Assembly (NCBI RefSeq): GCF_011516935.1
Contig: NZ_WOTF01000009.1
Location: 1-64,000 of the forward strand
Reading direction: 5' to 3'
Length of the DNA stretch: 64,000 nucleotides
From: Acetobacter farinalis
GTDB lineage: Bacteria > Pseudomonadota > Alphaproteobacteria > Acetobacterales > Acetobacteraceae
Positions 1 to 64,000 of the stretch are shown here, piece by piece. How positions within the stretch are numbered: position 1 is the first letter of the stretch; every line of letters starts with the position of its first letter. The position numbers and the translations under genes were made by a program. Under the pieces are notes generated by a model that saw nothing but the letters and a program-made list of their open reading frames with translations, had not been told where the DNA came from and did not search any database.

Positions 1-1
1 G

Positions 2-472
2 ATCTGCTCAAAACGCAGATCAAAAGCTCTCCAGAAAACCGTCAATCAAATCGCCAAAACCCAGAAATTACTGGCCAAGCACATCAATCAACGGTTCTTC
101 GATCCCTCCAGCTTCATGCTGCCCGCAGGCGTGGACTCTGTCCGGATTGTCTCCCGTGTCAGCCGCCCGAGCGAGGTCATTGGTCCGTTTGTGGATGACC
201 GCCGTTCTCTGGGGGTTGCCGTCGGGGCGATCTGCTTCACGGGTAGCAACCAGCGTCACCAGATCACCACGCATCTGGATGGCGGGGCTTCCGAGGGCTG
301 GCATGATGCCGCGGGCAATTCCGGCTATGTCTGGACAAAGGGCAATGCCCTGCTGCCGCTGGCGGCCCAGACAGGTGGTGTCATGGGAATGCTGACCATC
401 ACGGCTGTGCCTGCCGAGCAGTATAGCGCGGCCCCTGTGCAGACTCCTGCGGCCCTGCGTCACTCCGCCTGA
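2..472 (+). CDS. Partial protein, C-terminal accessory domain (Hint/glycosyltransferase-associated type)
   Basis: The frame is open from base 2, so the gene begins upstream of the window; it ends at TGA 470-472. The visible 156 residues have a basic, helical start followed by a beta-rich module: FMLPAG, VRIVSR, DDRRSLGVAVG, EGWH and a WTKGNALLPL segment. The same module makes up the next gene, so the two are paralogues. From memory, this module follows Hint or glycosyltransferase domains in other Acetobacteraceae proteins; the N-terminal domain that would settle the function is outside the window. No catalytic motif is visible. A hairpin terminator follows directly. Confidence 0.55.
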   Translation: MCSKRRSKALQKTVNQIAKTQKLLAKHINQRFFDPSSFMLPAGVDSVRIVSRVSRPSEVIGPFVDDRRSLGVAVGAICFTGSNQRHQITTHLDGGASEGWHDAAGNSGYVWTKGNALLPLAAQTGGVMGMLTITAVPAEQYSAAPVQTPAALRHSA

Positions 473-478
473 AATGTG

Positions 479-515
479 AAGGTGCCAGTCTGTAAAAAGG
501 CTGGCACCTTCTTTC
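479..515 (+). terminator. Rho-independent terminator after the first partial gene
   Basis: A perfect 10-bp inverted repeat, AAGGTGCCAG (479-488) with CTGGCACCTT (501-510), is followed by CTTTC. It starts 7 nt after the stop codon. The T-tract is short. Confidence 0.65.
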
Positions 516-663
516 ATGTCTGCCTATCAAGGCTCAGTTTGAGTGTTTGGTATGAAAGCCCGGTTTGTCCGGGAGGCAGAATGATGGCTGAGAATGAACA
601 GTTTCTGGAAGTCTTTCTCAGAAACGCCTCTGGTAGATACATGATTTTTCAGGGGTGTGTGCG

Positions 664-1116
664 ATGAGTGGACGCTGCCTCATCCCAACGGACCCCGATG
701 TGCATTTGCTCAGCAATACCGGCGCTGTCATCCGACCAATGCGGCGGGAAGGCGTGCGATACAGCTTCATGCTTCCAGCCCGCACCCGGCACGTCCGGAT
801 CATGTCCCGCGTGATGCGGCCGGTAGATGTGTTCGGTCCAGTGGTAGGAGATCAGCGGGTTCTGGGCGTGTTTGTGGGGAATATGACCTTTGCGAGGGAT
901 AAAAGACCTGTAAACGTGAGGGTTTTTCTTGAGAAGATACAGCCGGATGGCTGGTATGAGCCCAGCCTCTCGGGGTGTGCCTGGACAAATGGACGGGCCC
1001 TCCTGCCTCTGGAAGAGAGTGCTCAGGGTGCTATGGGCATTCTCTCCTTCGATGTCCGGGCAGGTGGGCCCTACAGCATAGGAAATCCACAAGCAGCAGA
1101 GGCCGTTCCAGCGTGA
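664..1116 (+). CDS. Stand-alone paralogue of the preceding C-terminal domain
   Basis: This 150-residue protein aligns along most of its length with the end of the preceding gene: FMLPARTRHVRIMSR, GDQRVLGVFVG, DGWYEPS, CAWTNGRALLPL. It also has the DPDVHLL...RPMRREG segment that normally opens the module. ATG 664 is chosen because AGGGG lies 8 nt upstream; an earlier in-frame ATG at 655 has no better site. No signal peptide, Hint domain or transferase domain is attached. It is either a free-standing domain gene or what remains of a larger gene whose 5' part was lost. Function unknown. Confidence 0.55.
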   Translation: MSGRCLIPTDPDVHLLSNTGAVIRPMRREGVRYSFMLPARTRHVRIMSRVMRPVDVFGPVVGDQRVLGVFVGNMTFARDKRPVNVRVFLEKIQPDGWYEPSLSGCAWTNGRALLPLEESAQGAMGILSFDVRAGGPYSIGNPQAAEAVPA

Positions 1117-1150
1117 AGCTGGAAGCGGCTGCATTCTGGAGGGCGTGAGA

Positions 1151-1180
1151 TGCCTGCCCTTTTGCAGGCAGGCACTATTT
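1151..1180. terminator. Possible terminator hairpin
   Basis: TGCCTGC (1151-1157) pairs with GCAGGCA (1164-1170) around a 6-nt loop, between the convergent ends of the domain gene and the alpha/beta hydrolase. T-tracts are weak on both strands. Confidence 0.35.
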
Positions 1181-1195
1181 ATTGAAGAAACAGCC

Positions 1196-2140
1196 TTACT
1201 GAAGAAACAGTCCGATTTCTGCAAGAACCTGCTCTCGGCCCGTTTCCATGACGACCATATGCGTTCCTTCACCAATTTCGACCCAGCGGCGGAAGCGCGC
1301 ATTCTGGAGGCGGCTGAACAGATCCTTCATCTGATCCGTCACGACATCCCTGTCCCATTCGGCATGGAGAAGGAGAACCGGGACTTCAATCTCCTGAGGG
1401 TTATAAAAGGCTTTTCCGGCAGACCAGTATTCCCGGACATCCTGAATCACACCACCCGGAGCGCGGATGATGCCGTCCTTCTCCGCCGGGTCACTTTTCA
1501 GGATGATATCCGCCCATTTCTCAAACCAGCCGGGGGGAAGGAGCTTATCCCGCATGGGGGCGGAGAGGCCCTGAAGCCATCTTTCCTTGAAGGCATGAAC
1601 ATTGAACGCTCTATATGCCTTCAGCGGTCCACCGGGGTCCAGGCGGGACACACCATTATTAATCCATTGTGGTGCAATCAGAACAAGTTTTTCGATTTTG
1701 TCATTGTTCCGGGATGTATAGGTGCCAGCCACCGTACCGCCCCATGACATACCAATCAGACACAGGCGGGGGAGACTGCGTTCTGCCAGAATATGCGCAA
1801 CAGCCGCGCCGAGATCCTGAACGGCCGTTTCGGTCCGAACCTGAGGCGGGGCGTCCTCCGGGGCGCCATTCATGCCCGCAGGCCTGCTGGAGCCCCCGAA
1901 GCCCCGCACATTCAATGCGTAGACGTCAAACCCGGCCTGCGCCAGAATATCCATGAACGCGCCTCGGCCCACAGGCACGTCAAACAGGCTCTCGGCTGGC
2001 AGCGTTGCGCCATGTGTCAGCACGATGGTCCGCTCAGGGCCAAAATGAGCGATGTCCGGTCGGAATTTGCGCCGTATATGCAGAGTAATGTCGGCAGTAT
2101 CGCTAGGGATATGAAAATTTTCAGTCTGAAGGGCGGTCAT
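1196..2140 (-). CDS. Alpha/beta-fold hydrolase
   Basis: A 314-residue protein with a full hydrolase triad in the usual order: nucleophile elbow G-M-S-W-G-G (Ser132), acid in HAEWDRD (Asp263 or Asp265) and GTHMVV (His294). The HGA segment near residue 43 supplies the oxyanion region. No signal peptide is seen, so it is probably cytoplasmic. Its ATG overlaps the TAA of the upstream metallo-beta-lactamase gene (TAATG), so the two are translationally coupled and probably act on the same compound, perhaps an ester or lactone. The substrate cannot be read from the sequence. The LysR gene across the divergent promoter is the likely regulator. Confidence 0.85.
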   Translation of the reverse strand: MTALQTENFHIPSDTADITLHIRRKFRPDIAHFGPERTIVLTHGATLPAESLFDVPVGRGAFMDILAQAGFDVYALNVRGFGGSSRPAGMNGAPEDAPPQVRTETAVQDLGAAVAHILAERSLPRLCLIGMSWGGTVAGTYTSRNNDKIEKLVLIAPQWINNGVSRLDPGGPLKAYRAFNVHAFKERWLQGLSAPMRDKLLPPGWFEKWADIILKSDPAEKDGIIRAPGGVIQDVREYWSAGKAFYNPQEIEVPVLLLHAEWDRDVVTDQMKDLFSRLQNARFRRWVEIGEGTHMVVMETGREQVLAEIGLFLQ

Positions 2141-3081
2141 TAACCTTCTCCTTTTCCAGGGGTTGCAAATTCCCAGTGATAGTCAGCACCGTTCCGGCGC
2201 ACGTAGCCTGCGCTGCTTTCGGCAAAATGCGGGGTGAAGCACAGGCAGCCAGAACGAGCGACTTCTTCCAGAAGCCAGCGGCGTGAGTGCTCGGCAGGTT
2301 TGATGAACTCGCAATAACGCGAGCGCAGATCAGGGAGATAGACTTGCAGAGGGTGGTGCAGAATATCCCCCGTGAACCACGCTTCCGCATCGTCTGACCG
2401 CAGCCTGATGGAGGCGTGGTCAATGCTGTGGCCCGGTGTGGGGTGAAAGGAAAATCCTTCGATAGCGTCTGTTGTGTCCACTTTGATCATCTGTGCCAGC
2501 CCGGATGTGATAACCGGCAGCACGCTGTCTGTGTACACGCGGGGCAGGGGGCGGTGGTCCCGTGGCCCCAGAATGTCCGGGGGGAGGTCCGGGGCGGGGT
2601 CGATTTCATCCGTATCGGCACCGTATCGGGCTTCAATTTCAGAAAAGATGTGCCGTGCATTGGGGAAGGTAGGAACCCATACGCCGTTCTGCAGGCGGGT
2701 GTTCCATCCCACATGGTCCGCATGGATATGGGTGTGCAGCACGTAATCCACCTCTTCCGGTAGAACGCCTGCGGCGGCAAGGCGCTCCAGAAAGGGAATA
2801 TGGAGGTGATCCATAAGGGGAGCCGCGGGCAGGGGCTTGTCGTTTCCTGTCGCGGTATCCACCAGAATGGTTCTGCCCGGCATTCTGACCAGCCACGCAT
2901 GCGTGCCCTGAGCCAGTTTGCCGGTGGTGGCATTATAGGAGCCGGGGGAGAGTCTGGGCGCGTAGGTTTCAAACGCTGCGGGGTCAAGGTCAGGATAAAG
3001 CCGGTATGGGTCCGCATTATCCCACCGCAGTTCGGGAATGCAGGTAATCTCTGCCTTTCCGACTGTGAAGGCATTGACCAT
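2140..3081 (-). CDS. Metallo-beta-lactamase-fold hydrolase
   Basis: A 313-residue protein with the metal-binding signature HTHIHADHVGWN, a second ligand region TPGHSIDH and WFTGDILHH, which together predict a dinuclear zinc (or other metal) hydrolase of the lactonase-like MBL branch. The start at 3081 is preferred because AAAGGA lies 8 nt upstream. A longer frame reaches 3147 but would add a non-conserved stretch and cover the intergenic region. It is the first gene of a two-gene operon with the alpha/beta hydrolase and is divergent from lysR. Quorum-signal lactonase or sugar-lactone hydrolase are both possible. Confidence 0.85.
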   Translation of the reverse strand: MVNAFTVGKAEITCIPELRWDNADPYRLYPDLDPAAFETYAPRLSPGSYNATTGKLAQGTHAWLVRMPGRTILVDTATGNDKPLPAAPLMDHLHIPFLERLAAAGVLPEEVDYVLHTHIHADHVGWNTRLQNGVWVPTFPNARHIFSEIEARYGADTDEIDPAPDLPPDILGPRDHRPLPRVYTDSVLPVITSGLAQMIKVDTTDAIEGFSFHPTPGHSIDHASIRLRSDDAEAWFTGDILHHPLQVYLPDLRSRYCEFIKPAEHSRRWLLEEVARSGCLCFTPHFAESSAGYVRRNGADYHWEFATPGKGEG

Positions 3082-3138
3082 GGAGGAAATCCTTTCTGAT
3101 TGCCGGATGTCACCCGCAAGGTTAGGATGCCGCAGTCT

Positions 3139-3153
3139 ATCAAACAAATCGAT
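3139..3153. promoter_or_regulatory. Candidate LysR-type binding box (ATC-N9-GAT)
   Basis: ATC at 3139-3141 and GAT at 3151-3153 are separated by exactly 9 bases, inside the 79-bp gap between the divergent MBL-fold and lysR genes. ATC-N9-GAT is the core spacing known for NodD-type LysR boxes, and the adjacent regulator has a NodD-like N-terminus. It lies 7 nt before the lysR start codon, which would suit autoregulation. Confidence 0.4.
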
Positions 3154-3160
3154 ATGGATA

Positions 3161-4084
3161 ATGAGATCAATTGATCATTTCAATCTGAAGTCCTTTGATC
3201 TGAATCTGCTCGTGACCTTTGATGCGTTGATGACAGAGCGCAGTGTCACCCGGGCAGCGGCACGATTGAAAATTCAGCAGCCTGCCATGAGCCACGCTCT
3301 GGCAACGCTGAGACTGCTTCTGGATGATGAACTCCTGGTCCGGACAGGGTCTGTCATGCAGCCAACGGCCAAGGCGCTGGCAATGGCTCCCGGAGTCCAG
3401 ACCCTGCTCCAGCAGGTGCAGGGGCTTCTGGCGCCTCAGGACACATTCTGCCCCGGCACGGAGCAGCGGGTGTTCCGGCTTGGCTTTTCAGCAGATCTGG
3501 AAGTCTCCGTGATGCCGAGGCTCATAGCCTGCCTTCAGCAGCAGGCTCCCGGAATCCGGCTGTTGGGACGGCATGTGTCCAGAGGGGATGCGCATACACT
3601 GCTGGATACGGGCGCTCTCGATAGTGCTGTCGGGTGTTTTGATTTTGATCTGGAGCGCTATCACGGCACAGTGCTGTATGAGCAATCCCTTGTGTGCTGC
3701 TTCAATCCCGCACGCATGGAGCCGGGTTTTGACCTGACTGAGGAACTCTACACAACCCTGCCTCATGTCCTGATGACCATGAAGGACGACATTCAGGGCT
3801 GCCTTTCAGACGCCCTGAAACAGGCGGGTAAGGAACTGAATGTTGTTCTGGCTACGTCGGACTTTCTCACTGCTCTGGCCACAGCCGCCTCGGCTCCCGT
3901 TATCGCCACCCTGCCTGATGGTGTTGCCAGCCAGTATGCGGGGCATTTTGGTCTGGTTACACGGCCTGTTCCATTTGCCCTGCGTGTGCCCGCTGTGTCT
4001 CTGGTGTGGTCAGCCCGCAGCCACAGAGACCCTGCATCCTGCTGGCTCCGTGACACCCTTCTTACACTGGTGAAAGAAGGGTAG
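3161..4084 (+). CDS. LysR family transcriptional regulator
   Basis: A 307-residue regulator. The N-terminal winged helix-turn-helix reads FDLNLLVTFDALMTERSVTR followed by AARL and QPAMSHALATLR, typical of LysR and close to the NodD-like subgroup. The remainder matches the periplasmic-binding-like co-inducer domain. ATG 3161 gives the usual LysR N-terminus; a longer frame from 3038 would run through the divergent promoter. It is transcribed away from the MBL/hydrolase pair and most likely controls it. The inducer is unknown. Confidence 0.9.
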   Translation: MRSIDHFNLKSFDLNLLVTFDALMTERSVTRAAARLKIQQPAMSHALATLRLLLDDELLVRTGSVMQPTAKALAMAPGVQTLLQQVQGLLAPQDTFCPGTEQRVFRLGFSADLEVSVMPRLIACLQQQAPGIRLLGRHVSRGDAHTLLDTGALDSAVGCFDFDLERYHGTVLYEQSLVCCFNPARMEPGFDLTEELYTTLPHVLMTMKDDIQGCLSDALKQAGKELNVVLATSDFLTALATAASAPVIATLPDGVASQYAGHFGLVTRPVPFALRVPAVSLVWSARSHRDPASCWLRDTLLTLVKEG

Positions 4085-4121
4085 CCTCTCTGCGCGGGTG
4101 TGCTTGGCCGGCGGAGCGTGC

Positions 4122-5726
4122 TCAGGCGGGCTGCAGCACTAATTCAGCGGGTTTTTCCTGCAGCGGCGGCTTCTGCCAGTGCCCCTGATCAATCGTGGCG
4201 ATTTCCTGATCAATCTCGCGGACAACCTGGCGTGAAAATGGGCCGAGATGCAGGTAGAGCGCGCTTGTCATGACCACGTAGGGCAGCGCCTTGGGGTTAT
4301 GCAGAGCGCAGTCCAGCAGCATGCGCCAGAAGTGGCGTGCTGTTCCGGGCCCTGCGCGGTTGATCCGGAAGAGCAGCCGCAGGAAACTGCGCAGATCCCC
4401 CTTGATCATCCGGTGCGTGCGCGTGCGCTTGAGCATCCGGCCCAGTCTGCGCACACGGTCAAAATAGGCAGAGGGTTCATAAATGGCTTTGAGCACCATT
4501 CGGTAATCATCCAGCACATCCCGGCGGGGGCGCATGGTCTCGAAGTTCAGCCCGGCCGTGCACTGGTCTCCTGATTGTGTCTGCTCGCCCCCCGCAAAAA
4601 GGCGACCTTCCGCCAGCAGGCGGCGGGTGAGCTGCGTTGTGGGCAGGGCGTACAGCAGGCCCACCATACAGACCGGGATGGACGTATCTTCAATACAGTC
4701 GATCATGCCCGAGGCAACATTGCCTTTTTCACTGTCAAAGCCGACAATAAACCCGGCATTCACAAAAATTCCGGCATTGTGAATGGTCGTAATGCTTTGT
4801 TGCAGGCTGCGGCGCGTATTCTGCTTCTTCTGCGTCATGATCAGAGTGTCCGTATCCGGACTTTCGATCCCGACAAAAATCGCGAAGAAATTACTGTCGG
4901 CAAGAGAGTGCAGCAGATCGGCATCGTCAGCGAGATTGATGGAGGCTTCTGTTGAAAACTCGAATGGAAAATTCTTTTCCGTCTGCCAGCGTTTCAGCTC
5001 GGGCAGGAAGAGTTTAAGGGCCTTCTTGTTGCCAATCAGATTATCATCAACAAAATCCACATGCCCGCGATAGCCGAGGGCATACAGGGCATCAAGCTCA
5101 GCCAGAACCTGCGTTGTGGTCTTGGTGCGCGGCACCCGGCCATAGAGTTCGATAATGTCACAAAACTCGCAACTGAACGGGCAGCCGCGTGAGAACTGCA
5201 CGCCGACATGCAGATACTGGTCAAGCTTCAGAAGATCGAAGCGAGGAAGTGGACTTTTTGTAACGTCTGTTTTCCCCATCGGGGCCTCGAATACTCCCTG
5301 CCTCTCCCCTTTCTCCCAGGCGGTGACAAAATCCTGCATGATTTCTTCAGCTTCTCCAAGAACCTGAAAATTCGCCGCAGCATAGAGGTCCGGGCTGGAG
5401 GTCACATCGGGACCACCAACCACCACAGGCTTCCCGGCAGCGCGGCACATTTCGATGAGATGCAGCGCATCATTCCTCTGGGGAAGCATGCCGCCGGTCA
5501 TCACCATATCCGCCCAGGCGAAGGCTTCATCCGTCAGAAGCTCGGTGTTGCGGTTGATCAGCCTGACATCCCAGTGCTTGGGAAGCAGGGCCGCAACGGT
5601 GATAAGGCCAAGGGGCGCCGCCGGATAGCGTGCGCCAGTCAGATCACAGGCTTCCTTGTAATTCCAGAACGAATTGGCATTGAAAAGCGGAAAGATCATC
5701 AGGATCTTGCAGCTGTTGGTCACCAC
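4122..5726 (-). CDS. B12-binding radical SAM protein
   Basis: A 534-residue protein with an N-terminal cobalamin-binding-type Rossmann domain (about 1-150), then a radical SAM core with the cluster motif CPFSCEFC inside SRGCPFSCEFCDIIELYG (about 180-195), then a DUF4070-like C-terminal region (about 390-500). It starts at GTG 5726 with AAAGGA 7 nt upstream. Members of this class methylate unactivated carbons. Hopanoid C-3 methylase (HpnR), active in acetic acid bacteria, is one candidate, but no hopanoid gene is adjacent and the sequence alone does not separate HpnR from other members. It stands alone, convergent with lysR. Confidence 0.85.
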   Translation of the reverse strand: MVTNSCKILMIFPLFNANSFWNYKEACDLTGARYPAAPLGLITVAALLPKHWDVRLINRNTELLTDEAFAWADMVMTGGMLPQRNDALHLIEMCRAAGKPVVVGGPDVTSSPDLYAAANFQVLGEAEEIMQDFVTAWEKGERQGVFEAPMGKTDVTKSPLPRFDLLKLDQYLHVGVQFSRGCPFSCEFCDIIELYGRVPRTKTTTQVLAELDALYALGYRGHVDFVDDNLIGNKKALKLFLPELKRWQTEKNFPFEFSTEASINLADDADLLHSLADSNFFAIFVGIESPDTDTLIMTQKKQNTRRSLQQSITTIHNAGIFVNAGFIVGFDSEKGNVASGMIDCIEDTSIPVCMVGLLYALPTTQLTRRLLAEGRLFAGGEQTQSGDQCTAGLNFETMRPRRDVLDDYRMVLKAIYEPSAYFDRVRRLGRMLKRTRTHRMIKGDLRSFLRLLFRINRAGPGTARHFWRMLLDCALHNPKALPYVVMTSALYLHLGPFSRQVVREIDQEIATIDQGHWQKPPLQEKPAELVLQPA

Positions 5727-6140
5727 GGAAAGGTCCTTTGATAAAACAGCTGACTACGATTAAAGCAGGGATATTCCCACCTTTTTTCGAAAGCATGCCG
5801 GGCCGCGAAAGGGCCTGGTTCAGATTGAAGGGGGAGGAAGAGTGCGGAGGCGGCTTGGTTGTAACTGGACGAAATAGACCGGAGGGGCAAAATCCCGGTG
5901 AGCGGCCCTAACACAGCTCTTGTATGATCCCTGATGAAAGGGAATGGTTATGTATAAGCGGAAAGTCTCAAAATAGCGAGAGAACTGTTCCGATAATACG
6001 TTCGAAACAGGAAACAGGCTTTGAAACAGGACATTACCTGGCGAAGAGCCTGCAAGGCAGAACTGCCTTCATCAGGGATGTCTGCCTCAGGGGCCGCATG
6101 TCGGGCTCTCCGTCATGCGGCGTTATGATATTTTCAGGTG
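5727..6140. other. Intergenic region, 414 bp, no gene recognised
   Basis: No frame here has both a credible ribosome site and protein-like composition. Two small hairpins are visible: AAGGCAG/CTGCCTT at 6054-6069 and CCGCATG/CATGCGG at 6094-6120. The second lies just after the DyP peroxidase stop, but no T-tract follows it. The radical SAM promoter should lie near 5740-5850; I cannot pick it out. Confidence 0.5.
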
Positions 6141-7094
6141 TCAGGCGTCAGGCGCGTGGGGCTGGCTTGCCCGGTCTGCGGCATTGTCAAGGAAGTCCGA
6201 TGTGGGAACGAAAAACAGCACACCCGTGACCGCTGTGCTGACATCCAGCAACCTGTCGTAATTACCGGCAGGTTTCCCGACGAACATGTTGTGCAGCATC
6301 TGTTCCGTGCGTGCGGGGGAGCAGGAGTAGCCGATAAAGTACGTGCCAAACTCGCTTTTCCCGACCTCACCAAAGGGCATGTTGTCCCGCAGAATCTGGA
6401 GCTGCTGGCCGTTTTCTTCAATGTTGGTGAGAACATTATGCGCGTAGCTGGGCTTGGCGGATTCCTGCAGCTCAATATCAGAGACCTTTTTCCGGCCAAT
6501 GATATGTTCCTGCACTTCGGTGGGAATGGCATTCCATTTTTTCATATCATGCAGATATTTCTGCACAATAACATAGCTTCCGCCGGTAAAGGCGGGGTCT
6601 TCCTCGCCAATGAGGGTTGCGGCCAGAGCCGCCTGCCCGGAGGGGTTTTCCGTGCCATCCACAAAACCCAACAGGTCACGGGAATCGAAATATTTGAATC
6701 CATGTACTTCATCAATCACTGTCGCAGCCCCTTCCAGTCGGGAGACAATCGCGGCGGCGAGTTCAAAGCACAGATCCATGCGTGTCGCGCGGATATGGAA
6801 CAGCAGATCCCCCGGCGTGGAAGGGGCATGGTGCACACCGTTGATTTCCTGAAACGGGTGCAGGTTCTTGGGCCGTGGGGCACCGAACAGGCGGTCCCAT
6901 GCGTCTGATCCGATGCCTGTAATGCAGCTCAGCCTGCCATCGGAGATTCGGAAGCCAACACCTCGGACAAGAGAGGAGATATCTGCCAGAAGTTCGGGAA
7001 CCTGAGTGGAGGCGGCAGACCCTTCGTTCAGGGTCAGAACCAGAAAAACCGCAGCCTGGGTCAGTGCTGTATCAACGGGTTGTGGCGTGAGCAA
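6141..7094 (-). CDS. DyP-type heme peroxidase
   Basis: A 317-residue protein of the YfeX-like branch. The distal-side motif GFVDGTE (143-149, catalytic Asp146), the proximal heme-ligand candidate His219 in PSYAHN, and the distal Arg236 in ILRDNMPFG are all present. No Tat or Sec signal is visible, so it is probably cytoplasmic. The start appears to be TTG at 7094, with GGGAG 10 nt upstream; no ATG lies nearby in frame. It is divergent from a TetR regulator, which may respond to a toxic or oxidative substrate. The family oxidises dyes, porphyrinogens and phenols with peroxide. Confidence 0.9.
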   Translation of the reverse strand: MLTPQPVDTALTQAAVFLVLTLNEGSAASTQVPELLADISSLVRGVGFRISDGRLSCITGIGSDAWDRLFGAPRPKNLHPFQEINGVHHAPSTPGDLLFHIRATRMDLCFELAAAIVSRLEGAATVIDEVHGFKYFDSRDLLGFVDGTENPSGQAALAATLIGEEDPAFTGGSYVIVQKYLHDMKKWNAIPTEVQEHIIGRKKVSDIELQESAKPSYAHNVLTNIEENGQQLQILRDNMPFGEVGKSEFGTYFIGYSCSPARTEQMLHNMFVGKPAGNYDRLLDVSTAVTGVLFFVPTSDFLDNAADRASQPHAPDA

Positions 7095-7265
7095 TGGACT
7101 GGAACTCCCTGTCTGTCGTGTCGGCCTGAAAAGCAGAGCCTTTTACCATAGGCGGATGAGGGGCTCTGGCAAGGCATCATGAAGAGGAGGCGGGGCGCAA
7201 ACAGGCAGGGTTTCAGGTCTGTCTGGCGGGGTAATATTTTTATGATCGCTGTTGGGGGCTTAAAT

Positions 7266-7276
7266 GTCTGCCAGAC
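7266..7276. promoter_or_regulatory. Candidate TetR operator palindrome
   Basis: GTCTGCCAGAC is a perfect 5+1+5 palindrome in the 274-bp gap between the DyP and TetR genes. A related GTCTGTCTGGC lies about 50 bp upstream. The gap also carries AT-rich stretches suitable for a promoter. The operator assignment is from position and symmetry only. Confidence 0.3.
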
Positions 7277-7368
7277 TGGTGTGTATGGGTTTTTTTTCGC
7301 GCAGAAAATTGTAAAGATATTTTTATCAGTTACAGTTTCATGTTTGCAGCAGAGTGATGTGTTTCCTT

Positions 7369-8001
7369 ATGTCAAAATCTGTTTTCACGGTACATCGCCG
7401 CACGCAGGCTGACCGGAGTGCTGTTACACGAAAAAAAATTATTGAAGCAACGGTGCTCCTGCTCCAGACGCAGGGGTATGCCGCCACTACCCTCCAGCGC
7501 ATTGCGAAAACAGCCGGTGTGAGTCTGGGGGCCTTGCAGCATCATTACCCGACAAAAGCTCAGGTTATGGCAATGGTTCTGCGGCATTATGCTCTCAGGC
7601 GCGCGCAGCTTTATCGTCTTGCCATGCGGGGCAGGACGCTGCCGGAGCAGCGTGTGGAGGCCATGCTGGATGCCATGTGGTCTCTGGTTTCGGAGGGGCC
7701 GGATTTTGTTGCAACGGTGGAAATCGAGCTGGCCCGCCGGAGTGATCCGGAACTGGCCGCTGCGACAGAACCTGTTCTGGCTCGAATTGACCAGTTCATG
7801 GCAGGCTGGCTGTCTGGCACACGAAATGGGCTTCCAGAGCAGAAATTCATGACACTGCGCCTGCTGAATACAACATTTCTGCGTGGCATGGCAGTCGAGA
7901 TTTCTCGGGGGGTATCGCTGGATGAACTGGCGGAGGCTTATGCGCTCTGGCGCCATTTCTCACGGAGCGAGATTATGAAAATTGTGCATCAGATGTCCTG
8001 A
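7369..8001 (+). CDS. TetR family transcriptional regulator
   Basis: A 210-residue protein. The N-terminal helix-turn-helix reads IIEATVLLLQTQGYAATTLQ, RIAKTAGVSLGALQHHYPTK, which is standard for TetR. The C-terminal ligand domain is divergent, as usual. ATG 7369 gives MSKSVFTVHRR; an ATG at 7354 is possible, and neither has a strong ribosome site. It is divergent from the DyP peroxidase gene and is the natural candidate to repress it. Effector unknown. Confidence 0.9.
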   Translation: MSKSVFTVHRRTQADRSAVTRKKIIEATVLLLQTQGYAATTLQRIAKTAGVSLGALQHHYPTKAQVMAMVLRHYALRRAQLYRLAMRGRTLPEQRVEAMLDAMWSLVSEGPDFVATVEIELARRSDPELAAATEPVLARIDQFMAGWLSGTRNGLPEQKFMTLRLLNTTFLRGMAVEISRGVSLDELAEAYALWRHFSRSEIMKIVHQMS

Positions 8002-8078
8002 AGGGTTGGAAATCCGGCCAGACCATGTCGCAGGATCTGTAAAAAACTGATGCTGAGACCTCACACTCTGTGAAATGA

Positions 8079-8110
8079 AGAAGGGCAGGGAAGAACGTCC
8101 CTGCCCTTCT
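8079..8110. terminator. Strong bidirectional hairpin terminator
   Basis: A perfect 13-bp stem, AGAAGGGCAGGGA (8079-8091) with TCCCTGCCCTTCT (8098-8110) and a 6-nt loop, lies between the convergent tetR and lipase genes. It is placed to stop transcription from both sides. Confidence 0.75.
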
Positions 8111-8122
8111 GTGTTGTGTGGG

Positions 8123-9325
8123 TTATTGCGGAACAGGCGAGCACTGCGGTGTTACGGGCTGGTCGGCCATCACAGCCTGCGTAAAGGCATCTGAATCGGG
8201 CAGGGATGCATTAACGGTCTGGGAATGGTCCAGCCCTTTATAGAGGTGGGCCTGCACAACGGTTCCTGCGGCACACGCCGCCTTGACCAGACCAAGCTGG
8301 AGAGCGGGTGGGACATCCTGATCAGCCTCTCCCGTGCCTACAAATAGTGGCTGGGCCAGCTTCAGGGTTGGATATTGCATGGCAGCCAGAGCCGGTGCCA
8401 GCGCCTGCCCAAAGCCGGGTTTCAGGGCATTGCTCATGGTCAGGCCTTCCGCACGGGCTTTGTCCGTCAGCGGGTAAACGCACAGTTCTGCGGCGGCGCG
8501 GTAGGTGGGCATGGCTTTGTCTGTAAAGACAGTGTCCGGTTTAAAGTGCGGGTCATGCCCGCTCAGCCCCTGTGCGAGGTACAGCGTGTAGACCACAAGC
8601 GGGTTGAAACCTGTTTCCTTTGCGCCAGCGCTGGAGAGTGTCTGGAACAGTTCGGGCGTGATATACGGAATGCCCGTTGCCACAGTGCCGCGGATGTTCA
8701 GGTCCGGAGCATAGTCCGGCGCGAAAGCTGCGGAAGCAAAAGCAGCGCCACCCCCCTGAGATTGGCCAACAATCATGATCTTGTTTTGCAGCCCGGGGAC
8801 AGAGGCCAGCGCGGTCCGCACCCCATCCAGCACACTGTAGGCTTCCACGCGAGTGTCCAGATACGCATGCGTGCCGGGGGTGCCCAGACCCTGATAATCA
8901 GTGCCGACCACGGCAAAGCCGCGCTTCATCCATGCGGACAGATACTGCCGGTTACGCTCCGACCACGGGTTGGAGGAGGGAGAGCAGCGGTCTGCAACGC
9001 CCACCGTTCCATGTGCCCAGGCCACAATCGGCCAACCACCGGCCGGAGTTTTGCCTGCGGGGAGAATAACTTCTTCCGTGACAGGAACGAGCCCTTTGCC
9101 GGTAAGGCCGTTTGTGGAGAGATAAGTCAGCCGCAGGGAGCGCGCGGCATCCGGCAGGCTCAGCGTTGGGGGGAGTGGCTCAGACTGGAGGAGTGTTCCG
9201 GGTTTGTCTGGCCTGTGCGCGGTGGCGGCCGGATTTGGGGAGGCCTGACTGGGGGAGGCCAGAGGGGCAAGGCAAAAACCTGTCAGCAGGCAGGTCGTTG
9301 CCCGGAGGAGGCGGGAGGTGCGCAT
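8123..9325 (-). CDS. Secreted lipase (LIP family alpha/beta hydrolase)
   Basis: A 400-residue protein with a Sec signal peptide ending near PSQA (about residue 28). It has the secretory lipase layout: WAHGTVG oxyanion segment, nucleophile elbow G-Q-S-Q-G-G, acid in GEADQDVPP and base in GLDHSQT. Several cysteines in the mature part suggest disulfides in the periplasm or medium. ATG 9325 has AAGGA 7 nt upstream. Possible substrates are triglycerides or other esters. It is a single gene, bounded by a strong terminator. Confidence 0.85.
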   Translation of the reverse strand: MRTSRLLRATTCLLTGFCLAPLASPSQASPNPAATAHRPDKPGTLLQSEPLPPTLSLPDAARSLRLTYLSTNGLTGKGLVPVTEEVILPAGKTPAGGWPIVAWAHGTVGVADRCSPSSNPWSERNRQYLSAWMKRGFAVVGTDYQGLGTPGTHAYLDTRVEAYSVLDGVRTALASVPGLQNKIMIVGQSQGGGAAFASAAFAPDYAPDLNIRGTVATGIPYITPELFQTLSSAGAKETGFNPLVVYTLYLAQGLSGHDPHFKPDTVFTDKAMPTYRAAAELCVYPLTDKARAEGLTMSNALKPGFGQALAPALAAMQYPTLKLAQPLFVGTGEADQDVPPALQLGLVKAACAAGTVVQAHLYKGLDHSQTVNASLPDSDAFTQAVMADQPVTPQCSPVPQ

Positions 9326-9594
9326 GGGTTATCCTTCCGGAGGGCATTTCTCTTTTCCTGCCCACAAGATATTGAAATTTCTTCTGTTCAGATGATCGTC
9401 CGGGGAAAAATTTGTCAAGAAACGTTTGTGTTGCACGGGATGTGAGGACAAACAGGCTTGCTCCGCTGGTCGGTCATCCCTGTCTGTCTCGGAGCCACTC
9501 TCTGGCGGGTCGGACTCCCGGCTGACAGGGGGCGGGAAATTTGCTAGTTGTTTCAGTCCGGGATTGAGTGGGGAAGAGTTGGCTTGTGGATAAC

Positions 9595-10677
9595 ATGTCT
9601 GTAGTGCGTCATGTTGCAAGATCTGTTGCAGGGGTTTCGCTGTGTGCCGTGCTGCTGGGGCTGGATGGCTGCGGCTATTATGCGTCTGTGACAGCGCATG
9701 AAGCACAAACCACCATGATCGGCATGACGGAAGAAGACATTCTGGCCTGTGCAGGAATTCCCGCGAAAACACGGACGCTCGACTCTCACGTCAAGATTTT
9801 TGAATATCAGCGCGGCCGGAATATCGGCACGGCGGCATCCTCCACCCTGATCCCTGTTCAGTCTGTCGTAAACATCGTGCGCGATATTGGCGAAGGTGAT
9901 GGCACAACCTGTGTGGCGGATTTTCGTCTGGTGGATGGCAAGGTTCAGGATGTTCACTATAGTGGTGACAACGACATGCTGATCGGGACTGATGGTGTCT
10001 GCTCCACGATTGTGCGGGGGTGCACCCGCCGCACTGTCACGAGTGGTTCTCCATCAAATTTCTGGAAGACGTCAGCCTTCCTGCAGCCCCAGAGCAGCCA
10101 GACAGCGAAATCATCAGCTTCCGCTGCGGGGGGCGTGCCGGAAAATACGGCCATTGCGCCACCGCTGGCAATGCCTGCTCCGGTTGCAGGAACGGAGCCT
10201 GATCCGGGCACGGCATCCGCTCCGGTGGCGGCATCCGTGCCGACCGCACCCGCTGCGGGCATGGCCCCCTCGGCTCCCGGGTCGACACCTGCACAAGGAA
10301 CAGTTCCGGCATCGGCCGCGCCCTCTGCGAGCCCGCCCTCTTCTGCTTCCGGCGCGGCGCTTGCGCGGGGGGCAGTCCCGGCATCACCCGCGCCCTCTGC
10401 CAGCCCGACACCCTCTGTTTCCAGCGCGGCATCTGCTCCGGTGGCCGCGGCTTCGGCATCGTCCGTGCCGTCTGCCAGTCCGGCATCCTCTACCCCCGGT
10501 GTGCTCCCTGCCTGGGTGACGGCTCCCACCGCGACGGGATCGCCCGCGCCTCCGGCTACCTCCAGTCCGGTGGCAGTCCCGGTCTCCGTGCCGACAACAT
10601 CGCCTTCTGCGCCCTCCGCCGGGGCATCTTCCACAGTGCCTGCGGCTCAGGTGCCCTCTCCAGCAGTGAGCCCGTAA
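9595..10677 (+). CDS. BamE/SmpA-like lipoprotein with long Pro/Ala/Ser tail
   Basis: A 360-residue protein. The signal peptide ends in a lipobox (GLDG-C), so the mature protein is a lipoprotein starting with Cys. Residues about 30-150 look like the BamE/OmlA fold: GMTEEDILACAGIPA, then a VKIFEYQRG strand and CVADFRLVDGKVQDVHY. The last 190 or so residues are almost only Pro, Ala, Ser, Thr, Val and Gly, with a loose repeat of the form VPAS-APSASP. This is probably an extended spacer across the periplasm or cell wall. ATG 9595 is preferred over GTG 9568 because it gives a compact signal peptide; the ribosome site is weak for both. Function unknown. Confidence 0.75.
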   Translation: MSVVRHVARSVAGVSLCAVLLGLDGCGYYASVTAHEAQTTMIGMTEEDILACAGIPAKTRTLDSHVKIFEYQRGRNIGTAASSTLIPVQSVVNIVRDIGEGDGTTCVADFRLVDGKVQDVHYSGDNDMLIGTDGVCSTIVRGCTRRTVTSGSPSNFWKTSAFLQPQSSQTAKSSASAAGGVPENTAIAPPLAMPAPVAGTEPDPGTASAPVAASVPTAPAAGMAPSAPGSTPAQGTVPASAAPSASPPSSASGAALARGAVPASPAPSASPTPSVSSAASAPVAAASASSVPSASPASSTPGVLPAWVTAPTATGSPAPPATSSPVAVPVSVPTTSPSAPSAGASSTVPAAQVPSPAVSP

Positions 10678-10744
10678 AATGCACATGGGCCTGAGAGGGG
10701 ATTTGCAGGCGGCCTGATGGCCCTTGTGATGAACGGGTTTCGGA

Positions 10745-12103
10745 CTACATCGCCTCGTTGGGAGGTCGTTTCCCCAAAGGCAGCGTGATGCGGGCATGCA
10801 GGCCGTGTGGCTGAGCGGCGCTGAGCTGAAGCTGGCCATTGTGGCGGGTGATAATGGCATCCGCAATGGAAAGGCCGAGCCCTAGCCCGCCATCTGCTGC
10901 GCGGGCCGGGTCCAGCCGGTAAAAGGGCAGACGGGCCGCGGCAAGCTTGTGCGCGGGAATGCCCGGTCCGTTATCACAGATATCAATCACGGCATGCTGC
11001 TGTTCACCCCGAAGGGTGATTTGCACTTCTGTCCCGTATTTCAGGCCATTTTCAATCAGGTTGCTCAAGGCGCGCTCCAGTGCGGTAGGCTGGCATGTGC
11101 AGGTGAAGTGGGCCGGACCGGAATAGTGCAGCGTGTGCCCGACCACACTGAATTCATGGCACAGGGTTTCCAGAAGAGAGGCGAGGTCAATCACTTCCGC
11201 CTTTTCTGCATCCGCCTGCTCGCGCAGGAAATGTAATGCGCCGTTCAGCATTTTTTTCATCAGTGTCAGATCATGCTTCATGGCGGCGGGAGAGGCTTCC
11301 TCGCCGCCCAGTTCCAGCCGCATGAACAGGCGTGTGAGAGGCGTGCGCAGATCATGCCCGATGGCGATAAGCATGCGGGTGCGCTCCTCCGCCGAGGCCG
11401 CAATGCGGGCCTGCATGCGGTTGAACGCATGTGTCAGCCGACGGACTTCGGTTGGTCCGTGTTCAGGGAGAGGGTCCGGGGTGCTGTCATATCCAAAAGC
11501 ATCAGCCTGTGCAGAAATGTTTCGCAAAGGGCGGCTGATGTGCCAAATGCTCCAGAATGTCAGGGAAAATGTAATGGTCAGCAGTGAGGTCAGGGAGGCC
11601 AGCAGTGGCATGGTCCAGCGCATCATGCGTCTGAAATGATGGTTGGGCGTGTTGTAAACCAGAACGCTGATATTGTCGTGAGGAAGAAAAAGAAGAGCGG
11701 TGGGGCCGCCAGTCTCACGCGGGGCGCAGCTTTTGGCGAGCAGGGTGTAGCCGCCCAGATTATCCCTGAACATCAGCATGGTCTGAAGGAATTTTGTCAT
11801 GTGGTCAGTCGGGACGACCATGCAGGGCGGGGGTTGGCCAACTGAAAACGTAATCTCGTTCCCGGAAATTTTCTGGGCAACGGCCTCCCGTGTCTGCGGG
11901 AGCGACGCCTGAAGCGCCTCAATCCCCGTTTCAATGGCCAGAATATTGGTCCACGGCCCGGAGGGGAGCGGCGGCGGAATCAGAGGGCGGAAGGCATAGA
12001 GCAGAACAGGGATCACACTCAGCGTGATCACCATGCACAGGGAAACAAGGGCGACCATCTGCCCGTAAATAGTACGGGGGAAGAGGCGAGGGAAACCTCT
12101 CAT
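10745..12103 (-). CDS. Sensor histidine kinase (EnvZ-like)
   Basis: A 452-residue kinase with two membrane segments (about 14-38 and 165-188), a periplasmic sensor region of about 125 residues between them, a HAMP linker (about 189-240), the phosphoacceptor box GHDLRTPLTR (His250), N-box NLIENGLKYG, and ATP-lid motifs DNGPGIP and GLGLGLSIAD. It overlaps the response regulator gene by 4 nt (ATGA) and is the second gene of the operon. EnvZ-type architecture suggests an envelope stress or osmotic signal, but the periplasmic domain is not one I recognise. Confidence 0.93.
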   Translation of the reverse strand: MRGFPRLFPRTIYGQMVALVSLCMVITLSVIPVLLYAFRPLIPPPLPSGPWTNILAIETGIEALQASLPQTREAVAQKISGNEITFSVGQPPPCMVVPTDHMTKFLQTMLMFRDNLGGYTLLAKSCAPRETGGPTALLFLPHDNISVLVYNTPNHHFRRMMRWTMPLLASLTSLLTITFSLTFWSIWHISRPLRNISAQADAFGYDSTPDPLPEHGPTEVRRLTHAFNRMQARIAASAEERTRMLIAIGHDLRTPLTRLFMRLELGGEEASPAAMKHDLTLMKKMLNGALHFLREQADAEKAEVIDLASLLETLCHEFSVVGHTLHYSGPAHFTCTCQPTALERALSNLIENGLKYGTEVQITLRGEQQHAVIDICDNGPGIPAHKLAAARLPFYRLDPARAADGGLGLGLSIADAIITRHNGQLQLSAAQPHGLHARITLPLGKRPPNEAM

Positions 12104-12885
12104 GCCTTGGTGTCATCCGGGTCAAAAATATAGCCACCGCCGCGAATGGTGCGGATAAGCTCCAGTTGGCGGCCTTCATGCGCCAGTTTACGGCGCAGGC
12201 GGCTGATCAGCAGGTCAATGGCGCGCGGGTCCACAGTCTTTTCATCATCATGCATGTGCGTCAGAAGTTCTGCTCGTGTGAAAACCCTGTGCATATTCTG
12301 GCAGAATGCCAGAAGAAGATCAGTTTCAGATCCGGTGAGCGCGACCCGGACGCCGGTTTTGCCGTATAAAGCCCGCTTTGCGGGTTCAAACAGCCAGTTA
12401 TCAAACCGGTAATGCTGCGCCGTCTGCATGGCAGGCGGGGTGGCATCCGACAGGGGCCGCCTGAGCACGGCCCGAATGCGTGCTGCCAGTTCTTCCAGAT
12501 CAAACGGTTTGGTCACATAATCGTCAGCGCCCAGATCAAGCCCCGAAATACGGTCACGACTGTCACTCAGGGCGCTGACCATGATGATGCGTGTGTGCGA
12601 TGTCTGTCGGAGGTGCTGGCACAAAGTACGACCATCTTCATCCGGCAGCATGAGGTCAAGCAGGGTGAGGTCAACAGGCTTGCGCTGCTGTGCAGCATCA
12701 ATTCCTGCGCGGTTGAGCGCTGTGGAGACATCATACCCCAGCCTTTGCAGGTAGCGCTGTAACAGGGCACGGATTTCAGGGTCATCTTCCACAACCAGAA
12801 TGTGTGTGGAAGAGTGCGCGCCTGCCATACCTGTCTGTGCGTCTTCTGACGATGCGTGCGGAAGGGAAGGGGTATGTGAAGACAA
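12100..12885 (-). CDS. OmpR family response regulator
   Basis: A receiver domain with acidic pocket Asp34/Asp35, phosphorylation site Asp77 (LLDLMLPDEDG) and Lys126 (VTKPFD) is followed by a winged-helix DNA-binding domain ending in IRTIRGGGYIF. It is 261 residues from a TTG at 12885; the ATG at 12828 (MAGAHSSTHILVVEDD) would also leave a complete receiver. Partner of the kinase that overlaps its stop codon. Target genes are unknown. Confidence 0.92.
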   Translation of the reverse strand: MSSHTPSLPHASSEDAQTGMAGAHSSTHILVVEDDPEIRALLQRYLQRLGYDVSTALNRAGIDAAQQRKPVDLTLLDLMLPDEDGRTLCQHLRQTSHTRIIMVSALSDSRDRISGLDLGADDYVTKPFDLEELAARIRAVLRRPLSDATPPAMQTAQHYRFDNWLFEPAKRALYGKTGVRVALTGSETDLLLAFCQNMHRVFTRAELLTHMHDDEKTVDPRAIDLLISRLRRKLAHEGRQLELIRTIRGGGYIFDPDDTKA

Positions 12886-13045
12886 ATGCGTTCTCTTGTG
12901 TCAGCCGTGTCCTTGAGCAAGTCTCATTAAGACGCTGTTTCTGCACAGGGATGCAAGAGGAAAACGTGGGTCAAGGCCGTGTCCGGCCATGGTGCGTGTC
13001 ATTAACGTCATGTCTGACATTTTTTATTCCGTGAGAAAAGGGAGT

Positions 13046-13873
13046 TTAAAGGCCTCCTTCAAAAACGGGGCGCAGGGATATGGGCAGGAGAGGGCGGGGC
13101 TGCATTGTCCTCGTCCCAGACCAGTTTGGCGAATACTCGTGAATTTGCTTCATGGAGTGCTTTATTTTGTAATCTTCTTTGTACAGGAAGATAATTTTCT
13201 CTTTCTGGGCGGGAAGGGCGTCGGTGGTGAATCTCTGTGTTGTATTGATTTTTTTTATCGCTCCCGCCCGCAGGGAGGGGATGAAAGGATAAATCCGGTC
13301 AATATCCTTGATGTCAAACAGCATCTTTACGGCAATGTCACCGTTGCGGTCTGCAAGGTACCAGCTTTGCGGGCGCAGGACATGGTCAAGCTGATAGAGG
13401 GAGGAGGCGCCTTCTACATACTCAATCATCTGATCGAGTGTCTTGATGGCCTCATACCGCCTGGCAAAGCCGGGATGCAGCGCGACATGGCTGCCCCCGC
13501 CGTTGCGGATAAAATCATAGGCTGAAAGAAAGCGCTCCACCGGGTCACGCCAGAGCGCAAAACTGGGCAGGGTGCGCACCAGATCGGGCGCGTGCCTGAT
13601 GTAATAGCGAACAGTTTCATGCCGCATGCTGGCTCCATACAGCTCCCGGGAGATGGCCGTTCCGGCATTTTTGGGAACATGGATAAACAGTATGCCGGCC
13701 TTGCGGATTGTCTGCAGGCGCGCCTGCCGCTTCCGGCCCAGCGGGACGGGAAGCTGCCAATCTACATAGCGTTCCTGCAGGTCACTGTGCAGGATAACCC
13801 CGCCAAGGCGTTCCATAGCCGCTTTCCGGATATCCTGAAGCTGTGTGCGTATGTGGGAAAGAGCGGAAGGCAT
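13046..13873 (-). CDS. Sulfotransferase family 2-like protein
   Basis: A 275-residue protein with the two PAPS-binding signatures of carbohydrate sulfotransferases: the 5'-phosphosulfate loop in HVPKNAGT (67-72) and the 3'-phosphate segment RDPVERFLSAYDF (109-121). No signal peptide or membrane segment is evident, so it probably acts in the cytoplasm on a sugar or other acceptor. It is isolated, with no glycan or sulfate-activation genes beside it. Flanking bases are more AT-rich than the neighbours, which could mark transfer. Confidence 0.8.
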   Translation of the reverse strand: MPSALSHIRTQLQDIRKAAMERLGGVILHSDLQERYVDWQLPVPLGRKRQARLQTIRKAGILFIHVPKNAGTAISRELYGASMRHETVRYYIRHAPDLVRTLPSFALWRDPVERFLSAYDFIRNGGGSHVALHPGFARRYEAIKTLDQMIEYVEGASSLYQLDHVLRPQSWYLADRNGDIAVKMLFDIKDIDRIYPFIPSLRAGAIKKINTTQRFTTDALPAQKEKIIFLYKEDYKIKHSMKQIHEYSPNWSGTRTMQPRPLLPISLRPVFEGGL

Positions 13874-14005
13874 ATTATAAATCCGGCTGGAAGCGAAATA
13901 AATCAGTATTGATCCATCTATTTTTTCAAAAATGAAATAATAGAGATAACGTGTGCTGGACCGTGATTTCTTTGTAACGCGCGGAATTAAGAGTATGAAA
14001 TGCTC

Positions 14006-14053
14006 AAAAACAAAAATCGGCCCTTTATTTCATTTTGGACACGAAGAGGGCCG
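14006..14053 (-). terminator. Terminator of the nitrate assimilation operon
   Basis: On the minus strand, CGGCCCT (14053-14047) pairs with AGGGCCG (14024-14018) and is followed by ATTTTTGTTTTTG. It lies shortly after the nasS stop codon. Confidence 0.65.
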
Positions 14054-14070
14054 GAATGTGTTGGAGTATA

Positions 14071-15081
14071 TTACCGTGCAGGGCGCTCTGCTGGCGTGTG
14101 AAATGCGCCGTGGCGGTCAGACCAGCCGAGCGTTTTCAACGTGTCCAGCAGGGCGGGCGTCAGCCAACCTTCGGCCTGCATGCCCTCAAGCATCCACCCA
14201 AAGGAGGCCTCTGTGCTTTGGGATTCCGTATCAAATACCATGACATCCGGGGTGGAGGTTGTGCCCGGCAGCACGGCTTTCAGGGCGTCCGTGGGCAGAC
14301 CCAGCCCGCCATCCTGCATGGGGGCGCTGAGAAGCTCCGTGATAAAGGGGGCCTGTGCCGGTGTGTTGCAGAGTGCCACGGCCTCACGCAGTGCGGCATG
14401 CAGGCGGGCCTCGGCGTTCGGATTGTCTGCCTTCCATTGTTCTTTCAGGACAAGCATTTTTTCGAGGTGCCCCGGCATGGTCGAGGCGGAGCCGGCAACG
14501 GCAAAGGCCAGATTTTTCAGGGTGGCATCCGCCCCCCATGGAGGCCCGGCGCAGAACCCGTCAATTTCTCCGGCGGCAAGAGCCTCGATCATGCGGGCGG
14601 GGGGCATGATGACAATATCCGTTTCTGTGTCCCGGTTGAGGGCGTTCTTTGAAAGAAAGCGTGTCAGAATAAGATAATGTGTGGAATACAGGTGAACAAC
14701 ACCCAGCCGGGGCCTGCGGCCAAGGGCCTGCTGCCAGTTTTTAAAAGCCGTGTGCTTGTCAGGCTCCGCATCCCACAAAGCCTGTTCGGCCTTCTGCCCA
14801 CGCAGGACAAGCATGTTTCCGCCCCGGCTGAGGGGCAGGCCAGGCCGCAGGTCAAGTGCGCGGCCACGCTGGCCAAGTGCGGTCATGATGGCAAGGGGCG
14901 GAAACATCACGGCGCCATCAAACCCGTTCCAGACCAGCCCATCGGCAATATTGGCCCATGAGGGCACAACCACAGGTGCAATCTCCAGCCCGTGCCGGGA
15001 GAAAATATTCAGCACACAGGCTACAAGCACTGGTGCACTGTCAGCCAGCTGGAGCAGGCCAATACGGCAGGATGTGCTCAT
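14071..15081 (-). CDS. nasS: NasS, nitrate/nitrite sensor (NrtA/CmpA-like binding protein)
   Basis: A 336-residue member of the nitrate/bicarbonate-binding NrtA/CmpA family. It has no signal peptide, which fits a cytoplasmic sensor and not a transport subunit. It starts inside the nasT stop codon (4-nt overlap). In characterised systems, NasS holds the antiterminator NasT inactive until nitrate or nitrite binds NasS. It is the last gene of the operon it is expected to regulate. Confidence 0.85.
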   Translation of the reverse strand: MSTSCRIGLLQLADSAPVLVACVLNIFSRHGLEIAPVVVPSWANIADGLVWNGFDGAVMFPPLAIMTALGQRGRALDLRPGLPLSRGGNMLVLRGQKAEQALWDAEPDKHTAFKNWQQALGRRPRLGVVHLYSTHYLILTRFLSKNALNRDTETDIVIMPPARMIEALAAGEIDGFCAGPPWGADATLKNLAFAVAGSASTMPGHLEKMLVLKEQWKADNPNAEARLHAALREAVALCNTPAQAPFITELLSAPMQDGGLGLPTDALKAVLPGTTSTPDVMVFDTESQSTEASFGWMLEGMQAEGWLTPALLDTLKTLGWSDRHGAFHTPAERPAR

Positions 15082-15659
15082 GCTTTGGGGGTCCTGGTAT
15101 GGTGGGCGAGATACTCTGTGGCAACATCAATAATTTTTCGTGAAGTCTGCATGGCCTGTTTGCGCAACCAGCGGTAGGCATCCTCTTCCCTGCACCGCTC
15201 CTGCTTCATGAACAGGAATTTGGCGCGATCTATGGTTTCACGGTCGGAGAGCGTTTTTCGGGCCGCCAGAAGCTCCGCGTTTGTTTTGCGGAAACGGTCA
15301 TACAACGCAATGGCGGAGCGCAAAAGCGGCTTGACGTTTTTTACCGGTGTATCGAGCACGTTGTAAGAGCAGACCCCTGCGGCAAACGCGTCTTCCATCA
15401 GGGCTTCATCATCTTCATCAACAAACAGGGCCACAGGCCGCTCTAGACCGGAGGCAGAGAGTGCGCGCACGCTGTCCAGTGCATCGCGGTCTGCGCGGCT
15501 GATATCAACCAGAACAATATCGGGCGCGTGGGAGCGTACGGCGTCCATCAGGCTGGTGTGGGCCTCCAGCAGGATAACCTCCAGAGAGGTATCCGCCTCC
15601 AGCAGGCGCGCCAGGGCTCCGGCGCGCTGGGAGTTCTCATCTGCCAGAAGGACTTTCAT
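15078..15659 (-). CDS. nasT: NasT, ANTAR-domain antiterminator
   Basis: A 193-residue protein. The N-terminal receiver-like domain starts MKVLLADENSQRAGALARLL and retains DIVLVDIS. The C-terminal three-helix ANTAR domain includes LLAARKTLSDRETIDRAKFL and the conserved AYRWLRKQAM. ANTAR proteins bind paired hexaloop hairpins in leader RNA and block terminator formation. Such hairpins are present upstream of narK at 25483-25560. Cotranscribed and overlapping with nasS. Confidence 0.9.
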   Translation of the reverse strand: MKVLLADENSQRAGALARLLEADTSLEVILLEAHTSLMDAVRSHAPDIVLVDISRADRDALDSVRALSASGLERPVALFVDEDDEALMEDAFAAGVCSYNVLDTPVKNVKPLLRSAIALYDRFRKTNAELLAARKTLSDRETIDRAKFLFMKQERCREEDAYRWLRKQAMQTSRKIIDVATEYLAHHTRTPKA

Positions 15660-15676
15660 GCAAACGGCCTTCCCGT

Positions 15677-18600
15677 TCAGTACACATCGCGCAGATAGCG
15701 GCCACCGCGGGCAAGATCTGCCAGAAAGGCGTCAGCCTGTTCAAAGCTCACCTTTCCGTGATGTGCGATAATCCTTTTCAGGGCGCTGTCAACATCCCGC
15801 GCCATGCGGGCGGCATCACCACAGATATACAGGTACGCGCCCCGGTTCAGCCAGTCCCATAGCCGGGCACCCTGTTCCTCCATGCGGTCCTGCACATAAA
15901 TGCGCTCGGGCTGATCCCGCGAGAAGGCTGTATCCAGCCGGGTCAGGTAGCCTTGGGCCAGAAAAGCTTCCAGTTCCTTGCGGTAGTAAAAGCCGGTGCT
16001 TTCATGCCGCTCTCCAAAAAACAGCCAGGTGGGGCCGGTGGACTGCCGTGCGGCGCGTTCCTGCAGAAAGGCGCGGAAGGGTGCAATACCAGTGCCCGGC
16101 CCAATCATGATGACAGGCCGTGTCTCATCCGCAGGCAGGCGGAAGTGCGTTGTGGGTTGCCCGAACACCGGCACCTCCTCCCCCGGGGTGAGCCCCGTAA
16201 GCCATGTGGAGGAAACACCGGGGAATGGTGTGCGGTTGACGCCAACAGTCAGATGCACCTGCCCCGGTGCGGCAAGGGGGGAGGAGGAAATGGAATACAG
16301 GCGGGGCTGCATCGGGCGGAACAGGGCCGGGATTTCCTGCGGGGCCGGTGCCGTGGCCAGTGCGCCGAGAAGGTCCGGCAGATATCCGCCATCGGCCTGG
16401 CCCAGCCGCTCCAGCAGGGCGGGGGTGGGGCGGGAGAGGTCAAACCAGCGGCGCAGCGCCTCGCCAAGCGGGACGGCCCCCTGCCGCCGCAAGGTCAGCA
16501 TCGTGTGTTCTGGAAGCTGAAGGGCTTTCAGAACCTGCTGCACCACAGGTTCACTGTTGCGCGGCCAGATGCCCAGCGCATCTCCTGCTGTATAGCGTAG
16601 GGATGTTCCGGAAATATCCAGAACAATATGGCATGTTTCCTTTTCCGGGTCTTCCCCCGTCAGGCGGGTCACGCTGGTTATGCGTGCCAGAGCGGGGGTG
16701 GTGCGGGTAATGCCGGGGGCCAGAGCCGGGGCATGCAGGGCGGGGCCGGTTTCAGAGGGCGCAGGGCCACCCAGCGCGGCGAGCAGGCGGGGCTGCCAGG
16801 CTTCTACAGCCTCTTCATAATCCGGTTCACACTCCACACGCGGGAGCAGGGGGGAGGCACCCAGCGCGCCCAGTCGTGCGTCCAGCGCACGGCCAAACCC
16901 GCAGAAGCTGGCGTAAGACGAATCTCCAAGCGCAAGAACAGCGTAATGCAGGGGCGGAAGGGCGAGGTCCTGCCGCCGCACGGCATCCCAGAAGGGGGCG
17001 GCGTTGTCTGGTGGGTCTCCATCCCCGAAAGTGGAAACAAGGAACAGGGCTGTGCCGGAAAGGGCGGCCGGGTCACACTGGTCCAGCCCCGCCAGACGGA
17101 CGTCATGCCCGTTTTCACGCAGCCAGATGGCAAGCTGTGCGGCCAGCGCTTCCGTGCGGCCGGTCTGGGAGGCCCACCAGAGGGTCAGGGCCGGAGCGGA
17201 GGACCCCGCCACGAGGTCGGGTGCCAGCGGGGTGGCCAGTGCCGCGGCGGGCGCGCGTGCGTAAAGCCCCGCCAGCACGCCGTTCAGGTGCGTTGCCTGT
17301 TCAGCTGAAAGGGGTGCGGAAGCCGGGATAACCGGCAGGGTGCCTTCTGGCGGGGCCATGCGCAGCCCTTCCAGAAAACCGCTCACCCAGTGCGCGCTTT
17401 CCCCGGAAAACAGGGGTGCCTTGTGGTCTGCAAGGCCCAGATGGCGGGCAAGGCGGTCCGTGGGCATGGTTTTGGTTCTCTCCTGCACGGCCGGGGGAGC
17501 CGTGCGGGCGCGGGTGAGGGAGACAGCGCAGTGTTTGATGCCGGGCTGCAGGGAGAGGGGGTCGATCGCATCCGGTGTCAGCGCGTTGAGGCACAACTGC
17601 GCGCCAAACCGGTCATTCCAGTGGAAGGGGGCGAAGCAGGTGCCGGGGGCAATGCGTGTGGAGAGACGGGCGGGCACGGTTGCGCTGCCTCGGCTGGAGC
17701 GGATTTCAACCGGGTCTCCCTCAGCCAGCCCCAGATGCCGGGCATCTTCGGGGGCAAGTTCCACAAACGGACCGGGGTTAAGCGTGTTGAGCTGCGCCAC
17801 CCGGCCCGTTTTGGTCAGGGTGTGCCACTGGTGTTGCAGGCGGCCGGTGTTGAGCAGAAACGGATAGGTTTCATCCGGCTCCTCGGCGCGCGGCATCCAT
17901 GGGCGCGGGAAAAACACGGCCTTGCCATCGGGGGTTGCAAAAACAGGGGGGGCGTTCGGGTCCGGGCGGTAGCGGATGGGGTGGCGGGTGGCGGTATCAT
18001 GCTCAGAGATGGGCCATTGCATCGGGCCTTCCCGCAGGCGGGCGTGGCTTGCGCCGGAAATATCATACCCTGTCTGCGGGTTTGCAAAACGGCTGGCCTC
18101 GGCAAAAACCTCAGAGGCGGAGCTGTGGGAAAAACCGTCCTCAAACCCCATGGCGCAGGCAACGCGGGCAATAATCTGCCAGTCCGGCAGGGCTTCCCCG
18201 GGAGGAGGAACGGCCTGCGGGGCGAGGGTCATGGTCCGCTCCGAGTTCACCTGCACGCCATCGGCCTCGGCCCACAGGGCGGCGGGCAGAAGGATATCGG
18301 CATAGTGGCCGGTTTCTGTATCCGTATAGGCATCCTGCACGATCACAAGCTCGGCTTTTTCAAGGGCGGCAATCACGGTGTCGCGCCGGGGCACGGTGGC
18401 AACAGGGTTGGTGCAGATAATCCAGCAGGCCTTGATCTGCCCTGCGGCCATCTCCTCGAACATAGCAATCGCGCCCGCGCTGCCGGCGTCCCGCAGGGTG
18501 CCGGGAGAGAGGTTCCACAGGGCTTCGCAAAAAGCCCTGTCCTGTGCGGCAAGAGCTGTGCGCTGGCCGGGCAGGCCGGGTCCCATGTAGCCCATCTCCC

Positions 18601-19618
18601 GCCCACCCATAGCGTTGGGCTGGCCGGTGAGCGAAAACGGCCCCGCCCCAGGCTTGCAGATGGCTCCTGTGGCCAGATGCAGGTTGCACAGCGCATTGGT
18701 GTGCCACGCCCCGGAAATGCTTTGGTTGAGCCCCATGGTCCACAGAGACATCCAGTCTCCTGCTTCGGCAATCCAGCGGGCGGCTGTACGGAGGTCATCC
18801 TCCGCAAGGCCTGTCAGGCGTGCCACGCGTTCTGGCGTGTACTCTGCCAGAAAGGCGGGCATCTCCTGCCATCCTGTGGTGCAGGCAGCAATGAAGGGCG
18901 TATCAATTGCTCCGAGTTCTGTCAGCAGCCAGAGCAGACCGTTGAGTAAAGCGAGGTCCGTACCGGGGCGGATTTGCAAAAACAGGTCCGCTTTTTCAGC
19001 TGTGGCGGTGCGGCGTGGGTCCACCACAATCAGTTTTGCACCTGCGCGCTTGCGGTCCAGCAGGCGCAGGAACAGAATGGGATGACAATCCGCCATATTC
19101 GCCCCGATGACGAAAAACAGATTGGTACAGTCAAAATCTTCGTAGGAGCCAGGCGGGGCATCCGCTCCCAGTGAGAGCTTGTACCCCATGCCCGCCGCCG
19201 CCATGCACAGGCGGGAGTTGGATTCGATATGTCGTGTGCGGAGATAGCCTTTCACAAGTTTGTTGGCGAGGTACTGGGCCTCCAGAGACATCTGGCCGGA
19301 GACATACAAAGCAATGGCATCCGGCCCGTATGTTTCCAGAATAGCCCGCAGGCGCTTGGCGGTTTCCTGAATTGCCGCGTCTGCGGAGGCCGGAGCGAGG
19401 GGGGCTGCACGCTCTGGCCGGAGCAGGGCTGTTTCCAGCCGGGCGGAAGAGGTTACAGGGTTATCGCAGGAGCTGCCTTTGGTACAGAGCCGCCCCTTGT
19501 TGGCCGGGTGTGCGGCATCACCCCGCACCCGGACAATTTTCCGGTTTTCCACCTCAAGCACAATGCCGCAGCCCACACCGCAATAAGGGCAGACCGAGCG
19601 GATGTTCTCACACGTCAT
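15677..19618 (-). CDS. nasA: Assimilatory nitrate reductase fused to CysJ-like diflavin reductase
   Basis: A 1313-residue fusion. Residues 1-50 bind a [4Fe-4S] cluster (Cys10, Cys13, Cys17, Cys45); the molybdopterin oxidoreductase and dinucleotide-binding domains run to about 700. A flavodoxin domain starts near 830 ([13 protein letters not shown]), then comes an FAD domain with RLYSISSSP and an NADPH-binding domain with [16 protein letters not shown]. The chain ends ...RDVY; the terminal aromatic is typical of CysJ-type reductases. The protein can thus take electrons from NADPH directly and reduce nitrate to nitrite in the cytoplasm, with no separate NasB or ferredoxin. It lies 5 bp after nirB and 17 bp before nasT. 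Confidence 0.93.
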
Positions 19619-19623
19619 GGGCG

Positions 19624-22521
19624 TTACGCCAGAACGGCCTCCGCCGGGGCAGTCATCGTGCGGGCACGAATTTCCACACGCCCCCCACGCAGCCGAGCCT
19701 GCCAGGCCCGGATGGAGTGTGCGGCATCTTCCAGACAGGTGCCATCTTCAAGGTTGAAGTGCTGTTTGTAGAGTGGAGAGGCCACCACCGGCTGCCCCTT
19801 GTGGTCTCCCATGAGGCCGCGCCCCAAAACATTGGCGTGGGAGAAAGGGTCATGATTATCCACGGCAAAAACGCGCCCGTTGCCTTGGCTTTCGTGCAGA
19901 TAGAACAGGGCAATCTGGGTATCCTCATACAGGGCGACCACGCCGGAACCCGGAACAAGGTCACTTTCCGCGCACAGGTCCGTCCAGTCCGCAGGGCCTG
20001 CATCCTGTTGGCGCTCTGGTTGGTTTTCCGCAGGCCTGATCTGGTCGCGCTCGGGCACTGTGCGGATATTGGGGTCAGGGCGGCTGTCATTGACAAAGGT
20101 GCGGAAGCGCTTGAGCTTTTCGCGGTCTGTCAGCGCGTCTTTCCATTCGCAGTGATAGGTGTCCACCACATGCTGCATCTGCTGTTCCAGTTCTGCGCAA
20201 ATGCCGAGGCTGTCATGGATGATAACATCCTTGAGGTAGTCCAGACCGCCTTCCAGATTTTCTCGCCAGACGGAGGTTCTCTGAAGTTTGTCAGCCGTTC
20301 TGATATAAAACATCAGGAAACGATCAATATATTTGACCAGTGTTTCCGAATCCAGATCTGTCGCGAAGAGTTCTGCATGCCTGGGGCGCATGCCGCCATT
20401 GCCGCAGACATACAGGTTCCAGCCGTTTTCAGTGGCAATAATTCCCACATCCTTGCTCTGGGCTTCCGCGCATTCCCGCGTGCAGCCGGACACGGCGAAT
20501 TTCAGCTTGTGGGGCGAACGCAGGCCCTTGTACCGGTTTTCAAGGTCCAGCGCTTTGCCCACACTATCCTGCACACCATAGCGGCACCATGTGCTGCCCA
20601 CGCAGGATTTAACGGTGCGGGTTGATTTACCATATGCGTGGCCGGTTTCAAACCCGGCATCGAGCAGTTCTGTCCAGATTTCAGGGAGCTGGTGCAGTTG
20701 CGCGCCAAACAGGTCCACACGCTGGCCACCGGTAATCTTGGTATAAAGATTATATTTTTTGGCAACCTGCCCCAGAACAATCAGCCTGTCCGGCGTGATT
20801 TCTCCCCCGGCAATGCGTGGCACAACGGAATAGGTGCCGTTTTTCTGCATGTTGCCCATGAACGTGTCGTTCGTATCCTGAAGGGGGATATAGAGCGGGT
20901 CCGTAATGGGTTTGTTCCATGCCGAGGCCAGAATGGAGCCCACGGCAGGCTTGCAGAGCGTGCAACCAAGGCCACCATTGCCAAACTGTGTCATAAGCTC
21001 TTCAAAACTGTGAAGGCCATGCACGCGCACCAGAGAATACAGCTCCTGCCGGGTGTAGGAGAAATGTTCGCACAGGCTGCGGTCAACCGTAATGCCGCGC
21101 GCGGTCAGCTCGGCTTCAAAAACGCTTTTCAGCAGGGCGGAACATCCGCCGCAACCTGTACTGGCCTTTGTGTCTTTCTTCAGCGTGGCGAGGTCTGTGC
21201 ATCCGTGTTCGATAGCCGCACTGATGGACCCTTTGGTCACGTTATGGCACGAGCAGATGGTAGCACTTTCCGGCAGGGCGTCCGCCCCCAGAAGCTCCAC
21301 CCCTTCTCCGCGCGGCAGGATGAGCGCTGCCGGGTCCGCCGGGGGCGTGATGCCATTTTGCACATATTGAAAAATAGTGTCGTAATAAGAATTATCACCA
21401 ACCAGAACAGCGCCGGTAATGCGGGTTCCATCTGCTGAAAGCACAAGACGGCGATAAGATCCATCGGCTTCACCAATAAACCGGTAGCTGGTGGAACCCG
21501 GCTCCCGCCCCTGCGCATCGCCTATGGAGCCGACATCCACCCCTTGCAGCTTCAGTTTTGTGGACATATCCGCGCCGGTAAAGGCCGCCTCGGTCTCACC
21601 CGCCAGCAGGGCGGCCACCGTGCGGGCCATGCTGTAACCGGGGGCGACAAGACCAAAAACCTGCCCTTCCCACAACGCACATTCCCCAACAGCAAAAATA
21701 TCGCGCTCCGAAGTGCGGCACTGGTTATCCACCACAATGCCGCCGCGCGGGCCGATTTCCAGCCCGCAGGCGCGGCCCAGATTGTCCTGCGGCTGAATCC
21801 CTGCGGAGAAGACCACCATATCCGTATCCAGCGTGGTGCCATCAGCAAAAACCAGCTTATGCCGGTGTGTGGTGCCGGGTACAATCTCCTGTGTCTGGTG
21901 CAGCACGCGCACATCAATGCCCAGCGCTTCAATGCGGCGTTTCAGGGCGCGGCCCCCCTCTTCATCGAGCTGGGCGGGCATCAGGTGTGTGCCAATCTGG
22001 ATCACGCTGACATCCAGCCCGAGCACTTTCAGCGCATTGGCGGCTTCCAGCCCCAGAAGGCCGCCGCCAATCACGGTACCATGCCGTGCGCCCTCTGCCG
22101 CCGCGCGGATCAGGTCCAGATCTTCCAGTGTGCGGTATACCAGCCCGGCCGTGCCGGTATTGCCCGGCACCGGCGGCACGAAGGGGAGGGAGCCGGTTGC
22201 GAGAATCAGCGTGCTGTAGGGAAGAATTCCGTTTTCTGTCGTTACGGTTTTTGCCACCTTGTCAATCTGTGTGATGCGGGTGTTCAGGTGCAGCGTGATA
22301 CCGTGGGCTGTGTGAAAATCTTCCTGATGCAGCCGCAGGGCCAGTGCATCCTGCCCCACCATGTAATCAGTCAGATGAACACGGTCATAAGCATGGTGGC
22401 GTTCTTCACCAAAAACGTGAATCTGGTGCGTTTCATGCAGGCCATGCATGATGAGCTGTTCAGCACAGTAATGGCCAACCATGCCGTTGCCGACAATGAG
22501 GATGTTGTCTTTAGTGGTCAT
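19624..22521 (-). CDS. nirB: Nitrite reductase NirB with fused NirD domain
   Basis: A 965-residue protein. The N-terminal FAD/NAD(P)H oxidoreductase (about 1-400, dinucleotide fold [11 protein letters not shown]) is followed by a BFD-like [2Fe-2S] domain (CSCHNVT...GCGGC). The ferredoxin-like and siroheme/[4Fe-4S] domains follow ([11 protein letters not shown] and GCTRECAE). The last 120 or so residues are a NirD-type Rieske fold ([14 protein letters not shown]) that lacks Rieske Cys/His ligands, as NirD normally does. In most bacteria NirD is a separate protein; here it is part of NirB. It reduces nitrite to ammonium in the cytoplasm. The gap to the porin gene is 17 bp. Confidence 0.93.
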
Positions 22522-22538
22522 GGGTTTGCCCTTATGCC

Positions 22539-24242
22539 TTAAAATTTGAATTCGAGGGTTTGCATGTAAAGAGCCCCCTCTCTTGCGCCGACATCCCTCA
22601 TCCCGCGTGAGAGGAGAATACCTTCAATATCATGGGTCCAGGCCCAGTGCGGGGCAAAGTTCCATGACAGTTGGGTGTAGGGCATGGCCCCCGTAAACCC
22701 GCCATGCAGGCTGTTCCGCCATGTGTAGATCTTGCCATTGCCGCCATAGAGGGCGTCCTGCGTGCTGGCCCGCCAGAAGAAGGGGGCGTGCAGCTTTAAG
22801 TGCAGGGTGGGGCGCAGGGTGAAGCTGGCAACAGGCCCAATGCCAATCAGGTTTTGTGAGGTGAGGGAAAGAGAGAGGTCATTATAATATGGCAGCGGGA
22901 CAAACGGTGTTGCAAATGTCCCTACAGCCCCGTCCTGACTGCGGGCAGACCCGCCGGAGAACAGGTCCGCCTGCACACCAAACCCCGGTTTGCCCGCCCA
23001 GTCCGCCCGCGTGTAGGTAATGGTGCCGTTAAGCGCATAGGCGCGCACGGCGCGGGTGTTCTGGTCTGGTTTGGCGGGGCGGAATTCACCGCCCTGAAAA
23101 ATGCCGGTCAGATTGGTGCTGAAGGGGCCGATATTGCCCCACAGCCGCAGGCCGATATTATCCCTGCGGGAAGAGCCTTTCTGCACAGCGCCGGGTGCGG
23201 CTGCCGGGATGGAGGCCGCCGCACCGCCGTACAGGTAGCCGAGAAAAAAAACATCCGCGAACATCTGGCTTTTCTGGCCCATGAACCGGAAGGAGGGCAG
23301 GGCGGTGGAGGTATAGGCGCCATACAGGCGGGTGTTGTAGCTTGTGCCGTCTGCAAAAACCTTTTGTGGCAGCTTGTTGGTTTGCATGAAATCAAACAGG
23401 TCGATGCGGAACCGGTTCCACACGGCATAACCACGGAAGCCATCCCATGTCTGCTGGACGTTTGTCAGATCACGCGGGGACTGCATGGAGCCGGGTGCAT
23501 CCAGAAACACTTGCCGCCCGCCGATAACGCCCATTTGTGCGCCCAGAGCATGCCCTTTGAATTCCAGAATTCCCTGCTGGAGGTCCAGACTTTCGCGTTG
23601 CGCACCGGTCTGGTAGCCATATGTGTTGGCGCCACCCGCCACGCCATACAGGAATTCCGCATAGGCGCGGACATGCTCGCCCAGATGCAGGTCCGCCCCA
23701 TACTGGTTGCGCAGCAGTACACGGCTGGCATTGGTTTTACCAGCCTGCCCCAGCAGGGGTTGGTTTTCAAAAATGTAGCGCAGCCGTTCCTCACCGCTGA
23801 AGCTCATCCAGATGCTGCCGCTGTCATTCAGTCGCACATATTTCAGGCGGTTGAACCAGTCATTCTTCCGGGTGGTTTGCGAGGCGCGGGCCAGAGCGCT
23901 CCAGTCTTCCGCCCAGCGGGCCTGACCATAGCCATTCACCACGCCAAAGCCGGAAGCGGCAGCGTTCCCGGCGTTGAACATTTTCCAGTCCGGGTGATAC
24001 AGGGCACCTTTGACAAGAGCCGCGCTGTTCGGCAGCGGCAGGACAGGAGCGGGGGCCGCCGGAGCAAGCGGCGTTGCGGCTGCGGGTACTGGCCGGGGCG
24101 AGGCAGAGGGTTTCTGCGCATCGGCCCGGGCTGTGCCGCCCAGGGCTATTCCCGAAAGCAGGGCAGCCCCGGGAAACAGCACAAAACCCATGGCAAGGCT
24201 GCCGCTTTTCCAGTGGCGGATGGGGCGGGCTATCTGCGTCAT
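22539..24242 (-). CDS. Outer-membrane porin, alginate-export (AlgE-like) family
   Basis: A 567-residue protein starting at MTQIARP, where ATG overlaps the narK stop (ATGA). A signal peptide is followed by a Pro/Ala-rich linker and a long beta-barrel-like body with alternating aromatic residues, ending in the canonical LEFKF with a terminal Phe for barrel assembly. It resembles the alginate-export/porin group. Position between narK and nirB indicates an outer-membrane route for nitrate or nitrite, not for a polysaccharide. A frame extending to 24677 overlaps narK and is not used. Confidence 0.8.
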   Translation of the reverse strand: MTQIARPIRHWKSGSLAMGFVLFPGAALLSGIALGGTARADAQKPSASPRPVPAAATPLAPAAPAPVLPLPNSAALVKGALYHPDWKMFNAGNAAASGFGVVNGYGQARWAEDWSALARASQTTRKNDWFNRLKYVRLNDSGSIWMSFSGEERLRYIFENQPLLGQAGKTNASRVLLRNQYGADLHLGEHVRAYAEFLYGVAGGANTYGYQTGAQRESLDLQQGILEFKGHALGAQMGVIGGRQVFLDAPGSMQSPRDLTNVQQTWDGFRGYAVWNRFRIDLFDFMQTNKLPQKVFADGTSYNTRLYGAYTSTALPSFRFMGQKSQMFADVFFLGYLYGGAAASIPAAAPGAVQKGSSRRDNIGLRLWGNIGPFSTNLTGIFQGGEFRPAKPDQNTRAVRAYALNGTITYTRADWAGKPGFGVQADLFSGGSARSQDGAVGTFATPFVPLPYYNDLSLSLTSQNLIGIGPVASFTLRPTLHLKLHAPFFWRASTQDALYGGNGKIYTWRNSLHGGFTGAMPYTQLSWNFAPHWAWTHDIEGILLSRGMRDVGAREGALYMQTLEFKF

Positions 24243-25423
24243 CGGGAGCCCCCCGTCCATTTGCGGTGGCAGAGCGTGACACACCCGCATGCGAGAAGGC
24301 AGACAAGGGCAAACACAAGAAAGCCGGGGCCGTAGGAGCCTGTTGTCTGGCGTGCCGCGCCAAGGGAGGAGGCAAGATAGAACCCGCCCACTCCCCCCGC
24401 CATGCCGACAAGGCCGGTGAGAATACCCACCTGCTGCGGAAAGCGGATAGGCACGAGCTGGAACACGGCCCCGTTGCCAAGCCCAAGGGCCAGCATGCCC
24501 AGAAAAAACGCCCCGAACGCCAGATAGACAGAGGGCAGACCTGTGGCGATCAGCAGAAAAATGGCCCCTGCCGCACCATAAAGCAGGATCAGTGCTTTCG
24601 TGCCGCCCACACGGTCCGCCAGTGCCCCGCCAACAGGGCGGATAAAGGAGCCTGCAAACACCACAAATGCCGTGCATGCCCCGGCAACGGCGGGGGGCAG
24701 GTGGTACTGGTCATTAAAATAGATGGTCAGGAACGAGGCCAGCCCGACAAATCCGCCAAAGGTCACGCTGTAGAAAAACATCAGTGCCCAGCAGCCGCCG
24801 GATTTCAGGATCGGCCCCCAGGAGGAGAGCGTGGGGGCCGCAGGCCGCGTTTCAGGTTCACGCGCCAGATACAGGAAGGCCCCCAGAACGGCCATCAGCG
24901 GCAGCGTGACAAGACCGAGAACATTCAGCCAGCCCACCATGGCGGCCAGACCGGGTGCGAAGAGAGAGGCCAGCGCGGTGCCGGAATTGCCCGCTCCGGC
25001 AATGCCCAGCGCTGTGCCCTGATAGCGCGGCGGGTACCATACGGAAGCCAGCGGCAGTGCTACGGCGAAGGAAGCCCCGGCAACCCCCAGCACCAGCGCA
25101 ACCCAGAATAGGCTGGCATAGCTGTGGGGGGCGAGAAACCATGTCAGCCACAGGCCGAGAATAACGGTAATCTGCGCGGCAATGGCCACGCGGCGGGGGC
25201 CGAACAGATCAACCAACGCTCCAGCCAGCACACGCAGGCCCGCGCCCGCCAGCACAGGTGTCGCAACAAGCAGGCCTTTCTGGCCAGCGTTCAGGTGCAG
25301 GTCATGCGCAATGGCAATCCCCAGCGGGCCGAGCAGCACCCAGACCATGAAGGAGACATCAAAATACAGAAAAGCGGCGACAAGTGTCGGTGTATGACCG
25401 GCTTTCAGAAATCCTTTGTCCAC
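24239..25423 (-). CDS. narK: NarK-type nitrate/nitrite transporter (MFS)
   Basis: A major facilitator protein of about 394 residues and 12 membrane segments. Family features include FLYFDVSFMVWVLLGPL in helix 1, the GNSG and GAGLRVLAGALVDLFGPRR segments, and the second nitrate signature around GLGNGAVFQLVP. GTG 25423 is chosen because GGAAG lies 7 nt upstream and gives a standard N-terminus (MDKGFLKAGH). ATG 25450 would add 9 residues. It is the first gene of the nitrate operon and brings nitrate into the cytoplasm for the NasA fusion. The leader preceding it carries the antitermination signals. Confidence 0.92.
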   Translation of the reverse strand: MDKGFLKAGHTPTLVAAFLYFDVSFMVWVLLGPLGIAIAHDLHLNAGQKGLLVATPVLAGAGLRVLAGALVDLFGPRRVAIAAQITVILGLWLTWFLAPHSYASLFWVALVLGVAGASFAVALPLASVWYPPRYQGTALGIAGAGNSGTALASLFAPGLAAMVGWLNVLGLVTLPLMAVLGAFLYLAREPETRPAAPTLSSWGPILKSGGCWALMFFYSVTFGGFVGLASFLTIYFNDQYHLPPAVAGACTAFVVFAGSFIRPVGGALADRVGGTKALILLYGAAGAIFLLIATGLPSVYLAFGAFFLGMLALGLGNGAVFQLVPIRFPQQVGILTGLVGMAGGVGGFYLASSLGAARQTTGSYGPGFLVFALVCLLACGCVTLCHRKWTGGSR

Positions 25424-25482
25424 AGAACGTCTTCCGGATGGTTTGCGCATTCTGCGCGGAAAACCATCGCTCCTCTGAGCCA

Positions 25483-25502
25483 GCGAACCATCGTTGATCC
25501 GC
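25483..25502 (-). promoter_or_regulatory. ANTAR leader hairpin P2
   Basis: On the minus strand, GCGGATC pairs with GGTTCGC (7 bp with two G-U pairs) around the hexaloop AACGAT. A at loop position 1 and G at position 4 fit the ANTAR consensus. Its 3' arm overlaps TCGCT (25486-25482), which can instead pair with AGCGA (25471-25467) ahead of a GGTTTTCC tract. P2 and the possible terminator therefore exclude each other. Confidence 0.7.
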
Positions 25503-25540
25503 TCTGTGTGCCTTTTCTGCCCCGAAGGGCGGCTTGTCCG

Positions 25541-25560
25541 TTCCGCCACCGTTGACGGAA
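25541..25560 (-). promoter_or_regulatory. ANTAR leader hairpin P1
   Basis: On the minus strand, TTCCGTC pairs with GGCGGAA (7 bp, one G-U) around the hexaloop AACGGT. The loop has A1 and G4 as in NasT/NasR/AmiR targets and nearly the same sequence as P2. It begins about 10 nt after the predicted transcription start. Confidence 0.7.
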
Positions 25561-25577
25561 GGGCTGATGTGATAAAA

Positions 25578-25606
25578 ATAGTATGATCGGAATAATCCGA
25601 AGTCAA
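25578..25606 (-). promoter_or_regulatory. Sigma70-type promoter of the nitrate operon
   Basis: On the minus strand: -35 TTGACT (25606-25601), a 17-bp spacer, and -10 TACTAT (25583-25578). Transcription would begin near 25571, just before the P1 hairpin. The spacer holds the inverted repeat TCGGA-TTAT-TCCGA (25587-25600), a possible regulator site. Confidence 0.65.
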
Positions 25607-25657
25607 AATGATTTTTCGGGTTTCGGAAAGTTAAATTGGTTTTTAGAGGAAAGTTGT

Positions 25658-28303
25658 ATGCGTCGTCTTCTGGTTTTGAGCACCCTGCTTGCCGGGTTGC
25701 TTGTGGTGGTTCCGGCGCAGGCGGAACAGGTTTTTTCATTTCAGTCCGCTGCCGGGCAGCTCCCGAAAACGGTGGTGCCCGCATCCTATGCAATCAATAT
25801 TGTAACTGATATCGACCATCTGAAGCTTACGGGGCAGGAAACCATCCGGGTGGATGTGCGCACATCTGTGGCGGACATCACACTCAATCAGGCCGGCCTG
25901 CATCTGGCCAAGGCCGTGCTGGATAACGGCGTGGCGGCTGAGATCCGTCAGGATGATGCGGCGGAAACCGCCACGCTGCATTTTCCGGCAAAAGTCGGCA
26001 AGGGTGCGCATACGCTTGTTATCACTTGGTCCGGCCCGATCCTGAAGACGCCGAACGGCATTTATGTGGATGATTACACAGCACCCACAGGCGAGACAAA
26101 GCGGATGCTGGTCACGCAGTTTGAAGTGGCGGACGCCCGCCGCATGTTCCCCGGCTGGGATGAACCCGCGTTCAAGGCGACTTTCCAGCTTGATGTCACG
26201 CTTCCGAAAGAGGTTGTGGCTGTCAGCAACATGCCGGTGACGCAGACCCAACCTGACGCAGGTGAGCCGGGGCACGAGATGAAGCGCGTGTCCTTTGGCA
26301 CAACGCCGCGGATGTCCACCTATCTTCTGGCGCTGGTTGCGGGGGATATGAAATCCGTGCAGGGGCAGGCGGATGGCACGCCTCTGGCTGTATATGCTCC
26401 CTCCGGCCTCGAAAATCAGGGTGACTTTGCCCTGCATGCCGCAGAGCAGATCCTTCCTTATTACAACAGCTATTTTGGTGTGAAATACCCATTGCCCAAA
26501 ATGGATATGGTCGCAATTCCCGGAAACTATCAGGCCGGGGCCATGGAAAACTGGGGGCTGCTGACCTATATTGATAACGTCCTGCTGTTTGACCCCAAAA
26601 ACAGCACCCCCCGCACGCGTGAACTGATTTATGAAGTTGTTGCGCATGAAATGGCACATCAGTGGTCGGGTGATCTGGTGACCATGGGCTGGTGGGACAA
26701 TATCTGGCTGAATGAAGGCTTTGCCTCATGGATGGAAATCAAGGCAACCGACAAAATGAATCCGGAATGGGACATCTGGCCACGCCAGCATGAAACCCGT
26801 GAGGAAACCATGGCGACGGATGCGTTGCCCTCCACACACCCCATCCAGCAGACCATTCACAATGTCAGTGAGGCAAACTCGGCTTTTGACAATATCAGTT
26901 ATGGCAAGGGAGAGCTGGTAATCCGGATGCTGGAAGGTTGGCTGGGTGAGGATCATTTCCGTGATGGCATGCGCGCCTACATGAAAGCCCATGCCTACAG
27001 CAGCGCAACCAGTCAGGATCTGTGGCAGGCGCTGTCTCAGGCGTCAAATCTGGATGTTGGTTCTGTTGCACGCAGCTTTACTGAACAGCCCGGCATCCCG
27101 CTGGTGCATGTGGCGGCTGCCTGTGCATCTGGCAAGACCGTTTATACGCTGACTCAAAGCCGCTTTACCATTCATGACGCTCATCCTGCGCCGCAGGTCT
27201 GGCGTATTCCTGTTGTGGCGGGTGGACCGGGGATTGTCCCGCAAAAGCTTGTTCTGGGTAAGGCCCCGCAGAAACTCAGCGTGGCGGGGTGTGAGGCTCC
27301 TCTCAAGCTGAATCTGGGGGAAAGCGGATATTACCGCGTGCAGTATGATGCGCCGGCTTTTGCATCCCTGCTGAAAAACAGTGCCCGTTTTGCCCCTGTG
27401 GACAGAGCAAACCTGCTGGGGGACCAGTTTGCACTGTTCCGTTCCGGTCAGGCCCCGCTTTCTGCTTATATGGATCTGGCGGATGGCCTTCTGGCGGGTC
27501 AGGAGCGCGACATTGCTGTTCTTCAGGAAATTATCGGCAAGTTTGAAACGCTCGATGCGTATCTGAAGGGCAGCGCGGACCGGGAGGTGTTCCGGGCTTA
27601 TGCGCGCAGGCAGCTTGCACCTGTTCTGGCGCGTCTGGGCTGGGACCAGAAGGCGGATGAAGCCGTGCTGGACACCATGCTGCGTCCGATCGTTCTTTCT
27701 GCGCTGGGGATGTTTGAAGACCCGACCGTGGTAGCGGAAGCAAAAGTGCGTTTTGCGCGCTGGCAGGCTGACCCGGCTTCTCTGAAGCCTGATCTGGTCG
27801 GGGTGGTGGCTCGTATTGCCATGACGCACGCGGACCAGAAAACCTATGAACTCATGGCGGAAAAAGTGCGCACCACGCAGGCGACTGAAGTTAAACTCAG
27901 ACTGTTCAATGCGCTTGCTGCGGCAAGAGATCCGGCTCTGATTGAGAAAAACGTCCTGCTGGCTGCCAGCGGTGCTATTCCGAACGGGCGTATTGCCATG
28001 GCGCTGGGCCGCGTGGCGGATGAGAGTGAGAATGCTGATCTGGTCTGGAAGCTGGTTAAACAGCATGAGGCGGAAATCAGGACTCATCTGGCTCCGTGGT
28101 CTCAGGATGGGTTCCTGGCCGGAATCGCCGCGTATTCGGATACGCCGGAGGTTGCAAAGGCTCTGGAGGCAGACCCTTCTTCCTCCAAAACAACCGGTGC
28201 CAGAATTGCAACGGCAAAAGCCCTGAGTGAAATCGGTGCCCGGAAAGACGCTATGCAGGCAACTCGCTCACAACTGCATACATGGCTGGGTGCGCATCAC
28301 TGA
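25658..28303 (+). CDS. M1 family metallo-aminopeptidase, secreted
   Basis: An 881-residue zinc aminopeptidase. The signal peptide MRRLLVLSTLLAGLL ends near AQA. Substrate-binding GAMEN is at 294-298, zinc motif HEMAH at 330-334 with the third ligand Glu353 in NEGFASW, and the C-terminal helical ERAP1-like domain fills the rest. ATG 25658 has AGAGGA about 7 nt upstream and opens directly on the signal peptide; a longer frame to 25583 would bury it. It trims N-terminal residues from peptides in the periplasm. It is divergent from narK. Confidence 0.93.
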   Translation: MRRLLVLSTLLAGLLVVVPAQAEQVFSFQSAAGQLPKTVVPASYAINIVTDIDHLKLTGQETIRVDVRTSVADITLNQAGLHLAKAVLDNGVAAEIRQDDAAETATLHFPAKVGKGAHTLVITWSGPILKTPNGIYVDDYTAPTGETKRMLVTQFEVADARRMFPGWDEPAFKATFQLDVTLPKEVVAVSNMPVTQTQPDAGEPGHEMKRVSFGTTPRMSTYLLALVAGDMKSVQGQADGTPLAVYAPSGLENQGDFALHAAEQILPYYNSYFGVKYPLPKMDMVAIPGNYQAGAMENWGLLTYIDNVLLFDPKNSTPRTRELIYEVVAHEMAHQWSGDLVTMGWWDNIWLNEGFASWMEIKATDKMNPEWDIWPRQHETREETMATDALPSTHPIQQTIHNVSEANSAFDNISYGKGELVIRMLEGWLGEDHFRDGMRAYMKAHAYSSATSQDLWQALSQASNLDVGSVARSFTEQPGIPLVHVAAACASGKTVYTLTQSRFTIHDAHPAPQVWRIPVVAGGPGIVPQKLVLGKAPQKLSVAGCEAPLKLNLGESGYYRVQYDAPAFASLLKNSARFAPVDRANLLGDQFALFRSGQAPLSAYMDLADGLLAGQERDIAVLQEIIGKFETLDAYLKGSADREVFRAYARRQLAPVLARLGWDQKADEAVLDTMLRPIVLSALGMFEDPTVVAEAKVRFARWQADPASLKPDLVGVVARIAMTHADQKTYELMAEKVRTTQATEVKLRLFNALAAARDPALIEKNVLLAASGAIPNGRIAMALGRVADESENADLVWKLVKQHEAEIRTHLAPWSQDGFLAGIAAYSDTPEVAKALEADPSSSKTTGARIATAKALSEIGARKDAMQATRSQLHTWLGAHH

Positions 28304-28315
28304 TGCATGCGGAAC

Positions 28316-28339
28316 GGGGCTGGCTGGAGTGTCAGCCCC
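28316..28339 (+). terminator. Hairpin after the M1 aminopeptidase gene
   Basis: GGGGCTG (28316-28322) pairs with CAGCCCC (28333-28339) around a 10-nt loop, 13 nt after the stop. No T-tract follows, so termination here may rely on the larger hairpin at 28426-28482. Confidence 0.45.
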
Positions 28340-28425
28340 ATACCTGCTTCTTATGCCAATCGTTGCATAAGGCAGCTGTGCAAAAAATGCCTGATCAGAG
28401 ATGATTTTTTGAGATGTGGAAAAAC

Positions 28426-28482
28426 ACAATTTTCCCCTTAAAGTTTGTTCTGGAAAGAAGCAAATTTTAGGGGAAAAATTGT
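28426..28482. terminator. Long AT-rich inverted repeat, probable bidirectional terminator
   Basis: Two near-complementary 22-base arms, 28426-28447 and 28461-28482, each have an AAAATTGT/ACAATTTT end and a GGGG/CCCC core and enclose a 13-nt loop. T-tracts follow on both strands (GTTTT on plus, GTTTTT on minus). It lies between the M1 aminopeptidase and tRNA-Glu and can serve both. Confidence 0.6.
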
Positions 28483-28500
28483 TTTAACGCATTAAAGCTA

Positions 28501-28576
28501 TGGTATCCCGTACGGGATTCGAACCCGTGTTGCCGCCGTGAAAGGGCAGTGTCCTAGGCCTCTAGACGAACGGGAC
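28501..28576 (-). tRNA. tRNA-Glu (anticodon TTC)
   Basis: A 76-nt cloverleaf on the minus strand. The 5' acceptor arm GTCCCGT pairs with ACGGGAT (one G-U); the anticodon loop is C-T-TTC-A-C; the T-arm has GGTTCGAATCC; CCA is encoded. TTC reads GAA/GAG. Confidence 0.95.
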
Positions 28577-28595
28577 AGAGGCAGCGTTGGGCCTT

Positions 28596-28624
28596 GATTT
28601 AGAGGGGTTTCCGGGAAGCGTCAA
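28596..28624 (-). promoter_or_regulatory. Promoter of tRNA-Glu
   Basis: On the minus strand: -35 TTGACG (28624-28619), 17-bp spacer, -10 TAAATC (28601-28596). The predicted start lies about 13 nt before the tRNA 5' end. Confidence 0.55.
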
Positions 28625-28675
28625 GGACGAATTTCACATTTTTTGATTTTTTTTGCGGGGCCTGAAACGTGCCGC

Positions 28676-28710
28676 AAAAAGGCCGGGGAAAGGTAAGGCT
28701 TCCCCCGGCC
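28676..28710 (-). terminator. Terminator of the lipase-like gene
   Basis: On the minus strand, GGCCGGGGGAA pairs with TTTCCCCGGCC with one bulge and is followed by TTTTTGCGG. It lies about 36 nt after the stop codon of the gene at 28746-29933. Confidence 0.75.
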
Positions 28711-28745
28711 CGGGTCTTGATATGTGGTGTCTTCAGATGGCCTGA

Positions 28746-29933
28746 TCAGGCGGGAAAGAGGGCGCCGGACTGATGCTCCGGCCGGAGTGTGTCTGCTGTA
28801 ATGAACTGGGCGATGGTATCATCCGCCGCATTGAAGACCGGACCATGAGAGGCGCCGCCAAGATCCTGAGTGATGGAAATGGGAGAAAATTCCACGCCCA
28901 GATCTCCTGCTACAGCGCCGGGCAGATGAAAATGCGCGAAGTCTGAGGCAATTTCTGCAAGCTGAATGGCATTGCCAAGCAGAGTGTGGTCCCACAATCC
29001 GGCGATATGGCTGGCCAGAGTATTCTGGTCCGCTTCCGCCCCGACAGTCACCACATGCCCGTAATGGGGCATGTCACCACCGTTGGTCGGGTTATAATCC
29101 GGCGCAAAAGGCTGGAACCCCTGAATGTCGGAGGCAAAGCTGGCTACCGGGTCTCCATAGGTCACAACGTTGGCAAAATTGGTGCCGGTGCCTGCTGTGG
29201 TGGATGTCAGGGGCAGGCCGGTCGATTCAAAGGCGATTCCACCAAGGCCCGTCTGCTGCGCGACATAAGAGGCCTCCATCCCGCCAAGGGAATGGCCGGT
29301 CACGAAGATATTGTTGGTATCAATACCCCGTTCACCGGCTTCGTGTACAACAAAGCGAGTAAAGGCCAGAGCATCTTTCTGGGCCTGGGATATGGTGCCC
29401 GAGGCTGACTGGATATCGGCCCCAATCTGCCCGATATTGGCGGTGGGGTTAAGGAAGATATTATCGCCCCCTGAAGTGCCCTGAAACGCGATCACAACCT
29501 GCTGGTCCGCTGTCTGCCAGACCTTGGCAGCCATACCGCTGAACTGATCACTGATCGCAAGCTGACGTCCGTCATGCAGGAACGGCGTCAGTCCCTCGGG
29601 ATTGCCCGCAAGAGTATAGGTGCTGTTGCTGGCGTTCAGAAACTGCGAGACGGTCGGGCTGTGCGCGCCGCTCTGGTCCGTGGGAACGGGAATGGCGTAG
29701 TCGTGGGACAGAAAAGACAGGTCCGTTACAGTCTGGTGGCCTACTATGGCTTCCGGAATGCTCAGAATGGGGCTGATAATATGGTTGATACCACTGCCAA
29801 TATCATTGATGACCTGAATGGTATCAGATGCGGCATCCAGAACGCCCCGCCAGAAATCTTCTTTGAGGTTACGGGAAAGCTTTGTGAGCCCCTGCGTGGG
29901 CTGCTGGGAAGAAAGAAAATCAGATGCAGACAT
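28746..29933 (-). CDS. Lipase-like alpha/beta hydrolase (GHSLGG)
   Basis: A 395-residue protein with the class 3 lipase hallmarks: oxyanion segment VVIAFQGTSGGD and nucleophile elbow VTGHSLGG, followed by VVTYGDPV with the likely catalytic Asp and candidate histidines near YGHVV and SHIAGLWDH. There is no signal peptide, and the N-terminal 90 residues are helical and unlike known lipases. It may leave the cell by a non-Sec route or act inside; I cannot decide. ATG 29933 is preferred (GAGGA 8 nt upstream); a frame to 30077 is less likely. Confidence 0.75.
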   Translation of the reverse strand: MSASDFLSSQQPTQGLTKLSRNLKEDFWRGVLDAASDTIQVINDIGSGINHIISPILSIPEAIVGHQTVTDLSFLSHDYAIPVPTDQSGAHSPTVSQFLNASNSTYTLAGNPEGLTPFLHDGRQLAISDQFSGMAAKVWQTADQQVVIAFQGTSGGDNIFLNPTANIGQIGADIQSASGTISQAQKDALAFTRFVVHEAGERGIDTNNIFVTGHSLGGMEASYVAQQTGLGGIAFESTGLPLTSTTAGTGTNFANVVTYGDPVASFASDIQGFQPFAPDYNPTNGGDMPHYGHVVTVGAEADQNTLASHIAGLWDHTLLGNAIQLAEIASDFAHFHLPGAVAGDLGVEFSPISITQDLGGASHGPVFNAADDTIAQFITADTLRPEHQSGALFPA

Positions 29934-30180
29934 GGCGATTGTCCTCATTTGTTGTTTTTGTTTTGTGATTGAATGCGCCGTGGACGGTTTGACCTTCCGG
30001 CCATTGCATGAATAAATGTTAATTTCCGTTTCCGAAAAAGTGCAAGCGCTTTGCAAGCTTTCCTGAAAAATAGTCATTTTTTAATTGCTTTTAATGATAT
30101 TATAATGATCAAGGCGAGTCGTTTTGATCTGGCTCATGATGAAAGCTGTGCGGAAACACATGCGGCGGGCCTGAAACGCT

Positions 30181-30609
30181 ATGAGAAAAGGCCGAACCGT
30201 GCCGCGAAAACGAAAACAACGAAAAACCCTGTTCGATAGAGTTCTGCTCGGCATGGCGTTGGGTAGTGCTGTGCTGCATGCCGGCGCAGGGCATGCGGAG
30301 GATGCTGTGATGAGCCCCCGACACACTCCGCTTCCGGGGACTGTCGCGCGGTGTGTTCTCACAGCGGGGCATCCGGCTTTCTGTGGGGCGCCCTATACCG
30401 GACGTGCCGTGCTCTTGCAGCAGGGAGTCTACAACATGTGTGATGTCACACTGGGTGCGGCCCGGTTCTGTTACGGGCCGTATACCGGGCAGGCCGTGAT
30501 CTGGCAGGGGCGCAGCGGGTATGCGCGGTGTGACCTGACAACAGGCCGTGTGACCTTCTGCTATCAGCCGTATACAGGAAAGGCGGTTATTCCGCAGAAT
30601 GCAGAGTAA
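30181..30609 (+). CDS. Small secreted protein with three Cys-rich PYTG repeats
   Basis: A 142-residue protein: basic start, hydrophobic signal segment (about 20-38) with likely cleavage at GHA-ED, then three tandem units of 29-30 residues. Each unit contains C-x9-C and then PYTG-x-AV: Cys58/Cys68, Cys87/Cys97, Cys117/Cys127. The pattern is C-(V/D)-(L/V)-T-x-G-x3-F-C-x2-PYTG. Six cysteines in three even pairs suggest one disulfide per unit after export. ATG 30181 has a weak ribosome site; GTG 30199 with AAAAGG 7 nt upstream is a good alternative and still keeps the signal peptide. I do not recognise the family. Confidence 0.75.
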   Translation: MRKGRTVPRKRKQRKTLFDRVLLGMALGSAVLHAGAGHAEDAVMSPRHTPLPGTVARCVLTAGHPAFCGAPYTGRAVLLQQGVYNMCDVTLGAARFCYGPYTGQAVIWQGRSGYARCDLTTGRVTFCYQPYTGKAVIPQNAE

Positions 30610-30659
30610 CCGCCCTTGGCTGAATGCGAGAAAAAGTTCTGGAAAACCCTTGGAAAGAC

Positions 30660-32795
30660 TTAGTTTTTGGAGCCGCCCAGGCCACGGAATGTCAGCATCG
30701 GGCCGATATCCGGGTCTTTGCCGTAGAACGCGCGGAACATCGAGCCGTAATCTTCTGTATGACCGCGGGAGAGGATCATGTCACGGAAGCGCTGGCCATT
30801 CTTGCGTGTCAGGCCACCGTTTTTCTCGAACCATGCAAACGTGTCATCATCCAGCATTTCAGTCCACAGATAGGCGTAATATCCGGCTGAATAGCCGTTC
30901 GACCAGATATGCAGGAAGTAGCTTGAGCGGTAGCGCGGCGGAACCAGATCCGTCTCCAGTCCCATTTTACCCAGAGCGGATTTTTCAAAAACATCCACAT
31001 CCTGCTTCGGTGCATCGGCACCAAGGCTGTGCCAGTCCATATCAAGTTCCGCAGCGGTCACCACTTCACCCAGACGATATCCTTGATTGAAGGTTGCTGC
31101 TTTTTTCAGCAGAGCCACCAGTTTTTCAGGCATGGGCGCGCCGGTTTTGTAATGGTGGGCATAGTGTGCCAGCACCGTGGCATCCAGCGCCCAATGTTCG
31201 TTGAACTGTGAGGGGAATTCCACAAAGTCCCGCGCCACGGAGGTGCCGGAAATAATAGGGTAGGTCTGCTTTGCAAACAGGCCGTGCAGTGCATGCCCGA
31301 ATTCATGGAACATGGTGGTGACATCATCAAAGCTGATCAGTGCAGGTTCGCCCTGAGCGGGTTTGGTGAAATTGCCAACGTTATACACAACCGGTTTGGT
31401 GCCCAGCAGGGTGGACTGCCCCACAAAGTTGGACATCCATGCACCACCGTTCTTGTTGTCGCGCTGGAAGTAATCGAAATAGATCAGGCCGAGTTCAGAC
31501 CCGTCCTTGTCGAACACTTCAAACACCATGACATCCGGGTTGTAGGTCGGGATATCGGTGCGGCGTTTGAACGTGATTCCGTACAAGCGGTTGGCGGCAA
31601 AAAAGACGCCATTCTGCAGAACATTATTCAGCTCAAAATAAGGTTTGACCTGATCCTCATCAAAATTGAGGCGCGCTTTGCGGACTTGAGCGGCGTAGTG
31701 TGACCAATCCCACGGTTTGAGCTGGAAGGAGGCCCCGCTTTTTGTGATGGTGTCCTGAATGTCTGCGGCTTCACGCTTCTGTTCTGCCGCAAGGGCGGGG
31801 ACCAGTTGCGCAATAAAGCCGTGTACGGCTTCCGGCGTCTTGGCCATCTGGTCCGAGAGCACATAGCCCGCATAGTTTTTGTAACCGAACAGGGCCGCTT
31901 TCTGTGCGCGGAGCTGGGCGAGCGTGGCAATCGTGTCGCGCGTGTCAGAGGCGCCGCCTTTTTCCACGCGGGTCCAGGACTGTTCGAACAGGGCCTGACG
32001 GGTTTCGCGGTCTGTCAGGCTTTCCAGCGCAGGCTGCTGAGTGGTGTTCTGCAGGGGCAGAAGCCATTTGTCCGTCAGCTTCCGCTCTTTGGCGGCGGTC
32101 TGCGCGGCGGTGAGGGCGGCGGCATCAAGCCCAGCCAGCGTTTCCTTCGCAGACACAATCAGGGCCGAAGCCTTGGTGCCTGCCAGAAGCTTCTGCTGGA
32201 ACACGGTTTCCAGTTTGGCAAGGCGGGTGTTCAGATCGCGCAGCTTGGCCTTGTCAGCATCGGAAAGCTCCGCGCCGGCATGCACGAAGTTCTGATAGTA
32301 AACGTCCAGAACCTGCTTCTGCTCGGCATTTAGCCCCAACGTGGCCTGCCGGGCATGCAGGGACTGTACGCGTGCGAACAGTTTGGGGTTGAGGTAAATG
32401 CTATCTTGATGCGCGGAGAGCTTCGGGCCGACGGCTTCCTGCACCTTATCCAGCATCGGGTTGGTATTGGCGGAATAAACACCGCTGAAGGTTTCCAGCG
32501 TGCGGTCCAGCAGACGGCCTGAGCGCTCCATGGCGGCAATGGTGTTCTCAAACGTTGCCGGTTCGGCATTGTTGGCGATTCGGTCCATTTCGGCGGCCTG
32601 TTCGGCCATGCCCTGCTCCAGCGCGGGCTGGTAATCCGTGTCTTTGATCAGATCAAAGCGCGGAGCGTGGTAGGGCAGGGGGCTTTCTGCGGCAAATGGA
32701 TTGGATGCAGGCAGGGGGGCTGCGGTGGCGACCGCACTCCAGCCAGCCAGGCAGGTGGCGGCTGTTGCGGCGTAAAGCCAGGGACGACGGGTCAT
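30660..32795 (-). CDS. M3 family peptidyl-dipeptidase (Dcp-like)
   Basis: A 711-residue zinc peptidase. The zinc motif HEFGH is at 497-501 within MFHEFGHALHGLFA, followed by the downstream Glu-bearing helix and the conserved C-terminal GYSAGYYAYLWTEML. A signal peptide at the start (WSAVATA-AP) places it in the periplasm, where it would remove dipeptides from C-termini. ATG 32795 has GAGGAG 8 nt upstream. With the nearby M1 aminopeptidase, it suggests a periplasmic peptide-scavenging capacity. Confidence 0.92.
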   Translation of the reverse strand: MTRRPWLYAATAATCLAGWSAVATAAPLPASNPFAAESPLPYHAPRFDLIKDTDYQPALEQGMAEQAAEMDRIANNAEPATFENTIAAMERSGRLLDRTLETFSGVYSANTNPMLDKVQEAVGPKLSAHQDSIYLNPKLFARVQSLHARQATLGLNAEQKQVLDVYYQNFVHAGAELSDADKAKLRDLNTRLAKLETVFQQKLLAGTKASALIVSAKETLAGLDAAALTAAQTAAKERKLTDKWLLPLQNTTQQPALESLTDRETRQALFEQSWTRVEKGGASDTRDTIATLAQLRAQKAALFGYKNYAGYVLSDQMAKTPEAVHGFIAQLVPALAAEQKREAADIQDTITKSGASFQLKPWDWSHYAAQVRKARLNFDEDQVKPYFELNNVLQNGVFFAANRLYGITFKRRTDIPTYNPDVMVFEVFDKDGSELGLIYFDYFQRDNKNGGAWMSNFVGQSTLLGTKPVVYNVGNFTKPAQGEPALISFDDVTTMFHEFGHALHGLFAKQTYPIISGTSVARDFVEFPSQFNEHWALDATVLAHYAHHYKTGAPMPEKLVALLKKAATFNQGYRLGEVVTAAELDMDWHSLGADAPKQDVDVFEKSALGKMGLETDLVPPRYRSSYFLHIWSNGYSAGYYAYLWTEMLDDDTFAWFEKNGGLTRKNGQRFRDMILSRGHTEDYGSMFRAFYGKDPDIGPMLTFRGLGGSKN

Positions 32796-32865
32796 ACAGT
32801 ATTCTCCTCAAAATCCCCTGCGCGCGCCAGATTCCGGCTGCGCCAGACGGGTCGTGCTTTCACGG

Positions 32866-33244
32866 TTAGGGGGCGTGAGATGGACGAGTCAAGAAAGCTC
32901 TGTGGCTGTTAGGCTACAGAAAGAATGGTTTCAAAACGATCCTAATATCTAGAATAATAATTTTTATTGGAACGTAATTTTCATAAAAATTTTCCGATTT
33001 TCTAGAAACAAAATGCATTTTCTGCATAACTGGTGTGTTTAAAATGTCGCACATTTTTGAGAAAATGTTTCTGTATCGGAATTTATGGGTGACACGTGGG
33101 GGCGCATTTTTTAATCCGGAAAGACTAACAATACAAAAGCGCAACATCTTGCCGGGAAGCATCCATGTCTCATATTGATCGCGGAAAGAAGCGCCTGCCG
33201 CTCTCTTTCTCCCTGCTTTATGCTCTACCTGTTTTTGCAGCGGC
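32866..33244 (+). repeat. Shared 5' region of TonB receptors, copy 1
   Basis: About 300 bp of upstream DNA and the first 80 bp of coding sequence match the equivalent stretch before the second receptor (37170-37543). Conserved blocks include GACGAGTCA, the operator-like ATGGTTT-CA-AAACGAT (32925-32940), CTGGTGTG-TTAAAATGTCGCA (33030-33051) and the segment just before the start codon (CATCTTGCCGGGAAGCATCC). Confidence 0.75.
32925..32940. promoter_or_regulatory. Candidate operator upstream of TonB receptor 1
   Basis: ATGGTTT-CA-AAACGAT is a 7+2+7 inverted repeat with one mismatch. The copy before the second receptor is perfect. Its conservation among otherwise drifting bases suggests a regulator site. 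Confidence 0.4.
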
Positions 33245-36200
33245 TTTTCCGGTTTATTCACAGGCAGCAGCACCTTCCGGTGTGTCTGGTGCCGGGCAGG
33301 TAACATCTGCTAAAGTTACAAAAAAGCATGCGGCCCGCACTGTAGTGAAAAAAGCAACGCCCGCTGCACGATCAACATCTGCCGTGCCGGCTCCTAACTC
33401 AAACATCGGTAATGCACGCAGCACGATAACCAAGGCCCGTACCGAGGAGGCACGCTCGACCAGTCCCGAGAGTGTCACTGTCGTTGGCTCGCTTTTTCAC
33501 GATCCCAATCTGACAAGCATGTCTCCTATTACGCACATTTCACGTCAGGATATGCAGCGGCGTGGTTTTGCTAATGTGACCGATGCTTTGCAGTCCCTGT
33601 CATCAAATGGTGCGGGTACTCTTACCAACGCATTTTCGGCAAACGGCGCATTTGCGGGTGGTGCATCAGCTCCCTCCTTGCGCGGCCTGTCAACGGATTC
33701 AACGTTGGTGCTGATGGATGGCATGCGGTTGTCGTACTATCCATTGTCGGATGACGGTGAGCGTAACTTTGTTGATACCAACTGGATGCCTTCTTCCATT
33801 ATGGAATCAGTAGATACCATGGAAGACGCAGGCTCGTCCTTGTATGGCGCAGATGCTGTCGCGGGTGTCATAAACTATACAACGCGCAAAGAAATAAAAG
33901 GTTTTGAAGGGAACGCGGAAGGCGGCCTGGCGCAGGGCGGTTTTGGCGGACACCAGAAATTATATGCCACGTATGGTCACGGTGACCTGAAGCGTGATGG
34001 CTATAACTTCTATGTTAACTCTGAATACCAACAGGATGATGCAATTTATAACCGCCAGTTGGGGTACCCGTTCAATACGTCTAATCTGACCGGGGTAGGC
34101 GGTATTGATGGCACAACAAACGTGTCTGATGGTGCTGGCGGCATCAACAATTTCGGTGCGACGCCTGTTGCTCTTGTTCGACCGAGTGATGGTGGGAAAA
34201 GCGGTGTAGGACCATGGCAACTTCTTAATCCGTCTGCTGGCTGTGGTGGTTATGGTTCTGTTGTGACAGGTGCTATCGCAGGCGCCGCAGGAACAAGTCA
34301 GGCTTGTTCTCAAAACTCAGTGCATGATTATTCCCAAATATCCCCATCTTTGCGTCGTGTAAGTGCAACAGCACATTTGACTGTTGATGTTACTCCGCGC
34401 TCTCAGCTTACGGGTATGTTTACTTATTCACAGGCGTTGTCTCAGTATTCCAGCTCACCTTATGGTGCGCGTGCGCGGTCTCAATCTCGCAATGCAGATA
34501 CTTATAGCACGCCTTTGCCAGCTTACCTGCCAGATGGCTCGCTTAATCCGAATGATCCGTTTGCCGCTCAGGGTAAAGCGGCAGAAGTTATGTATGCCTT
34601 TGGCGACGTGATTCCCACAACTGAGCAGTTAAGTCAAAACTTCCGAGGCGCACTTCGTTACGCTGGGACAGCGGCATCTCACTGGGGTTCTGACTGGAAT
34701 TACGACGTTAATTTTACTGGCATGAATACCATGCTCCAGCAAACTATTACGGGTGCCCCTACTATTGCCGGCATAAAAAATGCCATTATCAATGGGACTT
34801 ATAATTTTGTTGATCCATCGCAGAATAGTCAGGCGGTACTGAATTCTATCGCGCCCAAAAACGTGATGAATGCGCGTTCGCAAGAATATTCTGGCGATAT
34901 GCATGTCTCCAAGGGGTTGTTCCGCTTGCCCGGTGGGATGGCGAATCTCGCAATTGGCGGAAATATTCGTTATGAAGCTCTCAATGACCCCAGCGCTAAC
35001 CCTTATGACCGCAATAACCCTGATGCACAGTACGTTGGGTATGTGAACCCGTTTAACGCGCAGGGAAGCCGCTGGGTAGAAGCGGGATACTGGGAGATGG
35101 CCTTGCCGTTCCATAAAATGGTACAGGCGGACATCAGCGGACGGTATGATCATTATGCGCAGGGAAGTGGTTTTGGGCGTTATTCCCCTAAAGCAGGCCT
35201 GTCCTTCACACCGGTAAAACAGTTTACTCTACGGGGTACTTTTACGCGTGGTTTCCGTGTGCCAAGTTTTGCTGAAACAAACGGCATGAACGTGGCGTAC
35301 ACGACTTATAACGTGACAAATCAGAATTTCATTAACCAGCATCTTAATGCGAACGGTACGCCGAACAGCTATGCTCAGGCGTACAGCTTGGGGCAAAATA
35401 CGGCCGGCAACCCAAATCTCAAACCTGAAATTTCTACTAACTTCACAGGTTCTGCGATTATTCGCCCAACAGACTGGCTAAACTTCACGTTTGGTTACTA
35501 CTATATCAAAAAGAGCAACTACATTGCTCCTAACCCTCTTGGTGCAACGGCTATTGCTAACGCCTGGCTTTCCGGTGGGAATGCCGCAGTGCCTGCGGGC
35601 ACAAGCGTTGTGCCGGATCAGGTTGATACACAGAATCCGAATGGTCAGGTTCGGCCTTACATGGTCAATCTTGCCTATCTGAATACCCGCAGTCTGGTAA
35701 CAGACGGTGTGGATATGAAGGTAAACGCCAACGTGCGTCTGCCGGGTTTCTTACGCGATGTTCGTCTTGTGAGTGTAGGTCAGGCCACATATGTGCGCTC
35801 GTTTAACCTGACCATGCCTGATGGTCAGGTGCAGCATTGGGCTGGTACGTTAGCCCCTTACAATGCAGTGTCTGCATCTGGCACGCCGCGTTGGCGCGCT
35901 AACTGGTCCAATACCTTTATTTGGAAAAATCTTTCTGTTACACCTACCGTTTACTATACGAGCGGTTATAAAAATGTTGCGGAAGATACGAACGGTGCGG
36001 GCGCAGGGAGTTGCGCTAACAGCAGTAACCTTCTTGCTGGTTTCAGTAATTCCCCAACAAATCAATGCCACATTCATAATTGGTGGGATGTCGATTTGAA
36101 CCTGACGTACCGTATCAACAACCGTTGGCGCATCTATACGACGGTGTATAACCTGCTTGGGTTCCGTGCTCCGTACGATTTTGGTACATATGGTTCTTAT

Positions 36201-36275
36201 AACTATAACTCAGCATGGGCCGAAAAGGGAGCTATTATGCGCTCCTTCCAGTTTGGTGTGAATGTCACTTTGTGA
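33165..36275 (+). CDS. TonB-dependent outer-membrane receptor 1
   Basis: A 1036-residue receptor. After the signal peptide (MSHIDRGKKRLPLSF...) comes a low-complexity basic linker, the plug domain (VTVVGSLF, MQRRGFANVTDALQSL, SLRGLSTDSTLVLMDG, SLYGADAVAGVINY) and a large beta-barrel ending FQFGVNVTL. There is no N-terminal STN signalling domain, so it is not a transducing receptor. Codons are clearly more AT-rich than in the neighbours (many GTT, TAT, AAT, CGT), suggesting recent acquisition of the body. Substrate unknown. The start is fixed by GGGAAG upstream and by identity with receptor 2. Confidence 0.92.
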   Translation: MSHIDRGKKRLPLSFSLLYALPVFAAAFPVYSQAAAPSGVSGAGQVTSAKVTKKHAARTVVKKATPAARSTSAVPAPNSNIGNARSTITKARTEEARSTSPESVTVVGSLFHDPNLTSMSPITHISRQDMQRRGFANVTDALQSLSSNGAGTLTNAFSANGAFAGGASAPSLRGLSTDSTLVLMDGMRLSYYPLSDDGERNFVDTNWMPSSIMESVDTMEDAGSSLYGADAVAGVINYTTRKEIKGFEGNAEGGLAQGGFGGHQKLYATYGHGDLKRDGYNFYVNSEYQQDDAIYNRQLGYPFNTSNLTGVGGIDGTTNVSDGAGGINNFGATPVALVRPSDGGKSGVGPWQLLNPSAGCGGYGSVVTGAIAGAAGTSQACSQNSVHDYSQISPSLRRVSATAHLTVDVTPRSQLTGMFTYSQALSQYSSSPYGARARSQSRNADTYSTPLPAYLPDGSLNPNDPFAAQGKAAEVMYAFGDVIPTTEQLSQNFRGALRYAGTAASHWGSDWNYDVNFTGMNTMLQQTITGAPTIAGIKNAIINGTYNFVDPSQNSQAVLNSIAPKNVMNARSQEYSGDMHVSKGLFRLPGGMANLAIGGNIRYEALNDPSANPYDRNNPDAQYVGYVNPFNAQGSRWVEAGYWEMALPFHKMVQADISGRYDHYAQGSGFGRYSPKAGLSFTPVKQFTLRGTFTRGFRVPSFAETNGMNVAYTTYNVTNQNFINQHLNANGTPNSYAQAYSLGQNTAGNPNLKPEISTNFTGSAIIRPTDWLNFTFGYYYIKKSNYIAPNPLGATAIANAWLSGGNAAVPAGTSVVPDQVDTQNPNGQVRPYMVNLAYLNTRSLVTDGVDMKVNANVRLPGFLRDVRLVSVGQATYVRSFNLTMPDGQVQHWAGTLAPYNAVSASGTPRWRANWSNTFIWKNLSVTPTVYYTSGYKNVAEDTNGAGAGSCANSSNLLAGFSNSPTNQCHIHNWWDVDLNLTYRINNRWRIYTTVYNLLGFRAPYDFGTYGSYNYNSAWAEKGAIMRSFQFGVNVTL

Positions 36276-36310
36276 AGTTTCATATCAGTAACGAAGTTGT
36301 AGAAAAGTAT

Positions 36311-36341
36311 GAAGGAAGCCTTTAAGGCTTCCTTCTTTTTT
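36311..36341 (+). terminator. Rho-independent terminator after TonB receptor 1
   Basis: A perfect 10-bp stem, GAAGGAAGCC (36311-36320) with GGCTTCCTTC (36326-36335), TTTAA loop and a T6 tract. Confidence 0.9.
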
Positions 36342-37169
36342 ATATATAATATATAGACTTATTTTATAGAGATATTTCCTTTATTTGTTTGTATAAAATA
36401 CGATAAATAATCTTGTAATTTTATATTGAAGATATTTTACTTTTGCTGTGTCCGATATAGGCAACAGGTGTGGATGAATGGGGCAGGCTACGAGGGAGTG
36501 GTATTGAGGCGAAATCAGATCATTGGTTGGTCTTGAAGTAATTCGCCGCGCACTGCTTCTTCTGGGCGACTGGAGGCATGGCATCGATCTTTTTGAAAGA
36601 CGCCAGTCCAACACCTTTGCCGGGTAAACTGGAAGTGAGACACTTCATGTCAAAGTTGCCCAACGTTTAGTTAAGCAAGATTTTTTCGGGACATCGCCGT
36701 TCGCTGCCGTGTGAGTAGGCTTGAGCACAAAACGACCCTGCATGGATCAACCAGCAGAGTGTTTTGGCATGTGGCCTGCCCAAGCCCAATCGACAGACCG
36801 TCATCAGGTCTGATGTGTGGGTATCCTTTTTAGAGTCTGACGTGCCGGGATTTTTCGCATCGGACGCCGATAGTGGACTGGAAAAGGCGCAAGCTTCTGG
36901 TTGGGTGGTGCCCATGTGATGGAGACGAAGACTTGTATCGTTTCTCTCTGAAGGAAGGATTGATCTGCCATGGGCTCTTGGAAAGTTTTATGTAGAGCAG
37001 AAAGGGCCGTTGGCTGCGCCATGTATGTGCTCCAGATACTTAAGAATGGTGAGATTGATGACAGCGCGATGCCTTCCATCCACGGCGCTTGTGCTCTCTG
37101 AAAGTCGAACAGGTACAGGTCCAGATTTTAAGGGGTGCCTCTGGGTCGACTGGGCGTAATCTTATGACT
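36342..37169. other. Intergenic region between the receptors, no intact gene
   Basis: About 830 bp with stops in all frames. The first 110 bp are very AT-rich. Several short minus-strand frames (36381-36614, 36667-36915, 36804-37079) have no convincing ribosome site and no recognisable motif. The middle part has higher GC than its edges, which would fit decayed coding or insertion sequence, but I could not identify a parent gene. Confidence 0.4.
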
Positions 37170-37543
37170 GAGGGGGATAGAGGGACGAGTCAGATAGGGC
37201 TTGTAGCAATTAAGCAACACAGAATGGTTTCAAAACCATCTTAATTTATGAGAAGAAAATTATGAATCAAAAGCAATTTTTGTCCATTTTTTACGGTTTT
37301 CAAGGAAATAAACAGTTTTTGTTGCATATCTGGTGTGCTTAAAATGTCGCATATTTTTGGAAAAGGTTTTTGCATCGAAATTTTTGGATGACACATGGAG
37401 AAGCATTTCTTAATTCGGAAATACCAACGACATTAAAATGTAACATCTTGCCGGGAAGCATCCATGTCTCATACTGACCGCGGGAAGAAGCGTCTGCCGC
37501 TCTCTTTTACCCTGCTTTATGCTTTGCCTGTTTTTGCAGCGGC
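37170..37543 (+). repeat. Shared 5' region of TonB receptors, copy 2
   Basis: Counterpart of 32866-33244, with the same order of blocks and the same distance to the start codon. Confidence 0.75.
37224..37239. promoter_or_regulatory. Candidate operator upstream of TonB receptor 2
   Basis: Perfect inverted repeat ATGGTTT-CA-AAACCAT, at the same distance from the start codon as the copy before receptor 1. Confidence 0.45.
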
Positions 37544-40442
37544 CACACCTGTTCTGGCTGATGCCGCGTCAGCAAAGACAACACGGGCCGGTATTACAAA
37601 AACGGCTGGCGTGACACATAAGGCGCGCAGCGCGAAAAAGGTTGTGCAGCAGAGGGCCGTGACGCCTTCAGTTGAGCCGATCAAAGCCACAACGACATCT
37701 TCTGCCAGAACAATCAAACAGGCTCGCAGCAGCGCCGCGGTTGCTGGTGAGGCTGAGAATGTCGTGGTCACGGGTTCGTTCCTGCGTCAGGGCCGGAATA
37801 CCAGCCCCAATCCTGTGCAGATCATCAGTGCCAGGGATATTCAGCAGACGGGTGTGACGAGTGTAGGTGACTTCCTGCAGCGTATGCCCTCCATCGGGTC
37901 TAGCGGACGCAGCAATGCGGATACGAATGGTGGGGACGGGATTTCTTGCACGGATCTGCGTAATCTGGGCAGTAATCGTGTGCTGGTGCTGATTGACGGC
38001 AAGCGTATGACCCAGAGCGGTGACAGCACGATGTCCTGCGTGGATCTGAATACGCTGCCGGTTATGGCAGTCCAGTCCGTGGAAATCCTGAAGGATGGTG
38101 GCTCTGAACTGTACGGGGCGGATGCCGTCTCTGGTGTTATCAATATCAAGCTCAGGCATAATCTGACCACAGGCGGTGTGAATCTGCGTGGTGATATCAC
38201 GCAGCGTGGCGACAACCGTACCGGTCTGATTTCAGCCTATAAAGGCTTTAATTTTGATCATGACCGCGGCAACATTACTGTTTTTGGGCAGTATGACACG
38301 CAGGGCGGTGTCATGCAGAAAGATCGTGCGTGGTCTCGTTATCCGCAGGCGAACAATCCTGCCAATCCTTCAAGCGTCATGTATGGCTCTGGTACAGCAA
38401 CCAGCGGTAAGTTCTTTGACCCGAACACTGGCGCCTCTCTGTATAACAGCGATAATCAGGGCGGCTTGATCCCCTACAGCAAGTCTAGCCGTTACAATTA
38501 CAATAAGGATTCCTCATTGCTCAATCAGACGCAGAACGCGAGTCTGATGGGTGATGCGCATTATAATTTTGACAAGCATTTTACGCTGTATTCCAATGTG
38601 CTTTACAGCCACAAAACATCCTGGACACAGATAGCACCCATGCCTGCCACGGGCAGTGTGCCGCCGTCTGACCTGCCGAGCTCTATCTTGATTCCAACGG
38701 ATTATCCCGGGAACACAAGCGGTGAAGAACTGCAGATGTACCGCCGTATGGCAGAGTTCGGCCCTCGTAAATCTGAAAGTGCGATTGACAGCCTGACAGC
38801 CAAAGTCGGTGCCAGTGGTGAAATCGCAGCGGGCTGGATGTATGATGCCTCTTTCACCTACGGTTCCACCATGGCCAGCTACCAGACGTCAGGCGTGGGG
38901 AATTATGCCAATCTGCTGCGGGAATGGGGTCTTCAGTCCGCAACAGCGGGTGATCCGGCAAGTGACCTGATCTATAATCCAAACGCCTGTGCAGGGTATG
39001 CCGGGTGTGTGCCGTCCAGCGCGCTGGCTACCCTGTCACCCAATGCGGCAAATTATGCTAATTATACCCAGCATGATCACTCCCAGTACACGATGCGTGA
39101 CACCAACATGCGGATTCATAACGATCATGTTGTGAAAATGCCGTACAAAGGCGGTGGTGACCTTGGTATCGCTCTGGGCATGGAACATCGTGGTGAGCAG
39201 ATGAGCTACCGCCCGGATGCCCTGATCCAGCAGGGTGGGTCACTGACCAACACTGTGGCTGCAACCAGCGGCGGCTTTGATGTGTCAGAAGCCTATCTGG
39301 AAGGTAATCTGACGCTGCTGCACAATGTGCCGTTTGCCAAAAACCTGTCAATTGATGGGCAGGGTCGCTATTCGACTTATAATACATTTGGTAGCACCTA
39401 TAACTGGAAAGCCGGTATCAACTGGGCTCCCACACAGGATGTCGCCTTCCGTGGTACTCTGGGCACGTCTTTCCGTCAGCCCAGCGTGTCTGAAATGTAT
39501 GGCGGCACGGTCATGAGCTACCTCGGTGCGAATGATCCGTGCGATATGACCCAGATTGGCACATATGGCGGCCGTCAGGCTGCCGTTATGGCAAACTGCA
39601 TGAAGAACAACATCAATCCGAACACATTCCAGCAATCTGGTTCCGGTCAGGTTCCCACGCTGATTGGGGGTAACCCCAAACTGCGCCCGGAAGTGGGCCG
39701 TACCTATACGTTCGGTGCGACGTTCACGCCGCATTGGGTCCGTGGTCTTTCAACCAGTGCTTCTTTCTGGCATTATCGCGTGTCTGATACCATTGGTGCG
39801 CTGTCTACGCAGTATGTGCTTGATGGGTGCTATACGGGTTCCGCGCCGGGTATGTGCCAGTATGTCAACCGTCTGGGTAACGGCCAGATCAACACGGTTT
39901 CTGCACTCAACGCCAATCTTGGTGCACTTACCACCAGCGGTGTTGACTGGGATCTGAGCTATCGCTTCCGTGTGTCTGATGCAGACTGGTTTCTGGTTGA
40001 AAATAATTTCCAGCGTCTGGTCAGCTACAAGCAGCAGCAGATTCCGGGTGGTGAGCACTACAACTACTTGGGTTCCATTACCTATCAGGCAAATGGTACG
40101 TCCAATCCGACTGTGCGTGATTATGCTTCCTTGTCATGGCATCATAACAACTTCAGCGTGACCTACATGATGCAGTATATGAGCGGGATGCACTGGAACG
40201 ACGGCTCCTACACCATCTACAAATCTGATGGGTATGGTCGTGTTAAGACACCTGCCATGGTGCTTCAGGATCTGACGTTCAACTACAACTACAAGCGCTG
40301 GAACCTTCAGTTTGAAATCCAGAATCTGGCAGACAAGCAGCCGCCGTTCCTGGTCGATACCTCCAGCAACAGCAACAGTGCCACTTACAGTGGCTGGTAT
40401 GCTGGCCGCAGCTTCCTCCTGCAGGCTGGAATGAACTTCTAA
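37464..40442 (+). CDS. TonB-dependent outer-membrane receptor 2
   Basis: A 992-residue receptor with nearly the same signal peptide as receptor 1 (MSHTDRGKKRLPLSF...), an Ala/Lys-rich linker, plug (ENVVVTGSFLRQ, VGDFLQRMPSIGSSG, SNRVLVLIDGKR, ELYGADAVSGVINIKL) and a beta-barrel ending in a terminal Phe (FLLQAGMNF). Several Cys pairs in the plug and loops (CTDLRN/CVDLN; CAGYAGC) may be disulfides. Codon use is closer to the chromosome than that of receptor 1. The two bodies share only general family features, so they probably import different ligands under common control. Confidence 0.93.
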   Translation: MSHTDRGKKRLPLSFTLLYALPVFAAATPVLADAASAKTTRAGITKTAGVTHKARSAKKVVQQRAVTPSVEPIKATTTSSARTIKQARSSAAVAGEAENVVVTGSFLRQGRNTSPNPVQIISARDIQQTGVTSVGDFLQRMPSIGSSGRSNADTNGGDGISCTDLRNLGSNRVLVLIDGKRMTQSGDSTMSCVDLNTLPVMAVQSVEILKDGGSELYGADAVSGVINIKLRHNLTTGGVNLRGDITQRGDNRTGLISAYKGFNFDHDRGNITVFGQYDTQGGVMQKDRAWSRYPQANNPANPSSVMYGSGTATSGKFFDPNTGASLYNSDNQGGLIPYSKSSRYNYNKDSSLLNQTQNASLMGDAHYNFDKHFTLYSNVLYSHKTSWTQIAPMPATGSVPPSDLPSSILIPTDYPGNTSGEELQMYRRMAEFGPRKSESAIDSLTAKVGASGEIAAGWMYDASFTYGSTMASYQTSGVGNYANLLREWGLQSATAGDPASDLIYNPNACAGYAGCVPSSALATLSPNAANYANYTQHDHSQYTMRDTNMRIHNDHVVKMPYKGGGDLGIALGMEHRGEQMSYRPDALIQQGGSLTNTVAATSGGFDVSEAYLEGNLTLLHNVPFAKNLSIDGQGRYSTYNTFGSTYNWKAGINWAPTQDVAFRGTLGTSFRQPSVSEMYGGTVMSYLGANDPCDMTQIGTYGGRQAAVMANCMKNNINPNTFQQSGSGQVPTLIGGNPKLRPEVGRTYTFGATFTPHWVRGLSTSASFWHYRVSDTIGALSTQYVLDGCYTGSAPGMCQYVNRLGNGQINTVSALNANLGALTTSGVDWDLSYRFRVSDADWFLVENNFQRLVSYKQQQIPGGEHYNYLGSITYQANGTSNPTVRDYASLSWHHNNFSVTYMMQYMSGMHWNDGSYTIYKSDGYGRVKTPAMVLQDLTFNYNYKRWNLQFEIQNLADKQPPFLVDTSSNSNSATYSGWYAGRSFLLQAGMNF

Positions 40443-40471
40443 GTTTCAGGTTTTTTTCTGAGTTGATTTGA

Positions 40472-40504
40472 GAAAACCCCTTCTTTTTTGAAGGGGTTTC
40501 TTTG
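40472..40504 (+). terminator. Rho-independent terminator after TonB receptor 2
   Basis: AAACCCCTTC (40474-40483) pairs with GAAGGGGTTT (40490-40499) around a T6 loop, followed by CTTTG. Confidence 0.8.
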
Positions 40505-40606
40505 TGCCTATCTGATGTGTGGCAAGGCGCGCTCTGAAGCTTTGTGAACCGGACTGGGAGCTTTAAGCCGGCATTGTGACATGCTGAGGGGGTGCGGGTA
40601 TGGTTT

Positions 40607-41047
40607 TCATAACCCCAGCAAAGTCAGTTCCTTTTGCAAAAGTGGGGGTAGCTCAGAAAGACCGGAACCGGAAAGATCCAGCGGCGCATCACTGCCTTTC
40701 AGGTAGCGCCATCCCTGAAAGGGGCGCATGGCGCGGGGTTCAACCCGGATAATTTCGGGGGAGAGCAGGATAAGCGTGCCCTGTGTGCCATCTGCTCGGG
40801 TTTCGGTTTGCAGGTCCAGCACAGTCTGGCGGCACTGAATAAGACCGCTGATGACGCGGTATAAAGAGCCACCCTTCAGGATTTCCTCGCTCTGGCGGGG
40901 AAAAGTCCGGGTGTGCACAACCGGCAGCCGGACTTTGTGGTCAGGGTGCGGGCGTGTGTTGTGCGGGTCTTTCTGCCGGGCCGCCAGCTCTTCAACCGAA
41001 CTGACACCGACAACCAGTTTGATGAGGTTGAGAGCAGAAGGTGACAT
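40607..41047 (-). CDS. DUF1489 family protein
   Basis: A 146-residue cytoplasmic protein matching the alphaproteobacterial DUF1489 pattern: LNLIKLVVGVSSVEEL at the start, HTRTFPRQSEEILKGGSLYRVISGLIQCRQ in the middle and WRYLKGSDAP near the end. Function is unknown in the family. It appears to be a single gene. Confidence 0.8.
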   Translation of the reverse strand: MSPSALNLIKLVVGVSSVEELAARQKDPHNTRPHPDHKVRLPVVHTRTFPRQSEEILKGGSLYRVISGLIQCRQTVLDLQTETRADGTQGTLILLSPEIIRVEPRAMRPFQGWRYLKGSDAPLDLSGSGLSELPPLLQKELTLLGL

Positions 41048-41161
41048 TGTGACCCCTTATGGTTTGAAGCCGGATTGAATGGACTGACGCTGGAAAATTT
41101 CAGGAAGTGAATGAATGGATCCAGCAGTCTTGATGGCGGGCAGAGAAGGAAGACTGTTCAC

Positions 41162-41407
41162 ATGAAGGCATTCAAGACCATTCTGCTAGTTTCTATGCCT
41201 CTTGCCGACTTGCTGATCTCTTGTACAGGAACGTCCCCAAAAGCGCAGGCAACTGTTTCTCGTACGTCCGGTCATGATGTCTCATCGTATCTGCAGGATG
41301 TCACGCAAACGCACCATCATCTGATAGTTACGTATCCAAACGGTCAGAAATGCCTCGTGATTATGGGTACGCCTGTGGAGTGCTGGAGCGGAACACTGCA
41401 ACCCTGA
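41162..41407 (+). CDS. Small putative lipoprotein
   Basis: An 81-residue protein. MKAFKTILLVSMPLADLL is followed by a lipobox-like LISC, then a short mature part of about 60 residues with YPNGQKCLVIMGTPVECW. The paired Cys in the mature part could form a disulfide. ATG 41162 is used because it begins the signal peptide; AGAAGG lies about 12 nt upstream. Function unknown. Confidence 0.6.
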   Translation: MKAFKTILLVSMPLADLLISCTGTSPKAQATVSRTSGHDVSSYLQDVTQTHHHLIVTYPNGQKCLVIMGTPVECWSGTLQP

Positions 41408-41476
41408 GCGGCTTACAGGTCTCCACGTTGGAAAGGGAACGCTCTTCAGGACTGGCCGCCTGAAGAGCAATCCGTT

Positions 41477-42589
41477 TTACAATCCCTGTGCCTGCTTAAC
41501 GAAATTTTCCAGAAACTTTGTGGTGTCGATTTTCTGCACCAGGGTGACTTCCCGCACACCCATGCCAACAGGGACCAGGTCCTTGGGCCAGACATGGGCG
41601 TGGCCGTAGCTGAAGCCTTTAGTGGTTTCCACATCCATATAAGCTTTGACAGACTGCTGCACCAGTGACGGGTCAGCCGCAATGGCGGCGGCCATTTCAT
41701 CCCACAGGGGCAATGGTGCCATATACTGGCTCATATAGCGGGTGACAGGCGTCGCCTTGTTGGCAATGCGTGCCATGTAGGGCTTGGTCATCATGATGTC
41801 ATTGGAGAGATTGCCCACAACGGTAATGGCGGGCCACGGGGCTGTCAGCGTGATATGGGCGGCTTCAGGATCAAAAATCATGTTGAAGTCAGAGGCAAAA
41901 TCCGCATTGCCGATGATGGACATCATGTTGGTGTCAATCAGACCACCCATGAAAACAAGCTGTTTGGCCGTGGCGGCAAAGGTGGGGTCCAGGCGGATGG
42001 CCAGTGCCAGATTGGTCATAGGCCCAGCTTCAAAAATGGTAACCTGATGCGGGTGCGCATGCACCATGCGGATCAGGAACAGGGCGGCTGGTTCCGCAAT
42101 GGCCGGTGTTTTGGGCGTGCCTTCCGCAAGTTTTGGCAGCGGTGGCTGGGTGGAGGGCACATTGGCCATGGAGCCCAGCCCACCCCATGCGCCTTTCCAC
42201 GGAATGGTGCCGTATTGCTGCTCATGCAGGCGCATGAGAGCAACGGAGTTGATCAGTGGATAGACAGCGCCATCCGCCACCGGGATATCCTCCCGATGGG
42301 CGATTTCGAGAAAGCGGCGCAGGTGGGCGGATTCAGCATTTTCCCAGTCATCGCCAGTGCTGACGGTAAAGCCCAGCACCTTGATGTGCGGGTTGGCCAG
42401 AAGCGGGATGGTGGACTGGATATCCGAACCGCCGGGCCCAAGAAAATCGTTGTCTTCAATCACCAGTTCCGGTGTCTCGGCTTTGTCCTGTGCCCGCACC
42501 GGGGGCGTGGCGCACAGCACGGCCAGTGTTGCGGCAAGGGCGGTGGTCAGCCGCAGGAAAGGACGGCGGGGCAGGGAGCGCGGGCGCAT
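41477..42589 (-). CDS. Secreted nucleoside hydrolase-like protein
   Basis: A 370-residue protein. A signal peptide ends at PVRA-QD, so it works in the periplasm or outside. The fold follows inosine-uridine nucleoside hydrolases: LVIEDNDFLGPGGSD at the calcium site, IFEAGPMTNLALAI, LVFMGG and NADFASDFNMIFDPEAA, the last being the typical ribose-binding segment. The usual DxDPGxDD is replaced by DNDFLGPGGSD. It would split nucleosides or a related N-ribosyl compound into base and ribose. ATG 42589 opens the signal peptide; the longer frame to 42655 is not used. Confidence 0.85.
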   Translation of the reverse strand: MRPRSLPRRPFLRLTTALAATLAVLCATPPVRAQDKAETPELVIEDNDFLGPGGSDIQSTIPLLANPHIKVLGFTVSTGDDWENAESAHLRRFLEIAHREDIPVADGAVYPLINSVALMRLHEQQYGTIPWKGAWGGLGSMANVPSTQPPLPKLAEGTPKTPAIAEPAALFLIRMVHAHPHQVTIFEAGPMTNLALAIRLDPTFAATAKQLVFMGGLIDTNMMSIIGNADFASDFNMIFDPEAAHITLTAPWPAITVVGNLSNDIMMTKPYMARIANKATPVTRYMSQYMAPLPLWDEMAAAIAADPSLVQQSVKAYMDVETTKGFSYGHAHVWPKDLVPVGMGVREVTLVQKIDTTKFLENFVKQAQGL

Positions 42590-42730
42590 GAAAAACCTCG
42601 GCTGGCAGAGAGGATGAAACAGAAGCCCCAAGCCTATACGAACAGGCAGCCCCACGCCTAGAGGCAGTTCAGCAGTCTGGTTGCCGCGCGCTATGGCGTG
42701 GCGTTTTGAGCGCTTTGTGTCGGGGGGAGT

Positions 42731-43888
42731 TTACAGCACCAGTGCGCCCAGCAGGGCTTCCAGCCGCAGGCGGCCTTCCGGGGTGGTGCGCAGGGTTTGA
42801 GCACTTTGCTCCAGATACCCTTCTTCAAGGGCGGCGTTCAGAATCACGGGGTCCAGTGCCTCGTGCAGCTCTAGGCCGGTGCGGGCGGTAAAGCGGGAGG
42901 TGTTCACGCCTTCTGTCACGCGTAGGCCCATCAGCAGCATTTCCCGTGCACGGTCGGTCGGGTCCAGCGCCTCCTGTGATGTCTGGCCTGTGCCGGTGCG
43001 TTCCACCAGATCCGCCCACGGTTCCGGTGCGCGATGGCGGCGGGTGGCAAACAGGTTTTCGCCCTGAGTGATGCGCCCATGCGCGCCGGGGCCAAGGCCC
43101 AGATAATCGCCGTAGCGCCAGTAGGTCAGGTTATGGCGGCTTTCGCTGCCGGGGCGGGCGTAGTTGGAGACTTCATAATCTGCCAGCCCGTGCCGCGCCG
43201 TAACAGTGGCGGTTTCCTGATACAGTGTGGCCGCGGCATCTTCATCCGGCAGGGTGAAGGCACCGGTGCGGTAAAGGGCTTCAAATTTCGTGCCGGGTTC
43301 GATGGTAAGCTGATAGAGCGAGACATGGTCCGCCACCAGACTCAGCGCGGTATCCAGCTCCGCCTGCCAGTCTGCCAGTGTCTGGCCGGGGCGGGCGTAA
43401 ATCAGGTCAAACGTGATACGGGGAAACAGGGCGCGGGCGGTTTCCAGAGCCGCCAGCGCCTGCCGTGCCGAATGTTCGCGCCCCAGAAAAGCCAGTGCGG
43501 CATCATCCAGCGCCTGAATACCCAGAGAAACCCGGTTCACACCCGCCTGCCGGAAGGCGCTCAGGCGGCCAGCCTCTACGCTGGTGGGGTTGGCTTCCAG
43601 CGTGATTTCAAGGTCCGGTAATGGCTCGAACAGGGTTGTGGCATCCGCAATCAGGGCGGCCACACTTTCAGGAGCCATGAGGGAAGGGGTGCCGCCCCCG
43701 AAGAAGATGGACCCCAGCTTCCGGCGGCCCAGCCGTGCGGCATCGTGCGCCAGTTCCGTGCGCAGGGCGGCGGCAAAGCGGGCTTCAGGCATCCGTTCCC
43801 GTACATGCGAATTGAAATCACAGTACGGGCATTTGGCCAGACAGAACGGCCAGTGGATGTAGAGCGCGAGAGGCTCGGTTTCGCGCAC
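42731..43888 (-). CDS. hemW: HemW-type radical SAM protein
   Basis: A 385-residue protein with the HemW signature YIHWPFCLAKCPYCDFNSH (cluster CxxxCxxC), FGGGTPS, and LGIQALDD, plus the C-terminal HemW domain. The Cys after CDF that marks oxygen-independent coproporphyrinogen oxidase HemN is absent, so the heme chaperone role is preferred over an oxidase. It starts at GTG, 5 nt downstream of the kup stop, so it is probably cotranscribed. Confidence 0.9.
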   Translation of the reverse strand: MRETEPLALYIHWPFCLAKCPYCDFNSHVRERMPEARFAAALRTELAHDAARLGRRKLGSIFFGGGTPSLMAPESVAALIADATTLFEPLPDLEITLEANPTSVEAGRLSAFRQAGVNRVSLGIQALDDAALAFLGREHSARQALAALETARALFPRITFDLIYARPGQTLADWQAELDTALSLVADHVSLYQLTIEPGTKFEALYRTGAFTLPDEDAAATLYQETATVTARHGLADYEVSNYARPGSESRHNLTYWRYGDYLGLGPGAHGRITQGENLFATRRHRAPEPWADLVERTGTGQTSQEALDPTDRAREMLLMGLRVTEGVNTSRFTARTGLELHEALDPVILNAALEEGYLEQSAQTLRTTPEGRLRLEALLGALVL

Positions 43889-43893
43889 GTCGG

Positions 43894-45891
43894 TCAGATA
43901 GCCACCTTCACGCCAAGCTGCACCACGCGGTCTGGCGGAATGCGGAAGAATTCCATGCTGGAGGTAGAGTTCCGGGCCATGAACAGGAACAGGGACATCC
44001 GCCAGTGCGAGATGCGCGGCACGGAAGAGCGGGTGATGAGCTCACGGGATGTGAAGTAGGAGGCCTGAAGGGAGTCAAAATCCACCCCGTTGGATTTCAG
44101 GTCTTCCAGTGCGCGGGGGATATTGGGCATTTCCATAAAGCCGTACCGCAGGATGACACGGTAGATATTGGGGGCCAGTTCTTCCACAGCCACACGGTGG
44201 CCGCGGTCAGCTTCCGGCTGGTCAAGGTTCTGCACGGTTACAAACAGGATGTGGTCATGCAGGATCTTGTTGTGGCGGAGGTTATGCAGCAGGCAGGGCG
44301 GCACGAAGTCCGGTGTGCCTGTCATGAACACAGCCATGCCCGGTACGCGGATGATGCGGGACTGCGGCAGGCGGGCGATGAAAGACCCCATCGGCAGGCT
44401 GTCCTGCCGCTGGCGGGCCAGAATCAGGCCACGACCCTTCTTCCATGTTGTCATCATCAGGGTCAGCACGCAGCCCAACAGGACCGGCACCCAGCCGCCA
44501 TCCGGAATTTTCAGGGCGTTGGCTGCAAAGAAGATGGCATCCAGCGCCAGAAAGCTTCCGAACACGAGGCCCACATGCCACGCAGACCAGTGGAAGTGCT
44601 TGCGGAACACCACAATGGCCAGAATGGAGGTGCAGATGAATGTGCCTGTTACCGCAATGCCGTAGGCGGAGGCCAAGGCATCGGAACTGCGGAAAGCGAC
44701 CACCAGCAGCACGGCTCCCACGGCCAGAAAACGGTTGAAGTCGGGCAGGTAGATCTGCCCTTCCTCTTCCGCATTGGTGTGGGTAATGCGCAGGCGCGGC
44801 ATGTAGCCAAGCTGGATGAGCTGGCGGCAGATGGAGAAACCGCCTGAAATTCCGGCCTGGCTGGCAATCACGGTGGCCATGGTGGAGAGGATCACCATCG
44901 GCCCCTGCATCCAGTGTGGGCACATCAGGAAGAACGGGTTTGCAAGAGCTTTCGGGTCCGCAATGACCAGAGCGGCCTGCCCGAAATAGTTCAGCACCAG
45001 CATGGGCAGCACAAAGAACAGCCACGCGTAGCAAATGGGCGCGCGGCCGAAATGCCCCATATCCGCATACAGCGCCTCTGCCCCGGTCACACACAGCACC
45101 ACGGAGCCAAGGGCCAGAAAGGAAAGCTTGCCGTGGTAGAACACGAATTCCAGCGCATAGGTGGGGGAAAGCGCCATCAGGATTGCGGGGTGATGCAGGA
45201 TTTGCAGAACACCCAGCGCGCCCAGCGTGCCGAACCAGAGCAGCATGACCGGGCCGAAAATGGACCCGACCCTGCCGGTGCCGATCCATTGCACGCTGAA
45301 CAGGCTGATAATGACGAGAATGGCGACGGGAATCACGAAATCATGCGCGGCGGGGATGCTGACTTCCACCCCTTCGATGGCGGAGAGCACGGAGATGGCC
45401 GGAGTAATGATGCCATCACCAAAGAACAGGCAGGCCCCGACAATGCCGACCAGGCCCAGCATCCATCGGGCTTTTGGGGTGGTGGCCATACGCTGGGCGA
45501 GGGACATGATGGCGAGAATGCCGCCCTCACCATTATGGTCGGCCCGCATGATCAGCAGGACATATTTGACCGTGACGGTGAGGATGAGAGTCCAGAAAAT
45601 AAGGCTGGCGACCCCCATGATTTCCCACGCCGCCACGCTGTGGTGCCCGGAAATAACCTCCACCGTGGAGCGGAACGCATAAAGCGGGCTGGTCCCGATA
45701 TCCCCATACACGACACCCAGCACGCCCAGCAGCGCCGCAAAACCGACAGGAGCGGCTGCGTGTTGTGGCTGGTCAGCATCAAATTCCGCAAACTGCATCT
45801 TTTCGGTTTGAGGAGGGGCCGTATGTGCTGCGGTAGGGGGGATGGTGCCAGACTGCGGGTCTGCTCCGGAAATATTGAGGGGGTCTGTCAT
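43894..45891 (-). CDS. kup: Kup-type low-affinity potassium transporter
   Basis: A 665-residue membrane protein with 12 predicted helices. Helix 1 carries [19 protein letters not shown], the Kup signature, followed by [18 protein letters not shown] and [20 protein letters not shown]-terminal cytoplasmic domain of about 180 residues completes the protein. It imports K+ with H+. It precedes hemW with a 5-nt gap. Confidence 0.94.
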
Positions 45892-45986
45892 GTCAGTTCT
45901 GGCTCCACGTCGCTCGTGGGAAAACGGGTCCCGGCGTCTGCATAGGGTCTGAAGCAGGGGAAAGGCAAGTCATCAGGCATCAGCCA

Positions 45987-46670
45987 TCACGCCAGTGCAG
46001 GCCGGGGGCCAAAAATGGCTGTGCCCACGCGCACCAGTGTGGCCCCTTCGGCAATGGCCACAGGATAATCGGCGGACATGCCCATGGAGAGCACCGGCAG
46101 CCCGTGTGTTTCCGCCATGCTGCGCAGCAGCCGGAAATGCGGTGTGGGGTCCTCTGCCGCCGGGGGGATGCACATCAGCCCGCGCAGACTGCCGCCAAAC
46201 CGCTGGCGGCAGAGGCGGATAAAGCTGTCGGCCTCTTCCTTGGGGACACCGAATTTCTGGGGCTCATCCCCCGTGTTCACCTCAATCAGAAGGTCCGGCA
46301 TCCGCCCGAGGCTTTCTGCCGCGTGGGCGAGCGCATCGGCCAGGGCAGGGCGGTCCAGACTTTCAATCATGTCCGCGATGCGTACGGCGTCTTTTGCCTT
46401 GTTTGTCTGCAAGCCGCCTATCAGATGCAGGCGCAGGTCCGGGTTCTGTGCCCGCAGGGGCGGGAATTTGGCGGCGGCTTCCTGAACGCGGTTTTCGCCG
46501 AACACGGTCTGGCCCGCGGCTATGGCCTCCTGCACGCTGCTGGCGGGATGAAACTTGGAGACAGCAACCAGCGTGACGGACGCAGGGTCCCGCCCGGCGG
46601 CGCGTGCCGCACTGTCCATACGGGTTCGGACATCAGCAAGCCTGTCCGCCAGAGAAAGAGATGGGGCCAT
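45987..46670 (-). CDS. YggS family pyridoxal phosphate homeostasis protein
   Basis: A 227-residue, single-domain PLP-binding TIM barrel. Lys of LVAVSKFHPASSVQEA binds PLP; IGGLQTNKAK, VNTGDEPQKFG, GLMCIPP and LSMGMSADYPVAI follow in the family order. It buffers free PLP in the cytoplasm. Confidence 0.93.
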   Translation of the reverse strand: MAPSLSLADRLADVRTRMDSAARAAGRDPASVTLVAVSKFHPASSVQEAIAAGQTVFGENRVQEAAAKFPPLRAQNPDLRLHLIGGLQTNKAKDAVRIADMIESLDRPALADALAHAAESLGRMPDLLIEVNTGDEPQKFGVPKEEADSFIRLCRQRFGGSLRGLMCIPPAAEDPTPHFRLLRSMAETHGLPVLSMGMSADYPVAIAEGATLVRVGTAIFGPRPALA

Positions 46671-46840
46671 AAAGAACGGAGCTTTTCAAACAGGGTGCGA
46701 GATTGAAACATCCCCCTCCGGACTCCGTAAAGGCCGGGCAGGCGGCAACACATCTGTTCTTTTAGCGAAAAAGGATCCCTCAGGGGAATGGGGATGTGGG
46801 CATGGCACCCTCCCCCCATCAGCCGCGGGGTGAAAAGGCC

Positions 46841-47872
46841 TCAGGCTTTTGCGTCGGGCACCAGAATAATCCGGCCCAGATGCGTGCCATCTTCCATCAT
46901 CCGGTGGGCCTGCGCGGCGGCGGAGAAGGGCAGGATGGCATCAATCAGCGGACTGATGGCACCGCTGGAAAGCAGGGGCCAGACCTGCTCATACAGTTGG
47001 CGGGCGATGAGCGCCTTGGCGGCGCTGTCCTGCGGGCGGAGGGTGCTGCCTGTCACCACCAGCCGGCGTGTCATAATGCGTGCCAGATCGGCCTGCTCTG
47101 CCTTGGCGCCGCCCTGGAGGGCAATAATCACCAGCCGCCCGCCCACGCTCAGGCTTTTGAGGTTGCGGTCAAAATACGCGCCGCCAATCATATCCAGAAT
47201 AAGGTTTACGCCGGTGTTGTCCGTCAGTTCACGCAGGCGGGTGGCGAAATCCTCTTCCCGGTAATTGATGGCAATGGCCCCAAGCTTTTCACAGAGCGCG
47301 CATTTCTCAGCACTCCCCGCCGTGACATACGGAATGCCACCAAACGCGCGTACAAGCTGGATGGCGGTGATGCCGATCCCGCTGCTCCCCCCGTGGATGA
47401 GCACCCGCTCTCCAGCAGCCACCGGCTTGGGCATGAAGAGGTTGGACCAGACAGTAAAAAATGTTTCCGGCAGGGCGGCGGCCTGCACGGCATCAAACCC
47501 TTCCGGCCATGGCAGGCACTGCCCGGCGGGAGCAAGACAATACTCCGCATAGCCACCGCCGTTGGTCAGTGCGCAAACCCTGCTGCCGGGTTCTGGCATG
47601 CGGACGCCCTCAAGCGGAGCCCCACAGGCCACAACCTCTCCGGCAATTTCCAGCCCAAGGCGCGGGTTGGCTCCTGGCGGGGGCGGGTAAAGCCCGGCGC
47701 GCTGCATCAGGTCCGGCCGGTTTACGCCCGCCGCCAGCACGCGCACCAGCACTTCTCCTCGCCCCGGTTGCGGGATGGGCAGGCTCTCACAGTGCAGCAC
47801 ATCCGGGCTACCCGGTTCTGTAAAGCAGAGGGCCGTCATGCTGCCGGAGGTGGGAGAGAGGGAAGCTGTCAT
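46841..47872 (-). CDS. NAD(P)H quinone oxidoreductase (PIG3-like, MDR family)
   Basis: A medium-chain dehydrogenase/reductase without zinc ligands. It has GVNRPDLMQRAGLYPPPPG, the dinucleotide-binding IHGGSSGIGITAIQL, and AVGS-type GSAEKCALCEKLGA. ATG 47872 (GAGG 6 nt upstream) is preferred to GTG 47884. It belongs to the PIG3/QOR branch that reduces quinones with NADPH. Confidence 0.9.
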   Translation of the reverse strand: MTASLSPTSGSMTALCFTEPGSPDVLHCESLPIPQPGRGEVLVRVLAAGVNRPDLMQRAGLYPPPPGANPRLGLEIAGEVVACGAPLEGVRMPEPGSRVCALTNGGGYAEYCLAPAGQCLPWPEGFDAVQAAALPETFFTVWSNLFMPKPVAAGERVLIHGGSSGIGITAIQLVRAFGGIPYVTAGSAEKCALCEKLGAIAINYREEDFATRLRELTDNTGVNLILDMIGGAYFDRNLKSLSVGGRLVIIALQGGAKAEQADLARIMTRRLVVTGSTLRPQDSAAKALIARQLYEQVWPLLSSGAISPLIDAILPFSAAAQAHRMMEDGTHLGRIILVPDAKA

Positions 47873-47969
47873 GATGCGCCTCACGCAGGGAAAACCTTAA
47901 AGGCGCATGAAACCCCATTCCGCGCGTGGGTAAAAGAGGGTGCGGCTTCACGTCTGGGATAGGCGGCGG

Positions 47970-48392
47970 TTAACTGTCAAACTGCTTGCTGCGGCCCTGC
48001 TTGATGCCTGCGCGGTGCGCCTTGCCATCCAGCCGCCGCTGGCGGGCGGCGCGGCCGGGGCGGGTGGGTACGCGGTAAGCCTGCCTGTGGGCGGCCTGCC
48101 GGAGGAGTTCCACCAGACGTTGCGTGGCGTCCTCCCGGTTCTGCTGCTGGGTGCGGTAGTTGCGGGCGGTGATGACAATCACCCCCTCCCGCGTGGCGCG
48201 GCTGCCCGCCAGTTCCAGCACGCGTGTGCGCACCCGGTCCGGCAGGGAGGGAGACCCGGCGGCATCAAACCGTAACTGTGCGGCGGTGGCCACCTTGTTC
48301 ACATTCTGGCCGCCGGGGCCGGAGGCCAGAATGTAGGTAAAGGAGAGTTCCGCGTCATCCAGCGAGAGGCTGGGGGTGATGGCTATCCGCAT
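47970..48392 (-). CDS. arfB: Peptidyl-tRNA hydrolase ArfB (YaeJ)
   Basis: A 140-residue release-factor-like protein: ASGPGGQNVNKVATAAQLRFD carries the catalytic GGQ, and a basic C-terminal tail (RQRRLDGKAHRAGIKQGRSK) would enter the empty mRNA channel. It rescues stalled ribosomes. It has no codon-recognition domain, which separates it from RF1/RF2. Confidence 0.93.
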   Translation of the reverse strand: MRIAITPSLSLDDAELSFTYILASGPGGQNVNKVATAAQLRFDAAGSPSLPDRVRTRVLELAGSRATREGVIVITARNYRTQQQNREDATQRLVELLRQAAHRQAYRVPTRPGRAARQRRLDGKAHRAGIKQGRSKQFDS

Positions 48393-48437
48393 CAGGCGTC
48401 TTTCCGGCTCTGCATTTGGGCCTTCCGGCTGCCCTGT

Positions 48438-50078
48438 TCAGGATTTCTGCGCTTTCTCTTTCTTCTTCCGCTTTTCTTTGGCCGCACGCTGGGAGGGGGC
48501 AGCCGTGCCGCCCCGCGCACGTTCGATCACGAAGCGGGCGTAATCATCCATATCGCCATCAAACGGCACAATGGTGTTGTCCGCTGCCAGCCACAGGCGG
48601 TCCGCCACCAGTTCCATCAGGGAGCGGTCATGCGTGATCAGCAGCACCGCGCCTTCATACTCATTCAGCGCATCCAGCAGGGCGCGGCGGCTGTCGATAT
48701 CCAGATGGTTGGTCGGTTCGTCCAGAATCAGCAGATGCGGGGCGGACATGGCCACCATGTTCAGCAGCAGGCGGGCGCGTTCCCCACCGGAGAGAGCCTC
48801 CACCTTGGTGCCCTGCTTTTCAAAATGGATGCCGAACTGCGCCAGCCGGGAGCGGTGAGACTGGTCACTATCCGTTGGCCGGGCTTCGCGCATGATGTCC
48901 AGCGGGGTCTGCTGCGGGTCCAAGGCTTCAATCTGATGCTGGTGGAACCAGCCCACTTCCATGCGGGAGGAGCGGGAAACGCGCCCCTCCCGCGCCTGAA
49001 GAGCGCCCGCCACCAGCTTGGCGAAGGTGGATTTCCCGGCCCCGTTCACGCCCAGCAGGCCGATACGGTCATCCACATCCAGCCGCAGGTCGAGATCTTT
49101 CAGAATGGCCGGGTCATCCCCGTAGCCCACTTCCACATTTTCCAGCCGCAGCAGGGGCGGGGCCAGCGGGCGCGGCGGGGAAGGCAGGATGAAGGGGGAA
49201 ACCTGTGCCTCGATGGTGGTTTCAATGGGTGTCAGCTTGGCCAACCGCTTCACGCGGCTCTGGGCCTGCGCGGCCTTGGCGGCGGAGGCCTTGAACCGGT
49301 CCACAAAGGATTGCAGATGCGCGCGCTCGGCTTCCTGCTTGGCGCGGGTGGCGTTTTGCAGGCGGATTTTCTCAGCCCGCTGGCGCTCGAAGGAATCATA
49401 CCCGCCGGTATAGAGTTCCAGCTTGCCTTCCGTGACATGCAGCGTGAAATCTACCGAGTTGTTCAGCAGTTCGCGGTCATGGCTGATAATCAGGGCCGAA
49501 TGCGGGTAGCGTTCCAGCCGGGCTTCCAGCCAGAGCGCGCCTTCAAGGTCCAGATAGTTGGTCGGTTCGTCCAGCAGCAGCAGGTCGGGCTCGGAGAACA
49601 GGGCGGCGGCCAGCGCCACGCGCATCCGCCAGCCACCGGAGAATTCGGCCATCGGGCGGTCCAGATCCGCGGTGGAGAAACCAAGACCGTTCAGGATTTC
49701 CGCTGCGCGGGACGGAGCGCTGTCGGCATCAATTTCAATCAGCCGCATCCAGATATCGCCCATCCGTTCCGGCTCGGCTGTTTCCAGCTCGGCCATCAGG
49801 GTGGCGCGTTCCGTATCGGCCGCCAGAATGGTGTCAATCAGGCTGATGGCGGTGGCGGGGTGTTCCTGATCCACCGCGGCAATGCGGGCGGATTTGGGAA
49901 TGGAAATTTCACCGGAATCCGGCTGCAACTCGCCTTTGATCAGCTTGAACAGTGTGGATTTGCCAACCCCGTTCCGCCCCACGAGAGAGACCTTGGAGGG
50001 GGTGGGCAGGCTGACGCTGGCACGATTGAAAAACTGGCGTCCCCATGCGTTGAACACGAGGCTGTCGATCTGGAGCAT
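48438..50078 (-). CDS. ABC-F family ATPase
   Basis: A 546-residue protein with two ATPase domains and no membrane segment. Walker A motifs are GRNGVGKST and GVNGAGKST; signatures are FSGGWRMR and LSGGERARLL; both Walker B segments read LLLDEPTNYLD/LILDEPTNHLD. A charged inter-domain linker and a Lys-rich tail (KEKRKKKEK) are present. ABC-F proteins act on ribosomes. It resembles the Uup/YheS branch. Confidence 0.92.
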   Translation of the reverse strand: MLQIDSLVFNAWGRQFFNRASVSLPTPSKVSLVGRNGVGKSTLFKLIKGELQPDSGEISIPKSARIAAVDQEHPATAISLIDTILAADTERATLMAELETAEPERMGDIWMRLIEIDADSAPSRAAEILNGLGFSTADLDRPMAEFSGGWRMRVALAAALFSEPDLLLLDEPTNYLDLEGALWLEARLERYPHSALIISHDRELLNNSVDFTLHVTEGKLELYTGGYDSFERQRAEKIRLQNATRAKQEAERAHLQSFVDRFKASAAKAAQAQSRVKRLAKLTPIETTIEAQVSPFILPSPPRPLAPPLLRLENVEVGYGDDPAILKDLDLRLDVDDRIGLLGVNGAGKSTFAKLVAGALQAREGRVSRSSRMEVGWFHQHQIEALDPQQTPLDIMREARPTDSDQSHRSRLAQFGIHFEKQGTKVEALSGGERARLLLNMVAMSAPHLLILDEPTNHLDIDSRRALLDALNEYEGAVLLITHDRSLMELVADRLWLAADNTIVPFDGDMDDYARFVIERARGGTAAPSQRAAKEKRKKKEKAQKS

Positions 50079-50156
50079 AAGGCGAGAGGTCCGGTAACAG
50101 GAATGGGCCGGACCTCTCTATACCAGTTTGCTGGAAAAGGTGAGGGCTGAGGGGCC

Positions 50157-51878
50157 TCAGACGCTCTCAGCCACCCAGTTTTTCTTTTTGGTGGCCAGAC
50201 CGATGCCGGGGTTCATGCAGTTGCAGGGGTCCAGTTCCCGGTAATGCGCCAGCATGGTCTCCGGTGCGTGATACAGATGCCCCACGTTATGTTCGGCCGG
50301 GTAGCGGGCGCCGCGCTGGTCCAGGCCGGGCAGCATGCTGTGCTCCACGGCCATGGCGTTGTAGCCTTTTTTAATGACGTAATCCTGATGCATCACATGG
50401 CACAGGAAGTGGCCGTAATAGAGTTTGACGATAATTTTTTCTTCAATGTCCTGCGGCAGTTTTTCAAACCACTCCTGATCGTTCCGGCGCAGGGCCACAT
50501 CCAGCGCCACAATATCCTCGGCCTCGCGGTGGTGCACGGCACGGTAGCGCACGGCAGCCCCCGCCGCGGCAAAGCGGTGCAGGAAGGCGCGGGAGCCTTC
50601 ATCGGGTGTGCATTCGAAAAATTCACCTGTGGCCGTGCTGAAGAACTGCTCCAGATAGGCCCGCACCGGGGCCGCAAGGGTGGCGGAGGTTTTCAGCATC
50701 AGGTGATGTTCGAACCTGTCCCGGTAGTCCAGCATCCGCTTGGGGAGCTGGTTGGGGAGGAGCGTGCTGAGCGCCTGCATCAGCCGGTCACTCAGGTTTT
50801 CAGGCAGAAAGCTGAATTTCTTGGCAAAAATATCAAAGCGGGATTTTGTGGCGAAGAGTTTGGGCAGGAAGCCGGTGCCGAACTTGCGGATCACCGCGAA
50901 GGTGTCCTTGCCGTATTTTTCGGCAATATTGAACGCATCGCGGTGGATGTATTCCCCGGCAATCGGCAGTTCATCAAAGGCTGTCAGCACATGGCGGCGG
51001 AGGTCTTCCAGCTCCTGTGTGCTGTTGCTGCCAATGTAGAACACGGCAGGGTTTTTCTCCGCCGGGAAGGTGTCCAGCCGCACGGCAAACACCACCAGCT
51101 TGCCCGCGCAGCCTGCCGCTTCATGCCAGCGGGAAGGGTCAGCATTGAAGCGGGCGGGGGTATCGGCATCCACATCCCGCACATGCGTTACATACTCGCC
51201 GTCATGCCCGCGGCCGGCATTCCAGTCGATATCCGTTTCGGAGAAGGTTCCGGCCTGAAGCGTGTTCAGAATGGCCTCCGGGTCATTCCCCAACTGGATG
51301 CCCAGATGGTTGACAAGGCGCAGCTGGCCATCTTCCCCCACCTGCCCGAACACGGCCATTTCCGTATAGGCCGGGCCGCGCTGCACCAGCGCACCGCCGG
51401 AGTTGTTGCTGATCCCGCCCAGAACAGACGCCCCGATGCAGGAGGACCCGATAACGGAATGCGGCTCCCGCCCGATGGCGCTCAGCTTGCTTTCCAGCTC
51501 ATACAGCGTGGCGCCGGGCAGGCAGACCACCTGCCTGCCCTCCCCAATCAGATGCGCGCCGGTCAGCCGCAGGGTGCTGATAAGCACGATCTCGCGGTCA
51601 TAGTTATCGCCATCAGGTGTGGAGCCGCCTGTCAGGCCGGTATTGGCGGCCTGCATGATGATAATTTTGCCATCCGCCACACAGGCCTGCGCCACCCGCC
51701 ACAGCTCCACCAGCGTGCCGGGCTGCACCACGGCCAGCACCTTGCCCGAACCAAAGCGGAAGCCGTGGCGGAACCGGTAGGTTTCGGCCTCGCTGGTCAG
51801 CACATGGCCATGGCCGACAATATCCTTCAGGCGGCCCAGCAGGGGCTGGTTTGCCGGGGTCTGGGCGGGGGTCGTCAT
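50157..51878 (-). CDS. dld: D-lactate dehydrogenase, quinone-dependent (Dld)
   Basis: A 573-residue FAD protein, close to the 571 residues of E. coli Dld. The PP-loop FAD domain contains QAANTGLTGGSTP and SVIGSSCIGASVLGGISNNSGG; the C-terminal membrane-binding domain ends with EHNVGHLYHAPETM and LDPCNCMNPGIG. It oxidises D-lactate and passes electrons to ubiquinone, in keeping with the lactate use of acetic acid bacteria. ATG 51878 gives the usual N-terminus; the frame to 52034 is not supported. Confidence 0.93.
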   Translation of the reverse strand: MTTPAQTPANQPLLGRLKDIVGHGHVLTSEAETYRFRHGFRFGSGKVLAVVQPGTLVELWRVAQACVADGKIIIMQAANTGLTGGSTPDGDNYDREIVLISTLRLTGAHLIGEGRQVVCLPGATLYELESKLSAIGREPHSVIGSSCIGASVLGGISNNSGGALVQRGPAYTEMAVFGQVGEDGQLRLVNHLGIQLGNDPEAILNTLQAGTFSETDIDWNAGRGHDGEYVTHVRDVDADTPARFNADPSRWHEAAGCAGKLVVFAVRLDTFPAEKNPAVFYIGSNSTQELEDLRRHVLTAFDELPIAGEYIHRDAFNIAEKYGKDTFAVIRKFGTGFLPKLFATKSRFDIFAKKFSFLPENLSDRLMQALSTLLPNQLPKRMLDYRDRFEHHLMLKTSATLAAPVRAYLEQFFSTATGEFFECTPDEGSRAFLHRFAAAGAAVRYRAVHHREAEDIVALDVALRRNDQEWFEKLPQDIEEKIIVKLYYGHFLCHVMHQDYVIKKGYNAMAVEHSMLPGLDQRGARYPAEHNVGHLYHAPETMLAHYRELDPCNCMNPGIGLATKKKNWVAESV

Positions 51879-52229
51879 AAGGTGGAGCTCCGTAAGGCGA
51901 GGAAGGGGTGATGTTATAACACGCTTCTTTTTGAGTGCCAGATTGCAGGCATGCGTACCGGTCCATGCCGTATCCCAGTCTATACCTGAGCCAGTGCGCA
52001 GCGAAGATCCTGAACGCGGCACGGGCCGCTTCAAAAGGCCCGATGCTGGTCACGATCAGGCGACCAGCCTGAAAATTCCAGCTTTCATTGGTTTGGTCAT
52101 GGTGCTTTTGGCAGGAGTGTGTGCATCAGAGCTGAAGCGGGGGCACGTGCTCGACAGTCTGCGTGGAAACGGCAGACATTTTCAGGAATGGCCGGGTCCG
52201 GGCTCAGAAGGCCCCGCATCCGGGCAGGC

Positions 52230-53999
52230 TCAGCCGCAATATTTCTCCCCCGCCAGTTCCCGCCGGGTGCGTTCCAGTTCTTCCGCATAGCGCCGCAGCA
52301 CGTAGCGTTCACTCAGCAGGCCCAGAATGTGGTTCTGGGCGTCCACCACCGCCAGCGCGGGGCGGGCCAGCCGCTCAAAACTGTCAATGGCGGTGGCGAG
52401 GGAGAGGTCGGGTGTCAGCGCCAGATCATCCGGGGCCACCAGTTCTGCCAAGGGCGTGGTTTCTGTAAACCGGCCTGAATGGAGCTGCACATTTTCCACC
52501 AGCCCCCGGTAACGGTTTTCCGCATCACATAGAATGATGTAGCGCGGAGTCTGGTGCGGGAAGGCCAGACGGGCGGCCTGCACGGTTTCTGTCACGGGGA
52601 AGGTGACCACTTCCGTGCGCATCATCCGCTCCACCGTCAGGGTGCGCATCCAGCCCACATCCACGCCCGAGCGGATATTTTCTCCGCGTAGGTGGAAGCG
52701 CCATGTGGCGAAGGAGTAGCCGAATGTCCGCCGCACGGTAATGGAGGAAACAATGGCGGAAACCACCACAGCGCCTGTCAGCGGCAGGCTGCCGGTGGTT
52801 TCCAGCGCCAGAAAGATCATGGTCATGGGGCCGCCAATCACGCCCACGGCCAGCGCGCACATGCCCGCAATGGTGCAGACAGACACCGGCAGAACCGCCA
52901 GCGGGGCCAGAACCCCGGCAAAGACCGCGCCGGTCAGCACCCCCAGATACAGCGAGGCAAAGAACAGCCCGCCGCGAAAGCCGGAGCCAATGGAAATGGC
53001 GGAGGCCAGCGCCTTCAGCCCCAGGAGCCCGAGGGCGAGCATCAGCGGGGGAGCAGCAATCAGCCCCGCGCGCATGGCCATATGGCCGGAGGAAAGAACG
53101 GAGGGCGAGACAAGCGCCAGCCCCCCTACCAGCAGCCCCCCGAGCGCCGGGTGCAGCCAGACCGGTAGCGGCAGGCTGCGGAAGGTGTGTTCTGTCAGCG
53201 TGACGACGCGCATCAGCATCACTCCCACCAGCCCGGCAAAAATCCCAAGCAGGACAATGGGGAAGTAGGCCAGAAGCGGAATGCTGGTCGGGGTTTCCAC
53301 CTGAACCGGCAGCAGGACAGTGCCTGTCAGATGTACAATGCCAATGCCGCAGATAGCGGCCAGAGCCACCGGGGCCAGTGCGGTAAAGGTGTAGGAGCCG
53401 ATAATCAGCTCAAACGCGTAGAATGCTCCGGCCAGCGGGGCGTCAAACGCCGCCCCGATGGCTCCGGCCGCCCCGCAGCCCACCAGCAGGCGGACATCGG
53501 AGCGGTGCATGCGCAACTGCCGCCCGATGCGTGAGCCGAAGGCTGCCCCAAGCTGGCTGAATCCGGCCTCCAGCCCCAGAGAAACCCCGCAGCCGTTGGA
53601 AAGAATGGTCTGCCCGGCCAGAATCAGGCTGTCCCGCAGGGACATCCGGCCTCCGTGCAGGGCGTTGGCCTCAATCGGGTCTACCGGGCGGAAGCGGGTT
53701 GTGCGGGCCAGATACAGGCTGCTCAGCCCCAGCAGCAGGCCACCGCCCATTGGCACCAGCAGGGCGCGCACAGGGCTGATGGCTGTAAGGCCGGACAGTC
53801 GGCCCGAACCCGGAGCCAGCAGATGGTGCGCGAGCAGTGTAGTGGCTGTCATGAGGCTGACAGCACAGCCCGCCAGCCCTCCCACCAGAGCCGCCAATGC
53901 AATCACCCACAGGTTATCCGTGCGTACAAGCGCACGAAGCGCCGCCAGAAGCTGGGGCGGCGTGTTGTGGGTGCGCATATGGTCCAGCAAGCCTGTCAT
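52230..53999 (-). CDS. ClC family chloride channel/antiporter with CBS domains
   Basis: A 589-residue protein. About 10-11 membrane helices contain the selectivity filter segments SNGCGVSLGLEAGF (the gating glutamate equals the Glu of GLEAG) and GSGFRGGLF. A C-terminal pair of CBS domains (about 440-575) includes LTVERMMRTEVVTFPV and PALAVVDAQNHILGLLSE. It probably exchanges Cl- for H+, useful in acid conditions; fluoride or nitrate transport cannot be excluded. Confidence 0.9.
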   Translation of the reverse strand: MTGLLDHMRTHNTPPQLLAALRALVRTDNLWVIALAALVGGLAGCAVSLMTATTLLAHHLLAPGSGRLSGLTAISPVRALLVPMGGGLLLGLSSLYLARTTRFRPVDPIEANALHGGRMSLRDSLILAGQTILSNGCGVSLGLEAGFSQLGAAFGSRIGRQLRMHRSDVRLLVGCGAAGAIGAAFDAPLAGAFYAFELIIGSYTFTALAPVALAAICGIGIVHLTGTVLLPVQVETPTSIPLLAYFPIVLLGIFAGLVGVMLMRVVTLTEHTFRSLPLPVWLHPALGGLLVGGLALVSPSVLSSGHMAMRAGLIAAPPLMLALGLLGLKALASAISIGSGFRGGLFFASLYLGVLTGAVFAGVLAPLAVLPVSVCTIAGMCALAVGVIGGPMTMIFLALETTGSLPLTGAVVVSAIVSSITVRRTFGYSFATWRFHLRGENIRSGVDVGWMRTLTVERMMRTEVVTFPVTETVQAARLAFPHQTPRYIILCDAENRYRGLVENVQLHSGRFTETTPLAELVAPDDLALTPDLSLATAIDSFERLARPALAVVDAQNHILGLLSERYVLRRYAEELERTRRELAGEKYCG

Positions 54000-54109
54000 G
54001 GCTGCAAGGGAACAGGCAGAGGAGCGTCTGTCGGGGCGTCTGTCCGGTGTTTCACACTGTCCCTAATGCCTGCTTTTGCCCGTGTGAGGAAAGACCTAAT
54101 TTCAGGCGC

Positions 54110-55285
54110 TCAGGGGGCAGGGGCAGGGGGTGCCGGAGACTGACCGGCCAGAATGCGTGTCACATCCTCCTCTGTCAGGGTGTAGCGGAAGAACCGGGTG
54201 TAGAAAGTCTTCACATCCCGGCGCAGGTCAAAATCCCTGAACAAGTCAGGGTGGATATGCTGCGCGGCCCATTCCATCTGGAGCAGGACTTCACACCCGT
54301 AGCGGTCCCACGGGAAAACACCTTGCGGGCTGGTCCATGTCCTGCCGCGCTGAAAGGCGCTGAGGGTGCGCAGCGGGCTTTCAGCCGTCAGGGTTCCGGC
54401 ATCCGGCCCCAGAATGAGGATGTCCGGATCCCATGCCACAATCTGCTCGAACGTAACGGGGCGACGGTTGCCCGAAACCTCCGCGGCGGCATTGCGCCCG
54501 CCTGCGGCCTGAATCCAGGCGTCAATCAGTGTATTCGCGCCATCAATCTGCAAAGGGGCAAGGCGGGCGATATGCAGCACACGCGGGCGGGCCGCAGCGG
54601 GCAGGGCGGCCGTGCGGGCATGCAGGGTTTGCAAAAGCCCTTCCATGGCCTGCCGGTACTGCCCTGCCATCTGGCGCGCGTAAGGGGTGGCGAGGGCCTC
54701 GGCGGTCATGTCCACGGAGGCGAGCATCTGCGGCAGGGTCGTGTAGTGGGCGTCCAGCGTGGGCAGACCTGTTTTGCGCAGATCTTCCGCCTTGGCACGG
54801 GTGGGCACGAACACCAGCCCGATATGCCGGTTCAGCAGATCTTCCGGGTTGGCAATCTCCGGGCGGATGCCGGTTTCAGCAGAGAGAAGAGTCGGGGCAA
54901 TTTTAAAAAGCCACGGCAGATCAGCGGGTTTGTTGGCCGAGACCTTGATGCGTTCCGCCCCGCCCAGCATGACGGTAATCTCGTTATGGGCGAACCACAG
55001 GTCGGCAATATTGGCCGCGTTCTTACCCAGCGTGACGGGGGTGCCGCTCTGGTCCGTAACCGTGCGCGGGTAAACGGGGGCGTGCTCTGCGACCGGAGGA
55101 GGGGCAGGGGCTGCCAGCGTATCAGCAGGGGCGGAGGCATGGCTGGCCGGGTGTGCGGTCTGTGCCATGGCTTGGGCAGGGAACGCCTGCGGGGCGGCCA
55201 GCCCGGCCCCCAGAAGGCCGAGCATGAGGCCGGACGTGCAGAACAGCCTGCATCGGCGCATAAAGGGGAGCATAAAGGAGCGCAT
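54110..55285 (-). CDS. Periplasmic ABC substrate-binding protein (FepB/BtuF-like)
   Basis: A 391-residue protein with a signal peptide (AMA-QT), a Pro/Ala-rich spacer, then a helical-backbone binding fold (Peripla_BP_2). It contains VTDQSGTPVTLGKNAANIADL, NPEDLLNRHIGLVFVP, FEQIVAWDPDILILG and AAQHIHPDLF. The class binds siderophores, heme, cobalamin or molybdate. No permease or ATPase gene is adjacent, so its transporter lies elsewhere. A TATAAT box lies upstream at 55306-55311. A Pro/Ala tail ends the protein. Confidence 0.8.
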   Translation of the reverse strand: MRSFMLPFMRRCRLFCTSGLMLGLLGAGLAAPQAFPAQAMAQTAHPASHASAPADTLAAPAPPPVAEHAPVYPRTVTDQSGTPVTLGKNAANIADLWFAHNEITVMLGGAERIKVSANKPADLPWLFKIAPTLLSAETGIRPEIANPEDLLNRHIGLVFVPTRAKAEDLRKTGLPTLDAHYTTLPQMLASVDMTAEALATPYARQMAGQYRQAMEGLLQTLHARTAALPAAARPRVLHIARLAPLQIDGANTLIDAWIQAAGGRNAAAEVSGNRRPVTFEQIVAWDPDILILGPDAGTLTAESPLRTLSAFQRGRTWTSPQGVFPWDRYGCEVLLQMEWAAQHIHPDLFRDFDLRRDVKTFYTRFFRYTLTEEDVTRILAGQSPAPPAPAP

Positions 55286-55305
55286 CGGTATTCCGGCCTG
55301 ATCGT

Positions 55306-55311
55306 ATTATA
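55306..55311 (-). promoter_or_regulatory. Likely -10 box of the binding-protein gene
   Basis: TATAAT on the minus strand, 21 nt before the start codon. No -35 box stands at the right distance, so the promoter may need an activator. It lies within a loose ATCG...TATA symmetric region (55301-55334). Confidence 0.4.
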
Positions 55312-55335
55312 TACGGTAGAATATAGAGGGCGATG

Positions 55336-55388
55336 GTGCAAGACGCCGCTTCCCCCAAAGGAGCGGGGGAACATGCGCTGTCTTGCAC
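55336..55388. repeat. Nested inverted repeat
   Basis: Outer arms GTGCAAGAC (55336-55344) and GTCTTGCAC (55380-55388) are perfect complements; inside, TTCCCCC (55350-55356) pairs with GGGGGAA (55365-55371). No T-tract on either strand, so it is not a standard terminator. It lies between the small protein gene and the binding-protein gene. Confidence 0.7.
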
Positions 55389-55446
55389 AGAGGAAGGAAA
55401 GCTGGCGGGTTTTTAGACAGCCCTGACGTACGGGGTCAGGCCGCCC

Positions 55447-55677
55447 TCAGGCCAGCAGGGTGCGGTTCCGCCGCCAGGCATCTTCCAGTGCGTCCGCCGG
55501 GTCCATATGGGCATCACTCCACGCGCCTTCAGATGTTTCCGGTGCGTGCACAACGGCGCGCCATGTGGCGCTGCCGGTCTCTCTCTCCATGCGCACATGC
55601 CAGGAGGGAGGAATACGCGTGAGCAACCGTTCGATCTTCTGGCCAGATGTCAGCGGTTTTGCGTAATTATGGCTCAC
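55447..55677 (-). CDS. Small conserved-looking protein, 76 residues
   Basis: GTG start at 55677 with a strong ribosome site (GGAGGAG, 6 nt upstream). It begins 22 nt after the end of rpiA/gntK and is probably the last gene of the pentose phosphate operon. It is soluble and rich in Trp, Arg and acidic residues (RIPPSWHVRMERETGSA, DPADALEDAWRRN). No motif or family is recognised. Confidence 0.65.
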   Translation of the reverse strand: MSHNYAKPLTSGQKIERLLTRIPPSWHVRMERETGSATWRAVVHAPETSEGAWSDAHMDPADALEDAWRRNRTLLA

Positions 55678-55699
55678 GCGGCACTCCTCCGTGGTTCAG

Positions 55700-57037
55700 T
55701 CAGAGCGTTTTCAGATACGCCAGAATGCTTGCAATGGTTGCCGCAGGGGTTTCCTCTGCGGGAATTGTCATAGCGTGTTCATCCGCGCCCGGTTCTTCCA
55801 GAGTCTGCAACTGGCTGGGGAGCAGGGTGGGCGGCATATAGTGGCCTTTCCGGTTCTTCAGCCGCTGGAGCAGAATGGATTCCGGCGTGTGCAGATAGAT
55901 AAAGATCGGGTCCAGCCCCCCCTTGCGCAAGGCATCCCGATAGGAATGTTTCAGGGCGGAGCAGGTGAGAATGCCGCCTGTGCCCGCTTGTTTGCACCGG
56001 GCCAGCCAGTCATGGCAGCTTGCCAGCCAGGGCCAGCGGTCTTCATCATTCAGGGGGATGCTGGCAGCCATTTTCTCAACATTCGCGGCGGGGTGCAGGT
56101 CATCCCCTTCCTGAAACGGCCAGCCGAGTTCATTCCGCAACCCGTGCGCAATGGTGGTTTTGCCGGAGCCTGAAACGCCCATGATGACCAGAAGCTGTTT
56201 CTTGATTCCCTCCGCCGCTGGCTGGGGCGGCAGCACGACCTGATTTCTGGCAATATGATCGTGCTCGGGAGCACCCTGTGCCGCGGTGTGGGCGGAGGGC
56301 GCCAGAGCGGTGGCTTTCTGCGCGCCGGACGCGGTGGGGTGGAGAACCTGAATGCCTTCAGCCCCCGCGATAATGGCCTGCGTTGCCATGTGAATGAACA
56401 GCCCGTGTTCCACAACACCCACAAGGTTATGGATTGCCTGCCCCAGTGTCTGCGGGTCTGCAATCGGGCCAAACACGCAGTCCATGATCAGGTTTTTTTC
56501 ATCTGTCAGATAAAAAGAGCCGTCCCGCATTTTGCGTGGCGTGACCTGCGCGCCCAGCCTGCCTAGATGAACGGCAACATTTTCCCAGCCGAACGGAACC
56601 ACTTCCACCGGCACCGGGCAGAGCATGCCCAGATGGTCAACATACTTGCTGCTGTCTGCCACAATCACAAACTGCTTTGCGGCGGAGGCGACAATTTTCT
56701 CACGCAGCAGCGCGCCACCCCGGCCCTTGACGAGGTTGAGGGTGCCCGGTTCGATCTCATCCGCGCCATCAATGGTGATATCAAGCTCAGGGTGCGCGCC
56801 AAAGCCGGTCAGTTCAATACCTTCCTCACGCGCCTGTGCTTCCGTGGCGTTGGAGGTGGGAATGGCACAGATGCGCAAGCCTTCTTCCCGCACACGGCGG
56901 CCCAGTTCCGCCACCACGAAAAACGCGGTGGAGCCCGTACCAAGCCCGACAACCATGCCGTCCTGCACCAGAGCCGCAGCCTGAATGGCAGCCTGTTGTT
57001 TGAGTTTTGCAGCGGGGTCCAAAGGTGTGCCGGTCAT
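55700..57037 (-). CDS. rpiA: Ribose-5-phosphate isomerase fused to gluconokinase
   Basis: A 445-residue bifunctional protein. Residues 1-232 are RpiA (GLGTGSTA 31-38, TSNATEAQA, DGADEI 90-95, KGRGGALLREK). A Pro/Ala-rich linker covers about 233-280. Residues 281-445 are a GntK-type gluconate kinase with P-loop GVSGSGKTT (287-295), EGDDLHP and LTCSALKHSYRD. One chain converts ribulose 5-phosphate to ribose 5-phosphate and gluconate to 6-phosphogluconate. It follows pgl in the operon; the gap is 144 bp. Confidence 0.93.
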   Translation of the reverse strand: MTGTPLDPAAKLKQQAAIQAAALVQDGMVVGLGTGSTAFFVVAELGRRVREEGLRICAIPTSNATEAQAREEGIELTGFGAHPELDITIDGADEIEPGTLNLVKGRGGALLREKIVASAAKQFVIVADSSKYVDHLGMLCPVPVEVVPFGWENVAVHLGRLGAQVTPRKMRDGSFYLTDEKNLIMDCVFGPIADPQTLGQAIHNLVGVVEHGLFIHMATQAIIAGAEGIQVLHPTASGAQKATALAPSAHTAAQGAPEHDHIARNQVVLPPQPAAEGIKKQLLVIMGVSGSGKTTIAHGLRNELGWPFQEGDDLHPAANVEKMAASIPLNDEDRWPWLASCHDWLARCKQAGTGGILTCSALKHSYRDALRKGGLDPIFIYLHTPESILLQRLKNRKGHYMPPTLLPSQLQTLEEPGADEHAMTIPAEETPAATIASILAYLKTL

Positions 57038-57181
57038 GCTGTGGTTCCTTGTTCTTACTTTTTAGTGCGTCGTTCTATGCGAACCGGAGGATGTCTCCCC
57101 GGGCGTATTTCCAGGTGTATCCGTGAGCGCTTTTCCCCAAGGGCGTTTTCTCCCTGGGGGGGCGCCTTTGGTGCGGTTTGT

Positions 57182-57922
57182 TCAGTCTTCAGGGGCGGCG
57201 GCGCGGTCCAGCACCCATGTCAGGTCTCCCATGGCGGTAATGCCGCTGGCCGGGCAGGCGGGGTCCTGCGCACGGACTTTTGCCACCACATCCCGTTTGG
57301 ACTCTCCTTCCACCAGAAACACCACATGGCGGCTGGCATGGATGGCGGGGTATGTCAGGGTCAGGCGCGTATAAGGGGCCACAGGCGGCACGCAGGTGGA
57401 AACCCATGCGGTGCGTTCCTTCAGCACCGGCTGACCGGGGAAGAGGGACGCCGTGTGGCCATCTGCGCCCAGACCCAGCAGATTGACATCAAACAGCGGT
57501 TTGCCCGGCTGGAATGTATCGGCCCCGTAAAACCGCTTCAGCTCTGCCTCATATGTTCTGGCGGCGTCTTCCGCCGTGCCCGTGGCGGGAATGAGGTGAA
57601 CATTCTCCGCAGGAACCGGCACGCGGGAGAACAGCAGCCGCTGCAGCATGCCGGAATTGCTGTCCTGATGGTCATGCGGCAGAAAGCGGTCATCCCCCAG
57701 AAAAAACTGCATGCGCGCCCACGGAAAGCGGCTTGCATAGGGTTCCGAGGCCATCAGGCCATAAAGCCCCTGCGGTGTGCTGCCGCCGGAGAGCGCCATG
57801 CTGAACGGACCATCCGTTTTTTCGAGCGCTTGCTTCAGGAGCCAGTCTGCCAGATGGCGGGAAACCTCGTCCCGGTTGGCAAAAACGGCAACGCTGCCGG
57901 TGCGGGTGTTCTGTCCGGTCAT
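57182..57922 (-). CDS. pgl: 6-Phosphogluconolactonase
   Basis: A 246-residue protein with the DevB-type sequence: ALSGGSTPQGLYGLMAS, FFLGDDRFLPHDH (with substrate-binding Asp/Arg/His) and LLGLGADGHTASLFPG. It hydrolyses 6-phosphogluconolactone. ATG 57922 has AGAGGA 8 nt upstream; longer frame to 57967 overlaps the HAD gene. Confidence 0.93.
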   Translation of the reverse strand: MTGQNTRTGSVAVFANRDEVSRHLADWLLKQALEKTDGPFSMALSGGSTPQGLYGLMASEPYASRFPWARMQFFLGDDRFLPHDHQDSNSGMLQRLLFSRVPVPAENVHLIPATGTAEDAARTYEAELKRFYGADTFQPGKPLFDVNLLGLGADGHTASLFPGQPVLKERTAWVSTCVPPVAPYTRLTLTYPAIHASRHVVFLVEGESKRDVVAKVRAQDPACPASGITAMGDLTWVLDRAAAPED

Positions 57923-57926
57923 GGGT

Positions 57927-58748
57927 CTAGTCCTCTCCGAGCACATACCGCTCGATCGCTTTGGCAAAGCCGTCCTCTTCCGAGGACGCTGTTGTCCAGG
58001 TGGCGTTGGATTTCACGCTGTCCGCAGCCTGCCCCATGGCAACAGAGGCTCCGCTGGCGCGGAACATCAGCACGTCGTTCGGCTGGTCTCCCACCGTCAG
58101 CATGGCGGCGGCAGGGATGCCCAGCAGGCGTTCCAGTGTATGCACAACGGCGCCCTTGTTGGCATCCGGGTGCGTGATGTCAACATACCAGGGCTGGGAA
58201 AGTGCAGCCGAGGCGGTCTCTCCCAATGTCTGCGCGAGAGTGGCCGCCACGCGGCGCATCAGGTCCGCATCATCACTCACACCGGTGATCTTGATGATAT
58301 CATCCAGAACCGCCTCATATGAGGAGACAACACGCGGCGGGAACTTCACGGTCCTTTGCTCCTGCGCCACATGCGGGGCGGAGGCATTGGGCACCAGCCA
58401 GTCCTGCGGGGTGTACACCCATGCGGGCACGCCGTGATCCTGCAGCAGGGCAAGGGTTTTTTCCGCCACGAGGCGGGGGAGGCGCAGTGTGCTGAGCACC
58501 CGCATATCAGGCGGCTGCACCATCATGCCGCCGTTAAACCCGGCGAGGGGCGTGGTCAGGTCCAGAGGCTCAATGAGCATGCTCATGCCACGGGGTGGCC
58601 TGCCGGACGTTATGGCAAAAAGAATGCCGCGCTCCCGCAAGGCCTGCACGGCCCAGATGGCACGCGGGGTGAGAACTTTCTCCCGCGTGACCAGTGTGCC
58701 ATCCACATCAGCCAGCACCAGCCGGATGTCATGCGGCGGGCGGGGCAT
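57927..58748 (-). CDS. HAD family phosphatase (Cof-type), copy 2
   Basis: A 273-residue HAD-IIB phosphatase: VLADVDGTLVT (motif I), TSGRPP (motif II), Lys before DVTHPDANKG region, and GDQPNDVLMF (motif IV). It is paralogous to the next gene upstream and is 3 bp after it; the two are translated from one message. The family removes phosphate from sugar phosphates; here it may limit build-up of pentose phosphate intermediates. Confidence 0.88.
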   Translation of the reverse strand: MPRPPHDIRLVLADVDGTLVTREKVLTPRAIWAVQALRERGILFAITSGRPPRGMSMLIEPLDLTTPLAGFNGGMMVQPPDMRVLSTLRLPRLVAEKTLALLQDHGVPAWVYTPQDWLVPNASAPHVAQEQRTVKFPPRVVSSYEAVLDDIIKITGVSDDADLMRRVAATLAQTLGETASAALSQPWYVDITHPDANKGAVVHTLERLLGIPAAAMLTVGDQPNDVLMFRASGASVAMGQAADSVKSNATWTTASSEEDGFAKAIERYVLGED

Positions 58749-58751
58749 GGG

Positions 58752-59615
58752 TCAGGCCCCGGAGACCACGCGCGGAAGCACGAGATCCTGAATGGCTTTG
58801 GACCAGCCTTCCTGCGTGTTGGAGGCGGTGACAAAATGGGCCTGGGCGGCAACCCAGTCCGGAGCCTGCCCCATGGCAATGGAAAGCCCTGCGGCTTTGA
58901 ACATCGGCACATCGTTGTCCATGTCGCCAATGCAGGCCACTTCCGAGGGGTCAACGCCGTACTGCGCGGCAAGCAGGCGCAGGGCATGGCCCTTGTTGGC
59001 TTCGAGCGGCGTAATGTCGAGAAACCACTCGCTGGAGCGGGCCACGCTGGCGCGGCCTTGCAGCAGCATGCCAATTTCCGCTTCCTGCCGGGCTACAGCC
59101 CCATAATCCGTGGAAGAGCCGGTAATCTTGCCAACGCCCGTTGTGGAGCCCGCGAAGGAAGACACCACCTGCGGGTCCATGCGCAGAATCTGTCGTTCTG
59201 ATTCCACATAGGCCCCGGTTTCATTGTCCACCAGCCATTCATGCCCACGGAACAGCCAGGCATCCAGATGATGCACTTTCAGCATGTCCAGCGCGTCCTG
59301 CACGGCTTCCGGGTCCAGTGCGAGCCGGGAGCGTACGGTGCCATCGGCATTGAAAATGGTGCCGCCATTCAGCGCACCGTAGGACGTGCCGAGCTTCAGC
59401 ACATCAAAATACATCTCGATTCCGGCAGGCGGGCGGCTGCTGACAAGGCAAAGCGGAATGCCCGCATCCTTCAGCGCCTGCACAGCGGCAAGCGAATGAT
59501 GCGTGATCTGCTTTTCCGGTGTCAGCAGGGTGCCATCCATATCGGACACCACCAGCCGGATGCGGGAGGCCGGGGGCGCAAGCGCTGCGTGAAGGGCGTT
59601 ATCTGTAACCGTCAT
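58752..59615 (-). CDS. HAD family phosphatase (Cof-type), copy 1
   Basis: A 287-residue HAD-IIB protein: LVVSDMDGTLLTPEKQ (motif I), VSSRPPAG (motif II), and GDMDNDVPMFKAAGLSIAMG (motif IV). The cap is the C2B type. Tandem paralogue of the 273-residue gene; the pair probably arose by duplication within the operon. Sugar phosphate is the likely substrate. Confidence 0.88.
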   Translation of the reverse strand: MTVTDNALHAALAPPASRIRLVVSDMDGTLLTPEKQITHHSLAAVQALKDAGIPLCLVSSRPPAGIEMYFDVLKLGTSYGALNGGTIFNADGTVRSRLALDPEAVQDALDMLKVHHLDAWLFRGHEWLVDNETGAYVESERQILRMDPQVVSSFAGSTTGVGKITGSSTDYGAVARQEAEIGMLLQGRASVARSSEWFLDITPLEANKGHALRLLAAQYGVDPSEVACIGDMDNDVPMFKAAGLSIAMGQAPDWVAAQAHFVTASNTQEGWSKAIQDLVLPRVVSGA

Positions 59616-59666
59616 TCTGCGTCTGCGCTCCCTGTCCTAACCCTGTCGTCCTGTGCCGAACGGCAC

Positions 59667-60665
59667 TTACTCTTTTGTTTCAACGTGTCCGCCAAAGCCG
59701 TAACGCATGGCGGAGAGCACTTTTTCCGAAAATGTGTTGCCAGAGCGGGAACGGAACCGCGTGAAGAGCGCGGCTGCCATGACCGGTACGGGCACGGCTT
59801 CTTCAATGGCCGCTTCAATGGTCCAGCGGCCTTCACCGGAATCATTCACTTCCCCGGAGAATTCGGAGAGGGTCTCATTCTTGGTGAGCGCCTGTGCTGT
59901 CAGGTCCAGCAGCCAGGAGGACACGACACTGCCACGCCGCCAGACTTCCGCAATATCCGCCAGATTCAGGGAGAAGCGTTCATCTTCCGGCAGGAGCGGG
60001 GAGTCCTTGCGGTACATCACGTCAAAGCCTTCAGCAAAGGCCTGCATCATGCCGTATTCAATCCCGTTATGGATCATTTTGACAAAATGGCCGGAGCCCG
60101 CCGGGCCACAATACAGGTAGCCCTCCTCGGCACGGCGGTCCACGCCATCACGGTCCCGACCGGGGGTGCGCGGAATATCGCCAATTCCGGGAGCCAGAGC
60201 GGCCAGAATGGGGTCGATATGTTCAGCGGCTTCCCGTGCGCCGCCGTACATCATGCAGTAGCCGCGCTCCAGCCCCCACACGCCGCCGGATGTGCCGACA
60301 TCAATATAATCAATGCCTTTTTCAGCCAGCGTCTTTGCACGACGGATATCGTCCTTGTAGTAGGAGTTCCCCCCATCAATCACGATATCGCCATGGTGCA
60401 TCAGGCCACCCAGTGACATCACGGTTTCTTCCGTAATCTCACCTGCCGGGAGCATGGACCATACGATGCGCCGCGGTCCGGCCAGCTTTGCCACGACATC
60501 CGCCAGACTGCTGGCTCCGGTGGCGCGTCCGCCTTCCGCACGGGCCACGATTTTTTCAACAGCCGCGGTGTCACGGTCATAGACCACCACGTCATGCCCA
60601 TGCCGTGTGAGGCGGACGGCAATATTGCCGCCCATTCTGCCAAGCCCGACGATGCCAATCTGCAT
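59667..60665 (-). CDS. gnd: 6-Phosphogluconate dehydrogenase, decarboxylating (short type)
   Basis: A 332-residue enzyme, the short form (about 300-330 residues) and not the 470-residue long form. The dinucleotide fold opens [47 protein letters not shown] and [17 protein letters not shown] carry substrate and catalytic residues. It oxidises 6-phosphogluconate to ribulose 5-phosphate and CO2; short forms usually use NAD+. It follows tal/pgi by 30 bp. Confidence 0.94.
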
Positions 60666-60695
60666 GCTCAGTTCCTTATCTTTATTCCGTATAGT

Positions 60696-63551
60696 TTACA
60701 GGGCGCCGTGCAGCGCTGTTGCCAGAGCGGCCAGACCGTCTTTCAGGGAACCGTGGAGATGGACGCGCAGGGCGCGGCGGCCCCGTTCCGCCAGAACATC
60801 AAAGTCCCCACGGGCCTGCGCGGCTTTCACCACGCCAAAGGTGTAGTTGGTGCCCGGTACCGGCAGGTCTTTCGCGTCATCCACGGTAATCTGGAGGAAC
60901 ACGCCGGTGTTCGGTCCGCCTTTGTAGGCCTGCCCGGTGGAGTGCAGGAAGCGGGGGCCGAATTCAGCCGCCGTGGCAATGGTCTTGGCATCACGGATTT
61001 TCAGGCGCGTGTGCTGCATCCACTCCATCGTGTTTCGGTCGCGCTCGATATAGGCCAGCAGGCCCACATAATCGTCCGCTTTCACACGGTCGAAATGCGC
61101 TTTCAGAATGGCTTCCGCACTGTCCCCCTTGAGGGCTTTTGCATTGGCCTCATCCGCATAGAAGGAGAACGGCCCATGCTGTGCAAAGGGCTTTTCCTCC
61201 GGCAGTTTGCCGGTCTTGCTGTAGGCGTCTGTCAGCTTGCGTGTTTCCACCTTGCTGGCTTCCACATCCGGCTGATCGAACGGATCAATCCCCAGGAACG
61301 CACCCGCCACGGCCGTGGCAATCTCCCAGCGGAAGAATTCCTGTGCGATCTGGCGCTTGCTGTGCAGGGTGATGGTGATAACCGGCTGCCCGGCATCAAT
61401 CAGCGAGGCAATGGCTTCATCCTGCTCATGCTGGTGTTCCGCGGCAAGGCGCAGATACACGAACAGGCGGTCGGACCCATAGCGTTTCGGGCCACCCAGT
61501 GTCTCATCATCAATGGGGATAATCCCCTTGCCATGCTTGCCGGTGGATTCAGCAATAAGCTGCTCCATCCATGCACCGAAATCGGCAATCTGCGGCGTGG
61601 CGATGATGGTGAGCTTGTCCCGGCCGAACTGTGTGGCCGCCACACCCATGATGGTGCCCAGCTGCACGCCGGGATTGTGGGCGGGGGGCACGCTTGCGTC
61701 TGTCATGCGCACGCCGCGCAGGGCGTCTTCCAGGAACAGTTTCAGCGGCAGGCCAGCGGCTGCGGCCGGCACCACCCCGAAGTTGGACAGCACGGAATAC
61801 CGGCCGCCAATCTGCGGGTCCCCTGCAAAAATCTTCCAGAAGCCGTCTTTCTTCGCCTGGGCTTCCAGCTTGGAACCGGGGTCGGTAATGGCCACGAAGT
61901 GAGAGCCAGCCTTCTCGCCCAGCGTGCGTTTGGCAAGGTCATGGAAGTAGGCCATCAGGATGTTTGGTTCGAGCGTGCCGCCGGATTTGGACGCAACGAT
62001 GAACAGCGTGTGGGCCGGGTCGATCTTCTTTTCAAACGTGGCAACCTGCTGCGGGTCCGTGCTGTCCAGCACATACAGGTGGCCAAAGCCTTCATGCTTG
62101 CCAAAGGTCATGGCCAGCACTTCCGGCCCGAGGCTTGAGCCCCCCATGCCCAGAAGCAGAACCTGCTTGAAGTTGCGGGCCTTGACCTCAGCCTGAAAGC
62201 TTTCCAGCTCGGAGAGGTGGGCAAGGCGGTCATCCACAATGTTCAGCCAGTTCAGCCACTGGCCTTCCGAGCCACCGGTCCAGACTGAGGGGTCCTTGGC
62301 CCACAGCTTGCGGATGGTGCCGTTCTTGCGCCATGCCTCCAGCCCTTTCCGGACGGCGTCTTCCAGCGGTGCGGGCAGGCTGGTTTTCATGTCGGTCAGC
62401 TTGTTGGCCAGCATGGCCTGCTGTTTGGCGGCCACGGAACCGAGGAGGCTGTCAAACGCCTCCTCAAAGGAGGTCACGCCTTCTTCCACCAGCGTTGTGG
62501 TCACGCCGTCCAGATCAAGGTTCAGCCGCTCGGCTTCTTCCATGACATGGCGGGCTTCAGCCAGCCCGGTTGTCAGCGTTTCGGCCACGGTGCCATGGTC
62601 ACGGAATGCTTCCATGGTGGCGGGCGGCATGGTGTTGACGGTATGGGGGCCAATCAGGCTGTCCACATACAACACATCACTATAGGCCTTGTCCTTCGTG
62701 CCGGTGGAGGCCCACAGCAGGCGCTGTGACTGCGCTCCGGCGGCTTCCAGCGCTTTCCAGCGCGGGGTCTGCATCATTTCCTGCCAGTAGGCATAGGCCA
62801 TCTTGGCATTGGCAATGGCCACCTTGCCGCGCAGGGCTTTGAGAGCCTCGGCGTCCTTGTCGCCTGCTTTCACACGGTGATCAATTTCCGCATCAATCTT
62901 GCCGTCAATACGGCTTACAAAGAAGGAGGCGACAGACGCCACGGAGGAGAGATCACCGCCCTTCTTCTTCAGGTCTTCCAGTCCGGAAAGCCAGGCCTCA
63001 ACCACGGCTTTGTAGGCGGAGAGCGCGAAAATCAGCGTGACGTTCACGTTGATGCCCGCCGCAATGGTCTCACGGATGGCCGGGATGCTTTCCGGTGTGG
63101 CGGGAATTTTGATCATCAGGTTGGGTTCGGACACATCGGCCCACAGGCGGGTGGCCTCATGGGCCGTTCCCTTGCCGTCCCGCGCCAGATAGGGGGAGAC
63201 TTCAAGGCTGACAAACCCGTCTTTCTTGTGCGTGGCAGTATAAACAGGCGCCAGAATATGCGCTGCTGTCTTGATATCCCGCACGGCCAGCTTTTCATAC
63301 AGCGCACCGGGGGAGACAATTTCATGCTCCAGAATGGAGCGGATCTGCGCGTCATATTCCGTGCCTTCGCCCATAGCCTTCTGGAAAATGGCCGGGTTGG
63401 AGGTCACGCCGCGAATACCATCATCCTGCACGATGCGGGCCAGAGAGCCGTCTTCAACAAAGGAGCGGCGGATAAAGTCAAACCAGGGGGATTGCTGCAC
63501 GGCAGCAAGCTCCCGCAGCGGGTTGGCACCTTTATGTGAAGAAGCAGTCAT
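60696..63551 (-). CDS. tal-pgi: Transaldolase/glucose-6-phosphate isomerase fusion
   Basis: A 951-residue bifunctional enzyme. Residues 1-370: transaldolase, with TSNPAIF (50-56) and Schiff-base Lys148 (MIKIPAT). Residues about 400-951: phosphoglucose isomerase with LLGMGGSSLGPEVLAM, VASKSGGTLEPN and GGRYSVLSNFG. It links the pentose phosphate and hexose phosphate pools in one chain. ATG 63551 has AAAGGA 8 nt upstream; a frame to 63572 would start inside the hairpin. Confidence 0.95.
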   Translation of the reverse strand: MTASSHKGANPLRELAAVQQSPWFDFIRRSFVEDGSLARIVQDDGIRGVTSNPAIFQKAMGEGTEYDAQIRSILEHEIVSPGALYEKLAVRDIKTAAHILAPVYTATHKKDGFVSLEVSPYLARDGKGTAHEATRLWADVSEPNLMIKIPATPESIPAIRETIAAGINVNVTLIFALSAYKAVVEAWLSGLEDLKKKGGDLSSVASVASFFVSRIDGKIDAEIDHRVKAGDKDAEALKALRGKVAIANAKMAYAYWQEMMQTPRWKALEAAGAQSQRLLWASTGTKDKAYSDVLYVDSLIGPHTVNTMPPATMEAFRDHGTVAETLTTGLAEARHVMEEAERLNLDLDGVTTTLVEEGVTSFEEAFDSLLGSVAAKQQAMLANKLTDMKTSLPAPLEDAVRKGLEAWRKNGTIRKLWAKDPSVWTGGSEGQWLNWLNIVDDRLAHLSELESFQAEVKARNFKQVLLLGMGGSSLGPEVLAMTFGKHEGFGHLYVLDSTDPQQVATFEKKIDPAHTLFIVASKSGGTLEPNILMAYFHDLAKRTLGEKAGSHFVAITDPGSKLEAQAKKDGFWKIFAGDPQIGGRYSVLSNFGVVPAAAAGLPLKLFLEDALRGVRMTDASVPPAHNPGVQLGTIMGVAATQFGRDKLTIIATPQIADFGAWMEQLIAESTGKHGKGIIPIDDETLGGPKRYGSDRLFVYLRLAAEHQHEQDEAIASLIDAGQPVITITLHSKRQIAQEFFRWEIATAVAGAFLGIDPFDQPDVEASKVETRKLTDAYSKTGKLPEEKPFAQHGPFSFYADEANAKALKGDSAEAILKAHFDRVKADDYVGLLAYIERDRNTMEWMQHTRLKIRDAKTIATAAEFGPRFLHSTGQAYKGGPNTGVFLQITVDDAKDLPVPGTNYTFGVVKAAQARGDFDVLAERGRRALRVHLHGSLKDGLAALATALHGAL

Positions 63552-63571
63552 GACTGGAATCCTTTTCTGCA

Positions 63572-63605
63572 TGCCACCCGGCTGGCTTGTGCCAGCCGGG
63601 TGGCA
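63572..63605. repeat. Strong intercistronic hairpin between tkt and tal-pgi
   Basis: Perfect 15-bp stem, TGCCACCCGGCTGGC (63572-63586) with GCCAGCCGGGTGGCA (63591-63605), loop TTGT. On the coding strand no T-tract follows, so it looks more like an RNA-processing or stability element than a terminator. Confidence 0.75.
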
Positions 63606-63641
63606 GAGGAGCGTCTGAATAGTCGTGTGAAGCTGTGGCCG

Positions 63642-64000
63642 TTACCGTGCCTGACGGCGGGCGGCTTCCAGTACAGCTTCCGGCGTGAAGCCGAATTTTT
63701 TCGCAAGCTGGCCAGCGGGGGCGGATGCCCCGAAGCCGCGCATGGCAATAATTTCACCCGTGGGGCCGGCATAGCGGTCCCAGCCAATGGGGGAGGCGGC
63801 TTCAATCGTCACGCGGCCTGTAACGGCAGGCGGTAGCACCGCATCGCGGTAAGATTGTGGCTGGGCTTCAAACAGTTCCCAGCTCGGCATGGAGACCACG
63901 CGGGCCGGAATGCCGTCCTTCTCCAGAGCCTCATAAGCGGATACGGCCAGGCTCAGCTCACTGCCGGAGGCAATCAGGATGACTTTTGGTGTCTCCTTGC
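63642..64000 (-). CDS. tkt: Transketolase, C-terminal part
   Basis: The frame runs off the window end, leaving the last 118 residues: VILIASGSELSLAV, ARVVSMPSWELFEAQP, GWDRYAGPTGEIIAMRGFGASAP, all typical of the transketolase C-terminal domain. The N-terminal thiamine-diphosphate domains lie outside. It is the first visible gene of the pentose phosphate operon, 90 bp before tal-pgi, and moves two-carbon units between sugar phosphates. Confidence 0.93.
   Translation of the reverse strand, partial: KETPKVILIASGSELSLAVSAYEALEKDGIPARVVSMPSWELFEAQPQSYRDAVLPPAVTGRVTIEAASPIGWDRYAGPTGEIIAMRGFGASAPAGQLAKKFGFTPEAVLEAARRQAR

Follow-up and report, generated by a model that had tools for sequence, protein, structure and literature searches.

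The region upstream of narK in Acetobacter farinalis is, on the evidence of its sequence, very probably the NasT target leader of the Acetobacter nitrate-assimilation operon. It was analysed within a 64,000-nucleotide stretch of the genome, referred to here as the window. Alignments and predicted folds identify the leader as a real, conserved RNA of the NasT-type ANTAR class. Accounts of ANTAR regulators usually present them as antiterminators, with tight limits on hairpin spacing. What is new in the window leader is a long structured linker, the lack of a recognisable terminator, and two extra hairpins held at a fixed distance from the start codon. The overall best explanation, to which we assign a probability of roughly 0.5, is that this is a NasT-responsive ANTAR leader with its output at ribosome loading; that the output is exerted at translation initiation is itself about an even bet.

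Architecture of the leader and its operon

The leader lies on the minus strand between narK and a divergent aminopeptidase N-like gene on the plus strand. Its promoter consists of a −35 hexamer TTGACT (25601..25606, minus strand) and a −10 hexamer TACTAT (25578..25583, minus strand) with a spacer of 17 nt. A promoter scan recovered the same promoter, plus two plus-strand matches, and a re-reading of the letters and coordinates agreed, so the TTGACT-N17-TACTAT promoter that the original prediction placed ahead of two hexaloop hairpins is present. The following features are all on the minus strand. P1 (25541..25560) is an ANTAR hairpin of 7 bp with the loop AACGGT and exhibits compensatory changes in two clades. 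The linker hairpin PL (25519..25530) is GCCC-UUCG-GGGC, and the second ANTAR hairpin, P2 (25482..25503), has 8 bp and the loop AACGAT. One base past P2 is P3 (25469..25480), GCUC-AGAG-GAGC, in which a UA pair is replaced by CG in 4 of 11 rows. It is followed by P4 (25437..25468), GAUGGUUU...AAACCAUC, whose 5′ arm includes a U-run that had been read as a terminator tail. A Shine-Dalgarno-like GGAAG, positioned by inference at 25431..25435, is immediately 3′ of P4, and the GTG start codon of narK (25421..25423) is 13 nt past P4; the same codon is GTG, ATG or TTG in relatives. The two loops with A1 and G4, and the 7 bp of P1, are as originally described, but P2 has 8 bp, not 7. Similarly, the linker does hold its own stem, GCCC-UUCG-GGGC at 25530-25519, but is 37 nt long and not 38.

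We defined a dual motif as two A..G hexaloops on stems of at least 7 bp, with the loops 20-70 nt apart. It was found once in the 64 kb of the window, both strands included, where single hairpins of that kind number 13, and it occurred in 0/5000 dinucleotide shuffles of 25457-25606. In the leader, no Rfam family attained its gathering score, and by E-value there were chance-level matches only. The sole Rfam match at gathering score in the window is a tRNA gene (28504-28576, minus strand).

The first gene of the operon, narK (24239..25423, minus strand), encodes a nitrate/nitrite MFS transporter (TIGR00886, below the curated cut-off) with 89 to 90% identity to NarK of named Acetobacter species. 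The gene order is narK, porin-like, nirBD fusion, nitrate reductase-flavoprotein fusion, nasT, nasS. NirB and NirD form a single 965-aa protein (19624-22521, minus strand), and a 1313-aa protein (15677-19618, minus strand) is an assimilatory nitrate reductase fused to a CysJ-like diflavin reductase. By domain search, the final two genes encode an ANTAR response-regulator protein (nasT, 15078..15659, minus strand) and a nasS-like NMT1_2 sensor protein (14071..15081, minus strand) in the arrangement of NasT-NasS, which confirms the assertion that nasT and nasS close the operon; NCBIfam assigned neither a NasT nor a NasS name to them. The window leader has two of the marks of an ANTAR target: a pair of hairpins whose hexaloops carry A1 and G4, retained in relatives, and an ANTAR protein encoded in the genome, the one ANTAR domain found across it being that of NasT in the same operon. 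Because the nitrate operon behind the ANTAR leader ends in nasT-nasS, self-control of the operon through this pair is probable.

The promoter region has features of its own. TTTTGAC and subsequent bases (roughly ATCG-ATTATTCCG, by eye) recur upstream of narK in relatives, and spacer bases are kept between window positions 25578-25608 (minus strand) and the narK promoters of the acetic-acid-bacterium loci L002-L034. This spacer conservation looks as if it marks an activator site. The window spacer also contains TCGGA-TTAT-TCCGA. In seven loci from relatives outside the family (L036, L049, L050, L053, L055, L056, L059), the motif TGGCAC-N5-TTGC is seen by eye upstream of narK, and we take it to be sigma-54-like; a search for sigma-54 gave no match in the genome of the window. 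Judged by this presumed consensus, the promoter type was exchanged between these relatives and the window and the ANTAR leader was retained.

Conservation, covariation and co-occurrence with NasT

The narK loci examined are the best 80 of 229 relatives, and their predicted folds have a common plan of P1, PL, P2, P3, P4, ribosome site and start codon. Two clades were aligned separately, with the structure scored in each covariation test taken from one row of the alignment. In clade A, comprising 11 window-like leaders, the paired fraction of cells is 95.4% and both-sided changes are found at 10 pairs; 0/500 shuffles reach either value, and slid versions of the structure pair at 35 to 46%. Both-sided changes affect 3/8 pairs of P4 in this clade. 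The first pair of PL is GC, CG or AU, and 3 of the 11 rows are unpaired there as aligned. Clade B, represented by 9 leaders from Komagataeibacter and some Acetobacter aligned with plain MAFFT, has 93.8% of cells paired and 7 pairs with both-sided changes, a level attained by 5/500 shuffles. Its support comes from P1 and P4, with the independent clade B version of P4 showing both-sided changes at 3/6 pairs; P2 and P3 are without both-sided change, and one P2 pair is unpaired in 8/9 rows. A measure of further pair types did not rise above shuffles in either clade (174/500 for clade A, 200/500 for clade B). Across the aligned rows, A1 and G4 are invariant in both hexaloops and the remaining loop bases vary.

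With an E-value cut-off of 0.01, a covariance model, R1, places the leader before narK in 35/37 acetic-acid-bacterium loci, and in 25/27 when its 10 training loci are removed; the loci missed at narK are L016 and L026. Outside the family, three loci (L131-L133) look like the start-proximal leader of the window. A second R1 match in the window's own genome (G000:C2:46296-46430, E 0.03) and 11 other matches in the family (E 0.001-0.03) are probably due to chance. A repeat of the P2 3′ arm within the P4 5′ arm, present in the window and L011, was discarded as a candidate feature, being absent from the other clades read by eye. Acetobacter cerevisiae LMG 1625 and Acetobacter lambici LMG 27439 each possess two narK loci, with leaders from different clades (L005/L028 and L006/L017, respectively).

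Among 49 genomes of the genus, the element is present in 17 and NasT in 28: 15 genomes have both, 2 the element only, 13 NasT only, and 19 neither. NasT is found in 15/17 genomes with the element and in 13/32 without it (Fisher p = 0.002, with genomes treated as independent of descent). Some of the 13 NasT-only genomes probably carry divergent versions of the element, because R1 is narrow. In a 200-genome sample of the family, 7 genomes have strong R1 matches (E below 1e-7), and 6 of the 7 have NasT. In one genome, G174, the element (L118, G174:C12:66452-66587 and downstream) precedes a narK match split into two overlapping pieces; no NasT match is listed for G174 among the family sample, and the locus looks like decay. 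The leader might instead be a structured RNA to which NasT does not bind, such as a stability element. We regard this as highly improbable: the invariance of A1 and G4 amid otherwise variable loops, and the encoding of NasT in the same operon, outweigh what can be said for it, namely the 2/17 element genomes without a NasT match (G618 and G619, assemblies of 330 and 300 contigs) and the position of G174, 1 of the 7 strong family hits, outside the genomes with NasT matches.

Output of the leader: terminator or ribosome site

In the original prediction, the 3′ arm of P2 shared bases with a possible terminator stem, TCGCT/AGCGA, so that formation of P2 would prevent termination. The letters are present on the minus strand (TCGCT 25486-25482, AGCGA 25471-25467, TTTT 25463-25460), but the stem is weak, at −4.8 kcal/mol with a 10-nt loop, and disfavoured relative to the P2 fold. 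When a transcript ending at UUUU was folded with the competing terminator as a constraint, the stem was 12.3 kcal/mol worse than the P2 fold, and P2 is therefore predicted to form even without NasT. A terminator scan of 25380-25700 detected no terminator-like site. The U-run is part of the P4 5′ arm and its partner bases co-vary: opposite UUU stands AAA in the window and GGG in A. malorum. Outside the clade of the window, the U-run is lost and P4 is retained. Across the 37 acetic-acid-bacterium loci, weak candidates emerged in three (L009, L010, L011; −7.7 to −9.6 kcal/mol) under a laxer scan and in none under a stricter one; real terminators, of −22.8 to −35.3 kcal/mol, are seen in the leaders ahead of narK in Gallionella, Paenibacillus and others. 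Classical antitermination, in which P2 excludes the UCGCU/AGCGA terminator, is for these reasons unlikely, even though the letters are kept in clade A and are followed by UUU or UUUU in 8/8 rows inspected.

The relation between hexaloop position and terminators was surveyed in 109 distinct narK leaders, 81 of which have a hexaloop hairpin by rule; the other 28 were dropped, and L137, whose start position was not located, was excluded. When no more than 85 nt separate the last hexaloop from the start codon, 53/54 leaders are without a terminator-like hairpin, and when the distance is greater, 11/27 have a terminator-like site (−11.9 to −35.3 kcal/mol). The counts are of non-independent rows, and P2 was missed in 10 acetic-acid-bacterium leaders whose stem has a mismatch. 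Leaders with terminator-like sites include those of Gallionella, Paenibacillus, a sphingomonad and others. Since terminators occur with distant hexaloops and nearly none with start-proximal ones, ANTAR hairpins accompany two kinds of output, and the window leader is of the start-proximal kind.

The end of P4 is 12-13 nt from the start codon in 20/20 leaders of both alignments, despite the variable length of the P4 loop. R1 detects a second element in seven Acetobacter loci that belong to a different clade, a sister group. It is located about 2 kb downstream, some 140-160 nt upstream of a nirB whose product has 72% identity to the NirB of the window over 127 residues. An ATG exactly 15 nt after the P4 of this second element opens a frame of 45-54 codons in 7/7 loci, and the frame terminates 2 nt short of the nirB ATG in 6 loci and overlaps the ATG in 1. 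It is open in all seven, with the reading frame preserved through length changes. The encoded peptide, MVQ...QIARSY, is found at L017:5647-5784 and at the same place in L016, L019, L024, L026, L029 and L034. Codon statistics gave no synonymous excess for the peptide across the 7 loci; the short frame could be a coupling frame or incidental, and the statistics fit both. A third instance of the element precedes an Alginate_exp porin gene in L116, with P4 18 nt before the ATG. Because copies are found at narK, at the short frame before nirB, and at the porin gene, the element block seems to move together with a start site of its own.

A conserved base-pairing switch that would hide the ribosome site unless P2 forms was sought, and no general one was found. 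The helix first suspected, between the P2 5′ flank and the start region, is unsupported as a general feature. A duplex matrix of the P2 flank against the start region displayed no specificity, and when P2 was forced to form, the start codon became easier to open by 0.22 kcal/mol on average, versus 0.31 kcal/mol with swapped tails, the own tail being better in 8/39. Nor did a permutation test over 21 groups (p = 0.34 and 0.11) indicate that P2 pairs with the ribosome site in a conserved way. Pairing of the P2 3′ arm with the ribosome site fell below the 10% point of shuffles in 9/28, a signal lost under the permutation control (p = 0.11). The clade of the window alone has a striking match of 9 bp between the P2 5′ side and the start codon region, CACAGAGCG with CGUUCUGUG. 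This match was the best of all groups in the permutation test and is without both-sided change, its bases hardly varying.

That NasT binds the leader, in which direction it exerts control and at what level it acts are inferred, the last of these from the position of the leader, the absent terminator and the short frame at nirB. When nitrate is absent, NasS would hold NasT; when nitrate is present, NasT would be freed and would bind the P1 and P2 hexaloops. P2 is predicted not to compete with an intrinsic terminator, and P3 and P4 appear to end directly at the ribosome-binding site, so that NasT binding would most likely raise ribosome loading at the site abutting P4. Failed translation of the first frame would then lower expression of the remaining operon. 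More tentatively, the terminator-less P1-PL-P2-P3-P4 array together with the ribosome site may be a portable translational on-switch of the Acetobacteraceae and some other alphaproteobacteria, moved as a block to narK, to the porin gene and, via a short coupling frame, to nirB.

The main rival to ribosome loading is attenuation without a U-tract, in which P3/P4, or Rho acting there, halts RNA polymerase unless NasT is on P1/P2. The conservation of P3 and P4 fits it, as does the description of NasT elsewhere as an antiterminator, and a study of Gluconobacter oxydans describes a riboswitch leader with no evident terminator and a 100-fold drop in coverage (PMC5756330). Such attenuation has no need of the fixed spacing between P4 and the start codon or of the short frame at nirB, no U-run is retained past P3 or P4 across clades, and no conserved structure that excludes P2 was found; we consider it a serious possibility, albeit a doubtful one.

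Relation to known ANTAR systems and significance

NasT of Paracoccus denitrificans shifts the nasA leader RNA (PMC3795266), in which hairpins HI and HII are 137 bp and 91 bp upstream and termination hairpins have been proposed (PMC3795266, PMC5424462). Of these two leader hairpins only the first is described as important, mutation of HII having little effect (PMC5424462). The known cases of NasT action are described as transcription antitermination, and transcriptional fusions respond in P. denitrificans (PMC5424462). In Bradyrhizobium diazoefficiens, narK, for which hairpins are predicted, nonetheless goes up in a nasT mutant (PMC6759348). These observations count against the favoured reading of the window leader. 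The window shares with P. denitrificans nasA the NasT-NasS pair, the nitrate genes and the two leader hairpins; compared with the Paracoccus leader as described, its P2 is 72 nt from the start, it has two further conserved hairpins, and it has no terminator.

Like the targets of the EutV/NasR/AmiR antiterminators, the window leader has two A1/G4 hexaloop hairpins ahead of nitrogen genes. In the published accounts of those systems an intrinsic terminator with a U-tract shares sequence with P2, whereas P2 of the window leader has no such overlap. The linker of eut leaders is 5-12 nt, and in that system induction was impaired at 14 nt and an extension by 20 nt did away with antitermination in vitro (PMC3369931, PMC8934654); the window linker, at 37 nt with its own hairpin, is outside this range. 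It is nonetheless compatible with ANTAR membership, because the published motif definition permits a variable linker, and translation control was proposed in the same paper for hits without terminators (PMC3369931). Actinobacterial ANTAR RNAs, as reported, frequently extend into the ribosome site or the start codon, are mostly without terminators, and repress translation when bound (PMC8164766). The window leader is likewise start-proximal and without a terminator, but its P2 ends 58 nt upstream of the narK start, two hairpins intervene, and activation would be expected; P2, arms included, stays clear of both the ribosome site and the start codon, and it is P4 that abuts the ribosome site. A search of mostly non-subscription literature turned up no publication on NasT leaders of acetic acid bacteria.

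This leader family has retained the NasT hairpins; its linker is roughly threefold longer, a terminator is not detectable, and P3 and P4 are locked to the start codon. Searches based on terminators would overlook such targets. If ribosome loading is the output, an identical receptor and RNA motif would have been wired to a different output, and if the array is indeed a portable on-switch, it would represent an ANTAR system that activates translation. In the acetic acid bacteria, which are non-pathogenic, the leader provides a compact, testable system.
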